A stretch of DNA of 59,852 bases from an uncultured Pelagibacteraceae bacterium (GTDB lineage Bacteria > Pseudomonadota > Alphaproteobacteria > Pelagibacterales > Pelagibacteraceae): the NCBI GenBank assembly GCA_902521805.1, contig CABYTL010000006.1, forward strand, positions 1 to 59,852, given 5' to 3'. The position numbers were made by a program, and so were the translations under genes. Below, one piece after another: positions 1 through 59,852 of this stretch. The stretch's first letter is position 1. The number at the start of each line of letters is the position of its first letter. The notes below the pieces were generated by a model. It worked only from the letters and a program-made list of their open reading frames with translations. It was not told the origin of the DNA and did no database searches.

Positions 1-2
1 TA

Positions 3-284
3 AGTAAATTTGATGGTCACATTTTTACATTTGATTTTAAAAACAAAAATACCCCATGTATAAGAAGTTTTTTCCAAGAAGAAAAAATCTCAGATGACAC
101 TTTAAATTGTGAGTACGAGGGAATTTTAGGAACTGTGGCTGGTATTATTGGCACTATTCAAGCTAATGAAATCTTAAAGAAAATTTTGAATATTGGAAAA
201 AATCTTAATGGATATATACTAATTTTGGACTTACTAAATTTAACTTTTAGAAAAGTTAAACTTAATAAACTAAGAGATGTTTAA
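3..284 (+). CDS. ThiF/MoeB/HesA-family E1-like adenylyltransferase, C-terminal part (5' end outside window)
   Basis: Only the last 93 residues are in the window. Members of this family adenylate the C-terminus of small ubiquitin-like sulfur carriers (MoaD, ThiS) in the cytoplasm. The conserved C-terminal block GILGTVAGIIGTIQANE is clear, preceded by TPCIRSFFQ, which corresponds to the zinc-binding CxxC strand of MoeB (TPCYRCLFP). The second cysteine is a serine here, so zinc binding may be altered or lost. The stop overlaps the start of the next gene by 8 bases, suggesting co-transcription. MoeB, ThiF and a generic HesA-type protein cannot be told apart from this fragment. Confidence 0.8.
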   Translation, partial: SKFDGHIFTFDFKNKNTPCIRSFFQEEKISDDTLNCEYEGILGTVAGIIGTIQANEILKKILNIGKNLNGYILILDLLNLTFRKVKLNKLRDV

Positions 285-735
285 GCAAGTAATTTTACAA
301 AAAATTTTAGTTGTTATTATTTGTTTATTCTACTTTCCATTAGCTACAGCAGAAGATATTTTTCTATCTCTAAAAAAAAATAAAGTTAACGTTAGATATG
401 GTCCAAGTTTTAATTTTCCAATAAAATATGTTTATGAAAAAAAAAATCTGCCAATTAAGCAGATAGATAAAAAAGAAAATTTTAGAAGAATAATTGATCA
501 TAAAAAAAATAGTGGCTGGATACATGTCTCTCAACTAAAAAAGATTAATTCTGTAATAGCTATGGAAGAAAAGATAATTTTTAAGAAATCTACAATTTTC
601 TCCGAACCAATTGTAAAAGTCAAAAAAGGTAGATTATTAATCATAAAAAGATGTGAAGAGAATTGGTGTAAAGTTAGCTCAGGAAAATATGAGGGATGGA
701 TTGATACTCGCTACCTATGGGGAAAAGTTAATTAA
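277..735 (+). CDS. exported bacterial SH3-domain protein (SH3_4 type)
   Basis: A 152-residue protein with an N-terminal hydrophobic signal segment (about residues 4-25, ending near ATAED). It carries two SH3-like repeats. The first (about 33-90) has the SH3_4 signature NVRYGPSFNFP followed by GWIHVSQL. The second (about 95-150) ends GWIDTRYLW. Such periplasmic SH3 proteins are thought to bind cell-wall peptides, but no substrate can be deduced here. It overlaps the upstream ThiF/MoeB gene, an arrangement I recall from other alphaproteobacteria. The family call is firm and the function open. Confidence 0.75.
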   Translation: MFKQVILQKILVVIICLFYFPLATAEDIFLSLKKNKVNVRYGPSFNFPIKYVYEKKNLPIKQIDKKENFRRIIDHKKNSGWIHVSQLKKINSVIAMEEKIIFKKSTIFSEPIVKVKKGRLLIIKRCEENWCKVSSGKYEGWIDTRYLWGKVN

Positions 736-754
736 TATTTTAATATTAATTAAT

Positions 755-934
755 CTATTTTTGTTGTGAACAAATGTCTTTAATAACTGGAGTGTTAGCA
801 CAATCACCACACTTGGTTTTTTGCACTATGCAACCATCATCAAGAACCTCAATGTCTACAATCTTATTACACTTAGAACAAGTTGAGGAAATTGTTAAAC
901 CACATTTTTTACAATTAAAATTTTCAATCTGCAT
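755..934 (-). CDS. small zinc-ribbon protein, 59 residues
   Basis: The minus strand encodes an uninterrupted 59-residue ORF from an ATG at 934 to a TAG at 755. It has three CxxC pairs: CKKC at residues 8-11, CSKC at 19-22 and a late CGDC, plus one further cysteine in DDGC. Paired CxxC knuckles in so short a protein indicate a zinc ribbon or small metal-binding protein. I do not recognise a named family; the cysteine spacing does not fit bacterioferritin-associated ferredoxin. It lies alone between the SH3 gene (convergent) and the DUF2061 gene. A Fur-box-like palindrome lies 46 bases upstream of its start. Confidence 0.6.
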   Translation of the reverse strand: MQIENFNCKKCGLTISSTCSKCNKIVDIEVLDDGCIVQKTKCGDCANTPVIKDICSQQK

Positions 935-979
935 ATCCTTAAATTAATTATGAAAAAAAAACATACAAGAAAAAAGAGT

Positions 980-998
980 GAGAATAGTTATCATTCAC
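980..998. promoter_or_regulatory. possible Fur-box-like palindrome upstream of the zinc-ribbon gene
   Basis: The 19-base stretch GAGAATAGTTATCATTCAC matches 13 of 19 positions of the classical E. coli Fur box by hand alignment and contains the inverted halves GAAT and ATTC. It sits 46 bases upstream of the minus-strand zinc-ribbon gene, where an operator could act. In such AT-rich DNA a match of this quality can occur by chance, so this is only a candidate. Confidence 0.25.
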
Positions 999-1065
999 AC
1001 ATTTTTTTCAAATAATAATTATTGTTAAATTTAATTGGTTAAAAAACTAAAATAAATTATAGTAT

Positions 1066-1305
1066 TTATTTTTTAGATTTGCTTGCCCACCATTTATCTA
1101 AAATAAAATACCAAATTGAATTGGCGATTGGTTCAACAATTGCATCAGTTAGAGCTACTCCAAATGATACATCAGCAACAAGCATCAAAACAGTTATTGC
1201 AATTGCAAAATGTCCTAAAGTATAAATGACAGTTCTTAAAATTGAACCTTTATTATTTTGATAAACATTTCCTGCTGCTTTAAATATTCCGCTTGTAAGT
1301 TCCAT
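1066..1305 (-). CDS. small membrane protein, DUF2061-like
   Basis: A 79-residue protein with two hydrophobic segments (about 23-45 and 47-68). The pattern RTVIYTLGHFAIAI and IANSIWYFILDKWW resembles DUF2061 membrane proteins, whose conserved core ends in a Y-x-x-H/D-E/K-x-W-type element. The function of the family is unknown. The start codon directly abuts the stop of the upstream hydroxylase gene (1306/1305), so it is very probably translated from the same mRNA as that gene and katG. Confidence 0.6.
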   Translation of the reverse strand: MELTSGIFKAAGNVYQNNKGSILRTVIYTLGHFAIAITVLMLVADVSFGVALTDAIVEPIANSIWYFILDKWWASKSKK

Positions 1306-1902
1306 TTAACTTCTAAAAGGACTTTCTAAAACACATGCTACTAAATGAATTCTAGCTTGTTCCCCTCCATTAAAAAAATTATGATATTTAGTGTTGTTTG
1401 TTATCCATACTTTTCCATCAGCTGGAAGATGTTTTGCAACATTTTCTATAACCATAGAGCAACCTTTATTAGTAATAATTGGCACGTGAAGTCTACATTC
1501 AGGGTCTTTATGCCAACTTAAAGTAGACCTTGGCTCTTTTAATAACAATCTAACTCTTCCTAATTTAAATCTTTTTCCTAAAGTCTGATATACTTCCTTG
1601 AAATAGGTATTTTCAAATTCTGGAACCAATTGAGTATATTTAGACTCATCTATAATTTTATCTCTTGAAACCTCTTCTCCTGACTCATCAGCAATTGTCC
1701 AATATCTACCTCTAATATTATTCCCTTTTATAGAACTTTCATCATTTGGAATTCGATTTATTGAAATAGCGCCAAAATGTGTTACGCCTGGAGAATTAAA
1801 TTTTTTGTCTTTTAATACCTTCTCTAAATCGTTTCTCAATTTTGATATATCAAAATTTAAATTAGGGACTTCATAAAAATCCTCAAAACTAGTTGTTACC
1901 AT
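1306..1902 (-). CDS. aspartyl/asparaginyl beta-hydroxylase-like Fe(II)/2-oxoglutarate dioxygenase
   Basis: A 198-residue cytoplasmic protein with the double-stranded beta-helix metal site of the Asp/Asn beta-hydroxylase family: H131-x-D133 in LSWHKDPECR, distal H174 in KYHNFFN, and a downstream arginine (R184, QARIHL) suited to 2-oxoglutarate binding. Bacterial members hydroxylate peptides or free amino acids, and the substrate here is unknown. It lies 21 bases downstream of katG and directly upstream of the DUF2061 gene on the same strand. The three probably form one unit downstream of the Irr-type regulator, giving an iron/oxygen theme. The family call is good; the role is inferred only from context. 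Confidence 0.7.
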   Translation of the reverse strand: MVTTSFEDFYEVPNLNFDISKLRNDLEKVLKDKKFNSPGVTHFGAISINRIPNDESSIKGNNIRGRYWTIADESGEEVSRDKIIDESKYTQLVPEFENTYFKEVYQTLGKRFKLGRVRLLLKEPRSTLSWHKDPECRLHVPIITNKGCSMVIENVAKHLPADGKVWITNNTKYHNFFNGGEQARIHLVACVLESPFRS

Positions 1903-1923
1903 GTTATTTTTCCGCTTTTTATT

Positions 1924-4161
1924 TTAATTTAACCTTAAATCAAACCTATCTGCATTCATTACTTTGGCCCATGCAGAAATGAAATCTTTAATAAATTTTT
2001 CCCCTGAATCTTCACATGCATAAACTTCTGCTAGAGCTCTTAATTGAGAGTTTGAACCGAAAATTAAATCGACTCTTGTTGCTTTCCATTTAGTTTTTTT
2101 TGTTTTTCTATCTTTTCCTACAAATGTTTGATCTGATCTATCTTCCTCTTTCCAAGTGGTATTCATGTCTAATAAATTTATGAAATAATCATTGGTAAGA
2201 GAACCGGGCCTATTCGTGAAAACACCATGTATAGAACCGTCATAGTTTGTATTCAATACTCTCATTCCTCCTATAAGTGCCGTCATCTCTGGTGCAGTTA
2301 GCCCCATTAACTGAGCTTTATCGACTAATTTTTCCTCTGCTGAAACATTTGAAGCTCCCTCATTTAGATAATTTCTGAAACCATCTGCTTGAGGTTCAAG
2401 AAGACCAAAAGAATTAATATCAGTCTGATCTTGTCTTGCATCTCCTCTTCCTGATGAAAATGGTACTTTAATTTTATAACCTGCTTTTTTAGCAGCTATT
2501 TCAATACCAACACCTCCAGCTAAGACAATTAAATCAGCCATTGATACACTTTTCTTTTTGTTATCAAATTTGCTTTTAATTTTATTTAAAGCCTTAATTA
2601 TTACTGATAATTTCTTTGGGTTGTTAACTTTCCAATTTTTTTGAGGTTCTAACATTATTCTTGCTCCATTAGCTCCACCTCTTTTATCTGAGCCTCTGAA
2701 AGTAGATGCTGAAGCCCATGCCGTAGAAACTAAATCTGAAATAGATATTTTTGATTTGGAAATCTTATTTTTTAAATCATTAATATCCTTAGTTTTAAGT
2801 TTATATCTGGGTTTATCTATTGGATCTTGCCAAATTAATTGTTCTTTCGGGACGTCACTACCAAGGTAGCAGACTTTTGGACCCATATCTCTGTGAGTTA
2901 ATTTAAACCACGCTCTAGCAAATGCATCATGAAACTCTTGTGGATTTTGATGAAAGTGCTTCGTAATAGGTCCATAACTTGGATCAACTTTCATTGATAT
3001 ATCTGTTGTTTGCATCATTGGTGCATGAAGCACACCTTTTTTATGTGCATCAGGGACCATCTTAATTCTTTGACCGTTTTTCTTTGGCGTCCATTGATGA
3101 GCACCAGCTGGACTTTTTGTAAGCTCCCAGTCATGATCATATAAACAATCTAAATATCCCATATCCCATTTAATAGGATTTTGAGTCCAAGCACCCTCAA
3201 TACCACTACTTATTGTATCAACACCTTTTCCAGACTTATAACCACTATTCCATCCTGTTGATTGATCTTGAAGTCTCGATGCTTCAGGATCAGGACCTTT
3301 GTGAGACTCAGGTGCTGCTCCATGAGATTTTCCAAATGTATGTCCTCCAGCCACTAGTGCTGCTGTCTCATAATCGTTCATAGCCATTCTTCCAAATGTC
3401 TCTCTAATATCATGTGCTGCAAGTTTCGGATCTGGATTGGCATCTGGACCTTGTGGATTAACATATATTAAACCCATGTGTGAAGCTCCCAATGGCTGTT
3501 CTAAATCTCTTTTTCCACTGTATCTTTCTACACCTAGCATTTCTTTTTCTGAACCCCAATAAATATCATCCTCTGGCTCCCAGATATCAGCTCTGCCTGC
3601 TCCAAAACCAAAAGTTTTGAAACCCATTGAGTCTAAAGCTACATTACCAACTAATATAAAAAGGTCAGCCCATGAAATTTTTCTTCCATACTTTTTTTTA
3701 ATTGGCCATAAAAGCAACCTTGCTTTATCTAAATTTACGTTATCTGGCCAAGAGTTCAGTGGAGCAAATCTTTGATTTCCTGTTCCAGCGCCACCTCTAC
3801 CATCACCAGTTCTATAAGTTCCTGCAGCATGCCAAGCCAATCGAATAAATAGTGGACCATAATGACCATAATCCGCAGGCCACCAATCCTGTGAATCTGT
3901 CATTAATTTTTTTAAATCTTTTTTTAATCCCTTGTAATTAATTTTTTTAAATTCTTTAGCGTAACTAAATTTCTTATCCATAGGGTTAGATAAATTAGAG
4001 TGCTGACTAAGGATTTTTAAATTTAAACTATTTGGCCAAAAATCTCTAACTGTTTGACCTCTACCTGCAGAAAATTTTGCAGGTGAGCCTACTCCAGTAA
4101 ATGGACACTTGCTTAGTTCTTTAGATTTAAATGATTTATTTTTAAAATTTTCAGTACTCAT
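1924..4161 (-). CDS. katG: catalase-peroxidase KatG
   Basis: Heme enzyme that removes hydrogen peroxide by catalase and peroxidase reactions. The 745 residues match the two-domain bacterial KatG length. The distal-site triad Arg107-Trp110-His111 is visible in [11 protein letters not shown]. The Tyr of the Met-Tyr-Trp cofactor lies in LIYVNPQGP and the proximal His in [15 protein letters not shown]. The degenerate C-terminal domain is complete. No signal peptide is seen, so it is cytoplasmic. It lies downstream of the Irr-type regulator gene on the same strand, with a palindromic candidate operator in the 101-base gap. Many surface SAR11 genomes are reported to lack catalase, so its presence is notable. 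Confidence 0.97.
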
Positions 4162-4201
4162 TATATTCCTTACAGTTAGAGATAATCATGTTAATATGTA
4201 G

Positions 4202-4218
4202 TTTATAATGATTCTAAA
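4202..4218. promoter_or_regulatory. candidate Fur-superfamily (Irr/PerR-like) operator upstream of katG
   Basis: The sequence TTTATAATGATTCTAAA forms inverted heptamers TTTATAA/TTCTAAA around a 3-base centre, with one mismatch in the dyad. It lies about 40 bases upstream of the katG start. It resembles both the rhizobial iron-control element bound by Irr (TTTAGAA and TTCTAAA halves) and the PerR box (14 of 15 positions of TTATAATNATTATAA). A near-identical element lies upstream of irr. Binding is inferred. Confidence 0.5.
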
Positions 4219-4262
4219 TAAAGTGTCAATTGTATAAAAACGACGCTGAAGTGTATAAAAGA

Positions 4263-4661
4263 TTAACTCTCTAATCTAACCAGAATTTCTACTGATTTAA
4301 TTTTTTTGCCATCAATTTTTCTTTTTATATTAATAGGTCCAACATCTGCATTTTCTAAATCAATGAGTTTTTCCTCCTTTAGATCATAAAAATGATGATG
4401 ATCAGAAACATTAGTATCAAAATATGTCTGATTGGAATTAATTGGAATTTGTTTTAAATATCCTTTTTTTTCAAAAGCGTGGACCGTGTTGTAAACTGTA
4501 GCTAAAGATATTTTGGTATTTGTCTTTTTTTTTATTTTTTGTTCGAGTTCATTAATAGTGAAATGAAATGTTTTATCTGTATCAAATAAAACCTCGCATA
4601 TTTGAATTCTTTGCTTAGTGGGCCTTAAACCTGAATTTCTTAATTTTTCTCTATATTTCAC
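4263..4661 (-). CDS. irr: Irr-type iron/heme-responsive transcriptional regulator (Fur superfamily)
   Basis: A 132-residue Fur-fold regulator. The N-terminal winged helix has GLRPTKQR (about 11-18) and the recognition-helix region SLATVYNTVHAFEKKGYL. The dimer/metal domain has TYFDTNVSDHHHF, with the HHH triplet at residues 88-90 that marks alphaproteobacterial Irr. There is no CxxC zinc site as in PerR or classical Fur, and no N-terminal heme motif like that of Bradyrhizobium Irr. The start codon is GTG, because no suitable ATG is available. It is divergent from fabA, as in other alphaproteobacteria, and precedes katG. Irr represses or activates iron and heme genes; control of katG here is inferred. 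Confidence 0.85.
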   Translation of the reverse strand: MKYREKLRNSGLRPTKQRIQICEVLFDTDKTFHFTINELEQKIKKKTNTKISLATVYNTVHAFEKKGYLKQIPINSNQTYFDTNVSDHHHFYDLKEEKLIDLENADVGPINIKRKIDGKKIKSVEILVRLES

Positions 4662-4681
4662 AATTTCAACTATATTGTTAG

Positions 4682-4696
4682 TTATAATTATTCTAA
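4682..4696. promoter_or_regulatory. candidate Fur-superfamily operator in the irr/fabA divergent region
   Basis: TTATAATTATTCTAA differs at one of 15 positions from the PerR-box consensus TTATAATNATTATAA and has the same architecture as the palindrome upstream of katG. It lies 21 bases upstream of the irr start, suiting autoregulation, and about 60 bases upstream of fabA. Confidence 0.5.
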
Positions 4697-4703
4697 ACTA
4701 CTA

Positions 4704-4720
4704 TTATAATTATATTATAA
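4704..4720. promoter_or_regulatory. second palindrome in the irr/fabA divergent region
   Basis: TTATAATTATATTATAA is a perfect inverted repeat of the heptamer TTATAAT around TAT. Its centre is 23 bases, about two helical turns, from the centre of the neighbouring palindrome at 4682-4696. The tandem, in-phase arrangement suits cooperative dimer binding, but AT-only palindromes arise easily in this genome. Confidence 0.35.
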
Positions 4721-4756
4721 AATGGCAAAATCAAGTAAATAAGAGTACTCAATTTT

Positions 4757-5257
4757 ATGAAAAAAAACTCTTACTCATATGATGAGCTAATTAATTGTGC
4801 CGAAGGCAAATTATTCGGTCCGGGTAATGCAAAATTACCTCTTCCACCAATGCTCATGTTTGATAGAATTACTGAAATTAATGATAATATGGGTACTTTT
4901 AAAAAAGGTTCTTTAAAAGCAGAGTTAGAGATAAAGAAAAATCTTTGGTTTTTTGATTGTCATTTTAAAGGGGACCCTGTCATGCCTGGATGTCTTGGTC
5001 TTGATGCTATGTGGCAATTAGTAGGTTTTTATTTAGGTTGGATAGGTAATCCTGGAAAAGGTAGAGCTCTGGGAGTTGGGACTGTAAAATTTACAGGAGA
5101 GGTTTTACAGAATGTAAAATTGGTAGAATATGAGATTGATATGAAGAAAATTATGTCACCAGGTGGAACTACTGTTGGTCTTGCAAATGGATTACTTTTG
5201 GCTGATGGAAAAAAAATTTATTCAGCGGATAGTTTAAAAGTAGGATTATTTAAATAA
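4757..5257 (+). CDS. fabA: 3-hydroxydecanoyl-ACP dehydratase/isomerase FabA
   Basis: Dehydrates 3-hydroxyacyl-ACP and isomerises trans-2- to cis-3-decenoyl-ACP, the branch point of anaerobic-type unsaturated fatty acid synthesis. It is 166 residues long, close to the usual 171. The hot-dog active site shows His69 in [13 protein letters not shown] and Asp83 in GLDAMWQ, equivalent to E. coli H70 and D84. It begins a three-gene operon with fabB (stop and start overlap in TAATG) and fabI. The divergent neighbour is irr, as in other alphaproteobacteria, and the shared spacer carries two candidate regulator sites. Confidence 0.97.
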
Positions 5258-6468
5258 TGAAAAGGGTGGTAATTACTGGACTAGGAATTGTTTCTTGCCT
5301 TGGAAATAATCAAGAAGAAGTGCATCAATCATTATTAAATTCTAAATCAGGAATTACTTATTCAGAAGAGTATGAAGAACATAATTTGAAAAGTCATATT
5401 CATGGTAAGCCAAACATTAAACTAGAAGATTATATTGACAGGAAAACCATTAGATTTATGGGATCAGGATCAGCATATAACTATATTGCGATGCTAGAAG
5501 CTATTAAAGATTCTGGATTGGAGGAAAAGGATATAAGTAATTTTAAAACAGGAATTGTTATGGGTTCTGGAGGACCATCAATAGAAAATGTAATTTTAGC
5601 AGCAGACAAAACTAGGGCTAAAACACCAAAATTAATGGGACCATTTATCGTTCCAAGAACAATGGCAAGTACTGCTTCAGCTACATTAGCTGTTCCATTT
5701 AAGATTAAAGGAACAAATTATACTATGAGTTCTGCCTGTGCAACTAGTGGACACTGTATTGGAAATTCTATGGAATTAATTCAAATGGGAAAGCAAAACA
5801 TTGTTTTTGCTGGTGGAAGTGAAGAAATTCATTGGGCAATGACAGCCATGTTTGATGCTATGACAGCTCTGTCATCAAAATATAATGATACTCCTGAGAC
5901 GGCATCTAGAGCATACGATAAAACACGAGATGGATTTGTAATTGCAGGTGGTGGTGGGGTTCTAGTGCTTGAAGAATACGAACATGCAAAAGCTAGGGGG
6001 GCTAAAATTTATGCAGAATTGACCGGTTATGGAGCAACTTCTGATGGACACGATATGGTGGCACCTTCCGGAGAAGGAGCAACTAGGTGTATGAAAATGG
6101 CAATTTCTACTGCTAGAAACAAAATAGATTATATCAACACTCATGGAACTTCTACTCCTGTAGGGGATATTACTGAATTAAATTCAGTTAAAGAAACTTT
6201 TGGATCAGAAATTCCAAAAATTAGTTCAACTAAATCTTTGTCCGGACATCCATTAGGAGCAGCTTCTGTCCATGAAGCAATTTATTGTTTGATTATGATG
6301 AAAAACAATTTTATTGCTGGGTCGGCAAATATAAGTGAATTGGATGATGACGCTAAAAAATTTCCAATTATCTCAAAAACAGAAACAGAAGTAACTTTAA
6401 ATGCAGTAATGTCTAATAGTTTTGGTTTTGGTGGAACCAATGCAGCTTTAATTTTTGAAAAGGTATAG
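5257..6468 (+). CDS. fabB: beta-ketoacyl-ACP synthase I FabB
   Basis: Condenses acyl-ACP with malonyl-ACP and is needed for elongating the cis-3-decenoyl intermediate made by FabA. The 403-residue thiolase-fold enzyme shows the Cys-His-His triad: Cys161 in [10 protein letters not shown], His296 in [11 protein letters not shown] and His331 in LSGHPLGAA. The start overlaps the fabA stop by one base, implying coupled translation. fabI follows after two bases. Confidence 0.97.
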
Positions 6469-6470
6469 TC

Positions 6471-7256
6471 ATGGATTTAATGAAGGGGAAAAAAGGTTTA
6501 ATCATGGGTGTTGCAAATGAAAGATCAATAGCGTGGGGTATTTCACAAAAACTAGCAGAAGCTGGTGCTGAGCTTGCTTTCACTTATCTTGGGGACGCTT
6601 TAAAAAAAAGAGTCGTGCCTTTGGCTGAAAAATTAAATTCAAAAGTTACGTTCAGTTGTGATGTAGAAAAAAAAGAAGATGTAATAAAATTATTTGAAGA
6701 TATTAAATCAAAATGGGGTCAAATTGATTTTGTAGTTCATGCAATTGCATTTTCAGATAAGTCAGAATTGTCTGGGGAATATTTAAACACAACTAGAGAA
6801 AACTTTTTGAGAAGTATGTTAATTTCCTGCTTTTCATTTACAGAAGTTGCTAAAGAGGCTTCTAAAATACTGAGAGAAGGAGGGAACTTAATCACTCTTA
6901 GTTACGAAGCAAACAGAGCTATTCCTAATTATAACGTAATGGGTGTTTGTAAAGCTGCACTTGAATCAAGTGTTAAATACTTAGCTAGAGATCTGGGTGC
7001 AAAAGGTTTAAGAGTTAATGCTATAAGTGCCGGACCAATTAAAACATTAGCAGCTTCAGCGATTGGAGATGCAAAATTTTTATATAAATGGAATGAAGAC
7101 CACTCTTTTTTAAAAAGAAACGTCGATATCCAAGATGTTGGAAATTCAGCACTGTATCTTTTAAGCGACTTGGCTAAAGGTGTAACTGGCGAAATTCATT
7201 ATGTAGATGCTGGTTATAATAAAGTTGGGATGCCAGATCCTAAAAATATTTCTTAA
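6471..7256 (+). CDS. fabI: enoyl-ACP reductase (NADH) FabI
   Basis: Reduces trans-2-enoyl-ACP in the last step of each fatty acid elongation cycle. It is a short-chain dehydrogenase of 261 residues. The cofactor motif is GLIMGVANERSIAWG, and the FabI-specific Tyr-Tyr-Lys set is Tyr145, Tyr154 and Lys161 (YNVMGVCKAAL). An alternative in-frame ATG three codons in could also serve as start. It is the last gene of fabA-fabB-fabI. Its stop overlaps the tail of a small gene on the other strand. Confidence 0.95.
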   Translation: MDLMKGKKGLIMGVANERSIAWGISQKLAEAGAELAFTYLGDALKKRVVPLAEKLNSKVTFSCDVEKKEDVIKLFEDIKSKWGQIDFVVHAIAFSDKSELSGEYLNTTRENFLRSMLISCFSFTEVAKEASKILREGGNLITLSYEANRAIPNYNVMGVCKAALESSVKYLARDLGAKGLRVNAISAGPIKTLAASAIGDAKFLYKWNEDHSFLKRNVDIQDVGNSALYLLSDLAKGVTGEIHYVDAGYNKVGMPDPKNIS

Positions 7257-7375
7257 AAACCCATATTTGACCAGTTATCTTTGTCATTGTACCTATTAAG
7301 CTCTTTTTTTGAAATAGGTCTAAAAAGTACCCAAATTACAACAACTAGCAATGTAGTAAGTATTATTGTCTCCAT
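7253..7375 (-). CDS. small single-pass membrane protein, 40 residues (hypothetical)
   Basis: The minus strand carries a 40-residue ORF with one hydrophobic helix (about residues 3-18, IILTTLLVVVIWVLF) followed by a charged tail with several lysines and aspartates. It lies 5 bases downstream of pnp on the same strand and overlaps the fabI stop tail-to-tail by 4 bases, filling an otherwise empty 123-base gap. No family is recognised. The clean start, helix plus polar tail and close spacing favour a real gene, but length alone cannot exclude chance. Confidence 0.45.
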   Translation of the reverse strand: METIILTTLLVVVIWVLFRPISKKELNRYNDKDNWSNMGF

Positions 7376-7379
7376 AAGC

Positions 7380-9452
7380 TTATTCTCCAGCTTGCTTCAT
7401 TGACAGTTTCACTTTACCTCTATCAAAACCAATTACTTTCACTTTTACTTCGTCACCTTCTTTGACAACATCTGTAACTTTAGCGACTCTTTTATCTGCT
7501 AATTCTGAAATATGAACAAGTCCATCTTGTTTTCCTAAGAAATTAACAAATGCACCAAATTCCATAATTTTCATTACTTTACCTGAATAGATTTTATTCA
7601 TTTCAGCTTTTGCAGTTATATCTTTAATTATTTGCATAGCAATGTTTCTAGCCTCTTCATCTGGAGCAGCAACTGTAACGACTCCTTCATCATTTACATC
7701 AACTTTTGCACCTGATTTTTCAACAATCTCTCTAATAGTTGCTCCACCTTTTCCAATCACAGCAGCAATATCTTTTTTATCAACAGTTATTTGTTCCATT
7801 TTTGGGGTATGTTTTCCAACATCAGATCTGGACTCGCCTAAAGCTTTATTCATTTCACCCAAGATATGAATTCTTCCATCTTTAGCTTGCTTTAGAGCTT
7901 GCTCCATGATTTCAAAAGTAATGCCAGTAATTTTTATATCCATTTGTAATGAAGTAATTCCATCTTTAGTTCCAGCAACTTTAAAGTCCATATCTCCTAA
8001 GTGATCTTCGTCACCTAAAATATCTGACAGGACACTAAAATCATCACCTTCTTTAATTAAACCCATTGCAATACCTGCAACTGGTTCTTTAATCGGAACA
8101 CCTGCATCCATTAATGCTAAAGATGCTCCACAAACAGTCGCCATAGAAGAAGAACCATTAGATTCTGTAATCTCTGATACTATTCTAAAAGTATAGGGAA
8201 AAGCCTCTTTTGAAGGTAATGAAGAGTTGATTGCTCTCCAAGCTAGTTTACCATGACCAATTTCACGTCTACCAGTTCCAATTCTTCCAGTCTCACCGAC
8301 TGAAAAAGGAGGGAAATTATAGTGAAGCATAAATCGTTCTCTTTGGAGACCATCTAGACTTTCAATTCTTTGCTCATCATCAGATGTACCTAGAGTAGTT
8401 ACAACAATTGCTTGCGTTTCACCTCTTGTGAATAATGCAGAACCGTGCGTTCTTGGTAATACACCAACTTCACATTTGATAGGTCTTACGTCAGATAATC
8501 CTCTTCCATCAATTCTGTTTTTATTTTTAAGTATATCTGTTCTAACAATTTTCTTCTCTAAATTTTTAAGCTGAGAGTTGACATCTAAATCAGAATAATT
8601 TTCATTTTCTTCAAAAAGCTTTTTGGCTTTTTCAGTAATCTCTGAAATTTGATTTGATCTATCTTGCTTATCTCTTGTTACAAAAGCTTTTTTAAGATCT
8701 TCTGTAAAAGTTTCTTCAAGTTTTTGTTTAACTTCAGATAAATCTTTTTTTTCAACAATCCACTCTGGTTTTCTACACTCTTTTGCAAGTTCCTCTATCA
8801 TTTCAATTACTGGAACAAATCCTTCATGACCAAATTTAACTGCTGCTAACATTGCTTCTTCAGACAAACCAGATGTTTCTGATTCAACCATAAGCACTGC
8901 ATCTTTAGTACCTGCTACAACTAAATCTAAACTTGAGTTTTCTAACTCAACTTTTGAGGGATTAAGAATATACTTACCGTCTACATAACCTACTCTAGAA
9001 GCTCCTACAGGGCCCATAAATGGCATTCCAGATATAGTTAACGCTGCTGACGAGGCTATAATTGCTAGAATATCTGGTTGGTTTTCTTTGTCATATGAAA
9101 TTACTGTTGGTAACAACTGTACTTCATTTTTAAACTCATCAGGAAACAAAGGTCTGATTGGTCTGTCAATTAATCTAGAGATTAATGTTTCGCTTTCAGT
9201 TGGTCTTGCTTCTCTTTTGAAATATCCACCCGGGATCTTTCCACCTGCATAATATTTTTCTTGGTAGTTTACTGATAAAGGAAAATAATCCATATCTGGA
9301 TTCACTTTCTTTGCTCCTACGACTGTTGCTAAAATAACCGTTTCACCACATGTTGCGATGATTGCTCCGTCTGCTTGTCTTGCTACTTTACCTGTTTCTA
9401 AACTTATCTTCTTTCCTGCTACTTCTATTTCTTTCTTGTGTATTTCAAACAT
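7380..9452 (-). CDS. pnp: polynucleotide phosphorylase
   Basis: 3'-to-5' phosphorolytic exoribonuclease and degradosome component. The 690 residues comprise two RNase PH-like domains (about 10-230 and 310-530), a KH domain with [12 protein letters not shown] near 565-575, and a C-terminal S1 domain (about 620-688, [16 protein letters not shown]). It lies downstream of rpsO, the classical rpsO-pnp arrangement, at the distal end of the nusA-infB-rbfA-rpsO-pnp cluster. The 57-base rpsO-pnp spacer shows no convincing terminator. Confidence 0.97.
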
Positions 9453-9509
9453 TTCATTTCCATTTCATTGCGTTCGTTTTGTTCCATTCCGTTCTATCTA
9501 TCTTTATCT

Positions 9510-9758
9510 TTATTTTCTAATATTCAACTTAGACAGTAGATTTTTGTAAGAGTCCATTTTATTTTTCTTAAGGTAATCTAACAATTTTTTTCTTTTATTC
9601 ACTGCTCTTAACAATCCTACAGAAGAATGCTTATCCTTCTTGAATTGTTTAATATGTTTTGAGAGCACTTCAATTTTTTCAGTTAGCAATGCAACTTGAA
9701 TCTCAGAAGATCCAGTATCTTTATCATGAATTGCTAATTCTTTTAGTTTACTATTCAT
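9510..9758 (-). CDS. rpsO: 30S ribosomal protein S15
   Basis: Primary 16S rRNA-binding protein of the small subunit. The 82 residues are slightly shorter than the usual 88-89, missing part of the N-terminal helix. The signature DTGSSEIQVALLTEKI and the region HSSVGLLRAVNKRKKLLDYL are intact. It follows rbfA by 12 bases with no truB between them, although truB normally occupies that place in proteobacteria. Confidence 0.97.
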   Translation of the reverse strand: MNSKLKELAIHDKDTGSSEIQVALLTEKIEVLSKHIKQFKKDKHSSVGLLRAVNKRKKLLDYLKKNKMDSYKNLLSKLNIRK

Positions 9759-9770
9759 ACATACTTTTCC

Positions 9771-10139
9771 TTATTTGTTAGTTTGTTTTATTAAATTTTC
9801 TATTTTTTCTGCGTACTCAAATGAATCATCTTTCCTAAAGATTAGTTTTGGTAAATATTTTATAAATACTTTTTTTGATAAAGTTCTTTTAACTAAAAAT
9901 GAGTATTCCACGAGTTTTTTGATAATTTCATCGGCATCTTTACCTCCAAGAGGCATTACATATACTTTAGCAATTTTTAAATCTTGACTCATTTTTACTT
10001 CTGTAACTGTTATAATATTAGTCTGTAAATCTGGAACTTTTGCCTCATTTTTAATGAATATCATACTTAAAGATTGTTTTATCATTTCTCCAACCCTTAA
10101 TTGTCTTTGTGAAACTGATTTTCCTATTCTGTCCGCCAT
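9771..10139 (-). CDS. rbfA: ribosome-binding factor A
   Basis: KH-fold factor for late 30S maturation (16S rRNA 5' end processing, cold adaptation). It has 122 residues with the N-terminal VGEMIKQSLSMIF and the central VTEVKMSQDLKIAKVYVMPLGG typical of RbfA. The start overlaps the infB stop by one base, indicating co-translation within the cluster. Confidence 0.93.
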   Translation of the reverse strand: MADRIGKSVSQRQLRVGEMIKQSLSMIFIKNEAKVPDLQTNIITVTEVKMSQDLKIAKVYVMPLGGKDADEIIKKLVEYSFLVKRTLSKKVFIKYLPKLIFRKDDSFEYAEKIENLIKQTNK

Positions 10140-12367
10140 TATATTGTTCTCTCTTTGGAAATTACATTAAATGCCTCTATTGTGTCATCTTTTTGAAAAT
10201 CCATATATTCTTTTATCGTAATTCCACATTCCTGACCATTATTAACCTGTTTTACCTGATTTTTTTCTCTAAATATAGTTCCCACTTTTCCACTAAATAT
10301 TATTTTCCCATCTCTAATCAATCTTACCTCAGAAGTACTATTAATTTCTCCCTCGGTAACCTTGCAACCAGCTACTTTACCAGCTCCTGAAACTTTAAAA
10401 ATTTCTAAAATTTGTGCAGTTCCTGATATTGTTTCTTCAACATCTGGAGCTAATAAGCCTGACATCTTTAATTTAATAAAATCTAAAACTTCATAAATAA
10501 TATTATAAGATGAAATTTTTATTTTTTCATTTTCTGCGAGTTTCTTTGCCTCTTTACTTGGTTTTACGTTAAATGCAATTAAGACAGCGTTAGATGCTTT
10601 AGCTAAATTAACATCAGTTTCATTCACCATACCAATATCTGATAAAATAATTTTTGGTTTTACTTCATCATGTTTGATCTGACTTATTGCATTTTTGATA
10701 GCTTCAGAAGATCCTTGAACATCTGATTTGATTATCAAATTTAGCTCCTCAGAGGATTTATCTGTAAAAGCTGACTCCTGAGTTGCAAATGAGAGTGGAT
10801 TTTTACCATCTTTCGACTCCTCTGCTCTATTTTCACTTAAAATCTTAGCTTCTTTTTCATTATCTAATACTATGAAATCATCTCCGGCTTTAGCCGCGCC
10901 ATTAATACCTAAAATTTCTATAGGTGTTGATGGAGAAGCTTTATCAATATTTTTACCTTTGTCATTAATAATTGCTCTTACTTTCCCCCACTTTAAACCG
11001 CTTACAAAGAAATCTCCCTTTTTTAATGTACCCGTCGTTACAATAATATTAGCAACTGGTCCTCTTCCAACATCAATTTTTGACTCAAGAACAATTCCAG
11101 TGGCTTTTGACTCAAAATCGGTTTTTAAATCTAGAATTTCAGCTTGAAGTACAATAGCATCAATTAATTTATCTAAATTTAATTTTGTTTTTGCAGAAAT
11201 TTCTACCATTAATGTATCTCCAGATAAATCCTCCGCTATTAATTCATGCTCAAGTAATTGATTTTTAATTTTTTGAGGATCTGCTTCAGGTAAATCACAT
11301 TTATTAATTGCCACTACTATTGGAACTTTCGCTGCTTTTGCATGTTTGATAGACTCTACTGTTTGGGGTTTTACCCCATCATCTGCAGCTACAACCAAAA
11401 CTACAACGTCAGTTAATTTTGATCCTCTTGCTCTCATCTCCGTGAAAGCAGCATGGCCTGGTGTATCTATAAAAGTTAGTTTACTAGATTGACTTTCTAT
11501 TTGATAAGCACCTATATGCTGGGTAATACCACCAAATTCTCCTGATACTACATTTGCACTTCTTAAAACATCAAGCACAGAGGTCTTTCCATGATCTACG
11601 TGACCCATAACTGTTACTATAGGAGGTCTATTTTTTAAATTTTCTACCCTTGTAGCTTTTATTTTTTGAATAATTTCCTCTGCTTTTTCTTCTCTAATTG
11701 GATTATGTCCAAATTCTTTAACTAAATATTCTGCTGTATCAGCTGCTAGAGTTTGATTAATTGTAACAGTGACTCCCATTCCAAAAAGATGTTTTATTAC
11801 ATTGCTAGATTGTTCCGCCATTCTATTTGCAAGTTCTCTTACCGTGATAGCCTCTGGGATATTAACGTCTCTTTTAATAGGTTTTAAATTATCTTTGTTT
11901 ACATCTTTATTTAAATTTTTTTGCTCTTTTTCTCTTGCTCTTTTTACGGATGCTAAGCTTCTTTCTCTTGCTTCAATTTCATCACTTAAGGCTCTAGATA
12001 CAGTCAATTTTTTTTCTCTTTTATTAGTATTAGTACCTAATTTAAGTTTTTTACCAGCAGGGTCCCCTTTAAGTCTCTTTGTTGCTCTTTGTTCTGCAAG
12101 CTTTCTCCTCTCAAAATCATTTGTTATTGCCGGTATCTTTAATCCAGATGGCTGTTTTAAAAGTGTGTTACGACCACCAGGAGTAAGGAATGATTTTGTT
12201 CTAGTGTTAGTTCCAGTTTGTTTAAATGAGCTACCCCTTTTAGAAAAATTACTTTTTGACTTTTCTATTACAACTGAATTTTTTCCATGAGTTTTAGCTA
12301 TCTCAATATTTTTGATCGATTTTTTGGCTGTGCCAGAAATTGTTAATTTTGTTTTTTTGTTTTCCAT
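10139..12367 (-). CDS. infB: translation initiation factor IF-2
   Basis: GTPase that places fMet-tRNA on the 30S subunit. It has 742 residues with a short basic N-terminal extension, an IF2-N segment near 165-215 and a G domain with [16 protein letters not shown] and NKCD. Domains II, III and the C-terminal fMet-tRNA-binding domain follow (about 420-740). It is shorter than E. coli IF-2 (890) because the N-terminal linker is reduced. It lies 10 bases downstream of nusA; the ylxR gene usually found between them is absent. Confidence 0.97.
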
Positions 12368-12377
12368 ATCTCATCAC

Positions 12378-13931
12378 TCAATCTTTATAAATTATATTTC
12401 TAGCAGACATAATAAGCTCATCTGCCTCTTCTTTAGATAGAGCAAAATCTTCTAAATACCCTTGAATTTTTACTCTTTCACCTTTTACTACATCATACCC
12501 ACCAGTTAGTTCATCCGAGGCTAAGTCGGCGAAATCCTCAAGTGTAAGAATTTTTTGCTCACCCAATGTTACTAACATTCCTGGAGTAAGACCATTTAAA
12601 CTAATTAGAGTTTCCTCAAGACCAAGATCTTTTATTCTTTGAGATATATCCTCCTGATCTTTTTCGTAAAATTCTTTTGCTCTTTCAATTAATGCCTTGG
12701 CTGTATCTTCCTCAATACCCTCAATTTTCATTAAATCTTCTTTGTTACTGTCTTTAATATCATCTATTGTTGAAAAACCCTCGGCAACTAATAGCTGTCC
12801 CAAAGTTTCATCTAATTCCAAATTTTTTACAAAATTTTCTGTTTTTTCCTTAAACTCTTGTTGCCTTCTCTCGGAATCCTCTTGATCAGTCATAATATTT
12901 ATTTCATAATTTAAAAGTTTAGTTGCAAGACGAACATTTTGACCTCTTCGACCAATAGCTTTACTTAAATTCTCTTCTGTTAAAATCACATCCAGTTTTT
13001 TTCGATCTAAATCAACATTAACTCTTTGAACTTCCGCAGGAGATAGTGCATTTGAAACAAGTATTGCAGGATCCTCTGACCAATTAACAATGTCAATTTT
13101 TTCTCCTTGAAGTTCATTTACTACAGCTTGAACTCTAGATCCTCTCATACCAACACATGCTCCCACAGGATCTAAAGATGTATCAACTGCTTGAACACAA
13201 ATTTTTGCTCTACTTCCAGGATCTCTTGATGATGATTTAATCTCAATTAAACCATCATAAATTTCTGGAACTTCCTGAACGAAAAGTTTCTCCATAAACT
13301 TGGGATGAGCTCTTGATAAAAAAATTTGCTGACCTCTTGTCTCTCTTCGTACATCATAACAATAAGCTTTCACTCTATCACCAGCTTTAATATTCTCCCT
13401 AGGTATCATTTCATTTTTCTGTATAATTGACTCAGTTCTACCTAAATCAACTATAACATTTCCAAATTCTAATCTTTTAACTATGCCACTTAAAATAGTA
13501 TCTTTTTTTTCTATAAAATCGTTATATTGCCTTTCTCTTTCAGCCTCTCTTACATTCGTGCTAATTACTTGTTTTGCCGTTTGAGCGGCTATCCTTCCAA
13601 AATCAAATGAAGGAAGTGGCTCCAAAACCTCATCTCCAATTTTTTTATCTTTATTATATTCATTTAGAGATATTGCATCTTCAAGTTTAATTTCAGTATT
13701 CGCATTCTCAGGATTTTCAGAAATTATGAGTTTTCTAAAAAGTTCAATATCTCCATTTTCCCTATTAATAAGAACTTTGATCTCATTCTCTTGGCCAAAT
13801 TTTGATTTTGCTGCTTTTGCTATTCCTGTCTCCATTGAAGTAATGATTAGTTCTTTATCAATAGATTTTTCTAAAGCTACAGCTTCAGCAATTCTTAATA
13901 ATTCTAATTTATCTGCTCTTTTGTTTAACAT
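12378..13931 (-). CDS. nusA: transcription termination/antitermination protein NusA
   Basis: RNA polymerase-associated factor for pausing, termination and antitermination. I start it at the ATG at 13931 (MLNKRADKLELLRIAEAVA, 517 residues), which matches family N-termini. A longer reading to 13970 would run through a terminator hairpin. Order: N-terminal RNAP-binding domain, S1 (about 125-190), two KH domains (about 190-340), and two C-terminal helix-hairpin-helix repeats typical of alphaproteobacteria (GFSTIDDIKDSNKEDLMKIEG). No rimP lies upstream, unlike most bacteria. Confidence 0.95.
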   Translation of the reverse strand: MLNKRADKLELLRIAEAVALEKSIDKELIITSMETGIAKAAKSKFGQENEIKVLINRENGDIELFRKLIISENPENANTEIKLEDAISLNEYNKDKKIGDEVLEPLPSFDFGRIAAQTAKQVISTNVREAERERQYNDFIEKKDTILSGIVKRLEFGNVIVDLGRTESIIQKNEMIPRENIKAGDRVKAYCYDVRRETRGQQIFLSRAHPKFMEKLFVQEVPEIYDGLIEIKSSSRDPGSRAKICVQAVDTSLDPVGACVGMRGSRVQAVVNELQGEKIDIVNWSEDPAILVSNALSPAEVQRVNVDLDRKKLDVILTEENLSKAIGRRGQNVRLATKLLNYEINIMTDQEDSERRQQEFKEKTENFVKNLELDETLGQLLVAEGFSTIDDIKDSNKEDLMKIEGIEEDTAKALIERAKEFYEKDQEDISQRIKDLGLEETLISLNGLTPGMLVTLGEQKILTLEDFADLASDELTGGYDVVKGERVKIQGYLEDFALSKEEADELIMSARNIIYKD

Positions 13932-13951
13932 GTATTTATTTCTTCCAAAAA

Positions 13952-13973
13952 AAAATGGGCCGAAGCCCATTTT
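13952..13973 (-). terminator. intrinsic terminator between metK and nusA
   Basis: On the minus strand, AAAATGGGC-TTCG-GCCCATTTT forms a perfect 9-bp stem with a UUCG tetraloop, followed by an uninterrupted run of Ts. It lies 55 bases after the metK stop and only 20 bases before the nusA ATG, so it sits in the nusA leader as well as at the end of the metK transcript. This is one of the two strongest terminators in the window. Confidence 0.88.
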
Positions 13974-14027
13974 GAAATTTTAATAATGTTTGAAATATAT
14001 TTATTTTTTTTTAATATTCAACTCTAT

Positions 14028-15191
14028 TTACTTACTAAATAAGTCTGATTTATCTATCTTTTCCCAAGAAAATGATCCAATCTCATCTGGAATTCTTCCA
14101 AAGTGCCCATATGCTGAAGTTTTCTCATAAATAGGTTTATTTAAACCCAGCATCTCTCTTATACCTCTTGGACTCAAATCAAAATTTTCATGAATAAGTT
14201 TTTCTACATGTTTATTTTTTTCATCATCATTATCAAATAAATCAACATATATTGATAAAGGTTTTGATACACCTATTGCATAGGCAAGTTGAATGAGACA
14301 TTTATCAGCTATTTTAGAAGCAACAACATTTTTCGCCAAATACCTAGACGCATATGCAGCAGACCTATCTACTTTGGTAGGATCCTTCCCTGAAAAAGCT
14401 CCACCTCCATGTGGAGCTGCTCCACCGTAAGTATCAACAATTATTTTTCTTCCTGTTAAACCACTATCACCATCTGGTCCACCAATTACAAAATTTCCAG
14501 TTGGATTTACATAAATTTCTTTTTCGTCTAATGAATTTAATAATTCTTTGGGTATAGATCTCTCAATATATGGTTTAACTAAATCTCTAACTTGACCTTG
14601 ATTCACATCAGGTGAATGCTGAGTTGATATAACAACTGATTTCACACAAGAAGGTTTTCCATCCTTATATTCAATTGTTATTTGGCTTTTTGAGTCTGGT
14701 TCAATGTTTTTTAATTTTCCAGATTTTCTATCTTCTGCCATAAGTCTTAGGATTTTATGAGAGTAATGAATAGGAGCAGGCATTAAAACATCTGTCTCAT
14801 TACAAGCATAACCAAACATTATGCCCTGGTCCCCAGCTCCTTCATCTTTATTTCCTGAAGAGTCTACACCCATAGCAATATCTGCAGATTGTGAATGTAA
14901 GTGACTTTCAACTGAAGTTGCTTCTTTCCACGTAAAGCCCTCCTGATCATAGCCAATGTCTTTAATACAATTCCTTACTTTTTGAATTAAATCATCTTTT
15001 TTAATTTCAGGACCTCTAACTTCACCAGCTAAGACAACCTTATTAGTTGTTGTTAATGTTTCACAAGCCACTCGTGATTGAGGTTCAGCTGCTAAATATG
15101 TATCTACAACCATATCAGAAATTCTATCACATACTTTGTCTGGGTGACCTTCAGAAACTGATTCACTTGTAAATAAGTAATCTTTTTTCAT
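14028..15191 (-). CDS. metK: S-adenosylmethionine synthetase
   Basis: Makes S-adenosylmethionine from methionine and ATP. It has 387 residues with the signatures GHPDKVCD near the N-terminus, [12 protein letters not shown] (about 115-126) and the phosphate loop [16 protein letters not shown]. The start overlaps the lnt stop by 4 bases (ATGA), so it is translated with the lnt-ybeY-phoH unit. No riboswitch leader is possible at this start because it lies inside lnt. Confidence 0.97.
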
Positions 15192-16708
15192 TTATTCTCC
15201 CTTATTTTTAAAATCACAATTAAGGTAGTATAAAATAGAACAAAATAAAAGAAGATCTTATTACCGTTTTTTGCAAAATAGGTTTTATCAACACGTTTAA
15301 TATCTCTTACATCAAAATATCCCTTCTCACTTATATAATTAATAATTTGTCCTTTAGGATTTATATGAGCGGATATGCCATTATTAGTTGCTCTTATTAC
15401 ATTCTTTCCTTCCTCTATAGATCTAAATATTGAGTGAGATAAATGTTGTTTGGGACCAATAGTTTTACCAAACCATCCATCCTCAGAGATATTAAGTATG
15501 AAATCATAATTTTCTTTATTTGGATTAATTATTCCTGAATAAATTATTTCGTAACAGATAAGTGGAATAAACTTTAATTGATTTATATTAGCAATTTCTC
15601 TTTTACTATCTGCTGAAAATGACTGATAACCTTGGGTTATTTTTTTCAAACCGAATTTTCTAAATAAACTTTCAAAAGGCATAAATTCTCCAAATGGAAC
15701 AAGTTTATTCTTGTTATATTTATATAGTATCTTTACATCCTTGTTTATTACTATTAACGAATTGTAAATTTTATCATCTGTAAGATTATTAATACCTAAT
15801 ATAATTTTATGATTTGAATTATAGTTCTCAATAAAAAGTTTTTTAAAAAATTTTAAATCGTTTAAATTGATACTGTTTATTATGCCTTCTGGAAAAACAA
15901 ATATAATTTTTTCAGAATAAATAGGATCACTCAATTTGATCAATTCCAAGATATTTTTTTCTGGATCTTGATAAGTTAAGAATTTTTCTATTGGAATGTT
16001 TGGAGAGATAATTCTTATTACAGAATCTAAATTTGAATATTCTTTTTCTTTAAATTTTTTAATATTATAATTTCCATAAATAAAATTTATCAATACTAAA
16101 AATGAGCCAAGTATTAAGATTAATGATTTAGTAAAATGTTTATGTTTTAGAAAAATTACAACAGGAAGGAGATAAATTGTGATTAATATTAGATTAAATG
16201 AATAAGTTCCTACATAGGATAGTATTTGCAACGAAGATAATTGACTAGAGACACTAAATAAAATTAGATTCCAAGGAAAGCCTCCTAAAATAAAACTCCT
16301 TAAAAATTCTACAGACCCAAAAAAAACTGAAAAAATTAGTAATGAGGAAATTTTATTCTGTAGATTAAAGATACTACATAAAAAAGTAACCAGACCATAA
16401 AACAATCCTAAGAATGATGGAATTAATATAATTGCAAAAGGAATTAAGTATTTAAAAGAATCATAAAAAGTAAGAGAATTTGTAATCCAATACAGATTAG
16501 AAATAAAATAAGCAGTTCCAAAGATCCAACCAATAAAAAAGGATTTAAATTTTCCTGATACAAAATTTATTAATACGAAAAGTAATATTGGATATGTTAG
16601 AAAATTGATTAAGAAGAGATTATATGGAGGAAGACTAAAAGATGTTAGAGTGCCTAAAAAAAAAATTAATAAATATAAATTTATTTCTTTTTCTAAAATA
16701 TGTCTCAA
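15188..16708 (-). CDS. lnt: apolipoprotein N-acyltransferase
   Basis: Inner-membrane enzyme that adds the third acyl chain to lipoproteins. It has 506 residues: several transmembrane helices in the first 210, then a nitrilase-like periplasmic domain with catalytic Glu in VFPEGII, a Lys in the [14 protein letters not shown] region and Cys in [11 protein letters not shown]. One further helix lies at the C-terminus. It overlaps ybeY and metK by 4 bases on each side. Its presence fits the diacyl/triacyl lipoproteins encoded nearby (LptE, DolP-like, DUF3576). Confidence 0.93.
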
Positions 16709-17154
16709 TTTACTTTATTCAGTTTTTTGAAAATTAAATTTTCTCTTTTAGTCATAACTTTATAATCTTTATTCTTTCTATGATCATATCCTAAAAGATG
16801 TAGATAACCGTGGATCCATATTTTATCTAATTCATGATCAAAACTAGATAATCTAGCCCTCTTGTTAATTATTTCAAATGAGATTGCTATATCTCCTAAA
16901 TACATCATTTTTTTTCTCTTTATTTTTAATGGAAAAGAAAGAACATCTGTAGATTTATTCTTATTTCTAAATTTTAAATTTAAATCTTTCATTATTTTAT
17001 TATTAGTCAGTAAAACAGTGAATTCCTGATTTTTATTTTTAAAATTATTTAATTTAGAAAGTTTATTAAGTTTATTTTTAAAATAAATTTCAGGCTTTTT
17101 AATCTTTTTACTCCAAATTTTTTTATCTAAAATTATATTGGCTTTTATCATCAA
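16705..17154 (-). CDS. ybeY: endoribonuclease YbeY
   Basis: Zinc-dependent endoribonuclease in 16S rRNA 3' maturation and ribosome quality control. The metal motif H115-x3-H119-x5-H125 (HGYLHLLGYDH) is intact in a protein of 149 residues. It overlaps phoH and lnt by 4 bases each, the common phoH-ybeY-(corC)-lnt order. The hemolysin-like corC gene often found between ybeY and lnt is missing. Confidence 0.95.
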   Translation of the reverse strand: MMIKANIILDKKIWSKKIKKPEIYFKNKLNKLSKLNNFKNKNQEFTVLLTNNKIMKDLNLKFRNKNKSTDVLSFPLKIKRKKMMYLGDIAISFEIINKRARLSSFDHELDKIWIHGYLHLLGYDHRKNKDYKVMTKRENLIFKKLNKVN

Positions 17155-18158
17155 TCTGAAGATTTATCAGAATAAGCCTTTACTATCTTAGAAACTAAAG
17201 GATGTCTCACAACATCTTTGTGGTCAAAATCTATGACGGATATTTCATTTAAGTGACCAAGTAACTTTTTTGATCGATCTAACCCTGACTGTAATTTATT
17301 AGGTAAATCTATTTGAGACGGGTCACCATTTATAACAATTTTAGAGTTTTCTCCAATTCTGGTTAAGAACATCTTTATTTGAGTATCTGTTGCATTTTGT
17401 GCCTCATCAAGAATTGCAAATGAATTCTTTAAAGTTCTTCCTCTCATAAAAGCAAGTGGTGCAATTTCAATATCTCCCACTTCTATCTTTTTTTGAATCT
17501 TTTCAAAATCTAACAAATCATATAGTGAATCATATAGAGGCCTTAAATAAGGATCAACTTTTTCTCTCATATCTCCTGGTAAAAAACCTAATCTCTCTCC
17601 TGCTTCCACAGCAGGTCTTGACAAAATAATTCTCTCTATTTTTTTGTCCAAAAGCATTGTTAATGCAACCGCAACCGCTAAAAAGGTCTTGCCTGTTCCC
17701 GCAGGTCCTGCTGATATAACAATGTCAGACTCTTTCAAAGCTCTTATATAATTTTTTTGTTTTTCAGATCTAGGAATTACTGATTTTTTGGGAGTTTTAA
17801 TGATATATTCAATATTACCATTTTTACTTGTAACTTTTTCATTTATCATAAATTTACTTATAGAAGACTCTATATCTTTTTTTTCAATTGTTCCATTATT
17901 TAAAAATTGACTTACAAGAAATTGAATAGCATTCTTTATTAACTCATTTTTCTCTGGACTATTTTTTAATAAAATAGAATTACCTCTTGAATACATTTTA
18001 GATTTAGTAATCTTTTCTAAATCCTTTAGATTTTTATTAAATTCTCCAACTAATCCCATTAAAATATCATTGTCATGAAAAATCACACTTAAAGTATTGT
18101 TATCTGAATAAACAAATTTTAAATTTGAATTAACATTTTTTTTTCTACTTATGCTCAA
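17151..18158 (-). CDS. PhoH-family ATPase (YbeZ)
   Basis: P-loop NTPase of 335 residues with Walker A GPAGTGKT at 151-158, Walker B in FAILDEAQNAT, and an N-terminal KH-like segment. PhoH/YbeZ partners YbeY in RNA processing, and the genes overlap here. It lies directly after miaB (3-base gap), the standard miaB-phoH-ybeY order. Confidence 0.93.
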   Translation of the reverse strand: MSISRKKNVNSNLKFVYSDNNTLSVIFHDNDILMGLVGEFNKNLKDLEKITKSKMYSRGNSILLKNSPEKNELIKNAIQFLVSQFLNNGTIEKKDIESSISKFMINEKVTSKNGNIEYIIKTPKKSVIPRSEKQKNYIRALKESDIVISAGPAGTGKTFLAVAVALTMLLDKKIERIILSRPAVEAGERLGFLPGDMREKVDPYLRPLYDSLYDLLDFEKIQKKIEVGDIEIAPLAFMRGRTLKNSFAILDEAQNATDTQIKMFLTRIGENSKIVINGDPSQIDLPNKLQSGLDRSKKLLGHLNEISVIDFDHKDVVRHPLVSKIVKAYSDKSSD

Positions 18159-18161
18159 ATT

Positions 18162-19532
18162 CTAGGCTACCTTTTCATTAGTTGAGTCTATCACATAACC
18201 AAACAAAGTATTTTGATTACTATTTTTAATTTTAACATTCACAATTTTCCCAATTAAATTATCAGCACCATCAAATAAAACTGATGTCATATATTCAGAT
18301 CTGCCAAAAAGTTTAGATTTATCTTTAATTCTGTTTTCAACCAAAACTTTTATTGTTTTATTTTCAATAGATTTATTAACCTTTAATTGATTATGAACTA
18401 ATTTTTTTTGGACTACTTTTAACCTATCAAGTGACTTGTTTCTATCGATGGTCAATAAATTTGAAGCAACAGTTCCAGGTCTAGGACTAAAAATAAATGA
18501 AAATGAATTTATAAACCTAATTTCATCGATAAGTTTTAAAGTATCTTTAAAATCTTTTTCATCTTCTCCTGGGTAGGCTATTATGAAATCGCTAGAGAAA
18601 GCAAGCTTAGGATTTATCTTTTTTAATCTATAGTATATTTGTATGTATGTTTTGATAGTATGCTTTCTATTCATGAGCTCTAAAACTTTGTCTGATCCAC
18701 TCTGAACAGGTAAATGAATTAGTGGCATTAGTTTTTTTGATTTTTTATACACATCAATTAAATCATCTGTCATGTCTCTAGGGTGTGATGTGGTATATCG
18801 AATTCGTTTTAATCCAGTTATTTTTTCTAGTTCTAAAATTAAATCAGATAGTCTACTCCCTTCAAAATCATAAGCGTTTACATTCTGTCCTAAAAGGGTA
18901 ATTTCTTTTGATCCACTTAAAACTAATTGTTTGGCCTCCTCTAAGATTTGATCAAATGGTCTTGAATATTCTGGGCCTCTTGTAAAAGGGACAACACAAA
19001 AATTACAAAATTTATCACAACCTTCTTGTATTGTTAAAAAAGACGAAATTTTGTTGGATTGATTTTTGATTTTACTTAAATAATCAAACTTAGCGAATGC
19101 ATCAAATTCTGTTTCTTCTTCCCTTTTTTTTTTATTTTGATGTTCCAATATAGTATCATTAATCTTATGATAAGCCTGTGGCCCTAAGACCAAATCTATA
19201 TAAGGTTCTCTTTTTAACATCTCCTCATGCTCTGCTTGAGCAACACAACCTGCAACGATTACTAAAGGTTTTAACTTTGACCTGAATATTTTTTTGACCC
19301 TTCCAATTTCATGATAGACTTTTTCTTTAGCCTTATCTCTTATGTGACAAGTATTTAATAAATAACAGTTAGCATTTTCATATTTATCTGTTTTTTCATA
19401 TCCAATTTTTTTAACTGTGTCATATATTCTATTTGAGTCATACTCATTCATTTGACAACCAAATGTTTTAATAAATATCTTTTTTTTATTTATTGAGTTA
19501 TCTAAGTATGGTTTCAAAATTTCAAAACTCAT
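18162..19532 (-). CDS. miaB: tRNA-2-methylthio-N6-dimethylallyladenosine synthase MiaB
   Basis: Radical SAM methylthiotransferase acting on A37 of tRNAs. It has 456 residues. The N-terminal UPF0004 domain holds cluster ligands Cys26, Cys62 and Cys96. The radical SAM motif is Cys172-x3-Cys176-x2-Cys179 (CDKFCNFC), and a C-terminal TRAM domain starts near 385. The start overlaps the fur stop by 4 bases. Confidence 0.96.
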   Translation of the reverse strand: MSFEILKPYLDNSINKKKIFIKTFGCQMNEYDSNRIYDTVKKIGYEKTDKYENANCYLLNTCHIRDKAKEKVYHEIGRVKKIFRSKLKPLVIVAGCVAQAEHEEMLKREPYIDLVLGPQAYHKINDTILEHQNKKKREEETEFDAFAKFDYLSKIKNQSNKISSFLTIQEGCDKFCNFCVVPFTRGPEYSRPFDQILEEAKQLVLSGSKEITLLGQNVNAYDFEGSRLSDLILELEKITGLKRIRYTTSHPRDMTDDLIDVYKKSKKLMPLIHLPVQSGSDKVLELMNRKHTIKTYIQIYYRLKKINPKLAFSSDFIIAYPGEDEKDFKDTLKLIDEIRFINSFSFIFSPRPGTVASNLLTIDRNKSLDRLKVVQKKLVHNQLKVNKSIENKTIKVLVENRIKDKSKLFGRSEYMTSVLFDGADNLIGKIVNVKIKNSNQNTLFGYVIDSTNEKVA

Positions 19533-19957
19533 TTATCTTTTTTTACACCATATAGCTCTAGTTTATGATCAACAAGTTTGTATCCATATTTTTCTGCAAC
19601 TTTTTGTTGGAGCTTTTCAATTTCTTCATCTACGAATTCTATTATCTCACCTGATTTAATATCAATTAAATGATCATGATGACTCTCAATCATTGCTTCA
19701 TATCTTGCCTTTCCACCTTTGAAATCATGTTTTGTGAGTATTCCAGCCTCTTCAAAGAGTTTTACAGTTCTGTAAACTGTCGCTATGCTAATTTTAGGAT
19801 CAATTTTAGAAACTCTGCTATAAAGTTCATCAACATCTGGGTGATCAGTCTCTCCATATTCTTTCTTGGAGTCAGAAATAACTTTTGCAATTATTTTTCT
19901 TTGATCAGTAAGTTTAACACCTTTTGATAAACATTTTTGTTCAATTGTTTTTACCAT
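19529..19957 (-). CDS. fur: Fur-family metal-responsive regulator (Fur/Mur type)
   Basis: A 142-residue regulator with DNA-binding helix SIATVYRTVKLFEEAG and metal-site elements ARYEAMIESHHDHLID and EEIEKLQQKVAEKYGY. In alphaproteobacteria this orthologue often senses manganese (Mur) while Irr handles iron. Both are encoded in this window, so a Mur role is possible. It lies between tsaB and miaB, a conserved alphaproteobacterial position. The CxxC zinc site of gamma-type Fur is absent. Confidence 0.9.
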   Translation of the reverse strand: MVKTIEQKCLSKGVKLTDQRKIIAKVISDSKKEYGETDHPDVDELYSRVSKIDPKISIATVYRTVKLFEEAGILTKHDFKGGKARYEAMIESHHDHLIDIKSGEIIEFVDEEIEKLQQKVAEKYGYKLVDHKLELYGVKKDK

Positions 19958-19965
19958 GTTTAATT

Positions 19966-20352
19966 TTAACTTAAATAAATAGGATTAATCAAATTTTTTT
20001 TAATCTTAAATTTTTCGCATAGATTGGGAATATTTTCATATTTATGATCTTTTATTTTGTCAAAATCATCAAAACTGAAACAATAATAGTCTATCTTTTT
20101 GGCAACATAAATAGCTTTTACAACAGCGAGGGAATTTCTTATTCCTGCATAACTTCCGGGACCTCTATTAACAAACAATTTTGAAATATTATGAGTTTTC
20201 AAGTGATAATTTTTTAAAAAATCATTAATTAAAATAGTTAATTTTTCATAATTAGTTTTGCTATTTTCATGACAAACATTATAAATATTTTTATCTTTAA
20301 TGAGTACTAAAATTATTTTTTCTTCTGTGGCATCTATAATAAGATTGTTCAT
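19966..20352 (-). CDS. tsaB: compact TsaB-like protein (tRNA t6A biosynthesis)
   Basis: TsaB partners TsaD in threonylcarbamoylation of tRNA A37. I start it at the ATG at 20352 (MNNLIIDATEEK, 128 residues). The core motif GPGSYAGIRNSLAVVKA is clear, and the C-terminal NPIYLS matches the P-x-YLR ending of full-length TsaB. The usual length is about 220-230 residues, so the middle/C-terminal half has been deleted while both ends remain. The rimI gene normally following tsaB is absent; fur follows after 8 bases. Its 5' end overlaps the divergent deacetylase gene. Confidence 0.75.
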   Translation of the reverse strand: MNNLIIDATEEKIILVLIKDKNIYNVCHENSKTNYEKLTILINDFLKNYHLKTHNISKLFVNRGPGSYAGIRNSLAVVKAIYVAKKIDYYCFSFDDFDKIKDHKYENIPNLCEKFKIKKNLINPIYLS

Positions 20353-21361
20353 AATTTTTTTTTTACTTTTAACAAATCTTAAAGCAGAAGAAAATAATAT
20401 CAAACAATATTCAAAAGACGAGGGAATATTATCAATTATGTATCACAGATTTGATGAAAATAGATATCCATCAACAAATATTAGAATGGATGTTTTTATA
20501 AAACACATAGAACTTATAAAAAATTTAAATTACGAATTAATTCACCCAAATGAATTTATAACCAAATTTGATATTCCAAAAAAACGAAAGAAAATTCTTC
20601 TTACTATAGACGATGGTTTCAAATCATTTTATGATGTTGCATGGCCTTATTTGAAAGAAAATAATATCCCATTCATTCTTTTTATATCAACCGAACCAGT
20701 GGGAAATCAAGGTTACATGACTTGGGATCAGATTAAAGAAATAGAAAAAGAAAGCTTTGTATTAATAGGGCATCATTCTCACTCTCATAAATATCTAATA
20801 GAAAATAGCAATGAAGAGTTTCTTAAAGATATAGAGACGGCAAATTTAATTTTTAAAAAGCAACTTGGATATATACCAAGTTTATTCTCTTATCCGTTTG
20901 GAGAATATTCTGAATTTATGAGAAATTATATTTCTGATAAATTTATTTTTGCATTTGGACAACATTCAGGAGTGATTGATTTGAATAAAGAAAAATTTCA
21001 ATTACCGAGATTTCCAATAAATGAAAATTACGGTCAAATGAAAAGATTTGAGTCAATTATAAAAACTTATCCACTTGAATATAAAAAATTAAGTCCTATT
21101 GAAAAGAAACTTAAAAAAGAAAATAATCCTCCAAAATTTTATGTAGAATTTTTTAATGAACAAAAGAATATAAAAAATATTAATTGTTATTCAAATGAGG
21201 GAAATGAATGGGGAAAATCTAATTTAAAACTTAATGGAAATATATTATCTATAAATTTTAAAAAACCCTTTCCTCCAAGAAGAGGAAGGATTAATTGTTC
21301 TTTAAATGATAACGGTAAGTGGAGATGGTTTGGTGCTCAATTTATAATCCCAGATAATTAA
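20300..21361 (+). CDS. exported polysaccharide deacetylase (NodB-like)
   Basis: Carbohydrate esterase 4 type enzyme acting on envelope or extracellular polysaccharide. It has 353 residues, with a hydrophobic signal segment ending near LKAEEN. The NodB domain shows TIDDGF (catalytic/metal Asp pair), the HSHSH zinc histidines and SLFSYPFGEYSE. About 90 C-terminal residues form an extra domain I do not recognise (NCYSNEGNEWG through WRWFGAQFII). The ATG at 20300 makes the gene overlap tsaB head-to-head by 53 bases; a TTG at 20345 would give a shorter signal peptide and almost no overlap. Confidence 0.85.
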   Translation: MSTKIIFSSVASIIRLFIIFFLLLTNLKAEENNIKQYSKDEGILSIMYHRFDENRYPSTNIRMDVFIKHIELIKNLNYELIHPNEFITKFDIPKKRKKILLTIDDGFKSFYDVAWPYLKENNIPFILFISTEPVGNQGYMTWDQIKEIEKESFVLIGHHSHSHKYLIENSNEEFLKDIETANLIFKKQLGYIPSLFSYPFGEYSEFMRNYISDKFIFAFGQHSGVIDLNKEKFQLPRFPINENYGQMKRFESIIKTYPLEYKKLSPIEKKLKKENNPPKFYVEFFNEQKNIKNINCYSNEGNEWGKSNLKLNGNILSINFKKPFPPRRGRINCSLNDNGKWRWFGAQFIIPDN

Positions 21362-22443
21362 ATTAAGCTTTCTAACTCTAGACTTGAAGGTAAAAGCTTT
21401 GCGTTGTCAAAATCTTTCAGCTTATTTTGTTCAATTATTTTTTGTAAGGTCTTAACATATTGCTGGCCAGTTTCAGCATATTCATCTAAATATTGAGAAA
21501 GAATAACACTATCCAACACTTCTCCTGCATCTCTTAATTGTGCTCTTACAAGTCTAAATTCCTTATATGACTTATGTGTGTTTAAATTCCTTTGGTAAGC
21601 CCTAACCGAGGCTTGCAGAACATTGAATTTCATAACTTTATGACCTTGGCTTTTATCTGACTCCTTAGGTTTTAGACCCTCTCCTGACCATGTCCATTGA
21701 CCAAAAAGAGCATTTCCCTCTTGAGCAAATCTAGAAGTTCCCCACCCTGTCTCTTTGGCGGCTTGTGCAAGAGCTAAAGAAACTGGAATTTCATCCATTC
21801 TAATTTTTAGAGTAGATAAATCTTTTGATGGTATGCCATATTGTTTATATTTCTTATTCAGCCATTTTTTTTCTAAATTTGTGTTATTACTTTTATTAAT
21901 TATGCTGAAAAGTCTTTTTCTATCTAATCTTATGTTATTGTTCTCTTGAAGTATCAAAGGTAATACAATTTGAATAAAAAAATCTTTTCTTTTTTTTGTA
22001 TCCTCTATCATTTTAATTTCACGAGGAAATGAGTCAAGGGCTATAGGTTTGACTAATTTACTTTTTCTAATATCCTCTAGTTTATAATCTGTGTCCTCAT
22101 AGAGTTGTTTAATCGTAGAAGCATCTAATCTTACAGCATCAGTTTCTTTTTCATTTAAACTATAAATATCTACTAATAGATCTCTTTCATCATACGTTTC
22201 ACTAGTTTCTTTGTTATTATTATTCTGTTTATCTAATGTGTATGCAAGAACCGTTTTTGAATTATTTCTAAATTCTTTTGTTTTTAAAATTTTGTCGTTT
22301 GTAAAGTTTAAAATTATAGGCAATGAATAAAACACAAAAATAATTACAATACTGCTTATTAATGTCCTTGCAAAAGATCCTAAATTATTGTCATCCAAAG
22401 TCTTTAAAACTTTAATTTTTTTACTTTTAATCGTTTTTTTCAT
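21358..22443 (-). CDS. Bax-like glucosaminidase-family protein
   Basis: A 361-residue protein anchored by an N-terminal membrane helix (about 25-48). Its C-terminal glucosaminidase (GH73-like) domain contains VSLALAQAAKETGWGTSRF and GNALFGQWTW, very close to E. coli Bax; the Glu in KETGWG is the likely catalytic acid. It probably acts on peptidoglycan in the periplasm. The roughly 150-residue stretch between helix and catalytic domain is low-complexity and polar. It converges with the deacetylase gene, overlapping by 4 bases, and follows nfu by one base. Confidence 0.85.
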   Translation of the reverse strand: MKKTIKSKKIKVLKTLDDNNLGSFARTLISSIVIIFVFYSLPIILNFTNDKILKTKEFRNNSKTVLAYTLDKQNNNNKETSETYDERDLLVDIYSLNEKETDAVRLDASTIKQLYEDTDYKLEDIRKSKLVKPIALDSFPREIKMIEDTKKRKDFFIQIVLPLILQENNNIRLDRKRLFSIINKSNNTNLEKKWLNKKYKQYGIPSKDLSTLKIRMDEIPVSLALAQAAKETGWGTSRFAQEGNALFGQWTWSGEGLKPKESDKSQGHKVMKFNVLQASVRAYQRNLNTHKSYKEFRLVRAQLRDAGEVLDSVILSQYLDEYAETGQQYVKTLQKIIEQNKLKDFDNAKLLPSSLELESLI

Positions 22444-22444
22444 T

Positions 22445-22984
22445 TTAAACTGCTTCTACTCTTTTTACTTCTGGTAAATAATGACATAGAAGATTCTGAA
22501 CTCCTTGTTTTAATGTCATTGTTGAACTTGGACATCCAGAGCAACTTCCTTGAAGTTGAACAATTACTACACCATCTTTAAATTCTTTGAATTTGATATC
22601 TCCACCATCTTTTGCTACTGCGGGTCTTATTTTTTGATCTAATATTTTAATAATCTTTTTCTCAACATCTCCAAAAGTTTCAACTGTCTCATAAGGGCTT
22701 TTATCAATTATAAATTCTTTGCCACCAGCATAAAAATCATTAATTAAAGATATTACAATATGTTTAATTTCATCCCACTCAATGTAATCATATTTATTAA
22801 TTGATATGAAGTCACTGCTTAAAAAAATTCCCTCAACTCCATTAACTGACATTAAATTTCTCAGTAAGTCGTTTTTCACATCGTCTTTTTTTGTTATTTC
22901 AAAAGAACCGTTTTTTGAAACAGTTTTACCTGGCAAAAACTTTAAAGAATTAGGATTGGGTGTGATTTCAGTTTGAACAAACAT
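22445..22984 (-). CDS. NfuA-type iron-sulfur cluster carrier
   Basis: Scaffold/carrier delivering Fe-S clusters to apoproteins. It has 179 residues: an N-terminal Nfu_N domain (TPNPNSLKFLPG, 1-90) and a C-terminal NifU domain with the cluster-binding C148-x2-C151 (GSCSGCPSS). This two-domain form is typical of alphaproteobacteria and mitochondria. It could supply MiaB or endonuclease III in this window (inference). Confidence 0.93.
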   Translation of the reverse strand: MFVQTEITPNPNSLKFLPGKTVSKNGSFEITKKDDVKNDLLRNLMSVNGVEGIFLSSDFISINKYDYIEWDEIKHIVISLINDFYAGGKEFIIDKSPYETVETFGDVEKKIIKILDQKIRPAVAKDGGDIKFKEFKDGVVIVQLQGSCSGCPSSTMTLKQGVQNLLCHYLPEVKRVEAV

Positions 22985-23036
22985 ATTTACTGTATAATCA
23001 ATTATTATAAAAATGGAACTTGTTTAAAAATATTAA

Positions 23037-24038
23037 TCAAAAACCCATTAATTTATGCATTTTTTTTACTTTTTCAGAGGCAATTTTATTAGCTTTTTTA
23101 TGACCATCAAAAAGAATCTCATCTAAAAATCCCTTGTCATAAATTAATCTTTTTATTTCTTTAGTAATTGGGTCAATTTTTTCAACTAAAACTTGAGAAA
23201 GATTTTCTTTAAACTCTGAAAAATTTTTTCCTTTAAATTCATCAACAGATTTATCTAAAGTCGTATCGGTAATACTAGAATATATTCCTAAAAGATTTTT
23301 TGCCTCAGGCCTTTCAATCAACTGATCGATGGTGGATGGAAGTGGTAATGTATCTGTTTTTGCTTTTTTAATTTTATTAACTATAGAGTCTTTATCATCA
23401 GTTAAGTTTATCCTGCTCGAATCTGATAATTCAGATTTACTCATTTTTCTAGTTCCATCTTTTAGACTCATAATTCTTGAAAATTCTTTTTGAATAAGTG
23501 GTTCTGGGATTTTTAAAAATTCATCAATACCATAATCATTGTTAAATTTTTGAGCAATGTCTCTACATAGTTCTAAATGTTGCTTTTGATCTTCACCCAC
23601 AGGTACATGAGTAGAGTCATATAATAAAATGTCAGCTGCCATTAATACTGGATATGAAAAAAGCCCAATACTTGCTTTTTCTTTATTTTTTCCAGCCTTT
23701 TCTTTAAATTGTGTCATTCGATTTAACCAGCCCATTCTCGCAGAACAACTCAGTAACCAGGCAGCTTCTGAGTGAGCTGGAACACTTGATTGGTTAAAAA
23801 TAATACTTTTTTCTGGATTTATTCCACACGCAATAAAAGTTGCTACAGTCTCTCTAATATTATTTCTTAATTCTTTTGGATCTTGTTTTGTTGTTATGGC
23901 ATGTAAATCTACAACACAAAATATACACTCATTTTCTTTATCATTGCTTAATTTAACAAAATTCTTAATTGCACCTAAATAGTTTCCCAAGTGTAAATTG
24001 CCAGTAGGTTGAACACCTGAAAATATTTTTTTATTCAT
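23037..24038 (-). CDS. trpS: tryptophanyl-tRNA synthetase
   Basis: Class I synthetase charging tRNA-Trp. It has 333 residues with the HIGH-equivalent TGNLHLGNYLGA near the N-terminus and the KMSKS loop in RKMSKSELSD (about 196-206). It starts 2 bases downstream of murJ on the same strand, as in many alphaproteobacteria. Confidence 0.97.
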   Translation of the reverse strand: MNKKIFSGVQPTGNLHLGNYLGAIKNFVKLSNDKENECIFCVVDLHAITTKQDPKELRNNIRETVATFIACGINPEKSIIFNQSSVPAHSEAAWLLSCSARMGWLNRMTQFKEKAGKNKEKASIGLFSYPVLMAADILLYDSTHVPVGEDQKQHLELCRDIAQKFNNDYGIDEFLKIPEPLIQKEFSRIMSLKDGTRKMSKSELSDSSRINLTDDKDSIVNKIKKAKTDTLPLPSTIDQLIERPEAKNLLGIYSSITDTTLDKSVDEFKGKNFSEFKENLSQVLVEKIDPITKEIKRLIYDKGFLDEILFDGHKKANKIASEKVKKMHKLMGF

Positions 24039-24040
24039 TA

Positions 24041-25570
24041 TCAGTACTTTAATTTAATATCTTTCAATTGGAAAGCTTTGATCCAATACGATACTAACAA
24101 ATAAAAAATTAGCCCTAAAAAGACAGAAAGAATTAGATAAATAGATTTAAGAGAGTTTTCAAAAGATAATTGGTCATTAAATATTACTAATAGATAATTA
24201 AAAAATAGACCCATTAATATTGAGGAAAAAATAATTCTAAAAAAACGCTTAATAAAAATTTTATTAAAAGAGAATAAATTCCTATTTTGAAGAACCAAAA
24301 ATAAGATTATCAAGTTAAACCATGATGAAATGGTGGTTGCTATTGGTATTATTATAAAACCAAGTGATCTAAAAAAGTAAACACTTATTAGAATATTTAA
24401 ACAGACTGACAATAAAGAAATATAAAAAGGTGTTTTCGTGTCATGATTTGCAAAAAAAAAATTTGAAAAAACTTTGATCATTGCAAAAGCAGGTAGCCCA
24501 TAGCTAAAATAATATAACGCATTTGCTGAATTAAAAACTGAGTTTTCATTAAATTGTCCATATCCAAAAAGAGCTGAAATAATCTCTTCAGATGCAATCA
24601 GTAAAGCTATTGCAGCAGGTAAGCTTAAAAATAAACTTAACTCTAAAGCTTTATTTTGAATTAAATCTATTTTTTTTTTGTTATTTTGACTTATATATTT
24701 TGATAACTGTGGGAGTATAACAACACCTATTGCAATTCCTGCTATTGCTAAATTAATTTGGTAAATTCTATCTGCATAGTAAAGATATGATACAGCGCTT
24801 GCTTGGAACGAAGCAATAATTGTCCCAACCAAAATATTAATTTGGGTTACACCTGACGAAAAAATACTTGGGAGAAGCTTATTAAAAAATATTCTTACTT
24901 TTTTAGATAATTCAAATTTAATTGAAAATTTAAGTTTGAAATAATTTTTTACGAAAAAATATAAAAATAACAGTTGTAAAAAACCTGCAAGAGTAACACC
25001 ATAAGATAGATAATAAATTAAATTATCATTTAATAATTTTGCAAATAAAAGTATAATTATTAAAATTATATTTAAAATTATTGGTGCTGCAGCAGACTCT
25101 GCAAATCTATTGTGTGAATTTAATATTGCAGAAAAAAATGATGCTAAACATACCAACATTAAAAATGGAAAAGTTATCCTAGTAAGTTGTATTGCTAGAT
25201 TCATTTTTTCATTATCATCAACAAAACCAGGCGCAATTAGAGAGACAAATAAAGGCATAAAAATTTGAATAATTAAAACTAAAGTTAATAAAACCAAAAA
25301 TAAAAAATTAAAAACTTCTTTTGCAAAAATATTTGATTTAGTTTTTCCTTTAATTAATTCTGAAGAGTAGCTAGGCACGAAAGCAGCATTAAAAGTTCCC
25401 TCTGAAAATAATCTTCTGAAAGTGTTTGGAATCCGAAAAGCTACAAAAAAAACATCTGCTAAAAAACTAGTTCCTAGAAAGATAGCAATCAATATATCTC
25501 TTAAATAACCGAGTAATCTGCTTATAATAGTAAAAAAACTAAAAGTCCCAGTTGACTTAATTAAGTTCAT
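24041..25570 (-). CDS. murJ: lipid II flippase MurJ (MviN)
   Basis: Inner-membrane MOP-superfamily transporter that flips lipid II for peptidoglycan synthesis. It has 509 residues with about 14 hydrophobic helices. Conserved features include SRLLGYLRDILIA near the N-terminus and RIPNTFRRLFSEGTFNAAFVP (split here as RIPNTFRRL and FSEGTFNAAF). It heads a murJ-trpS pair and is divergent from maeB with a 50-base spacer. Confidence 0.95.
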   Translation of the reverse strand: MNLIKSTGTFSFFTIISRLLGYLRDILIAIFLGTSFLADVFFVAFRIPNTFRRLFSEGTFNAAFVPSYSSELIKGKTKSNIFAKEVFNFLFLVLLTLVLIIQIFMPLFVSLIAPGFVDDNEKMNLAIQLTRITFPFLMLVCLASFFSAILNSHNRFAESAAAPIILNIILIIILLFAKLLNDNLIYYLSYGVTLAGFLQLLFLYFFVKNYFKLKFSIKFELSKKVRIFFNKLLPSIFSSGVTQINILVGTIIASFQASAVSYLYYADRIYQINLAIAGIAIGVVILPQLSKYISQNNKKKIDLIQNKALELSLFLSLPAAIALLIASEEIISALFGYGQFNENSVFNSANALYYFSYGLPAFAMIKVFSNFFFANHDTKTPFYISLLSVCLNILISVYFFRSLGFIIIPIATTISSWFNLIILFLVLQNRNLFSFNKIFIKRFFRIIFSSILMGLFFNYLLVIFNDQLSFENSLKSIYLILSVFLGLIFYLLVSYWIKAFQLKDIKLKY

Positions 25571-25620
25571 AAATCATATTAGTCTTAATTTTACCCCATT
25601 TGTACATCTAATTATCAAAA

Positions 25621-27906
25621 ATGAAAAAAACAAAACCAGATCATTATACTGAAAAAGAAGCCCTAGAATTTCATAGTCATAAAAAGCCAGGAAAAATAGA
25701 AATTGTATCATCAAAAAATATGACAACTAAGCGAGATCTAGCTCTTGCATATTCTCCTGGGGTAGCAGCTCCTGTAAAAGCAATTAGTCAAAATCCTGAA
25801 GCTGCCTATGACTATACAAGTAAAGGAAATCTTGTAGCAGTAATCAGCAATGGCTCTGCAATTTTAGGTATGGGAAATCTAGGAGCTCTAGCCTCAAAAC
25901 CTGTAATGGAAGGGAAGGCTGTTTTGTTTAAAAGATTTGCTGACATAGATTCGATAGACCTTGAAATAGACTCCAAAAACTCTGAAGAAATAATAAACTC
26001 AATAAAAAATTTTGCACCTTCATTTGGTGGTATTAATTTGGAGGACATAGCTGCCCCAGATTGTTTTATAATTGAGGAAAAACTCAAAGAAATTTTAGAT
26101 ATTCCAGTATTTCATGATGACCAACATGGTACAGCCATTATAACCACTGCTGCTTTAATTAATGCTTTGGACATAAACAAGAAATCAATAAAGAAAATTA
26201 AAGTAGTTGTTAATGGTGCGGGCGCATCAGCAATGGCGTGTGCAAATTTATTTAAAAAAAGTGGTGTACCTCAAAAAAATTTAACAATGATTGATAGAAC
26301 TGGGGTTATTTACAAAGGCAGAAAAAAATTAAATCAATGGAAGTCAGCTCATGCGATAGAAACATCAGCTAAGACTTTGGATGATGCAATAAAAAATGCA
26401 GATGTATTCTTAGGACTTTCTGCCAAAGGCGCTTTGACAAAAAATATGGTTAAGAAAATGGCAAAAAATCCAATTATTTTTGCGTGTGCAAATCCAGATC
26501 CTGAGATTACACCTGAAGAAATTGAAGAAGTACGTAATGATGCAATTATTGCAACTGGTAGATCGGACTACCCTAATCAAGTAAATAATTTAATTGGTTT
26601 CCCATATATATTCAGAGGGGCTTTAGATGTAAGATCTACAACAATTAATGAAGAAATGAAAGTTGCCGCAGCTAATGCAATTGCTGAACTCGCTAGAGAA
26701 GATGTGCCTGATGAGGTTGTAGCTGCAATGGGTGGTGAGAGACCTCATTATGGAAAAGATTATATTATTCCATCAACTTTCGACCCAAGATTAATAAGTA
26801 TAATTCCTGCCGCTGTTGCTAAGGCAGCAATGGAAACGGGTGTAGCTAGAAAAAAAATTAAAAACTTTGAGATATACCAGGAACATTTAAAACAAAGATT
26901 AGATCCTACAGTGACTATAATGCAAGGTATAAATGGTTATATAAAAAAAAATCACAAAAAAATTGTATTTGCTGATGGAGAAGATGAAAATACTCTTAAG
27001 GCTGCAATAGCATTTAAGAACTCAAAGTTAGGCACACCTATTCTTGTAGGGAAAGAAGAGAAAATCAAAGAACAAATCAAAAAGATTGGTTATAGTGAAA
27101 ATTTTGACATAGAAATTATTAACTCTAAAGATAAACCCAAAAGAGAAAAATATGTTAAATTTTTATTCCAAAAACTTCAAAGAGAACAGGGATTACTAGA
27201 GTGGGACTGTGATCGACTTGTAAGAAATGATAGGGTTATCTGGGCATCATGTATGGTTGCATGTGGTGATGCTGATGGTGCAATTACTGGAAATACAAGG
27301 AGATTTGGATCCTCTTTAAAAAAGATCACTCAAGTGGTAAAAGCAAGGCCTGGTGAGATTATGTTTGGCCTAAATATGGTTGTTTATAAAGGTAAGACTA
27401 TTTTTGTAGGTGACACAAGTGTTCATGAATACCCTAATTCTGAACAACTATCAGAGATAGCAATTTCAAGTGCTAGAGTAGTTAGGTTATTTGGATTTGA
27501 TCCAAAAGTCGCTTTTGTTTCACATTCTACTTTTGGCCAACCACTAACAAGTAGGACCAAACATATTAAAGAGGCTGTCGAAATTCTTAAAGAAAAAAAA
27601 GTAGACTTTGAATTCGATGGAGACATGCAGCCGGATGTTGCTCTTAACGAAGAGTATAAAAATTTATATCCATTTTCAAAAATTGTGGGAAATGCAAATA
27701 TATTAATTATGCCTGGTCAACATAGTGCTGCAATATCTTATAAAATGCTAAAAACATTGGGAGATACAAAGGTTATAGGTCCATTGCTGATTGGATTGGG
27801 TTTGCCTATTGAAATTGCTCCATTAAGGAGCTCAACTTCTGAAATCATTAATTTAGCCTCTATTGCAGCTTATTCGGCAGATGTAATTGATTACATAAAA
27901 GACTAG
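25621..27906 (+). CDS. maeB: NADP-dependent malic enzyme with phosphotransacetylase-like domain
   Basis: Oxidatively decarboxylates malate to pyruvate with NADPH formation. The 761 residues have an N-terminal malic domain (YSPGVAAPVKAI), an NAD(P)-binding domain with VVNGAGASAMA, and from about 440 a phosphate acetyltransferase-like regulatory domain (FADGEDENTLKAA, LIMPGQHSAAIS). This is the MaeB/TME architecture common in proteobacteria. It stands alone on the plus strand and overlaps the dolP-like gene tail-to-tail by 4 bases. Confidence 0.96.
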   Translation: MKKTKPDHYTEKEALEFHSHKKPGKIEIVSSKNMTTKRDLALAYSPGVAAPVKAISQNPEAAYDYTSKGNLVAVISNGSAILGMGNLGALASKPVMEGKAVLFKRFADIDSIDLEIDSKNSEEIINSIKNFAPSFGGINLEDIAAPDCFIIEEKLKEILDIPVFHDDQHGTAIITTAALINALDINKKSIKKIKVVVNGAGASAMACANLFKKSGVPQKNLTMIDRTGVIYKGRKKLNQWKSAHAIETSAKTLDDAIKNADVFLGLSAKGALTKNMVKKMAKNPIIFACANPDPEITPEEIEEVRNDAIIATGRSDYPNQVNNLIGFPYIFRGALDVRSTTINEEMKVAAANAIAELAREDVPDEVVAAMGGERPHYGKDYIIPSTFDPRLISIIPAAVAKAAMETGVARKKIKNFEIYQEHLKQRLDPTVTIMQGINGYIKKNHKKIVFADGEDENTLKAAIAFKNSKLGTPILVGKEEKIKEQIKKIGYSENFDIEIINSKDKPKREKYVKFLFQKLQREQGLLEWDCDRLVRNDRVIWASCMVACGDADGAITGNTRRFGSSLKKITQVVKARPGEIMFGLNMVVYKGKTIFVGDTSVHEYPNSEQLSEIAISSARVVRLFGFDPKVAFVSHSTFGQPLTSRTKHIKEAVEILKEKKVDFEFDGDMQPDVALNEEYKNLYPFSKIVGNANILIMPGQHSAAISYKMLKTLGDTKVIGPLLIGLGLPIEIAPLRSSTSEIINLASIAAYSADVIDYIKD

Positions 27907-28496
27907 TCTTTTTGAATTCTTAAATTATCAACAAGAAGTATGCTAGCTATTACATCCTCAACATCTAAAATTTCTTTGGCTTCTTTTATAACTTCTTTTT
28001 TTTCATCAAAAGAAAGAGCAATTCCATAAACATAAATTTTCTTTTTATAAGTATCAATTTGATAATTAGTTGCTTTTATATTTTTATTAAAGATCATTGC
28101 TGACCTTAATTGTGAAGTGATCAAAATATCTTTAGCAGATTGTTGAAAATTAAATTCTTCTTTAATCTTAACATCGTTTTTAACAGATCTCGCACCATCT
28201 GTTTCCCAGGCAAGTTTTGTAAGTTTAAGTTTTTCCTCTGGGTTATCTACTTTACCTGTTAGAAAAATTCTACCATCTAGTACTTTTGTTTTAATTGATA
28301 ATAGATATTTTTTGTCCAATATCAGCACTCTCGCCGCTAAATTTTTTTGCATAATAGAATCATCAACCTGTGTACCAACGGATCTTGGATCAAGCGCAAC
28401 ACTCACCCCGGTGCCAAAAATTCCTTTTGATGCCACACCAACACAGCCAAATAGAAATAGGCTTGCAATTAATATTATAATAAATTTATTCTTCAT
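27903..28496 (-). CDS. outer-membrane lipoprotein with two BON domains (DolP-like)
   Basis: A 197-residue lipoprotein. The signal peptide ends in the lipobox LFGC (Cys about 17). Two BON domains follow (about 50-110 and 120-190). Length and architecture match E. coli DolP/YraP (191 residues), a lipoprotein linked to BAM function and outer-membrane integrity. It overlaps the upstream rsmI gene by 11 bases on the same strand and lies near the LpoA-like gene, echoing the E. coli rsmI-lpoA-yraN-diaA-dolP neighbourhood. Confidence 0.82.
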   Translation of the reverse strand: MKNKFIIILIASLFLFGCVGVASKGIFGTGVSVALDPRSVGTQVDDSIMQKNLAARVLILDKKYLLSIKTKVLDGRIFLTGKVDNPEEKLKLTKLAWETDGARSVKNDVKIKEEFNFQQSAKDILITSQLRSAMIFNKNIKATNYQIDTYKKKIYVYGIALSFDEKKEVIKEAKEILDVEDVIASILLVDNLRIQKD

Positions 28497-29346
28497 TTTT
28501 TAATTTTAAGCAATATTTATAAATTTCTCTTTTTGAAACTTTACTATTTTGACTTATTAATTCAGTAATTTCTTTTATGCTTAACTTATTAATCATAACT
28601 TTAATATTTCTTTTATCTGATTCATTCAAAATTTGAGAGTTTTTTTTCAATAATTTTTTTTCTGAAATTACAATAGTTAATTCACCTTTTGGTTCAGTTT
28701 TAAAAAGAGATAACTCCTTAACATCTGATCTAATAAATTCTTCATAATATTTAGAAATTTCTCTACAAATTAGTATTTTTCTATCTCTAAAATAATTTTT
28801 TATATACGGTATAACTTTATTTATTTTTTTTGGGGATACAAAAAAAACTAAGCAAATATTTATGTTTGATAATCTATCCAATTCTTCATTTATTGCTTTA
28901 TCTTTTTCAGAAAAAAAACCATAAAATAAATATTTTCCATTAAAACCACTAATTGATACAGCTGCAGTTACCGCCGAAGGACCAGGAACAGGAATAACAT
29001 TTATATTTTGTTTCGCACTTTCATTTATCAATATTGCACCTGGGTCTGATATACCTGGTGTTCCTGCATCAGAAATCAAAGAAACGATTTTGTCTTTTTT
29101 TAATATTTCAATAATTTTAGATAAATTCTTAACTTCATTAAATTTGTGGTTAGAGATCAATTTTGATTTTATTTTAAAGTGGTCTAATAATTTTTTTGAT
29201 ACTCTTATGTCTTCACAAAGTATAAAATCTGATTTTTTAAGCACATCTATAGATCTTAGGGTAATGTCGCCTAAGTTCCCGATTGGAGTTGATATCAAAT
29301 ATAAACCTTTTTTTAACTTATTATTATGTATTATAGGGTTTACCAT
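28486..29346 (-). CDS. rsmI: 16S rRNA (cytidine-1402-2'-O)-methyltransferase RsmI
   Basis: SAM-dependent tetrapyrrole-methylase-fold enzyme of 286 residues. Signatures are GLYLISTPIGNLGDITLR near the N-terminus, LISDAGTPGISDPG and VIPVPGPSAVTAAVSISG. It is divergent from the LpoA-like gene with 34 bases between them. The yraN gene often next to rsmI was not found. Confidence 0.96.
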   Translation of the reverse strand: MVNPIIHNNKLKKGLYLISTPIGNLGDITLRSIDVLKKSDFILCEDIRVSKKLLDHFKIKSKLISNHKFNEVKNLSKIIEILKKDKIVSLISDAGTPGISDPGAILINESAKQNINVIPVPGPSAVTAAVSISGFNGKYLFYGFFSEKDKAINEELDRLSNINICLVFFVSPKKINKVIPYIKNYFRDRKILICREISKYYEEFIRSDVKELSLFKTEPKGELTIVISEKKLLKKNSQILNESDKRNIKVMINKLSIKEITELISQNSKVSKREIYKYCLKLKNEE

Positions 29347-29380
29347 AATTTAAACAGTATTAGAGTAATAGTAACATTAA

Positions 29381-30535
29381 ATGAATAAAATTTTTATAAT
29401 TCTTTTTTGTATTCTTTATAATTTACTAATTGGTTCTTGCTTAAGTATTGCTGAAGAAACTAAAATCAAGATTGGTTTACTGGTTCCCCTCACAGGAAAT
29501 AATGCTGAGATTGGTAAACAAATTATAAAATCTACACGTTTAGCTTTAAAAGATATAAATTCTGATAAATTAGAAATATTTCCAAAAGATACTCAATCAG
29601 ACCCTAATCAAACTTTACGTTCTGCAATAGAATTAAACAATCTTGGTATTAAAATAGTAATAGGCCCAGTTTTCTATGAAAATTTAATTTATCTTAATGA
29701 GCTTAAAGAAATAACCTTTTTATCATTTACTAATAAAACCTTAGATCTTCCTAAAAATGTTATAAGCACAGGAATAAATTCAACTTCACAACTTAACACC
29801 ATTAAAAAATTTATCGATCAAAATGAAATTGAAAGATCAATATTTCTTATACCAAATCTAGATTATGATTTAGAGGTAAAGGAGGGAATTAAAAAATCAA
29901 AAATTAAAACTTTAAAACAATATTTTTATAACATTGAGCCTACAAAGTTAACAAAGCAAATCGAAAAAATCACAAATTATGAAATTCGAAAACAAAATTT
30001 AATTGATGAAATAACAAGATTAGAAAACTCCAACGATCCAAACAAAGAGGTAAAAATTAAAAATCTTGAAAAAAAATATACAATTGGAAATGTAAATTTT
30101 GACTCTGTTATAATTGCAGATTTTGATGAAAGTCTCAAAAGTGTTATTACATCATTGCTTTACACAGATGTATCTCCAAAAAATAAATACTTCATTACTT
30201 TTAACCAATGGTTTGATGAAAGTTTACTTAGTGAGACTGCTTCACAACCAATATACTACCCATCAATAAACAAAAAAAATTTAGAAGATTTTGAAAAGAA
30301 ATTCATAGATCAATTTAAACAAAATCCCAATCATATATCTTTATTGAGCTACGACTTAGTAGGTTTGATTTATTATCTATCATTAAAAAATGATATCACT
30401 AAAATTAACAAAGCGTTTGATGCAAAAAATTCTTTTAAAGGCAAAATTGGAGTTTTTGACATTGAAGAAAATAAAATTAATCATCAATTAAATTTTTATA
30501 AAATAGAGAATGGTTTAGTTGAAGAAATTTTTTGA
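29381..30535 (+). CDS. LpoA-like periplasmic-binding-fold lipoprotein (putative PBP activator)
   Basis: A 384-residue exported protein with a signal peptide ending in a probable lipobox (LIGSC). It has a type I periplasmic-binding fold (IGLLVPLTGNNAEIGKQI, later VIGPVFYENL). A mid-protein charged segment (about 205-235) looks coiled-coil. Position next to rsmI and the DolP-like gene suggests the LpoA/LppC group that stimulates penicillin-binding proteins. An amino-acid ABC-type binding protein is the alternative, but no permease genes are near. It overlaps rdgB tail-to-tail by 59 bases. Confidence 0.75.
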   Translation: MNKIFIILFCILYNLLIGSCLSIAEETKIKIGLLVPLTGNNAEIGKQIIKSTRLALKDINSDKLEIFPKDTQSDPNQTLRSAIELNNLGIKIVIGPVFYENLIYLNELKEITFLSFTNKTLDLPKNVISTGINSTSQLNTIKKFIDQNEIERSIFLIPNLDYDLEVKEGIKKSKIKTLKQYFYNIEPTKLTKQIEKITNYEIRKQNLIDEITRLENSNDPNKEVKIKNLEKKYTIGNVNFDSVIIADFDESLKSVITSLLYTDVSPKNKYFITFNQWFDESLLSETASQPIYYPSINKKNLEDFEKKFIDQFKQNPNHISLLSYDLVGLIYYLSLKNDITKINKAFDAKNSFKGKIGVFDIEENKINHQLNFYKIENGLVEEIF

Positions 30536-31115
30536 TTTTTTTAAAAGCTTCAAATCTATGATCAGTTTTATATTTTACATTAGAAGAAATCTCACCAAAT
30601 GTAAGTTTTTTACCAGCTGGAATAAAAATAGGATCATATCCAAAACCATTTTTCCCCAATGGATTGGCTGAAATAGTACCATCAACTTTACCTTGAACAC
30701 ATATAATTTTTTTATCCAAAAAACTAATTGAAAGTGCACAAACAAATCTTGCTTTAATTTTTTTTTTTTTCCAGTTATTGTCTTTTTTTTCTAATTCTCT
30801 ATAGACCCTAGCGATAGCTTTATTAAAATCAAAGTTTCTTCCTCCCCATCTGGCAGAATAAATACCTGGCTCTTTGTTCAAAATATCAATCTCTAAACCA
30901 GAGTCATCTGCAATACACGGTAAGAAAGTTTTTTTTGAAAAATATTTTGATTTAATTATTGAATTATCCTTAAAAGTTTTGCCATTTTCTATCGGACTCT
31001 TAAGATTAAAATCTGATGTAGAATAAGTTTTTATATATTTTGGGAGTAAAGCTCTTATTTCCCTTAATTTACCTTTATTATTAGTCCCAATTAACAAATT
31101 ATAAATTTTTTTCAT
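30477..31115 (-). CDS. rdgB: XTP/dITP pyrophosphatase (RdgB/HAM1)
   Basis: Hydrolyses non-canonical purine NTPs to prevent their incorporation. It has 212 residues with the N-terminal IGTNNKGKLREI, ADDSGLEID (metal-binding acidic site), GIYSARWGG and NGFGYDPIF, all family signatures. A run of 13 A residues on the coding strand (30758-30770) encodes the WKKKK region and is a possible slippage site. The last 19 codons lie within the LpoA-like gene on the other strand. Confidence 0.94.
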   Translation of the reverse strand: MKKIYNLLIGTNNKGKLREIRALLPKYIKTYSTSDFNLKSPIENGKTFKDNSIIKSKYFSKKTFLPCIADDSGLEIDILNKEPGIYSARWGGRNFDFNKAIARVYRELEKKDNNWKKKKIKARFVCALSISFLDKKIICVQGKVDGTISANPLGKNGFGYDPIFIPAGKKLTFGEISSNVKYKTDHRFEAFKKIKKFLQLNHSLFYKNLIDD

Positions 31116-31157
31116 TTAAACCTAGAAATTTAAGAAATTCTTACCATATAAGTTGAA

Positions 31158-31805
31158 ATGGAGAAAGAACAAGAAGAACAAAAAAAAACTACAAAGGAAA
31201 AAAGATTTTCAGATAGTGAGACTGAAAATAATCAGGCTGAAAATCCAATAGATAAAGAATATAGTTCAGAAGAAAATGATAAAAAGAAAGAACTAAGTCC
31301 TGAAGAAAAAATAAAAGAATTACAAGATAAATTAGCAAGAACATTTGCTGAAATGGAAAATCAAAGAAGACGTTTTGAGAAAGAAAAAGATGATGCTTTT
31401 GAATATGGTGGTTATTTATTTGCAAAAGAAGCGTTGAATCTAATTGATAATTTAGAGAGATCTAAACAGATTTTGGAAAATGATGAAAAGTTAAAAGATA
31501 CTGAGGCATTAAAAAAAACTTTAGAACATTTTAAAATAATCAATACAGATTTAATTTCTGTTTTTAACAAAAATAATATTAAACCAATAGATTGTTTAAA
31601 TAAAAAACTTGATCCAAACCTTCATCAAGCTATGATGGAAATAGAGGATAATGAAAAAGATCCTGGAACTATTGTTCAGGAAATACAAAAAGGCTTTACA
31701 ATCAAAGATAGGCTTTTAAGACCATCACTGGTTGGCGTTTCTAAAAAAACCCAAAATGAAGATCTAGAAACCTTAGAAAATAGAGAGAATAAAGAGAATA
31801 AATAA
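31158..31805 (+). CDS. grpE: nucleotide exchange factor GrpE
   Basis: DnaK nucleotide exchange factor. It has 215 residues: a long acidic, lysine-rich disordered N-terminus (1-50), a coiled-coil dimerisation helix (LQDKLARTFAEMENQRRRFEKEK) shown here in part as RTFAEMENQRRRFEKE, and the C-terminal beta-wing with DPNLHQAMME. It is followed by dnaK after 61 bases. No hrcA repressor gene lies upstream, so sigma-32 control is more likely than HrcA/CIRCE; I saw no CIRCE palindrome. Confidence 0.94.
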   Translation: MEKEQEEQKKTTKEKRFSDSETENNQAENPIDKEYSSEENDKKKELSPEEKIKELQDKLARTFAEMENQRRRFEKEKDDAFEYGGYLFAKEALNLIDNLERSKQILENDEKLKDTEALKKTLEHFKIINTDLISVFNKNNIKPIDCLNKKLDPNLHQAMMEIEDNEKDPGTIVQEIQKGFTIKDRLLRPSLVGVSKKTQNEDLETLENRENKENK

Positions 31806-31815
31806 TGATTAGACC

Positions 31816-31843
31816 AACTTGTAGAATTAGATTTAACCCCTAT
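31816..31843 (+). promoter_or_regulatory. candidate sigma-32 (RpoH) promoter for dnaK
   Basis: In the grpE-dnaK spacer, CTTGTAG (31816-31822) and CCCCTATAT (31835-31843) lie 12 bases apart. They resemble the heat-shock promoter halves CTTGAA and CCCCATNT with family spacing. The GC-bearing CCCC stands out from the AT-rich background. It is 23 bases upstream of the dnaK ATG. Confidence 0.5.
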
Positions 31844-31866
31844 ATGAGTATCGAAAGTATAATATT

Positions 31867-33789
31867 ATGAGCAAAATAATTGGAATAGATCTTGGAACCA
31901 CGAATTCATGTGTTGCAATAATGGAAGGTAGCCAAGCAAAAGTTTTAGAAAATGCTGAAGGTGCAAGAACAACTCCTTCTGTGGTTGCTTTTACTAATGA
32001 AAATGAAAAACTTATTGGACAACCGGCAAAAAGACAGGCTGTAACAAATCCAGAAAATACTATATTTGCTGTAAAACGATTAATCGGAAGAAACTTTGAT
32101 GATCCTTCAGTAAAAAAAGATGTAGAGTCAGCACCATTTAAAATAATTAATTCAGATAAAGGTGATGCTTGGATAGAAGCTAGAGGAGAAAAATATTCTC
32201 CATCACAAATATCAGCTTTCATATTACAAAAAATGAAAGAAACAGCTGAAAAATATTTAGGTCAAGCAGTGTCCAAAGCAGTAATAACTGTCCCAGCATA
32301 TTTTAATGATGCTCAAAGACAAGCTACAAAAGATGCTGGTAAAATTGCTGGTCTAGAAGTGTTAAGAATTATTAACGAGCCTACAGCTGCTTCATTAGCA
32401 TATGGTTTGGATAAAAAACAAAATAAAAAAATAGCTGTTTATGATTTAGGTGGAGGTACATTTGATGTATCAATACTTGAATTAGGTGATGGAGTATTTG
32501 AGGTTAAATCAACAAATGGAGATACTTTTTTAGGTGGAGAAGATTTTGATAATACAATTGTTGAGTATTTAATTTCCGAATTTAAAAAAGACAATGGGAT
32601 AAACTTAAAATCTGATAAATTAGCACTTCAAAGATTAAAAGAGGCTGCTGAAAAAGCTAAAATTGAATTATCTTCAGCAGAACAAACAGATATTAATCTG
32701 CCTTTTATCACAGCAGATAAAACTGGCCCTAAACATATTAATATTAAAATGACTAGAGCAAAACTAGAGGCTTTAGTTGAAGATTTAATTGCTAAAACAA
32801 TGCCTCCTTGCAAAACAGCTTTAAAAGATGCTGGCATAACTGCTAATGAAGTTGATGAAGTAGTAATGGTAGGTGGTATGACAAGAATGCCAAAAGTAAT
32901 TGAAGGAGTAAAAAATTTCTTTGGTAAAGAACCTAATAAAAGCGTCAATCCAGATGAAGTTGTTGCGATGGGAGCTGCAATTCAAGCTGGTGTATTACAA
33001 GGAGATGTAAAAGATGTACTTCTTCTTGATGTAACGCCTTTGTCACTAGGTATCGAAACTTTAGGTGGGGTATCAACTAAATTAATTGAAAAAAATACGA
33101 CAATTCCTACTAAAAAAAGCCAAGTTTTCTCAACAGCAGAAGATAATCAGCCTGCGGTATCGATTAGAGTTCTTCAGGGTGAAAGAGAAATGGCAACTGA
33201 TAATAAAATTTTAGGAAACTTTGAACTAGTTGGTATTGCACCCGCTCCAAGAGGTGTTCCACAAATTGAAGTAACATTTGATATTGACGCTAACGGCATA
33301 GTAAATGTATCAGCTAAAGATAAAGGCACTGGTAAAGAACAAAAAATTCAAATTCAAGCTTCTGGCGGATTGAGTGATGAAGAAATCGAAAAAATGGTAA
33401 AAGACGCTGAAGCAAACAAAGATGCAGATAAAAAGAAGAGAGAGTCTGTTGATGTAAGAAATCAAGCAGATACTTTAATTCATTCAACCGAAAAAAATCT
33501 TAAAGAACATGGTTCTAAGATATCTGATGCTGAGAAAAAAGCCATTGAAGACTCATCTGGTTCCCTTAAAGAGGCCTTAAAAAGTGAAAACATTGAAGAT
33601 ATTAAAAAGAAAACAGAAACATTAGTTCAAGCTTCAATGAAACTTGGTGAAGCAATTTATAAATCACAACAAAGCTCAAAATCATCTTCTAATGGAGATG
33701 AAAAAGATGAAAAGGAAAAAAAAGACGATAATGTTGTTGATGCGGATTTTGAGGAAGTAAAAGAAGAGAACAAAGAAAAAAGCGCTTAA
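31867..33789 (+). CDS. dnaK: chaperone protein DnaK (Hsp70)
   Basis: ATP-dependent chaperone of 640 residues. The nucleotide-binding domain shows [13 protein letters not shown] at the N-terminus, [17 protein letters not shown], and [13 protein letters not shown] with [13 protein letters not shown]. The substrate-binding domain (from about 390) has [17 protein letters not shown]. The C-terminal lid ends in an acidic, lysine-rich tail with DADFEEV. It lies between grpE and dnaJ, 28 bases before dnaJ. Confidence 0.98.
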
Positions 33790-33817
33790 CTGACATCTAT
33801 TTGTCCAGGTATTTTAC

Positions 33818-34948
33818 ATGGCTAAAAGAGATTACTATGATGTCTTGGGTGTGGAAAAAAACGCTAATCCTGAAGAATTAAAATCAGCTTATAGAAAACT
33901 AGCTGTCAAATATCATCCCGATAAAAACCCAGGTGATAAAACTGCCGAAGATAAATTTAAAGAGGCAAGTGAAGCTTATGGAGTTTTGTCTGACAAATCA
34001 AAAAAAGAAAATTACGATAACTTTGGTCACGCTGCATTTGATAATGGTGGCGGGGGTCAGGGAGGGTTTGGTGGATTTAGTGGTGCAGATTTTTCAGATA
34101 TTTTTGAAGATTTTTTTGGAGATTTTGGAGGTGGTGGAAGACGAAGTTCTAGGGGTAGAAATTCAAATAATAGAGGTTCAGATTTAAGATATGATCTCTC
34201 AATTACATTAGAAGAAGCATATTCAGGTAAAAAAGAAAATATACAATTTGCAACCTCAGAGAGGTGTAATACATGTAAAGGTAACGGATCAAGACCTGGC
34301 TATAGTCCAGATAGATGTAGTTATTGTGGAGGTAATGGAAGAATAAGATCTAATCAAGGTTTTTTTACTGTTCAACAAACTTGTCCTCAGTGTGCTGGTA
34401 ATGGAGAGGAAATAACAAATCCTTGTCCTGATTGTGCAGGAAATGGTAATAAACAAATTTCAAAAAAAATATCAGTTACAATTCCAAAAGGAGTTGACGA
34501 CGGAACAAGGATTAGACTTGCAGGGAAAGGTGAAGCAGGAACAAGGGGTGGTACTAGTGGAGATCTATATTTATTTATTAATGTTAAGTCTCATGAACTT
34601 TTTAAGAGATCAGATGTAAATTTATTTTTTGAATTTCCAATTTCTATTGCAGATGCTGCACTTGGAACAACGATTGAAATCCCAACAATTGATGGGAAAA
34701 AAGCAAAAATTAAGATTCCAGATGGAACTCAAGATGGTAAACAATTTAGATTGAAAAGAAAAGGTATGCCTTTTATGCGAAGGGGAGATTATGGAGACCT
34801 TTATGTACAAGTAAAAACAGAGGTGCCGGTATTTCTCAATAAAGAGCAAAAAGAACTTTTGGAAAGATTCAGAAAAATTGAAAATGAAAAATCAAATCCA
34901 AGTATTAAAAAATTTTTTCAGAAAGCCAAAAGTTTTTGGAATAGTTAA
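33818..34948 (+). CDS. dnaJ: chaperone protein DnaJ (Hsp40)
   Basis: Class A J-protein co-chaperone of 376 residues. It has a J-domain with YHPDKNPGD (HPD about 33-35), a Gly/Phe-rich region (about 75-115), and four CxxCxGxG zinc repeats ([32 protein letters not shown]). The C-terminal substrate domains follow. A small membrane-protein gene follows after 3 bases. Confidence 0.97.
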
Positions 34949-34951
34949 AAA

Positions 34952-35116
34952 ATGGGATTAGAACAGATAATCCCCTCAATTTTTTTAATCGCAGTTTTAA
35001 TTCTAATAATCCCAGAATTTTTAAGATCAAATTTAAAATCAAAGCAATTTCTTAAAAATTTTTTTATTTGGTCTTTAATAGTTGTATCCATTATAATAAT
35101 TTCATATCTTGTCTAA
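34952..35116 (+). CDS. small two-helix membrane protein, 54 residues (hypothetical)
   Basis: An ATG-started ORF of 54 codons lies 3 bases after the dnaJ stop. It contains two hydrophobic helices (about 5-22, IIPSIFLIAVLILIIPEF; and 38-53, SLIVVSIIIISYL) separated by a basic loop with several lysines. The next gene begins 2 bases after its stop. The tight packing on both sides and helix-loop-helix pattern support a real gene translated with dnaJ. I do not recognise a named family. Confidence 0.55.
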   Translation: MGLEQIIPSIFLIAVLILIIPEFLRSNLKSKQFLKNFFIWSLIVVSIIIISYLV

Positions 35117-35118
35117 AT

Positions 35119-35904
35119 ATGAAAACATTTGAGAAAAATCCACCAGTCTTGGATAAAAATGAAATGTATGAAGAAATGAAAATATTCACAAATCTATATA
35201 AAAATAGACCAATCAAAAAAAATATCCATGGAATGAGATTTCAACATATGTTTGCTACATATTTCATTCTTAAAAAAATAAATCCAAGTTTTGTAATTGA
35301 GTCTGGAGTTTTAAAAGGTCAATCAACATGGCTTATTGAAAATGCTTTGCCAAACTCTGAAATTTTATCTATAGATATTGATTTAAGCCAAAGAGAATAT
35401 GTTTCAAAAAAAGCAAAATATTCAAATATAGATTTTAAGAACCAAGATTTTTCAAAAATTCCAAAGGACACCTTGGTTTTTTTAGATGATCACGTTAATC
35501 ATTATGAAAGATTATTACAGGCAAAATTTTTTAATATTAAAAATATAATTCTTGAAGATAATTATCTTACAGATAAAGGAGACTTTTATACTCTTAACCA
35601 CGCTTTAAATAATAGAGGATTTAAACACGATTATACAAAATTGAGTCTTTTAAAAACTTTTTTAATTTTTTCTAATGAATTAATTAAAAAAATTTTTTTT
35701 AAAAAATATATTATTCAATTTGAAAAGATTAAATTCAGACTTAGAGATTATCCTGCTAACGAAAATGATTTTAAAAACATAGAAAAAAATATTAAGACAT
35801 ACTATGAATTTCCAAATCTATCTAATATAGCTATTAATAATTTAGAACTTTCAAAAGAGGAATTAAATTCTTATAATCATTTAACGTATATAGAGCTATA
35901 TTAA
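35119..35904 (+). CDS. putative class I SAM-dependent methyltransferase-fold protein
   Basis: I start it at the ATG at 35119 (MKTFEKNPPVLDKNEM, 261 residues), 2 bases after the preceding small gene; an upstream reading has no support. The region VIESGVLKGQSTWLIENAL, followed by EILSIDID, resembles motif I and the acidic loop of Rossmann methyltransferases, with VFLDDHVNH later. This pattern is also seen in cephalosporin-hydroxylase-like and glycan-modifying methyltransferases. The C-terminal third is lysine-rich and not recognised. No substrate can be deduced. It sits between dnaJ and dapB, with 3 bases to dapB. Confidence 0.5.
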   Translation: MKTFEKNPPVLDKNEMYEEMKIFTNLYKNRPIKKNIHGMRFQHMFATYFILKKINPSFVIESGVLKGQSTWLIENALPNSEILSIDIDLSQREYVSKKAKYSNIDFKNQDFSKIPKDTLVFLDDHVNHYERLLQAKFFNIKNIILEDNYLTDKGDFYTLNHALNNRGFKHDYTKLSLLKTFLIFSNELIKKIFFKKYIIQFEKIKFRLRDYPANENDFKNIEKNIKTYYEFPNLSNIAINNLELSKEELNSYNHLTYIELY

Positions 35905-35907
35905 ATT

Positions 35908-36684
35908 ATGAAAAAAATAAATTTAGCAGTTACAGGTTGCATGGGTCGAATGGGCCGCCAGATAATTAAATCTGTAAAACTTGATAAAGAATTTAAATTA
36001 GTCTCTCTTACTGAATTCAAGAAAATAAATAAAAAAATTAATGGTATCGAAGTAAGTTTAAATAATGAGAAAGTATTTAAAAATATAAACGTAATAATAG
36101 ATTTCACGGTTCCAAAGTGTACTCTTGAGATTTTAAAAATTGCATCAAAATTAAAAAAAAGAGTTATTATTGGAACAACTGGATTTTCTAAGAAAGACGA
36201 AAGTGAAATAAAAAGACACTCTAAAAAAATACCCATCTTAAAGGCTGGAAATATGAGTTTGGGTATAAATCTGTTGATGTATTTAACAGAAATAGTTTCT
36301 AGCTCTCTTGGAAAAAATTTCTTAAGTAAAATTTTAGAAATTCACCATAAACACAAAAAAGATTATCCTTCAGGTACTGCTTTAATGTTGGGTAGAGGGA
36401 TTGCTAGAGGAAAAAATAAAAATTTTTATCGATTGATCGGAAAAAAATATCTAAATAGTAAAAAATTTCCGTATGGTAATAAAATCAATTTTAATTCATT
36501 AAGAAAAGGTGAAATTATTGGTGAACATGAAGTCAAATTCTCTAGTGGTAAAGAAATAATTACTTTGAATCATGAGGCGTTTGATAGAGCCTTATACTCA
36601 GAGGGTGCGCTCTCAGCAGCAAAATGGTTAATGGGTAAAAAACCTGGACTCTATTCAATGAGAGATCTTATGAATTTCAAATAA
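35908..36684 (+). CDS. dapB: 4-hydroxy-tetrahydrodipicolinate reductase
   Basis: Lysine/diaminopimelate biosynthesis: reduces hydroxy-tetrahydrodipicolinate with NAD(P)H. It has 258 residues with the nucleotide-binding motif AVTGCMGRMGRQI at the N-terminus, the GTTGFS segment and the catalytic EIHHKHKKDYPSGTAL. The stop overlaps the nth start (TAATG), so dapB-nth-kinase form a coupled run. Confidence 0.96.
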   Translation: MKKINLAVTGCMGRMGRQIIKSVKLDKEFKLVSLTEFKKINKKINGIEVSLNNEKVFKNINVIIDFTVPKCTLEILKIASKLKKRVIIGTTGFSKKDESEIKRHSKKIPILKAGNMSLGINLLMYLTEIVSSSLGKNFLSKILEIHHKHKKDYPSGTALMLGRGIARGKNKNFYRLIGKKYLNSKKFPYGNKINFNSLRKGEIIGEHEVKFSSGKEIITLNHEAFDRALYSEGALSAAKWLMGKKPGLYSMRDLMNFK

Positions 36685-37337
36685 TGAATGAGAGACAAAG
36701 AGCAAAAATTGTTCTAAAAATTTTAGAAAAAACTTACCCAAATATTAATGTACCACTAAAAAGTAGGAATGTTTTTACTTTGTTAATTTCTGTGCTTCTT
36801 TCTGCTCAATGTACTGACACAAATGTAAATAATGTTACAAAAAATATTTATCCAAAATATTCTAAGCCAAAACACTTTAGAAAATTAGGTCGAAAAAGAA
36901 TAGAAACCCTAATAAAAAAAATAGGAATTTTTCGAATCAAAGCAAAAAGTATTTATAATCTATCAAAAATATTAATTGAAAAATATGATAGTAAGGTCCC
37001 TCAAACTTTTGAGGAATTAGAAAGTTTACCTGGTGTAGGACATAAGACAGCAGGTGTAGTGATGTCTCAAGGTTTTGGACAACCTGCGTTTCCTATAGAT
37101 ACTCATATTCATAGATTGGCTCAACGGTGGGGATTAACAAATGGTAAAAATGTTACTCAAACAGAAAAAGATTTAAAAAGACTATTCCCAAAAAAAAAAT
37201 GGAATAAGCTCCATCTTCAAATTATTTATTATGGAAGGGAATATTGTAAAGCACGTAGCTGTGAAGGATTAACTTGTAAAATTTGTACTACTTGTTATCC
37301 TAATAGAAAAAAACCTTTTATTGCTAGAAAACCATAA
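36684..37337 (+). CDS. nth: endonuclease III (DNA glycosylase/AP lyase)
   Basis: Removes oxidised pyrimidines and cleaves abasic sites. It has 217 residues with the helix-hairpin-helix LPGVGHKTAGVV including catalytic Lys121, and Asp139 in FPIDTHIHRLAQR. The Fe-S loop is unusual: cysteines at 188, 193, 198, 201 and 204 rather than the standard C-x6-C-x2-C-x5-C, so cluster ligation must differ or use a different set. It overlaps dapB and the downstream kinase gene by 1 base each. Confidence 0.94.
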   Translation: MNERQRAKIVLKILEKTYPNINVPLKSRNVFTLLISVLLSAQCTDTNVNNVTKNIYPKYSKPKHFRKLGRKRIETLIKKIGIFRIKAKSIYNLSKILIEKYDSKVPQTFEELESLPGVGHKTAGVVMSQGFGQPAFPIDTHIHRLAQRWGLTNGKNVTQTEKDLKRLFPKKKWNKLHLQIIYYGREYCKARSCEGLTCKICTTCYPNRKKPFIARKP

Positions 37338-38263
37338 TGAAAATTTTAGGTATTGGGAATGCTATAGTCGATGTACTTTGCAAGGTAACAGATGATTTTT
37401 TAAACAATCATGGACTTACTAAAGGCTCAATGAAATTAATAGATGAAACAGAGTTTAAAAAATTAATATCCTTATTAAAAATTGAAGAAACTATCTCAGG
37501 AGGATCTGTTGCTAATTCTATTGTTGGACTATCTCAATTAGGTAATGAAGTTGGTTTTATAGGAAAAATTAATAATGATAAACTTGGACAAAATTACGAG
37601 GAAGGTTTGAAAAAAGAAAATGTTAATTACCTTTATAGAAAAAAAGATGAACCAATACCAACTGGTTCATGTTTGATATTAATAACACCAGACTCAGAGA
37701 GAACAATGTGTACTTTTTTAGGTATAGCTGGAAAAATTAATGACCAAGATGTAAGTGAAGAATTTATAAAAAGGGCTGATATAATTTTTCTAGAAGGTTA
37801 TTTGTGGGATGAAGGTGAACCAAAAAAAGCATTCGATAAAGCAATTAAATTTTCTAAAAAAACGGCAATGTCACTTTCAGATTCATTTTGTGTCGAAAGG
37901 CATAAAACTCATTTTCTTAACCTAGTCAAAAATAGTTTAGACATAGTTTTTGCAAATGAACAAGAAATAATATCATTAATCGACGCGAAATCATTTGAAG
38001 AGGTAATCTCATTTTCTAAAGAAATTAAAAAAAATATAATAATTACAAGAGGTGAGAATGGAGCAGTATCCATTAATAATGATCAAATATTTACGTGTAA
38101 TGCTCAAATGAATTTAAAGATTAAAGATTTGACTGGTGCTGGTGATTTGTTTGCAGCAGGATATTTACATGGAATAATAAATAATTTATCAATCAACGAA
38201 AGTTTAGTTAAAGGAACAGAATTGTCATCAAAAATAATTCAAAAAATTGGCGCTAGAATTTAA
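37337..38263 (+). CDS. PfkB-family carbohydrate/adenosine kinase
   Basis: Ribokinase-fold kinase of 308 residues. The N-terminal substrate motif is SGGSVANSIVGLSQLG and the C-terminal anion-hole/catalytic motif is DLTGAGDLFAAGYLHG. The overall pattern is closest to the adenosine kinase-like subgroup widespread in alphaproteobacteria, but ribokinase-type sugar specificity cannot be excluded. It overlaps nth by one base; its 3' end overlaps the arfA-like gene on the other strand by 11 bases. Confidence 0.88.
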   Translation: MKILGIGNAIVDVLCKVTDDFLNNHGLTKGSMKLIDETEFKKLISLLKIEETISGGSVANSIVGLSQLGNEVGFIGKINNDKLGQNYEEGLKKENVNYLYRKKDEPIPTGSCLILITPDSERTMCTFLGIAGKINDQDVSEEFIKRADIIFLEGYLWDEGEPKKAFDKAIKFSKKTAMSLSDSFCVERHKTHFLNLVKNSLDIVFANEQEIISLIDAKSFEEVISFSKEIKKNIIITRGENGAVSINNDQIFTCNAQMNLKIKDLTGAGDLFAAGYLHGIINNLSINESLVKGTELSSKIIQKIGARI

Positions 38264-38363
38264 TTTTTTTTCTTTTAAAACTTCCTCTACCCTTTTTAGG
38301 TTTTACAATTTTAGGCTTGTATCTTTTATTAAATAAGTTTTTTGCAATAGGGTTTTTTTTCAA
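38253..38363 (-). CDS. arfA: probable ArfA-type alternative ribosome-rescue factor, 36 residues
   Basis: The minus strand encodes 36 residues ending PKKGRGSFKRKKIKF, read from a TTG at 38363 to a TAG at 38253. The core VKPKKGRGSFKRKK matches the ArfA signature (KKGKGSYxRK), and the N-terminal NPIAKNLFNKRYKPK resembles the region preceding it in ArfA proteins. ArfA recruits RF2 to ribosomes stalled on nonstop mRNA. The TTG overlaps the TGA stop of the winged-helix gene (TTGA), a coupling arrangement like ATGA. It is far shorter than E. coli ArfA (72) but similar in length to its processed active form. No ATG is available. Confidence 0.62.
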   Translation of the reverse strand: MKKNPIAKNLFNKRYKPKIVKPKKGRGSFKRKKIKF

Positions 38364-38920
38364 TTTAGAAAATATCCTTTTTTATCGTATCCTATAAAAC
38401 AATTATCACTAAAATTTTTAAGAATTTTTTTTCTAATTCTGTAAATATGTGTTTCAACTGTATGGGTTTCTAAATCAATTCCATAATTCCACACATTCTT
38501 TTGAATTTCTTTTAAGCTAACTTTTTTATTAGTTTTTAAAAATAATAATAAATCACACTCTTTTTCTGTTAAATTTAAACTATTCCTATCAAAACTTATT
38601 TTTCTTGAATTCAAGTCTAAAGTATACTTGCCAATTTCAATTTTTGATTGATTATTAAATTTATTTCTTAAGAACCTTAAATTTATTTTTTCTATTAAAT
38701 CATAAATATTTAAAGGCAAATTATCTATAACAAGACAATTTTTTAATTTTTCGCTAAATTTTGTAGTCACAATTATACTATTATCATATTCTTTAAAATT
38801 CGTCTTTTGATGACTATCTTGATCAATATGATTAATTTCAAAATTTAAGTTTTCTCTTATTTCACTTAATATCTCAAATAATTTAATTGAATTATATACA
38901 AATAATACTTTTTTAGACAT
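38360..38920 (-). CDS. OmpR/PhoB-type winged-helix regulator with degenerate receiver domain
   Basis: A 186-residue protein, started at the ATG at 38920 (MSKKVLFVYN). The C-terminal winged helix (about 95-186) has LTEKECDLLLFL and the recognition helix region THTVETHIYRIRKKI of OmpR-family regulators. The N-terminal half has receiver-like length but no recognisable phospho-acceptor Asp or acidic pocket, so it is probably not controlled by phosphorylation. It is divergent from the L,D-transpeptidase gene with a 9-base spacer and coupled to the arfA-like gene. Targets are unknown. Confidence 0.75.
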   Translation of the reverse strand: MSKKVLFVYNSIKLFEILSEIRENLNFEINHIDQDSHQKTNFKEYDNSIIVTTKFSEKLKNCLVIDNLPLNIYDLIEKINLRFLRNKFNNQSKIEIGKYTLDLNSRKISFDRNSLNLTEKECDLLLFLKTNKKVSLKEIQKNVWNYGIDLETHTVETHIYRIRKKILKNFSDNCFIGYDKKGYFLN

Positions 38921-38929
38921 TATACTAAA

Positions 38930-39421
38930 ATGCAAATTATAATTAAAAATAAAGATACACTTTTATATGATGATTTTAAATTTAAATGTGTGTTGGGAAA
39001 AAAGGGGATAACATCAAAGAAAGTTGAAGGAGACAATAAAACACCCAAGGGCACATACTCATTAGGTCCTTTGTATTATAGAAAAGATAGAATTTCTAAA
39101 CCTCTAACTAAACTTAAAACAGTACAAATAAAAAAAAAATTAGGCTGGTGTGATGATATAAATAGCAGATTTTACAATCAACCAGTAAAAATCTCTTTAA
39201 AAGTAAGATTAGAAAAATTATTTTTGAGAAAAAAAAATTATGATTTATTAATTCCAATCCATTACAACTCATTTAAACCAAAAAAAAATAAAGGAAGTGC
39301 GATTTTTCTACATTTAACAAGTAATTATAAGAAAACTCAAGGCTGTATAGCTATAAAGAAAAAAGACATGTTCATCCTTCTAAAATTGATAAATAGAAAA
39401 ACAAAAATAAGAATTATTTAA
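38930..39421 (+). CDS. L,D-transpeptidase (YkuD) catalytic-domain protein
   Basis: A 163-residue protein with the YkuD active-site pattern: His128 in AIFLHLTSN and Cys139 in TQGCIAIKK, consistent with peptidoglycan 3-3 cross-linking or lipoprotein attachment. No signal peptide is visible in the first 30 residues, as in the alphaproteobacterial YkuD subgroup; export is therefore uncertain. It begins 9 bases from the divergent winged-helix gene and overlaps yggS tail-to-tail by 4 bases. Confidence 0.85.
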   Translation: MQIIIKNKDTLLYDDFKFKCVLGKKGITSKKVEGDNKTPKGTYSLGPLYYRKDRISKPLTKLKTVQIKKKLGWCDDINSRFYNQPVKISLKVRLEKLFLRKKNYDLLIPIHYNSFKPKKNKGSAIFLHLTSNYKKTQGCIAIKKKDMFILLKLINRKTKIRII

Positions 39422-40071
39422 TTTCTATTACCGAAAATTTTTGACCCAATCCTTACAAAAGTAGAGTCACATTCTATGGCATCCATGTAATCTGATGACA
39501 TCCCCATACTCAATTCTTTCAAGCCAATAAATTTTTTTAGATCTTTCATCTGTCTAAAATAAGTTTTAGTTATCCCATTTTGAGGAGGTATACACATTAA
39601 TCCAATTATATTTAGATTATAATCTTTAATACATTTATCATAGAAATTTTTTAAACTATTTCTGTCGATTCCACTTTTTTGGTTTTCATTTCCAATATTC
39701 ACTTGAATAAATATTTTAACATTTCTATTCTTCTTTTTTTGTTCAATTGAAATTTTTTCAGCTAATTTAACATTATCCAAAGAATGAATATAATCAAATA
39801 AGGAGACAGCATATTTTACTTTATTAGTTTGTAATTTACCTATCATGTGAAGTTTAATATTTTCTAATGAATTCTTAATATCACTCCATTTTTCAACAGC
39901 CTCCTGTACTTTATTTTCTCCAAAATGAATATGACCATCATTAATTAACGGTTCAATTTTTTTAATTGGAAATGTTTTGGTAACGGCTATTATGTTTAAA
40001 TTTTCAAGGTCACCAAATTTTGACTTTATTTGATTTTTTATTAAAGCTAAATTGTTAATACTTATATGCAA
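39418..40071 (-). CDS. YggS/PLPBP-family pyridoxal phosphate homeostasis protein
   Basis: PLP-binding TIM-barrel protein without known catalytic activity, involved in B6 vitamer and amino-acid homeostasis. It has 217 residues with the PLP-lysine region NIIAVTKTFP (Lys about 32), HFGENKVQEAVEKW, HMIGKLQTNK and LSMGMSSDYMDAI. The start codon is TTG at 40071, because no ATG fits the family N-terminus. The start overlaps the divergent ThiE-like gene by 6 bases, so its promoter must lie inside that gene. Confidence 0.93.
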   Translation of the reverse strand: MHISINNLALIKNQIKSKFGDLENLNIIAVTKTFPIKKIEPLINDGHIHFGENKVQEAVEKWSDIKNSLENIKLHMIGKLQTNKVKYAVSLFDYIHSLDNVKLAEKISIEQKKKNRNVKIFIQVNIGNENQKSGIDRNSLKNFYDKCIKDYNLNIIGLMCIPPQNGITKTYFRQMKDLKKFIGLKELSMGMSSDYMDAIECDSTFVRIGSKIFGNRN

Positions 40072-40632
40072 AAAAAATTACCTAAAATTTACTGTTTTGT
40101 TGACGAATTTAACTTAACAGATTTATCTAAATTAAGTAAGGATATATGTATTATTTACAGAAATTATAATGATATTGATCATCTAGATAATATTCTAAAA
40201 CTTAAAAAATTTTGTAAAATAACAAAAAATAAACTTTATATTTCAAATAACGTTAAACTCTCAATAAAATTAGGATTAGATGGAGTTTATATCCCCTCAT
40301 TTAATAAAAAAATTAATTATGCGCAAACTTTCAACTATCCTAAACATTTTAAAATAATAGGTTCTGCTCACAATTATTCTGAATTAATTACAAAGCAAAA
40401 ACAAAAATGTTATGAAGTATTTTTATCTCCAATATTTAAGGTAAAAAAATCAAATAAATTTTTAGACATAACAAAATTTAATCTAATAGCTTTAAACAGT
40501 AGAATTAAATGTATTGCTTTAGGTGGTATTACAAATAAGAATTTTAAAAAAATTAAAATGTTAAAATCTAAAGGTTTTGCCTCTATAAACTGGGCAAAAA
40601 AAAACGGCCTGAAAGATTTCAGGCCGTTTTAA
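40066..40632 (+). CDS. ThiE/TenI-like thiamine-phosphate synthase family protein
   Basis: A 188-residue TIM-barrel protein, shorter than typical ThiE (about 210). Recognisable elements are LGLDGVYIPS (HLGQED position), KIIGSAHNYSEL, VFLSPIF and the phosphate loop IALGGITNKN. The pyrophosphate-binding residues around HLGQ/D are replaced, and the protein is more like divergent alphaproteobacterial ThiE paralogues than a canonical enzyme, so activity is uncertain. No TPP riboswitch or other thi gene is nearby. Its last codons are part of a bidirectional terminator hairpin. Confidence 0.7.
   Translation: MQKKLPKIYCFVDEFNLTDLSKLSKDICIIYRNYNDIDHLDNILKLKKFCKITKNKLYISNNVKLSIKLGLDGVYIPSFNKKINYAQTFNYPKHFKIIGSAHNYSELITKQKQKCYEVFLSPIFKVKKSNKFLDITKFNLIALNSRIKCIALGGITNKNFKKIKMLKSKGFASINWAKKNGLKDFRPF
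40601..40630. terminator. bidirectional intrinsic terminator between the ThiE-like gene and the porin gene
   Basis: AAAACGGCCTGAAA and TTTCAGGCCGTTTT are perfect 14-base inverted arms separated by GA. With flanking A and T runs it works as an intrinsic terminator in both directions. The right arm ends two bases before the ThiE-like stop at 40632, so the hairpin is inside that coding region. The porin gene ends at 40654 on the other strand. This is the longest perfect hairpin I found in the window. Confidence 0.9.
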
Positions 40633-40653
40633 AATTTAACTTTTTACGTATAA

Positions 40654-41571
40654 TTAAAACGCAAATGCTAAAGAAATTTCAGTGAACGTTCTATCCGTTC
40701 CTGCAGTTCCAAGTAAAGAATCTGTTTTATTAGCTACTGCACCAACGGTCATTCCACCCATAGTGTAAGAAGCTGAAAAACCCGAACTTTCTTCATCAGT
40801 TTTTGTAGAACTTTCATACTCTACATTAGATACACCGTAAGAAACACTTAAGTTTTCATTTACAGCAAATGATAATGCAGCATGTTCTCTATCTACATCT
40901 GAGTCTGCAGCAGTTTTATCTATTTCAGAAAACTGTACACCAAATGTAATAGGTCCTGATGTATATGTTCCCCATACTGTTGTCATATCATCTTCAGATG
41001 TGTTTGATATAACGTTAGTACCAGTACCAATACCAAATGAAGCACCATCAACTAATTCGTTAGCGATAAGTACCACTGAGTTATCAGTTCCTACTCCAGT
41101 TCTTGCATAAGAAGCTGAAGCTGTAATTCCAGACATAGTTATTTCATAACCTAGAGTGTTATCACCACCTAAGTCAGTTACACCTTCGTCAGTGCCGTCT
41201 ACGTCATCCCATACTTGCTCACCAGCAGTTGGCATTTTATCAGAATATTTACTGATACCAGCTTGGTGTGAAACGTTACCAAATGAAATAACACCGTTAT
41301 CTCCCATATCTAAAGCAAGTTTAGAACTTGAGAATATTGCGTTAGCCATTGTATAACCGTAGTTAATAGTCATACCATTATCTAAATCACCTGATCCAGA
41401 GAATGTAATTGTTGTTGCATCAGACCAAGGATTTCCTGTTACTCTTTCAGAACCTTTAGACTGATACTTCACTTTAGCTGTTCCAGTAACATCTAAGCTA
41501 CCTGCTACAGCAGTTGAAGCAACTAAAGATCCGGCAAGAGCCGTTAATCCTAGTTTTTTTAAGTTGTTCAT
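40654..41571 (-). CDS. outer-membrane porin
   Basis: A 305-residue beta-barrel porin. It has a classical signal peptide cleaved near STAVAGSLDV and alternating polar/aromatic strands, and ends in Phe (ISLAFAF), the outer-membrane targeting C-terminus. It is acidic and richer in Ala, Gly, Thr and Ser than neighbouring proteins, as expected for an abundant surface protein. A strong Shine-Dalgarno (AGGAGT, 5-base spacing) precedes it, the terminator at 40601-40630 follows it, and it is monocistronic. The solute is unknown. Confidence 0.93.
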   Translation of the reverse strand: MNNLKKLGLTALAGSLVASTAVAGSLDVTGTAKVKYQSKGSERVTGNPWSDATTITFSGSGDLDNGMTINYGYTMANAIFSSSKLALDMGDNGVISFGNVSHQAGISKYSDKMPTAGEQVWDDVDGTDEGVTDLGGDNTLGYEITMSGITASASYARTGVGTDNSVVLIANELVDGASFGIGTGTNVISNTSEDDMTTVWGTYTSGPITFGVQFSEIDKTAADSDVDREHAALSFAVNENLSVSYGVSNVEYESSTKTDEESSGFSASYTMGGMTVGAVANKTDSLLGTAGTDRTFTEISLAFAF

Positions 41572-41576
41572 ATTTT

Positions 41577-41582
41577 ACTCCT
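41577..41582 (-). promoter_or_regulatory. strong Shine-Dalgarno of the porin gene
   Basis: AGGAGT on the minus strand lies 5 bases before the porin ATG at 41571. It is a near-perfect anti-16S complement in a genome where most starts here have weak or no such site, fitting high porin expression. Confidence 0.75.
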
Positions 41583-41670
41583 ATATATTTATAATTATAA
41601 ACATTGATAAATTATTCAAGAAATCAGAATTTACGAATATAATTAACGATATGACTAATTAAAATCTAAT

Positions 41671-41692
41671 AGTGTTGTAATAATACAACACT
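41671..41692. promoter_or_regulatory. perfect palindrome in the porin/DUF3576 divergent spacer
   Basis: AGTGTTGTA-ATAA-TACAACACT is a perfect 9-bp inverted repeat with a 4-base centre. It lies 99 bases upstream of the porin start and 65 bases upstream of the lipoprotein start. It has no T tract on either side, so it is unlikely to be a terminator. A dimeric repressor or activator site, or an mRNA 5' hairpin, are the obvious readings. I do not recognise the binding protein. Confidence 0.45.
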
Positions 41693-41757
41693 TAGTTGAT
41701 TAGTTATGAAAATAACTATTTTTTTTAACTTTTTAATATAATACTCTTGAAAATATT

Positions 41758-42282
41758 ATGATTTTATCAAAAAATACAACCAAAATTTTGTTTTTAATCA
41801 CTTTATTAATGTTTTTAGCCTCTTGTGGAATTTATAGACCCACTGATGCTAAAGAATTCCCTCCAGAACCTGAAAAAAGGGTTAAAAAAAATCTCGAAGA
41901 AGGTAGAGGATTTAGATTATTCAAAGACGATAAAGTAGGTGGGACTTTTGATTTTGCTACTTCAAACGAATTATGGAGAGCAAGTTTAGATACTCTTGAT
42001 TTCATGCCACTGATATCGGCTGATTATGGTGGGGGTATTTTAATAACAGATTGGTATAATGAGAATGATAATTTTAGGGATTATATAAAAATCTCAATTA
42101 GATTTTTAACAAATGAAATAAGGTCAGACTCACTTAAAATTAAAGTTTACACAAAAAATTGTGAAAATTTAAATAAATGTACAATTAATGAAGATAACCC
42201 TGAAATCTCAAAAAAACTTGTAAAAACAATTTTAACAAAAGCGTCTAAATATAAGCAAGAAAAAACAAAAAAAAATGATTAA
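41758..42282 (+). CDS. DUF3576 outer-membrane lipoprotein
   Basis: A 174-residue lipoprotein with lipobox FLASC (Cys about 23) and the DUF3576-type body (NELWRASLDTLDFMPLISADYGGGILITDWY). The family is largely alphaproteobacterial and its function is unknown. It lies upstream of leuS and lptE, a conserved setting, which suggests an envelope role. It is divergent from the porin gene across a 186-base spacer. Confidence 0.85.
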   Translation: MILSKNTTKILFLITLLMFLASCGIYRPTDAKEFPPEPEKRVKKNLEEGRGFRLFKDDKVGGTFDFATSNELWRASLDTLDFMPLISADYGGGILITDWYNENDNFRDYIKISIRFLTNEIRSDSLKIKVYTKNCENLNKCTINEDNPEISKKLVKTILTKASKYKQEKTKKND

Positions 42283-42316
42283 TTTATTATTTTTAAAATA
42301 ATTACTCTCGAGAAAA

Positions 42317-44869
42317 TTGCTGCAAGTGGATAGATATAATTTTAAAATAATTGAGGATAAATGGCAAAATATTTGGGAGAAAAGTAAACTTTATTCATCT
42401 CAAATAGATAAAAACAAGAAAAAATTTTACTGTCTAGAAATGTTCCCCTATCCATCCGGAAAAATTCATATGGGTCATGTAAGAAATTATACTATAGGTG
42501 ATGTTTTATCTAGATATAAATCTTTGATGGGATTTAACGTTTTACATCCAATGGGATGGGACTCATTTGGAATGCCTGCTGAAAATGCCGCTAAAGAAAA
42601 TAATCTTAATCCAAAGAAATGGACGGAAGATAATATAAAAGTAATGAAGTCCCAACTTTTAAAATTAGGACTTTCGCTAGATTGGGATAGAGAAATTTCT
42701 ACTTGTTCCTCAACTTATTACAAGCATCAGCAAAAAATTTTTTTGGAGCTTTATGATAAAGGATTAGTTTATAGAAAAGAAAGTTACGTAAATTGGGATC
42801 CTGTAGATAAAACAGTTCTTGCAAATGAACAAGTAATAGACGGTAAAGGTTGGCGTTCAGGTGCGATAGTAGAAAGAAAAAAACTTAATCAATGGTTTTT
42901 TAAAATTTCAAAATTTTCTAACGAGTTACTTAAAGATTTAGATACTCTGGAGGAATGGCCAGAAAAAGTAAAGACAATGCAAAAAAATTGGATTGGTAAA
43001 TCTTTCGGTTGTGAGATTGATTTTAAAATAGACAAATCTGATAAAGTAAGTTCAATCAAATGTTATACAACTAGACCAGATACTCTTTTTGGAATGTCTT
43101 TTCTTGCACTTTCTATAGATCATCCTGTCTCTAACTTTTATTCCAAAGATAAAAAATTTTTAGATTTTAAGAAAGAATGCTCAACTTCAGGAACTACAGA
43201 AGAGTCGATAGCTTTAGCTCCTAAAATTGGTTTTAAAACAGATTTACAGGCAATAAATCCTCTTAATCCAAAAGATAAGGTGCCAGTTTATTTTGCAAAT
43301 TTTGTACTAATGGATTATGGATTAGGTGCTGTTTTTGGTTGTCCTGGTCACGATCAAAGAGATTTTGACTTTGCAAAAAAATACGATTTAAAAATTAAAA
43401 CAGTAGTAAGACCTAAAGATAAGGATGATAATTTTAAGGTTATAAATAAGCCCTATTCTGACGGAGGCTTTATAATAAACTCAGAATTTTTAAATGGATT
43501 TAAAGTTCCAGATGAGTCTATTGATAAAACTATTGATATTTTAGAAAAAAAAAATCTTGGAAAAAAGAAGACTAATTTCAGATTAAAAGATTGGGGGATT
43601 TCAAGACAAAGATACTGGGGATGTCCAATACCTGTTGCTTATGACGAAAATAATAAAATATTAAAAATACCCGAAAAAGATCTGCCCGTAACGCTGCCCG
43701 AAAATATTAATCTTAACACAAATGGAAATCCGTTAGATGAGAATGAAAATTGGAAAAATATCACCATCAATGGAATGAAGTGTAAAAGAGAAACAGATAC
43801 TTTAGACACATTTGTAGACTCTTCGTGGTATTTTTTAAGATTTTGCTCGGCAAATAATAAACTAAAACCATTCGAAAAAAATGATTTAGATTATTGGATG
43901 CCAGTTGATCAATATATTGGAGGCGTCGAACACGCTATATTACATTTACTTTATTCTAGATTTTTTATGAGAGCGATAAATATGAATAATAATGAAATAG
44001 ATTTAAAAGAACCTTTTAAAGGATTATTTACGCAGGGAATGGTATGCCACGAAACATATAAAGACGAAAAAAACAATTGGCTTAGCCCAGAAGAAGTATT
44101 AACCAAAAATGGAAAAGATTTTTTTGAAAAAAAAAACCCTTCAAAAAAAGTAAAGGTTGGACCTTCAGAGTCCATGTCAAAATCAAAGAAAAACACTATA
44201 GATCCACAAAGTATAATTGATAAATATGGTGCTGATTCTGTGCGATTTTTTATTTTATCGGATAGCCCTCCTGAAAGAGATGTACAATGGTCTGAGGAGG
44301 GAATGTTATCTTCGTATAAATTTGTCCAAAAACTTTGGGTGTTAACTGAAAACATTTTTGATATTTCTAATAAAGATCTTGTTGAAAATAGTGAAGAAAT
44401 AGAGGTTTTTACAAATCAAGCACTTAATAGAATAAATTACGCATTAGAAAAATTTAGATATAATGTAATTATAGCTATATTTCACGAGATATACTCATTT
44501 TTTAGGAAAATATCTGAACAAAATAAAAACTTTAAAAATTTAAAAAGAAATTTTGAAAAAATTTTAATAATTATGTCACCTGTCTTACCTCATTTTACAA
44601 ATGAATGTCTAACAAAATTTGATTATAAAGATATCTATAAATGGCCAACAATTAACCAAAAATATTTAATAGAAGAGGAAAACCTAATAGTAATTCAGGT
44701 AAATGGAAAAAAAAGAAGCTTTATTACTATTAACAAAAAACTAGAAGAAAAAGAATTAATTGATCAAATAAAGGATAAACAACTAATATCAAAATATTTA
44801 GATAATGGAGAATTGATTAAAACAATATATATTAAAAATAGGCTAATTAATTTTATTATAAAGCAATGA
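42317..44869 (+). CDS. leuS: leucyl-tRNA synthetase
   Basis: Class I synthetase charging tRNA-Leu. It has 850 residues with HIGH-equivalent [13 protein letters not shown], a CP1 editing domain (about 220-420, including [12 protein letters not shown]) and [15 protein letters not shown]. The KMSKS loop reads SMSKSKKN, the first Lys replaced by Ser. There is no ATG at the expected N-terminus; start candidates are TTG at 42317 or GTG at 42326, just before [13 protein letters not shown]. The stop overlaps the lptE start (ATGA). Confidence 0.96.
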
Positions 44870-45318
44870 AAAAAGTTCTGGTTATTATTTTATTATTTAT
44901 TTCAAATTGTGGTTACCAACCTGTTTATTTAAACAAGAATCTTCAGAATTTTGAATTTAAAAGAATAGTTTTGAGCGGAGATAGTTATATTAATAAAAAA
45001 ATAATAGATACTCTTTCTATAAAGGAAAATAATGAGATGGTAAGTCAAAATAAATTTTCTCTGGTAAGCAAATATGAAATTAAGGAAATTTCGAAAGATT
45101 TAAAAGGACAGGTGGAACTTTACAAAAATATTGTAAGCGTAAATTTAAAAATCGAAAATGAAAGTGATGAAAAAATACAAAATAAAAGTTTTACAGAAGA
45201 ATTCACGTATAATAGCAAACAGAATCAATTTGAGTTATTTGCATACCAAAACTCAATTAAAGATGTTTTAATAGATAAAATTATAGGCGACATTATAATT
45301 TACTTAAATTCGGAATGA
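44866..45318 (+). CDS. lptE: LPS-assembly lipoprotein LptE
   Basis: Outer-membrane lipoprotein plug of the LptDE translocon. It has 150 residues with lipobox FISNC (Cys about 15) followed by GYQPVY, the typical LptE N-terminus. Sequence conservation beyond that is low, so the call rests on the signature plus the leuS-lptE-holA order. It overlaps leuS and holA by 4 bases each. Confidence 0.85.
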
Positions 45319-46301
45319 TAATTAAGCACTATGAAATACAAAATAATTTAAGAGAACAAGTAAATTGTTATCTTTTTTACGGTCTTAATACTGGATTAAT
45401 AGAAGAGACTATTAACAAAAGATTAAAACCAATTTTTTCTAAAAATGTATTCAATTACGATGAATCAGAAATTTTAAATAATATAGATAGTTTTAAAGAA
45501 AGTTTACTCAATAAATCATTTTTTGAAGAAAATAAGCTTGTTATAATTAGTAGAGTCACAGATAAATTATTGGATTTAATAAAAGACTTAATAGAAATAA
45601 AAGATCTAAGTTTAAAGATTATCTTAAAATCAAATAATTTAGAAAAAAAATCTAAATTAAGAAACTTTTTTGAAAAAAGTAAAGATTTAATTATAGTTCC
45701 ATTTTATGAAGATAATTATCAAACTCTTTTAATGCTTACTCAAAATTTTTTCAGAGAAAATAAAATAAAAATTTCAAGTCAAAACATCAACTATATTGTT
45801 GAAAAATCAAGGGGAAATAGAATTTCTCTCAAAAACGATATACAAAAAATTAAGATTTTTTCTCAAAATAAATCATCAATTGAATTCGAAGATATTTTGA
45901 GGCTTACAAGTTCTGCGGAAAATTACAATATCTCTGAACTAGTAGACCAATGTCTTGTTAAGAATAAGAAAAAAACAACTAATATTTTAAATGAGAATAT
46001 TTCTTCTACAGAAGATAACATTTTAATTTTAAAGTCATTTCTTTATAAATTAAAAAGGCTAAAAAAATTAAAAATAGAATTTGAAAATAAAAAGAATCTA
46101 GAACTCACTTTATCGTCATTTAAACCACCAATTTTTTGGAAAGATAAAGACATAATAAAACAACAACTGAATATGTGGTCTTTAACTGATATTCAATTAT
46201 ATATTCAAGAAATTAATAACTTGGAAATCACAATCAAAAAAAATTCACAAATTTCTAATCAAATCATTAATAATTTTATTAATGAGAGACTGGAAGCTTA
46301 A
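45315..46301 (+). CDS. holA: DNA polymerase III delta subunit
   Basis: Clamp-loader subunit that opens the beta clamp. It has 328 residues with the N-terminal CYLFYGLNTGLIEETI, a central EKSRGNRISLKNDIQKI and a helical C-terminal collar domain. It is divergent in sequence, as usual for delta subunits. The order lptE-holA and head position near parAB support it. It ends 4 bases into the convergent parB gene. Confidence 0.88.
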   Translation: MIIKHYEIQNNLREQVNCYLFYGLNTGLIEETINKRLKPIFSKNVFNYDESEILNNIDSFKESLLNKSFFEENKLVIISRVTDKLLDLIKDLIEIKDLSLKIILKSNNLEKKSKLRNFFEKSKDLIIVPFYEDNYQTLLMLTQNFFRENKIKISSQNINYIVEKSRGNRISLKNDIQKIKIFSQNKSSIEFEDILRLTSSAENYNISELVDQCLVKNKKKTTNILNENISSTEDNILILKSFLYKLKRLKKLKIEFENKKNLELTLSSFKPPIFWKDKDIIKQQLNMWSLTDIQLYIQEINNLEITIKKNSQISNQIINNFINERLEA

Positions 46302-47140
46302 TAGTTAGACTTTATAATTTCAATTATTTTATTCAGTTGATCAATTTCTTTATAAGAAAAAGTTATAGTACCTTTGTTTCTCTTATTATTTTTGATAACA
46401 ACATTTAATCCAATTTTATCTGAAATTGAATTTTCAAGATCTTTTATATTAGGGTCTTTTGTTGAAATTTTATGATATTTTTTATTTTTGAAAATTTTAA
46501 CAAAATTTTCAACCTGTCTTACTGAAAGATTTTTTTCAACAATCTTATCTGCAACAAATTTAGCGTTTTCCAAACCAACGAGGATTTTAGCATGTCCCGT
46601 GGTTATTTTTTGTGATTGAATTAATTTAATCACCTCATTAGGCAATGTTAAAAGTCGCAAAGAATTCGTTATATAACTTCTACTTTTACCTATAAACTTA
46701 GCGACCTTTTCTTGATCGTATGAGAAATCATCAATCAATTTTTTATATCCTTGGGCTTCTTCTAAGGGGTTTAAATCATGGCGCTGAACGTTTTCAACAA
46801 TTGCAAATTCTAATGACTTTAGATCATCTACATCAGTAACTACAACTGGCACACTGTGTATTCCAGCCCTTTGCGCTGCAAGCCATCTTCTCTCGCCCGC
46901 TACTATTTCAAATTTTGAATTATCTTCAGTTGAATTTCTAACAATGATCGGCTGTATAATTCCTCTTTCTTTTATAGAATTAGTTAAATCTTCAAGCGCA
47001 GCTTCTTCAAATATCTTCCTAGGTTGATACTTATTAGGAACTAGATCGCTTACGGAAAGTTGATTGGTTTTATCCTCTAACTTAGTTTCTCCTATTAAAG
47101 ATGATAATCCTCTACCTAAGCCTTTTTTAATTTTATCCAT
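46298..47140 (-). CDS. parB: chromosome partitioning protein ParB
   Basis: CTP-dependent sliding clamp that loads at parS. It has 280 residues: N-terminal KGLGRGLSSLIGE (ParA-interacting and basic), CTPase motifs VAGERRWLAAQRAG and ENVQRHDLNPLEEA, a helix-turn-helix (KVAKFIGKSRSYITNSLRLL; recognition helix within GKSRSYITNSLR) and a C-terminal dimer domain. It directly follows parA (1-base overlap). A perfect parS site lies 1.4 kb away inside rsmG. Confidence 0.97.
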   Translation of the reverse strand: MDKIKKGLGRGLSSLIGETKLEDKTNQLSVSDLVPNKYQPRKIFEEAALEDLTNSIKERGIIQPIIVRNSTEDNSKFEIVAGERRWLAAQRAGIHSVPVVVTDVDDLKSLEFAIVENVQRHDLNPLEEAQGYKKLIDDFSYDQEKVAKFIGKSRSYITNSLRLLTLPNEVIKLIQSQKITTGHAKILVGLENAKFVADKIVEKNLSVRQVENFVKIFKNKKYHKISTKDPNIKDLENSISDKIGLNVVIKNNKRNKGTITFSYKEIDQLNKIIEIIKSNY

Positions 47141-47934
47141 TAAGCTGCACTCCCAACTGTAGACTCTTGGTTTATGAATTCATCAGCAAAGTTGAAATAT
47201 GATTTGCTTCCAGGACAAGATTTATCGTAAATTAAAACTGGCATTCCATGAGATGGAGCTTCAGATAACCTGACATTTCTAGGTATTACTGTAGAATAAA
47301 CTTTTTCGCTAAAATAATCTCTAGCTTCTTTTTCAACTTGAGATGAAAGCTTATTTCTTTTGTCATACATCGTTAATAGTATCCCTCTGATTTTTAAATC
47401 TGGATTTAAACTTACTTTTATCCTTTCAATCGTCTTCATTAGTTGGGTTAGGCCCTCAAGAGCAAAAAACTCGGTTTGAAGAGGTACCAATAGTGAATTT
47501 GAGCTAACAAGAGCCATCACTGTCAATAAACTTAGTGATGGTGGGCAGTCAATTAACGCATAATCATAAGATCCTCTGGAATTGTTTAAATATGCGACTA
47601 ATTTCGTCTTTAATATGAAGGCTCTATTGCTATCATCAGCTGTTTCAACCTCCAATCCTGATAAATCTACATTAGAAGTAATGATATCAAGATTTTTAAA
47701 GTGAGTTTTTTTAATCACTTGAGAAATTTCTTTTGTTCCATTCAGAACTCCATAAATTGTATCATTAGAGTTATCCATGTTGGACAATCCAACACCTGTT
47801 GTTGCATTTCCTTGGGGGTCTAGATCAATTATTAAAATTTTTTTATTCATTTGAGACAAACCAGCTGCAAGATTTATTACTGTAGTTGTTTTTCCTACTC
47901 CACCCTTTTGATTTATGACAGAAATAATTTGCAT
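47140..47934 (-). CDS. parA: chromosome partitioning ATPase ParA
   Basis: Deviant Walker ATPase that segregates ParB-parS complexes. It has 264 residues with the deviant Walker A KGGVGKTTTVINLAAGL near the N-terminus, LIIDLDPQGNATTG and DCPPSLSLL. It lies between rsmG and parB with essentially no gaps, the canonical rsmG-parA-parB order next to the origin. Confidence 0.97.
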   Translation of the reverse strand: MQIISVINQKGGVGKTTTVINLAAGLSQMNKKILIIDLDPQGNATTGVGLSNMDNSNDTIYGVLNGTKEISQVIKKTHFKNLDIITSNVDLSGLEVETADDSNRAFILKTKLVAYLNNSRGSYDYALIDCPPSLSLLTVMALVSSNSLLVPLQTEFFALEGLTQLMKTIERIKVSLNPDLKIRGILLTMYDKRNKLSSQVEKEARDYFSEKVYSTVIPRNVRLSEAPSHGMPVLIYDKSCPGSKSYFNFADEFINQESTVGSAA

Positions 47935-48579
47935 TTAATTTTTTTTTTTAATTTTTTTTATATTTATTAAAAACGAATCTTCATTTGTTAAACTTTTTTT
48001 TTCTGTATATTCTAATTTCCAATTTTTTTTAGAATTTTCAAAAACTTTTTTTCCACTCTTCCCCATAAAAAAAATTAAATTTTTATATTTAAAAAAATTT
48101 TCATATACTAAATCTAAAACCACTGGCATTGGTTTAAATGCTCTTGACATAATCGTTCCTGTTTCTAAATTTTTTATTTCAAATATATTTTTTTGAAAAA
48201 CTTTTGTTTTTAATTTTAATTTCTTTGACACTTCCTTCAAAAAATGGCTTTTATGATAGCTTTTTTCATAAAGATGCACATTCATATTATTTTTCATGTT
48301 TTTCAGGATAATTGCCACTATAATCCCAGGCATGCCACCTCCTGATCCTAAATCAGTGGTTGTATTGCTGTTTAAATCAACAAAATCAATGATTTGTGCA
48401 GAATCTATTATGTGACGGTCAATTATAGTCTTTTTTGATGCTGTTTTTTGACTAATTATATTAATTTTTTTATTTTTTTCAAGAATCATGGATATATAGC
48501 TTTCAAAATCTAAAAATGTTTCACGTGAAACATTTAAATCATTGAGTCTTGAATAAGAATTTAAAATTTCATAATCCAT
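47935..48579 (-). CDS. rsmG: 16S rRNA (guanine-527-N7)-methyltransferase RsmG (GidB)
   Basis: SAM-dependent methyltransferase of 214 residues. The SAM motif is TDLGSGGGMPGIIVAI, with IDRHIIDSAQI before it and MSRAFKPM after. Its N-terminal codons for NVSRETFLD contain the perfect parS palindrome. It overlaps the mnmG stop by one base. The C-terminal KKIKKKN tail is encoded by a run of 11 A residues interrupted near the stop. Confidence 0.95.
   Translation of the reverse strand: MDYEILNSYSRLNDLNVSRETFLDFESYISMILEKNKKINIISQKTASKKTIIDRHIIDSAQIIDFVDLNSNTTTDLGSGGGMPGIIVAIILKNMKNNMNVHLYEKSYHKSHFLKEVSKKLKLKTKVFQKNIFEIKNLETGTIMSRAFKPMPVVLDLVYENFFKYKNLIFFMGKSGKKVFENSKKNWKLEYTEKKSLTNEDSFLINIKKIKKKN
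48517..48532. promoter_or_regulatory. parS centromere site
   Basis: TGTTTCACGTGAAACA is an exact 16-base palindrome identical to the conserved bacterial parS consensus bound by ParB. It is embedded in frame in the 5' part of rsmG, where parS is found in other alphaproteobacteria. The parAB genes are adjacent and the probable oriC is about 9 kb away. Confidence 0.93.
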
Positions 48580-50450
48580 TAAGCTATATGCTTAATAGAC
48601 TTTCTTTTAACATGTGACAACAAAATATATACAGCAGCAGGAGTTATTCCATCAATTCTAAGCGCCTGACCCATTGTTTTGGGCTTTATTTGCTTAAATT
48701 TAGCTTTTACCTCATTTGAAAGTCCTGAAAACTGGTCATAATCAATATTATCAGGAATTGATAGATTTTCGTCCCTCTTAAAAGCAAGAATATCTGCTTT
48801 TTGTTTTTTAAGATAACCCCTATAATGAGAGTTAATCTCTATCTGTTCATCAATCTCAGCACCATGATTAAGAATTTCAGGCCAAATTTCCCTAATTTTA
48901 CTCATATTAACATCTTTTTGGGTTAATATTTCTTCAGCTGCTCTAAAAACACCATCTTTAGCAATTTTAATTCCAAATTTTGTAGCTTTAGAGGGAGAAA
49001 TATTTAAATTAGACATCTGCAAGGATATTTTGCTCAGTTTTTGAAATTTATCCTCAAATATCTCTTTTCTGTTATTTAAAATTAAACCAATATTAATTCC
49101 TTTGTGAGTAAGTCTTAAGTCAGCATTATCCGATCTAAGACTTAATCTATATTCAGCTCTAGATGTAAACATTCTATAGGGTTCAGCAACACCCTTAGTT
49201 ACTAAATCATCAATCATTACTCCAATATAAGCATCAGATCTATCAAGGATAAAAGGCTCCATTTCTTTGAGTGAGAGGGCAGCATTAATCCCAGCTATGA
49301 GACCTTGGGCTGCAGCCTCTTCGTATCCTGTGGTTCCATTAATTTGACCTGCAAGGTATAGATTCTTTATTTTCTTAGTCTCCAATGTTAAAAAAAGTTC
49401 TCTAGGGTCTACGAAATCATATTCTATAGCATATCCTGGCCTAATCACTTTAACATTTTCTAAACCATTGATATTGTTGAGTATTTCATGTTGTACAACC
49501 TCAGGTAAGGATGTTGATATGCCATTTGGGTAGATTGTATTATCATTCAGGCCTTCTGGCTCTAAAAATATCTGATGTCTAGTTTTATCGGCAAATTTTA
49601 CTATCTTATCTTCTATTGAGGGACAATATCTTGGACCAACACCTTGAATGCTACCAGAGTACATTGCACTTTTATTTAAATTCTTTTCTATAATCTTATG
49701 AACTTTTTCATTGGTATAGGTCATAGAACACGATACTTGGTTGTTTAGATTTTTTTTTGTTAAAAAAGAAAAAAAATAAGGATCATCATCTGCAAATTGT
49801 TTTTCCAATTTTTCAAAATTAATAGTTTTAGAATCTAACCTTGGTGGTGTCCCAGTTTTAAGTCTACCTATTTTAAAATTATATTTCTCTAACTGTTCAC
49901 TTAAACCAGTACTTGGCTTTTCATTAAATCTACCAGCAGGAGTTCTTTCATCACCAACATGTATCAAGCCGTTTAAAAATGTGCCAGTTGTAAGTATTAA
50001 CTTGTTACAACTTACTTTATTACCCTTTAATGTTAAAAATCCACTTATTGCATTATTATTAAAAATAAACTTAATTACAGGATCAGAATAAATGCTTAAA
50101 TTACAGTAGTTTACAAGTTTTTCTTGCATAAATTTTCGATATAATGATCTGTCGGATTGAGTTCTAGGTCCTCTTACTGCTGGACCTCTACTTCTATTTA
50201 ACAGTCTAAACTGTATTCCAGACTTATCGGCAACCTCACCCATAACCCCATCTAGAGCATCAATTTCTCTTACCAAATGACCTTTACCTAAACCACCAAT
50301 AGCAGGATTACATGACATTTCTCCTATAGTATTTTTATTGTGAGTGAATAGGGCAGTGTTAATTCCAAGTCGAGCTGATGCAGCTGCTGCCTCACATCCT
50401 GCATGACCCCCACCAATTACTACCACATCATATGATAAATCTTGTTTCAT
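48579..50450 (-). CDS. mnmG: tRNA uridine-34 5-carboxymethylaminomethyl modification enzyme MnmG (GidA)
   Basis: FAD-dependent partner of MnmE in wobble uridine modification. It has 623 residues with the FAD motif [13 protein letters not shown] at the N-terminus, [17 protein letters not shown], and the NAD/FAD segment [18 protein letters not shown]. The C-terminal MnmE-binding helical domain has [16 protein letters not shown]. It lies downstream of mnmE with a 116-base spacer holding a probable terminator, and directly upstream of rsmG. Confidence 0.97.
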
Positions 50451-50552
50451 GAACTTAATTTATATTCGATTAGAATATTTACAAGATTTCAGTTTTTTTC
50501 CTTAAATAAGCTATATTTATCAACCAAAATCGAAAAAAAAGGCCTAAAAATG

Positions 50553-50566
50553 AAGCAAAATTGCTT
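50553..50566 (-). terminator. weak intrinsic terminator after mnmE
   Basis: Immediately after the mnmE stop, the inverted repeat AAGCAA-(2 bases)-TTGCTT can form a short hairpin. On the minus strand it is followed by CATTTTTAGGCCTTTTTTTT, two T tracts. The stem is short and mostly AT, so efficiency may be partial. It would separate mnmE from the mnmG-rsmG-parAB transcript. Confidence 0.5.
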
Positions 50567-51898
50567 TTATTTCCCAATGCAAAAATCGTTGAAAATACTG
50601 CCTAATATCTCCTCTACATCAACTTTTCCGACAATCATACCCAAATGTCTAGTTGCTAACCTTAAATCTTCAGCTGCTTTATCAAAATCTTTTTTACTAT
50701 TTTTATCCAAAAAGTTTTTCAAATGATCTGCGCACTGAACTAAATGTTGTCTATGTCTTTCTCGAGTAATTAAAATATCTTCCTCAGCTATGAATTTATC
50801 TCTTAAATAGTTTTTAATTTTTTTGATCAACTCATCAATGTTTGAGTTGTCTTTTAATGAAATTAAAACGTGATTAAGTTTAAGAATTTCAGGGTTTAAC
50901 TTATCTTTTAATAAGTCAGATTTATTAACAACAAGAATTGCATCATTTTTTATCAAATCATTCAAAAAACCGCTTAAATCAATACTTTTAGCATCAACTA
51001 CTACTAATTTTAGGTCAGCATTTTCAGCTTTTTTTAGAGATAATCTTATTCCCTTTTTTTCGATTTCATCTTTTGACTCTCTTATACCGGCTGTGTCAGA
51101 AATAATAACAGGATATCCATCTATATTTAGATGGGTTTCAACAACATCTCTCGTTGTGCCAGCTATCTCAGAAACTATAACAACCTCTCTGTTAGATAAA
51201 TTATTTAATAAACTTGATTTACCTGCATTAGTTGGTCCTACGATTGCAATTTTAAAACCTTCACGGATTATCTCTCCAACTTTTTGATCATTTAATATTT
51301 TATTAATCTCATTTAATACATCTGCAGACTCTTGTTTTATTTTTTTTAAATTATCTTCTGGTAAATCTTCATCAGGAAAATCTATTTTAGCCTCAACAAA
51401 TGATAAAATTTTCAATAATTTTTCTCTTAACTCATTAAATTTCTCTGAAGATTTTCCTCTCATGATTTTTACAGCTTGTAACCTTTGAATTTCAGTTTCA
51501 GCAGATATCAGATCTGCTATACTCTCAGCTTTAAGTAAATTTATTTTCCCATTTTGAAAAGCAACCTTTGTAAATTCTCCTGGCTCGGCTAATCTACAAC
51601 TTTTGATTTTTGAAATCTCGTTTTGAACTGCCAAAACTACAGCTTTCCCTCCATGCACATGGATTTCGGCCATATCCTCGCCTGTGTAGCTCTGAGGGCC
51701 TGGAAACCATATTATAATCCCTTCATCAATCAGCTCAGAAGTGTTGATATTGTTTATTTTCCGAAGGGTTGCCATTCTAGGCTTAGGAGCTTCTTTGCCA
51801 GTAAGAGATTTGATAACATTTGACGCTTCAGGTCCTGAAATTCTAACTATAGCTACACCAGAAACTCCCGGTCCACTTGATAAAGCGTAAATTGTCAT
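50567..51898 (-). CDS. mnmE: tRNA modification GTPase MnmE (TrmE)
   Basis: Dimeric GTPase acting with MnmG on wobble uridines. It has 443 residues: an N-terminal tetrahydrofolate-binding domain (IYALSSGPGVSGVAIVRISG), a helical domain, and an inserted G domain with GPTNAGKSSLLN, DTAGI and NKSD. The C-terminal motif FCIGK carries the conserved Cys. In many alphaproteobacteria it neighbours rho directly; here a TPR-sulfotransferase gene lies between. Confidence 0.96.
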   Translation of the reverse strand: MTIYALSSGPGVSGVAIVRISGPEASNVIKSLTGKEAPKPRMATLRKINNINTSELIDEGIIIWFPGPQSYTGEDMAEIHVHGGKAVVLAVQNEISKIKSCRLAEPGEFTKVAFQNGKINLLKAESIADLISAETEIQRLQAVKIMRGKSSEKFNELREKLLKILSFVEAKIDFPDEDLPEDNLKKIKQESADVLNEINKILNDQKVGEIIREGFKIAIVGPTNAGKSSLLNNLSNREVVIVSEIAGTTRDVVETHLNIDGYPVIISDTAGIRESKDEIEKKGIRLSLKKAENADLKLVVVDAKSIDLSGFLNDLIKNDAILVVNKSDLLKDKLNPEILKLNHVLISLKDNSNIDELIKKIKNYLRDKFIAEEDILITRERHRQHLVQCADHLKNFLDKNSKKDFDKAAEDLRLATRHLGMIVGKVDVEEILGSIFNDFCIGK

Positions 51899-51937
51899 GG
51901 CTTTATCATATTAAAATCGTACAAAATTAATATTAAA

Positions 51938-53509
51938 TTATATTAATTTTTTTAACATTTTTTGTAAATGATTTTGATATGGATCAAATGAATTAATAGA
52001 ATCTTTATAAATAGGTTTATTTGCCTGAGATACACTTACTGTTTTAATTGGGGTTTTGCTAAATTTTGTAAAATTATAACATTTTTCACTTATATCTAAA
52101 TTACAAAACTCTAAAAGTTTATCTATTTCACCTTTATCATCTTCTATTAATCTCTCGTAATTTAATTCATAAATATCTTTTGGAATTTTAACTTTCCAAA
52201 AATTCATAAGTTTATGATATTCATTATAATATTCAGCAATTTCCTCCTGATCAAACGACCAATTCATAGTCGATGAAGGAAAATCATTCTTAAAAAGAGA
52301 AACACAATTATCCTTTGGATTTCTTTTACAGAGAATAATAATTGCATTAGGAAAAAAAATTTTTATAAAACCTATCCACTTAAAATTTTGAGGTGTTTTG
52401 TCTGTTATTGTGTTTTCTTTGATATTGTATATTTCAAAAAATTGAAGATATTCTTTTATTATTTTTCCTGATGATAAATTTTGTAAATCAATTATTTTTT
52501 GTTTATCAATTTTGTTGGATCTGAAAAAATTTTTATTTATTATTTTTTCTAGATATAATAATTCACCAGCTCCATAGACTTCTGGATGAGCTGATAAAAT
52601 TTGCTCGATTAAGGTTGTGCCAGATCTAGGCATACCACAAATAAATATAATCTTTTTTGAATTAATTTCTCCTTTTATCTCTTTAAAATCAACGTTTTCA
52701 AAATTTTTCGTTAAACTTTGAAAAATATTTATTTCATCTTTTAAGTTTGAATTGATTAATTTTTTTTTATTATTGTTAGCTATTTTCAATAAATCGAATG
52801 ATTCATCATATTGTTTAAGATCTTCTAGAGATTTGGCTAAAGCAAAAGATAAAATAATTTTATTCTGATCATTCAAATTTCCTTTCGAATTAATCTTTTT
52901 CATATCTTCAATATGAGATAAAGAGTTCATATCATCGCTAGAATATTTTGTAATTTCGCTCAATAATTTGTGCGCTGGTGCAAAATCTTTCTTTATTAAA
53001 AATACTTCATCTAGAATTTTTCTTACTTTTTCTAAATTATTTATACTTTGATACACTCCTGCTAAAGAGAGCATAATGTCTAAGGGTTTGATATTTCTTT
53101 GATTAGAAATTAGTATAGCCTTTTCTAAAAGAGGAATTGCTTCATTATGTTTATTTATTTCAATTTTTAAATTTGCATAGTTATTTAAGGCGTGAACATA
53201 ATTATGGTCGATGTCTAGAATCTTTTTATAAATCTTTTCGGCCTCTAAATAATTTAACAGTCTCTTATGTGTGTTTGCCAAATTATTCATCGCTGCAATA
53301 TTTTTTTCTTCGTATTTAAGTGCAAGGGTAAAAAACTTTAACGCAGATTCATTGTCGTCAAGATATTGACACGTTAGTCCCCTAAAATTTAATAAATATG
53401 AATTATTAGGAAATTTTTTTAATAATTTATCTAAAGTCTCTTTAGCTAGAACAAATTTTTTATTTTGGATAAGATTATGTATTGATCTAATTTTAATCTC
53501 TAAATCCAT
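51938..53509 (-). CDS. TPR-repeat protein with C-terminal sulfotransferase domain
   Basis: A 523-residue protein. The N-terminal half (1-250) contains tandem TPR-like helices (ALKFFTLALKYEEKNIAAM, NNYANLKIEINKHNEA). The C-terminal half is a PAPS-dependent sulfotransferase: 5'-phosphosulfate loop CGMPRSGTTL at 291-300, then DKTPQNFKWIG and the 3'-phosphate region IILCKRNPKDNCVSLF. Similar fusions resemble tyrosyl-protein sulfotransferases, but the acceptor is unknown. No signal peptide is seen. It lies between rho and mnmE, splitting a usually adjacent pair, which suggests insertion. Confidence 0.85.
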   Translation of the reverse strand: MDLEIKIRSIHNLIQNKKFVLAKETLDKLLKKFPNNSYLLNFRGLTCQYLDDNESALKFFTLALKYEEKNIAAMNNLANTHKRLLNYLEAEKIYKKILDIDHNYVHALNNYANLKIEINKHNEAIPLLEKAILISNQRNIKPLDIMLSLAGVYQSINNLEKVRKILDEVFLIKKDFAPAHKLLSEITKYSSDDMNSLSHIEDMKKINSKGNLNDQNKIILSFALAKSLEDLKQYDESFDLLKIANNNKKKLINSNLKDEINIFQSLTKNFENVDFKEIKGEINSKKIIFICGMPRSGTTLIEQILSAHPEVYGAGELLYLEKIINKNFFRSNKIDKQKIIDLQNLSSGKIIKEYLQFFEIYNIKENTITDKTPQNFKWIGFIKIFFPNAIIILCKRNPKDNCVSLFKNDFPSSTMNWSFDQEEIAEYYNEYHKLMNFWKVKIPKDIYELNYERLIEDDKGEIDKLLEFCNLDISEKCYNFTKFSKTPIKTVSVSQANKPIYKDSINSFDPYQNHLQKMLKKLI

Positions 53510-53534
53510 ACATTTTTAATTAGGTGATTTGATT

Positions 53535-54803
53535 TTAAGAAGGTTTATTCATTGAATTAAAAAATTCAGCATTATTTTTTGTATCTTTTAGCTTAGAACT
53601 TATAAATTCAATAGCGTCCATGGTTCCCATCGGGGCTATAATTCTTCTAAGAACGTTCATTTTTTGTAGATCATTTTTATCAAATAATAATTCTTCTCTC
53701 CTTGTTCCAGATTTAGTTATATCTATTGCAGGATAAATTCTTTTATCAGCTATCTTTCTATCTAAAACGGTTTCACTATTACCTGTTCCTTTAAATTCCT
53801 CAAAAATTACCTCGTCCATTCTACTACCAGTATCAATTAGAGCTGTTGAAATAATTGTTAAAGAACCTCCTTCTTCTATGTTTCTTGCAGCACCAAAAAA
53901 TCTTTTTGGTCTTTGTAATGCATTAGCATCAACTCCTCCAGTTAAAACTTTACCTGAACTTGGTATTACAGCATTGTAGGCTCTTCCAAGTCTAGTAATA
54001 GAATCTAAAAGAATGACTACATCTTTTTTATGTTCTGTTAATCTTTTTGCTTTTTCTATGACCATTTCTGCGACAGCAACGTGTCTTTGTGCAGGTTCAT
54101 CAAAAGTTGAGCTTATAACTTCTCCTTTAACTGTCCTTTGCATATCTGTAACCTCTTCTGGTCTCTCATCAATTAAAAGCACAATTAAGTAACATTCGGG
54201 ATAATTTTTAGCTATAGAGTTAGCGATGCTTTGTAAAATCATTGTTTTTCCCGCTTTAGGCGGAGAAATAATAATTGAACGCTGACCCTTTCCTATTGGA
54301 CTAACTAAATCAATTAATCTTGGAGTAAGATCAGGTTTTTTTTCAATTTTTGTAGTTTCAACTTCCATGACTAATTGTTTGTCAGGATATAGAGGAGTTA
54401 GGTTATCAAAGGCAATTTTATGTCTTGATTTATCCGGTTCCTCAAAATTTATTTTGCTAACTTGAAGTAAAGCAAAATATCTTTCACCTTCTTTCGGTGC
54501 TCTAACTGGTCCTTCAACAGTATCACCAGTCCTAAGACCAAATTTTCTTATTTGACTTGGACTTACATAAATATCATCCGGTCCTGGTAAATAGTTAGAT
54601 TCCATTGCTCTCAGAAAACCAAATCCATCTTGCAATAATTGTAAAACTCCCGCTCCAGTAATTTCTTCTTTTTCAGCTACTTTTTTTAAGATAGCGAAAA
54701 GAATTTCCTGTTTTCTTAAAGTGCTCGCATTTTCTATTCCAAGCTCTTCTGCTTGTGTAATAAGCTGTTCAGATGATTTAAGTTTTAGTTCCTGTATATT
54801 CAT
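53535..54803 (-). CDS. rho: transcription termination factor Rho
   Basis: Hexameric RNA helicase/ATPase. It has 422 residues: N-terminal RNA-binding domain with [15 protein letters not shown] and the oligonucleotide-binding fold (about 50-130), Walker [13 protein letters not shown] (about 175-186), [27 protein letters not shown] and the R-loop/Q-loop region near [14 protein letters not shown]. The 125-base upstream spacer contains no recognised gene. Confidence 0.98.
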
Positions 54804-54902
54804 GATTAAAAATTATTAAGGACTTAATAATAAATATAATATATATACTATTACAACTTTTACAAGAGTGTTCCTATGTTTTTAAAACACATTAAAAACA
54901 CC

Positions 54903-54916
54903 AGCCTTTTTAGGCT
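54903..54916 (-). terminator. short hairpin after hemG, possible terminator
   Basis: AGCCT-(4 T)-AGGCT on the plus strand forms a 5-bp stem; read on the minus strand, 12 bases after the hemG stop at 54929, it is followed by GGTGTTTTTAA. It could end the hemE-hemH-hemG transcript ahead of rho. The stem is short and the T tract interrupted. Confidence 0.4.
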
Positions 54917-54928
54917 TTTTAGCGTATT

Positions 54929-55447
54929 TTAAACCAATTCTTTTGCGAACTGATCTACTTTTGACCAATCTGTAAATTCATAAGATTGAGACGTGTCCGT
55001 TGGACCATTTGTTAAAAACATAATTAGTTTAATTACATACTTATCAAAGAAACTATAATTTGGATAATCTACTCTGCCAGCAAACACTCCAATTTTTTTT
55101 GGTCTCCAATTAGAGATTTTTAGAAATTTTTTAATATAAGGATTTGTTTCAGGAGTATTTTTTTCTAATTTTCTAGCGACCACATTTACTGAAAAAAAAA
55201 TACTATTTTTTTGATCTAATACATCTTTGTTTAATTTGATAAATTTATAAAGTTTTTTAGAATGTTTTCCATATCTTATACTAGCTCCTATAATAATTTT
55301 ATTAAAAATTGACAAATCAAGCTTTAATGCATCATCCAAAGACGTAATTTTAGTCTCATTCTTGTTGTCTAAAGAATTTGATATTCGCTTACAAATAGTT
55401 TCTGTATGACCATCTGTACTAGAATAAATTATTAAAGTACTGTGCAT
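54929..55447 (-). CDS. hemG: menaquinone/quinone-dependent protoporphyrinogen IX oxidase HemG
   Basis: Flavodoxin-like enzyme oxidising protoporphyrinogen to protoporphyrin and passing electrons to the quinone pool. It has 172 residues with the FMN phosphate loop STDGHTET, IIGASIRYGKH, SVNVVARKLEKNTPETNPY (the long-chain insert with the VxRK pattern) and a hydrophobic C-terminal segment (KLIMFLTNGPTDTS). The match to gammaproteobacterial HemG is strong along the whole length. It sits between hemH and rho, the place where alphaproteobacteria usually carry hemJ. Confidence 0.92.
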   Translation of the reverse strand: MHSTLIIYSSTDGHTETICKRISNSLDNKNETKITSLDDALKLDLSIFNKIIIGASIRYGKHSKKLYKFIKLNKDVLDQKNSIFFSVNVVARKLEKNTPETNPYIKKFLKISNWRPKKIGVFAGRVDYPNYSFFDKYVIKLIMFLTNGPTDTSQSYEFTDWSKVDQFAKELV

Positions 55448-55455
55448 ATTAAATG

Positions 55456-56568
55456 CTATGATTTGTTCATTTCTTGTTTTGGCATCTCCTGATAATATTT
55501 TTTATCAAGTTTATACTCGATATCCTCTTTGTCCTGCGCAGAACCCTCGGCTTGAGTGAATGTATATTTTGCGAAATCTTTACACCAGTTTTTATTAGTA
55601 TTTAAACATTCTACTGGGTGTATATTACCACCTAATTCTTTTGCCTCATTCACCAACTCATGACCTAATTCATCCGTTGTTTCTAAACAATCGGCGACAA
55701 AGCTAGGTGAATATATTGCTATTTCCTTTTTTCCTTCTGATATTAATTTTTTAACCACATCTTCTGTGTAAGGTGTTATCCATTCCTCAGATCCAAAACG
55801 ACTTTGAAAACTCATCAAGCATTGTTCGGGTTTTACATTTTTAAGATTTTTTGTGATAAGGCAGAAAGTTTCATAACAATGACGATAATAATCATCTCCC
55901 TTGTTAACAACTCTTCTCTTTTGCATTCCGTGAAAGGTTATTATTAGATTATCAATTTTCTTTCCTTGTTTTATTAATTCATCTAATTTTAGATCCACCT
56001 GATTGACTGAATTATCTATAAAGGCGTGTGTTCTATGGAAATTGGTTATCACCTCAAAAGTTGGTATTTTTACCCTTTTAGATAATTCTTTTGCTAGCGC
56101 GTCTATACCTGAAGCTATTGTGCTTTCAGAGTATTGTGGAAACATTGGTATTACAAGAAGTTTTGTTGCACCAACTCCTTTTTTCAAATCCTCCTCCCAG
56201 CTGTCATAAACTTCATTTACATACGGAGGGGATAGTAAAAAAGCATGGTTAACCTCGACAAATCCTTCAGGATCTATTTTTTTTAATTCTTCACTAACAT
56301 TCTTCGTAAAGTCTCTAGTGTTAGTAATTAGTGGAAAGCTTTTGCCATCCCAAATTCTTGCGTAAAGTTTGGCTGATTTTTGAGGCCTAAAAGGCAATAC
56401 AAAACAGTTTAAAATTATTTTCCAAAGCCATGGATTTATATCAATAACTCTAGGGTCTCCTAAGAATTTTCGAAGATATTTTCTTAAAGCTTTAGTTGTT
56501 GGTTCTGAAGGTGAGCCTAGCTGCACAAACACGACTTTCGTTTTTCTTTTTGGGTGTGTGTAATCCAT
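55456..56568 (-). CDS. hemH: ferrochelatase
   Basis: Inserts Fe(II) into protoporphyrin IX in the last step of protoheme synthesis. It has 370 residues with FVQLGSPSEPTTKALRKYL (N-terminal GxP loop), TFHGMQKRRVVNKGDDY (catalytic His), LMSFQSRFGSEEWITPYT and SPSFVADCLETTDELG (conserved His replaced by usual E region context). Neighbours hemE (1-base gap) and hemG (8-base gap) make a three-step terminal heme operon. Confidence 0.96.
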   Translation of the reverse strand: MDYTHPKRKTKVVFVQLGSPSEPTTKALRKYLRKFLGDPRVIDINPWLWKIILNCFVLPFRPQKSAKLYARIWDGKSFPLITNTRDFTKNVSEELKKIDPEGFVEVNHAFLLSPPYVNEVYDSWEEDLKKGVGATKLLVIPMFPQYSESTIASGIDALAKELSKRVKIPTFEVITNFHRTHAFIDNSVNQVDLKLDELIKQGKKIDNLIITFHGMQKRRVVNKGDDYYRHCYETFCLITKNLKNVKPEQCLMSFQSRFGSEEWITPYTEDVVKKLISEGKKEIAIYSPSFVADCLETTDELGHELVNEAKELGGNIHPVECLNTNKNWCKDFAKYTFTQAEGSAQDKEDIEYKLDKKYYQEMPKQEMNKS

Positions 56569-56569
56569 A

Positions 56570-57571
56570 TTAATAATTTTTTACTGTTTTTACTAAATAA
56601 TCCATCATGCCAGGATCCGTCTCCGGTAAAACTCCATGTCCTAAGTTAAAGATATAAGGATGATCTTTAAATATATCTAGGTATCTTTTTGCCTCCTTTT
56701 TTAATGTCTCTCTATCGGTCAGTAATACCTTGGGGTCCATGCCTCCCTGAATAGGTATATTTATTTCTTTTTCTATTTTTACTGGATCAACCTCATAATC
56801 AATACAGATTGCATCTGGTTTTATAAAGTCACAATATTTTTTATAGTCCTTAATATTCCTTGGAAAACATATGACAGGTATATTTAAAGATTTAACGAAT
56901 TTAACCAAATTTAGTGTCGGATTATATATGTAATATGGTAAGTCCTTTTCTTTTAATAATCCTGCCCAACTATCAAATAGTTGAATTACATTTGCACCAC
57001 TATCAATTTGATTTTTAATGTGAATTTTTAAAAATTTCTCAATAATTAATAAAACATTATTTATTAAATCTTTATTTTCAAAAAAATCTTTTTTTAATTG
57101 TTTTTTAGGGGATTGTTGATTTATCATATAAACTAATATGGTCCAAGGAGCACCTACAAATCCAATAGTATTTTTGTTTTTTAAAATATCGTTATTACTT
57201 ACATTTTTTATAGCTTTATAAACTTGTTTGACTCTTTCAACGAAGTCAATTTCTTTCATTTTAGATATTTTATCTAAATCAAGCTGACCTAAAACAGGAC
57301 CAAAATTTTTTTTAAATTCTACATTTTGATCTAAACCATAAGGTAACATTAATATATCTGAAAAAATAATTGCCGCATCAAAGTCAAACCTTTTTAATGG
57401 TTGAAGAGTAATTTCTGTAGATAAGATCGGATTTAAACATAGTTTTATAAAATCTTTGTTTTTTGATCTTATTTCTCTAAATTCTGGTAAATACCTTCCG
57501 GCTTGCCTCATTATCCATATTGGCTTTATATCTGTTCTTTTTTCAAAAATAACCTTATTAATAGGGGTCAT
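56570..57571 (-). CDS. hemE: uroporphyrinogen decarboxylase
   Basis: Decarboxylates uroporphyrinogen III to coproporphyrinogen III. It has 333 residues with the signatures PIWIMRQAGRYLPEFRE (substrate Arg residues), IIFSDILMLPYGLD and the C-terminal FNLGHGVLPETDP. It is the first gene of hemE-hemH-hemG and is transcribed away from the AT-rich spacer I call oriC. Confidence 0.97.
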   Translation of the reverse strand: MTPINKVIFEKRTDIKPIWIMRQAGRYLPEFREIRSKNKDFIKLCLNPILSTEITLQPLKRFDFDAAIIFSDILMLPYGLDQNVEFKKNFGPVLGQLDLDKISKMKEIDFVERVKQVYKAIKNVSNNDILKNKNTIGFVGAPWTILVYMINQQSPKKQLKKDFFENKDLINNVLLIIEKFLKIHIKNQIDSGANVIQLFDSWAGLLKEKDLPYYIYNPTLNLVKFVKSLNIPVICFPRNIKDYKKYCDFIKPDAICIDYEVDPVKIEKEINIPIQGGMDPKVLLTDRETLKKEAKRYLDIFKDHPYIFNLGHGVLPETDPGMMDYLVKTVKNY

Positions 57572-57630
57572 ATAAATAATTAAATATATGTTTGTATTAG
57601 TATTATATCTTGTTAATTGCGATAATTAAT

Positions 57631-57639
57631 TTTTACACA
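57631..57639 (+). promoter_or_regulatory. candidate DnaA box
   Basis: TTTTACACA fits the relaxed DnaA consensus TTWTNCACA exactly, within the probable origin and about 60 bases from hemE. It is the only match of this form I saw in the spacer. Confidence 0.45.
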
Positions 57640-57738
57640 CTTTTTTTCAACCAGTTATACTTAACATTTAAATCAAAAATCATTAATATTATTGATTAAT
57701 ATTAATTATTTAGTTTTTTATTCAAAATATGTATTATT

Positions 57739-57766
57739 TTATTAACATGTTTATTATTGTTAATAA
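57739..57766. repeat. inverted repeat of TTATTAACA in the probable oriC
   Basis: TTATTAACA (57739-57747) and its exact reverse complement TGTTAATAA (57758-57766) flank a 10-base centre. Each differs from TTATCCACA at two positions, so they could be divergent DnaA boxes, or the pair could be a site for another protein or an unwinding element. Confidence 0.45.
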
Positions 57767-57850
57767 TATTTAGTTTTTACAATAAATTTTTAAAAAATAT
57801 TTAATTTTATAATTATTGGCAAATAATACAAATATACTAACTTTTTATAC

Positions 57851-58672
57851 ATGAGTAATACCTATCAAATATATCTTATTTCTGATTCTACAGGAGAAAC
57901 ATTAGAAAGAATTTTCCTAGCTTTAAAGGCACAATTTAAAAATATTAAATATAAAGTTAACGAATACCCATTTACACGAACAGAAAATCAAATTTTAAAA
58001 ATTTTAGAAGATGCAAAAAAAAATTCTAATTCAATTATTTTGTATACGATAGTAGATAACAAATTAGCAAAATTTTTAGCTAATAAAAGTGACGCTAAGG
58101 GGTTGCCTTGTTTTGGAGTTTTGGGAAATTTAATTCTAAGTTTTTCAAAATTATTAAATCAAAAAGCTTCGAACGAACCAAGTGGCCAACACGCTTTGAA
58201 TGATGAATATTATCAAAGAATAGAAGCAATTCAATTCACAATGAATCATGATGATGGTAACTTAATAAATGAAACAGACAAGTCCGACATAATATTATTG
58301 GGTGTAAGCAGAACAAGTAAAACTCCTACTTCAATATACCTGGCTAATAAAGGTTACAAAACTTCAAACATTCCATTAATAAACGAAAACTCCATACCAA
58401 AAATTCTCAAAGACAACCCAAAGGCAAATTGTGTGGTAGGATTGAATACTGAGGCACAGAGATTGGTGGATATTAGAAAAAATCGTATGAATGTTTTTAA
58501 AGAGACAGATAATATAAAATATACAAATATTGAAAATATTCAAAAAGAGATTGATAGCGCAAAAAAAACTTTCAAAAAATATGGATGGCCAAGCATAGAT
58601 GTAACAAGAAAATCTGTTGAAGAAACAGCAGCGTCAATAATTAAGATATATGAAATTTTCAATCAAAAATGA
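57851..58672 (+). CDS. pyruvate,phosphate dikinase/PEP synthase regulatory protein (PpsR family kinase-pyrophosphorylase)
   Basis: Bifunctional ADP-dependent Ser/Thr kinase and phosphate-dependent pyrophosphorylase controlling PPDK or PEP synthase. It has 273 residues with N-terminal LISDSTGETLERIF, the P-loop-like GVSRTSKTPTSIYLANKG (about 153-170) and VGLNTEAQRLVDIR. In alphaproteobacteria this gene flanks the origin opposite hemE. The target enzyme is not in the window. Its stop overlaps the maf start (ATGA). Confidence 0.92.
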   Translation: MSNTYQIYLISDSTGETLERIFLALKAQFKNIKYKVNEYPFTRTENQILKILEDAKKNSNSIILYTIVDNKLAKFLANKSDAKGLPCFGVLGNLILSFSKLLNQKASNEPSGQHALNDEYYQRIEAIQFTMNHDDGNLINETDKSDIILLGVSRTSKTPTSIYLANKGYKTSNIPLINENSIPKILKDNPKANCVVGLNTEAQRLVDIRKNRMNVFKETDNIKYTNIENIQKEIDSAKKTFKKYGWPSIDVTRKSVEETAASIIKIYEIFNQK

Positions 58673-59256
58673 TTAATAAAATTATTTTAGCTTCTAAAAG
58701 TAAAGTCAGAAGAGATATATTGGACTTTAATGGAATTAATTGTGAGGTAGTTCCTTCAAATGTTGACGAGGAAAGTGTTAAAAAATCATTAATTAAACAA
58801 AATGCGTCTCCTGAAATAATCTCAAAAAATTTGGCAGAATTAAAAGCTAATAAAATAAGTTTAAAATTTACAAATCAAATAGTTCTTGGAGCAGACAGTG
58901 TAATAGACTTAAAAGGAAAGGTTATTTCAAAACCCATTGATAGAAAAGAGGCTTTAGAAATATTAAGATCTTTAAATAATAAAACACATTATTTGATTAG
59001 TTCAGTTTGTATATCTAAAAACGGAAACATGATATGGAACTATACTGATAAGGCCAAGCTTACCATGAAAAAATTTTCTATGATTGAATTAAAAAACTAT
59101 CTCTCAAAAATTAATGATAGTACATTATTTGCTTATAATGTTTATCAAATTGAAGGAATTGGAAAAAGCTTATTTTCAAGTATAGAGGGTAACAAAAATA
59201 CTATAATGGGATTACCAATTGAAAAAATTAAGGAGTATTTAGGTAATTATAATTAA
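58669..59256 (+). CDS. maf: Maf-family nucleotide pyrophosphatase
   Basis: Nucleoside triphosphate pyrophosphatase for dTTP/UTP or modified nucleotides, linked to septum inhibition when overexpressed. It has 195 residues with ILASKSKVRRDIL at the N-terminus, VVPSNVDEESV, VLGADSVIDLKGKVISKP and the C-terminal GLPIEKIKEYL. It is coupled by 4 bases to the ppsR-type gene and directly precedes aroE. Confidence 0.93.
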   Translation: MINKIILASKSKVRRDILDFNGINCEVVPSNVDEESVKKSLIKQNASPEIISKNLAELKANKISLKFTNQIVLGADSVIDLKGKVISKPIDRKEALEILRSLNNKTHYLISSVCISKNGNMIWNYTDKAKLTMKKFSMIELKNYLSKINDSTLFAYNVYQIEGIGKSLFSSIEGNKNTIMGLPIEKIKEYLGNYN

Positions 59257-59852
59257 ATGAAAAAACATCTAATAATAGGCAATCCAGTAACCCATTCTTT
59301 GTCGCCTAAAATTCACAATCATTGGTTTAATGAAAATAACATAAAAGGAATTTATGAAAAATATTCTCCTCGAAAAAATGAAATTAAAAAAATAATTAAG
59401 AAGATTAAAAAAAAAGAAATTTATGGAATGAACGTAACTGTTCCGTTCAAGCAAGATATCTTACCCTTTTTGGAGTCTAAATCTAAAATCGTAAAAAAAA
59501 CAAATTCGGTTAATACTGTTTTTAAAAAAAATGGAAAAGTTTACGGAGATAACACAGATGTTTATGGATTTAAAAAATCCTTATTAATTAATAAATTAGT
59601 TTTAAGAAATAAAAAAGTTTTAATTTTGGGCGCTGGTGGAGTGGTACCCTCAATCATTTATGGATTGAAAAGTCTAAAAGTAGGAAAAATCTTCATATCA
59701 AATAGAACTCTCAAAAATGCTAAAAAAATAAAAAAAATTTTCGAGTTTATTGAAATTGTTGAATGGGGAAAAATTATAGATTGTGATTTATATATTAACT
59801 CTACTAGTGTTGGGTTAAAAAATGGAGAAAAATTAAATTTTAATTACAAATC
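59257..59852 (+). CDS. aroE: shikimate dehydrogenase, N-terminal part (3' end outside window)
   Basis: NADP-dependent reduction of 3-dehydroshikimate in aromatic amino-acid synthesis. The first 198 residues are present: IGNPVTHSLSPKIHN (shikimate-binding serines), MNVTVPFKQDI with the catalytic Lys, GDNTDVYGF and the nucleotide loop ILGAGGVVPSII. The gene begins immediately after the maf stop, the usual origin-proximal order maf-aroE, and is cut by the window end. Confidence 0.95.
   Translation, partial: MKKHLIIGNPVTHSLSPKIHNHWFNENNIKGIYEKYSPRKNEIKKIIKKIKKKEIYGMNVTVPFKQDILPFLESKSKIVKKTNSVNTVFKKNGKVYGDNTDVYGFKKSLLINKLVLRNKKVLILGAGGVVPSIIYGLKSLKVGKIFISNRTLKNAKKIKKIFEFIEIVEWGKIIDCDLYINSTSVGLKNGEKLNFNYK

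Follow-up and report, generated by a model that had tools for sequence, protein, structure and literature searches.

The window, a stretch of 59,852 nucleotides of DNA from an uncultured Pelagibacteraceae bacterium (contig CABYTL010000006.1 of assembly GCA_902521805.1) with a G+C content of 29%, contains a small arfA-like gene that is located between a gene for a winged-helix regulator and a convergent gene for a PfkB-family kinase (Table 1). This ORF had been proposed in a sequence-only reading of the window, and it was found exactly at the proposed position and with the proposed ArfA core; it lies on the minus strand, which that reading had left unstated. The start codon TTG (38363-38361) and the stop codon TGA of the winged-helix gene (38362-38360) lie within the same TTGA, resulting in a 4-nt overlap, while the 3' end with the stop codon TAG (38255-38253) overlaps the kinase CDS; both overlaps had been read correctly. 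Across the six reading frames of the window, the core motif [KR][KR]G[KR]GS[FY].R has a single occurrence, and it is absent from all 40 order-1 Markov resamples.

Table 1. Features at the arfA-like locus of the window
Feature	Position	Strand	Remarks
arfA-like gene, 36 aa, MKKNPIAKNLFNKRYKPKIVKPKKGRGSFKRKKIKF	38253..38363	-	TTG start, TAG stop; PF03889 match with 21.2 bits; dN/dS ~0.09
ArfA core PKKGRGSFKRKK, residues 22-33	38265..38300	-	equals residues 32-43 of E. coli ArfA in the ungapped alignment
TTGA, start of the arfA-like gene shared with the upstream stop codon	38360..38363	-	read in the sequence
PfkB-family kinase gene, convergent	37337..38263	+	last 11 nt overlap the 3' end of the arfA-like gene
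winged-helix regulator gene (OmpR/PhoB-type, PF00486), 186 aa from ATG	38360..38920	-	shortened receiver-like N-domain

The position behind the regulator gene was compared in 81 of 83 loci, as the contigs of the other two stop short of the upstream gene; L005 and L102 are the same gene counted twice, leaving 80 distinct genes. In 76 of the 81 loci, the arfA-like gene shares 1 to 29 nt at its start with the winged-helix gene, and in two the genes abut (78 inside or directly at the end), a count that favours overlap because the script chose the candidate start nearest to the upstream stop codon. The other three loci have gaps of 1, 14, and 63 nt. An overlap of exactly 4 nt is present in 27 loci (TTGA in 21, ATGA in 4, GTGA in 2), and an ATG start at a 20-nt overlap in 33. 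The downstream neighbour varies more than the upstream one, with a convergent gene other than PfkB in 7 of 30 loci. In g281, g282, and g283, each represented by one genome, a winged-helix gene is again directly followed by the arfA-like gene; in g281, this is a second winged-helix paralogue, and the convergent neighbour is different. In g5, the regulator is followed by a 509-codon frame, and the arfA-like gene is found about 1.5 kb downstream. As the regulator is kept across genera and the convergent neighbour varies, the regulator is the partner that stays. Of the genetic coupling to a regulator that the sequence-only reading had claimed, the tight position was borne out; a functional link may exist, as the gene order suggests.

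The regulator itself, with its shortened receiver-like domain, appears to be an atypical response regulator of the orphan type. Its predicted structure (mean pLDDT 86) resembles OmpR/PhoB response regulators, including CosR and an atypical orphan regulator, and an ETHTVETH stretch is nearly invariant across 45 aligned SAR11 relatives. A gene for a YkuD-type L,D-transpeptidase (38930-39421, plus strand) is divergent from the regulator gene, and the ATG codons of the two genes are about 10 nt apart (38920-38930). A role in defence was rejected, as neither the peptide nor the regulator had a match in PADLOC at E≤0.01.

The hidden gene suggested by the sequence-only reading is a real, conserved coding gene. 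It is present in 29 of 36 relatives of the same genus besides the window (E≤7.1e-8). Within the order, the SAR11 profile A1 matches 225 of 297 genomes at E≤0.05 and 197 at E<1e-10, the latter number including the own genome and the source genomes of A1. The remaining 28 matches are weak (21 in family f2, 7 in family f1); KKGxGS was absent from all 13 of them that were read, and four matches from g1 resemble chance. The matches from f2 were rejected as ArfA proper, as the 11 that were read have the N-terminal half and no KKGxGS. Nei-Gojobori counts on 56 close pairs yield a dN/dS of about 0.09, and so does the larger set of 2,414 pairs, in which synonymous differences are near saturation. These values were obtained with 28-codon blocks of 70 of 83 sequences, from which 13 had been dropped with a start picked too far downstream; one identical pair was skipped. 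The other five frames are interrupted by stop codons in 62, 70, 58, 14, and 70 of the 70 blocks, the own frame being open in all of them owing to the way in which the blocks were selected. Across the 30 sequences of A1, the residues N4, K8, L10, K23, K24, G25, G27, S28, and R31 are invariant.

The arfA-like gene comes and goes as a unit. Among the 80 SAR11 loci that are closest by their regulator, it is found behind the regulator in 53 and is missing there in 27, missing being defined as none within 400 nt behind the regulator. On a regulator tree constructed with a quick method, this distribution requires at least six changes, and well-supported branches force at least four. The ends of the regulator gene and the convergent gene are -4 to 19 nt apart at the 27 absent loci. 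Among the listed g1 genomes with a completeness of at least 90%, 20 lack any match. In the 17 arfA-lacking g1 genomes with a regulator match, which were read, the same ends are -4 to 6 nt apart in 16 and 35 nt apart in one. Thus, the flanking genes at the absent sites read (-4 to 35 nt) end too close to each other for a degraded copy. The sequence-only reading had named stop codons or a lost motif at homologous positions as evidence against itself; the absent sites read are clean. G446, a single contig of 1,308,759 bp, is among the genomes that lack the gene. Since g1 genomes that are at least 90% complete lack the gene and also have no ArfB, part of the genus can do without it.

The claimed homology to ArfA is carried by the family. 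The window protein alone has PF03889 as its only Pfam match, which is below the gathering cut-off of 25.5 bits and spans positions 22-41 of the 44 positions of the profile, and it matches no NCBIfam model. A search in the PDB at E≤10 retrieved six sequences, all of them ArfA, with E-values of 0.12-0.31, none of which is significant alone. All 30 members of A1 match PF03889 at E≤0.1 (best 2.6e-8), and the Pfam cut-off is exceeded by the orthologue from g5 (32.8 bits) and by a hand-typed consensus (26.4 bits). In the reverse search with the SAR11 profile, E. coli ArfA was the best of 185 ORFs in an 8-kb region with 28.2 bits, followed by an ORF with 2.0 bits, and hhalign aligned the SAR11 profile with E. 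coli ArfA over 34 ungapped columns with a probability of 90.7. Judged by these profile comparisons, the arfA-like protein is homologous to ArfA. A full-length arfA elsewhere, which would have spoken against the reading, was not found: this ORF is the sole match to PF03889 at E≤10 in the own genome (assembly 83% complete).

With an offset of +10, the SAR11 protein spans residues 11-46 of E. coli ArfA (YhdL, PF03889). Both proteins share a core that aligns collinearly and without gaps from Asn14 to Lys42 and has the pattern K.KKG(K/R)GS(F/Y).RK as well as a positively charged tail, and both are encoded in genomes that also encode tmRNA-SmpB and RF2. The decoding-centre and mRNA-tunnel motif KKGKGS(Y/F).RK is present at residues 23-32 of the SAR11 protein. 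In E. coli ArfA, residues 32-43 have been reported as the decoding-centre and mRNA-tunnel segment, and they lie within a basic stretch (31-48) that fills the mRNA tunnel; the protein tolerates truncation at Asn47, the shortest form reported as active, but not after Met40 (PMC5378476). The C-terminus of the SAR11 protein corresponds to residue 46 and falls slightly before the Asn47 truncation point. It differs from its E. coli counterpart in length (36 versus 72 codons), in the absence of residues 1-10, in a changed hydrophobic patch (L19/L24 to N/R), in the overlap of its gene with the upstream gene, and in its occurrence in Alphaproteobacteria. The normal stop codon at about the mature length, which had been claimed as a difference to E. 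coli arfA, was found as TAG at the equivalent of residue 46, and the SAR11 protein has no hydrophobic C-terminal extension. The fold of the 3' region is no better than that of shuffled sequences (z 1.04), and there are no terminator-like sites in 37900-39100. A hairpin and non-stop regulation as in E. coli were therefore rejected, and with a normal stop codon, no hairpin, and no terminator-like site, control by trans-translation of the own message is unlikely.

The half that contacts the release factor diverges from E. coli ArfA. In E. coli ArfA, Leu19, Leu24, and Phe25 have been reported to bind RF2 at Trp319, Val198, and Phe217 (PMC5378476), residues 27-30 contribute an additional strand to RF2, while the protein is inactivated by the exchange of Ala18 for Thr (PMC8012679). 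According to the ungapped alignment, Leu19, Leu24, and Phe25 correspond to Asn9, Arg14, and Tyr15 in the SAR11 protein, so that one of the three is kept, as Tyr; Ala18 corresponds to Lys8, which is invariant across A1. Leu10 is invariant and Tyr15 nearly so in the 30 sequences. The RF2 of the own genome (L207) has Trp and Phe at the positions of E. coli 319 and 217, and a conservative Ile at 198 (Val in E. coli).

The own genome encodes an alpha-type tmRNA and SmpB next to this RF2. Among 54 genomes of the order, tmRNA was found in 53 and SmpB in 53. No PF00472 frame of the size of ArfB was found in these 54 genomes, the shortest comprising 259 residues in a fragmented assembly, and RF1 was not found in the own genome (assembly 83% complete). 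The window protein is not an ArfB itself, as it has 36 residues and no GGQ, whereas ArfB has a GGQ domain and about 140 residues.

These features make it probable that the arfA-like gene encodes a minimal ArfA-type, release-factor-dependent rescue factor that would serve as a backup to tmRNA-SmpB. In the mechanism that we infer from the sequence, a ribosome would be bound after running off a truncated mRNA, with the lysine-rich tail of the protein (KPKKGKGSFKRKK across the family) inserted into the vacant mRNA tunnel. Recruitment of the release factor, which is most likely RF2, would rely on an altered N-terminal contact formed by the segment with the conserved Tyr15 and the following strand (PKIV), and the docked release factor would then hydrolyse the peptidyl-tRNA. 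Translation would be initiated by start/stop coupling directly behind the OmpR-like regulator, and the protein would be released at an ordinary stop codon, so that the operon of the regulator would determine its level, rather than trans-translation of a non-stop message of its own.

Alternatively, the protein could be an ArfA-derived tunnel binder that senses empty tunnels without recruiting a release factor and, for example, blocks or marks idle 30S subunits. This would agree with the fact that the half for the tunnel and decoding centre is best conserved, that the match of the window protein to the Pfam profile is confined to this part, and that two of the three RF2-contacting hydrophobic residues and residues 1-10 are missing. 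However, the conservation of Leu10 and Tyr15, the contact residues kept in the RF2 of the genome, and the strong constraint across the 28-codon block analysed speak against this alternative, which is unlikely. It is quite improbable as well that the protein works as ArfA but partners with RF1 or, in the manner reported for ArfT, can use either of the two factors. The patch that explains the specificity of E. coli ArfA for RF2 is largely changed, and the own ORF ends on TAG, a codon for RF1, but the stop codons vary across the 81 loci (TAA 52, TAG 23, TGA 6). Moreover, the aromatic residue at the position of Phe25 is kept, and five RF1 sequences from relatives have neither the switch-loop Trp nor a Phe at the position of 217. 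The version with either factor overlaps with the preferred release-factor-dependent rescue, and the probabilities given to the readings do not add up to one. The weakest alternative, a lysine-rich chance or antisense ORF between two overlapping genes, for which the tiny size, the TTG start, and the A-rich DNA could be put forward, has a negligible probability, as it is already refuted by the conservation data and ruled out by dN/dS, the interrupted other frames, the resampling, and the presence or absence of the gene as a unit.

The preferred ArfA-type rescue factor can be compared with ArfT and BrfA, which are reported to recruit RF1/RF2 to non-stop ribosomes (PMC6299226, PMC6881298). These proteins, which are also treated in PMC6514570, have been reported to be unrelated in sequence to ArfA (PMC6881298).

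In a sample of 385 Alphaproteobacteria, matches to A1 at E≤0.05 were obtained for 23 genomes, of which 20 lie outside SAR11. Among these 20, a KKGKGS-like core (KKGRGS, KKGKAS, RKGKGS twice, and KRGKGA) is present in five and a shortened KK-xY-RK form in nine; the other six are ambiguous. The shortened form belongs to a family with the pattern NPxAKxLR(T/S)PKY..VV..KKxY.RK (L331-L337, L048, L049, L053, L056, L057, L059-L061, L065; alignment A3), which partly coincides with DUF7230 (PF23876). It shares the N-terminal half NPxAKxLR(T/S)PKY with the SAR11 protein but differs by a 3-residue gap that removes the GKGS segment. The family resembles ArfA minus GKGS and may be another form of rescue factor. 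Comparison of A1 with A3 by hhalign resulted in a probability of 96.9 with the 3-residue gap at GKGS, a value that is biased upward because A3 was partly chosen with A1. PF23876 matches 7 of the 385 alphaproteobacterial genomes; three variants of the shortened form are under its cut-off, while the copies of G356 and G157 are over it. The window protein has no match to PF23876 at E≤10, and there is none in the own genome (G000) at E≤0.01. In the sister SAR11 groups g280 and f2, a shortened or degenerate form is found. Mutual exclusion of ArfA/DUF7230-like proteins and ArfB was not seen in the wider class, where a third PF00472 match occurs in 6 of the 22 genomes that have an ArfA/DUF7230-like match, a few of these matches being ambiguous, and in 6 of the 18 that have none; mutual replacement with ArfB outside SAR11 is therefore not claimed.

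The ArfA core is also found in phages. Gp30 of pelagiphage HTVC027P has been called ArfA (PF03889) and is reported to reach high expression in infected HTCC1062 at both early and late times (PMC12753301); with 20.2 bits, it is also under the Pfam cut-off for PF03889. It shares NPVAKE.RTPKYK..(I)IKPKKGRGSFKR with the SAR11 protein. While gp30 and some viral copies differ by N-terminal extensions, other viral copies are equally short. Apart from gp30, the core is present in HTVC034P gp63 and in an ORF of Caulobacter phage Cr30, and HTVC115P gp18 has the N-terminal half only. The ORF of Cr30 (KF301602; L344, 301-384) ends with SKRNPIAKALRSSHLQPKIVKPRKGKGSFTRKGK and coincides with no annotated gene. 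A tblastn search in phages with the phage protein as query yielded 10 mostly weak records. The motif KPKKGKGS occurs in 102 stretches of viral contigs, 75 of which have N(P/L)x(A/V) within the preceding 20 residues; a regulator signature upstream was found in none of the 102, six of which have less than 250 nt upstream to judge by.

It is possible, although doubtful, that Alphaproteobacteria and phages share a hidden, ancient, minimal branch of ArfA (NPxAKxLRxPKY followed by KPKKGKGS(F/Y).RK), with DUF7230 as a shortened sister form. SAR11 would use this branch instead of ArfB, and pelagiphages would bring along a copy of their own, also when they infect hosts from which the gene has been lost. 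In a large survey with nucleotide profiles and nhmmer, arfA was reported for none of 2,376 Alphaproteobacteria and arfB for 2,022 (PMC11633108), and neither the survey nor a review, as far as their text was available, reports an alphaproteobacterial ArfA. No description of a cellular SAR11 ArfA was found in the literature covered, which extended to neither subscription journals nor sequence databases. ArfA itself and the naming of pelagiphage gp30 as ArfA (PMC12753301) are already known, and an ArfA relative in a class for which the available text of the survey reports none (PMC11633108) is new. SAR11 genomes commonly carry ArfA-like genes (197 of the 297 genomes of the order), and no ArfB was found in 54 genomes. 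The SAR11 protein would define a near-minimal functional ArfA and would back up trans-translation in cells with a streamlined genome, and rescue factors of about 34-42 residues can escape surveys. Genomes with and without the gene would offer natural pairs for tests, and the SAR11 gene would provide a context for the ArfA of pelagiphages.

The gene order resembles that of E. coli K-12, where arfA is located behind the regulator gene zntR and overlaps the convergent gene mscL by 4 nt (zntR-arfA-mscL, L330). For E. coli, antisense cross-talk between arfA and mscL has been reported (PMC10070815), and given the similar layout, a comparable cross-talk between the arfA-like gene and pfkB might exist in SAR11.
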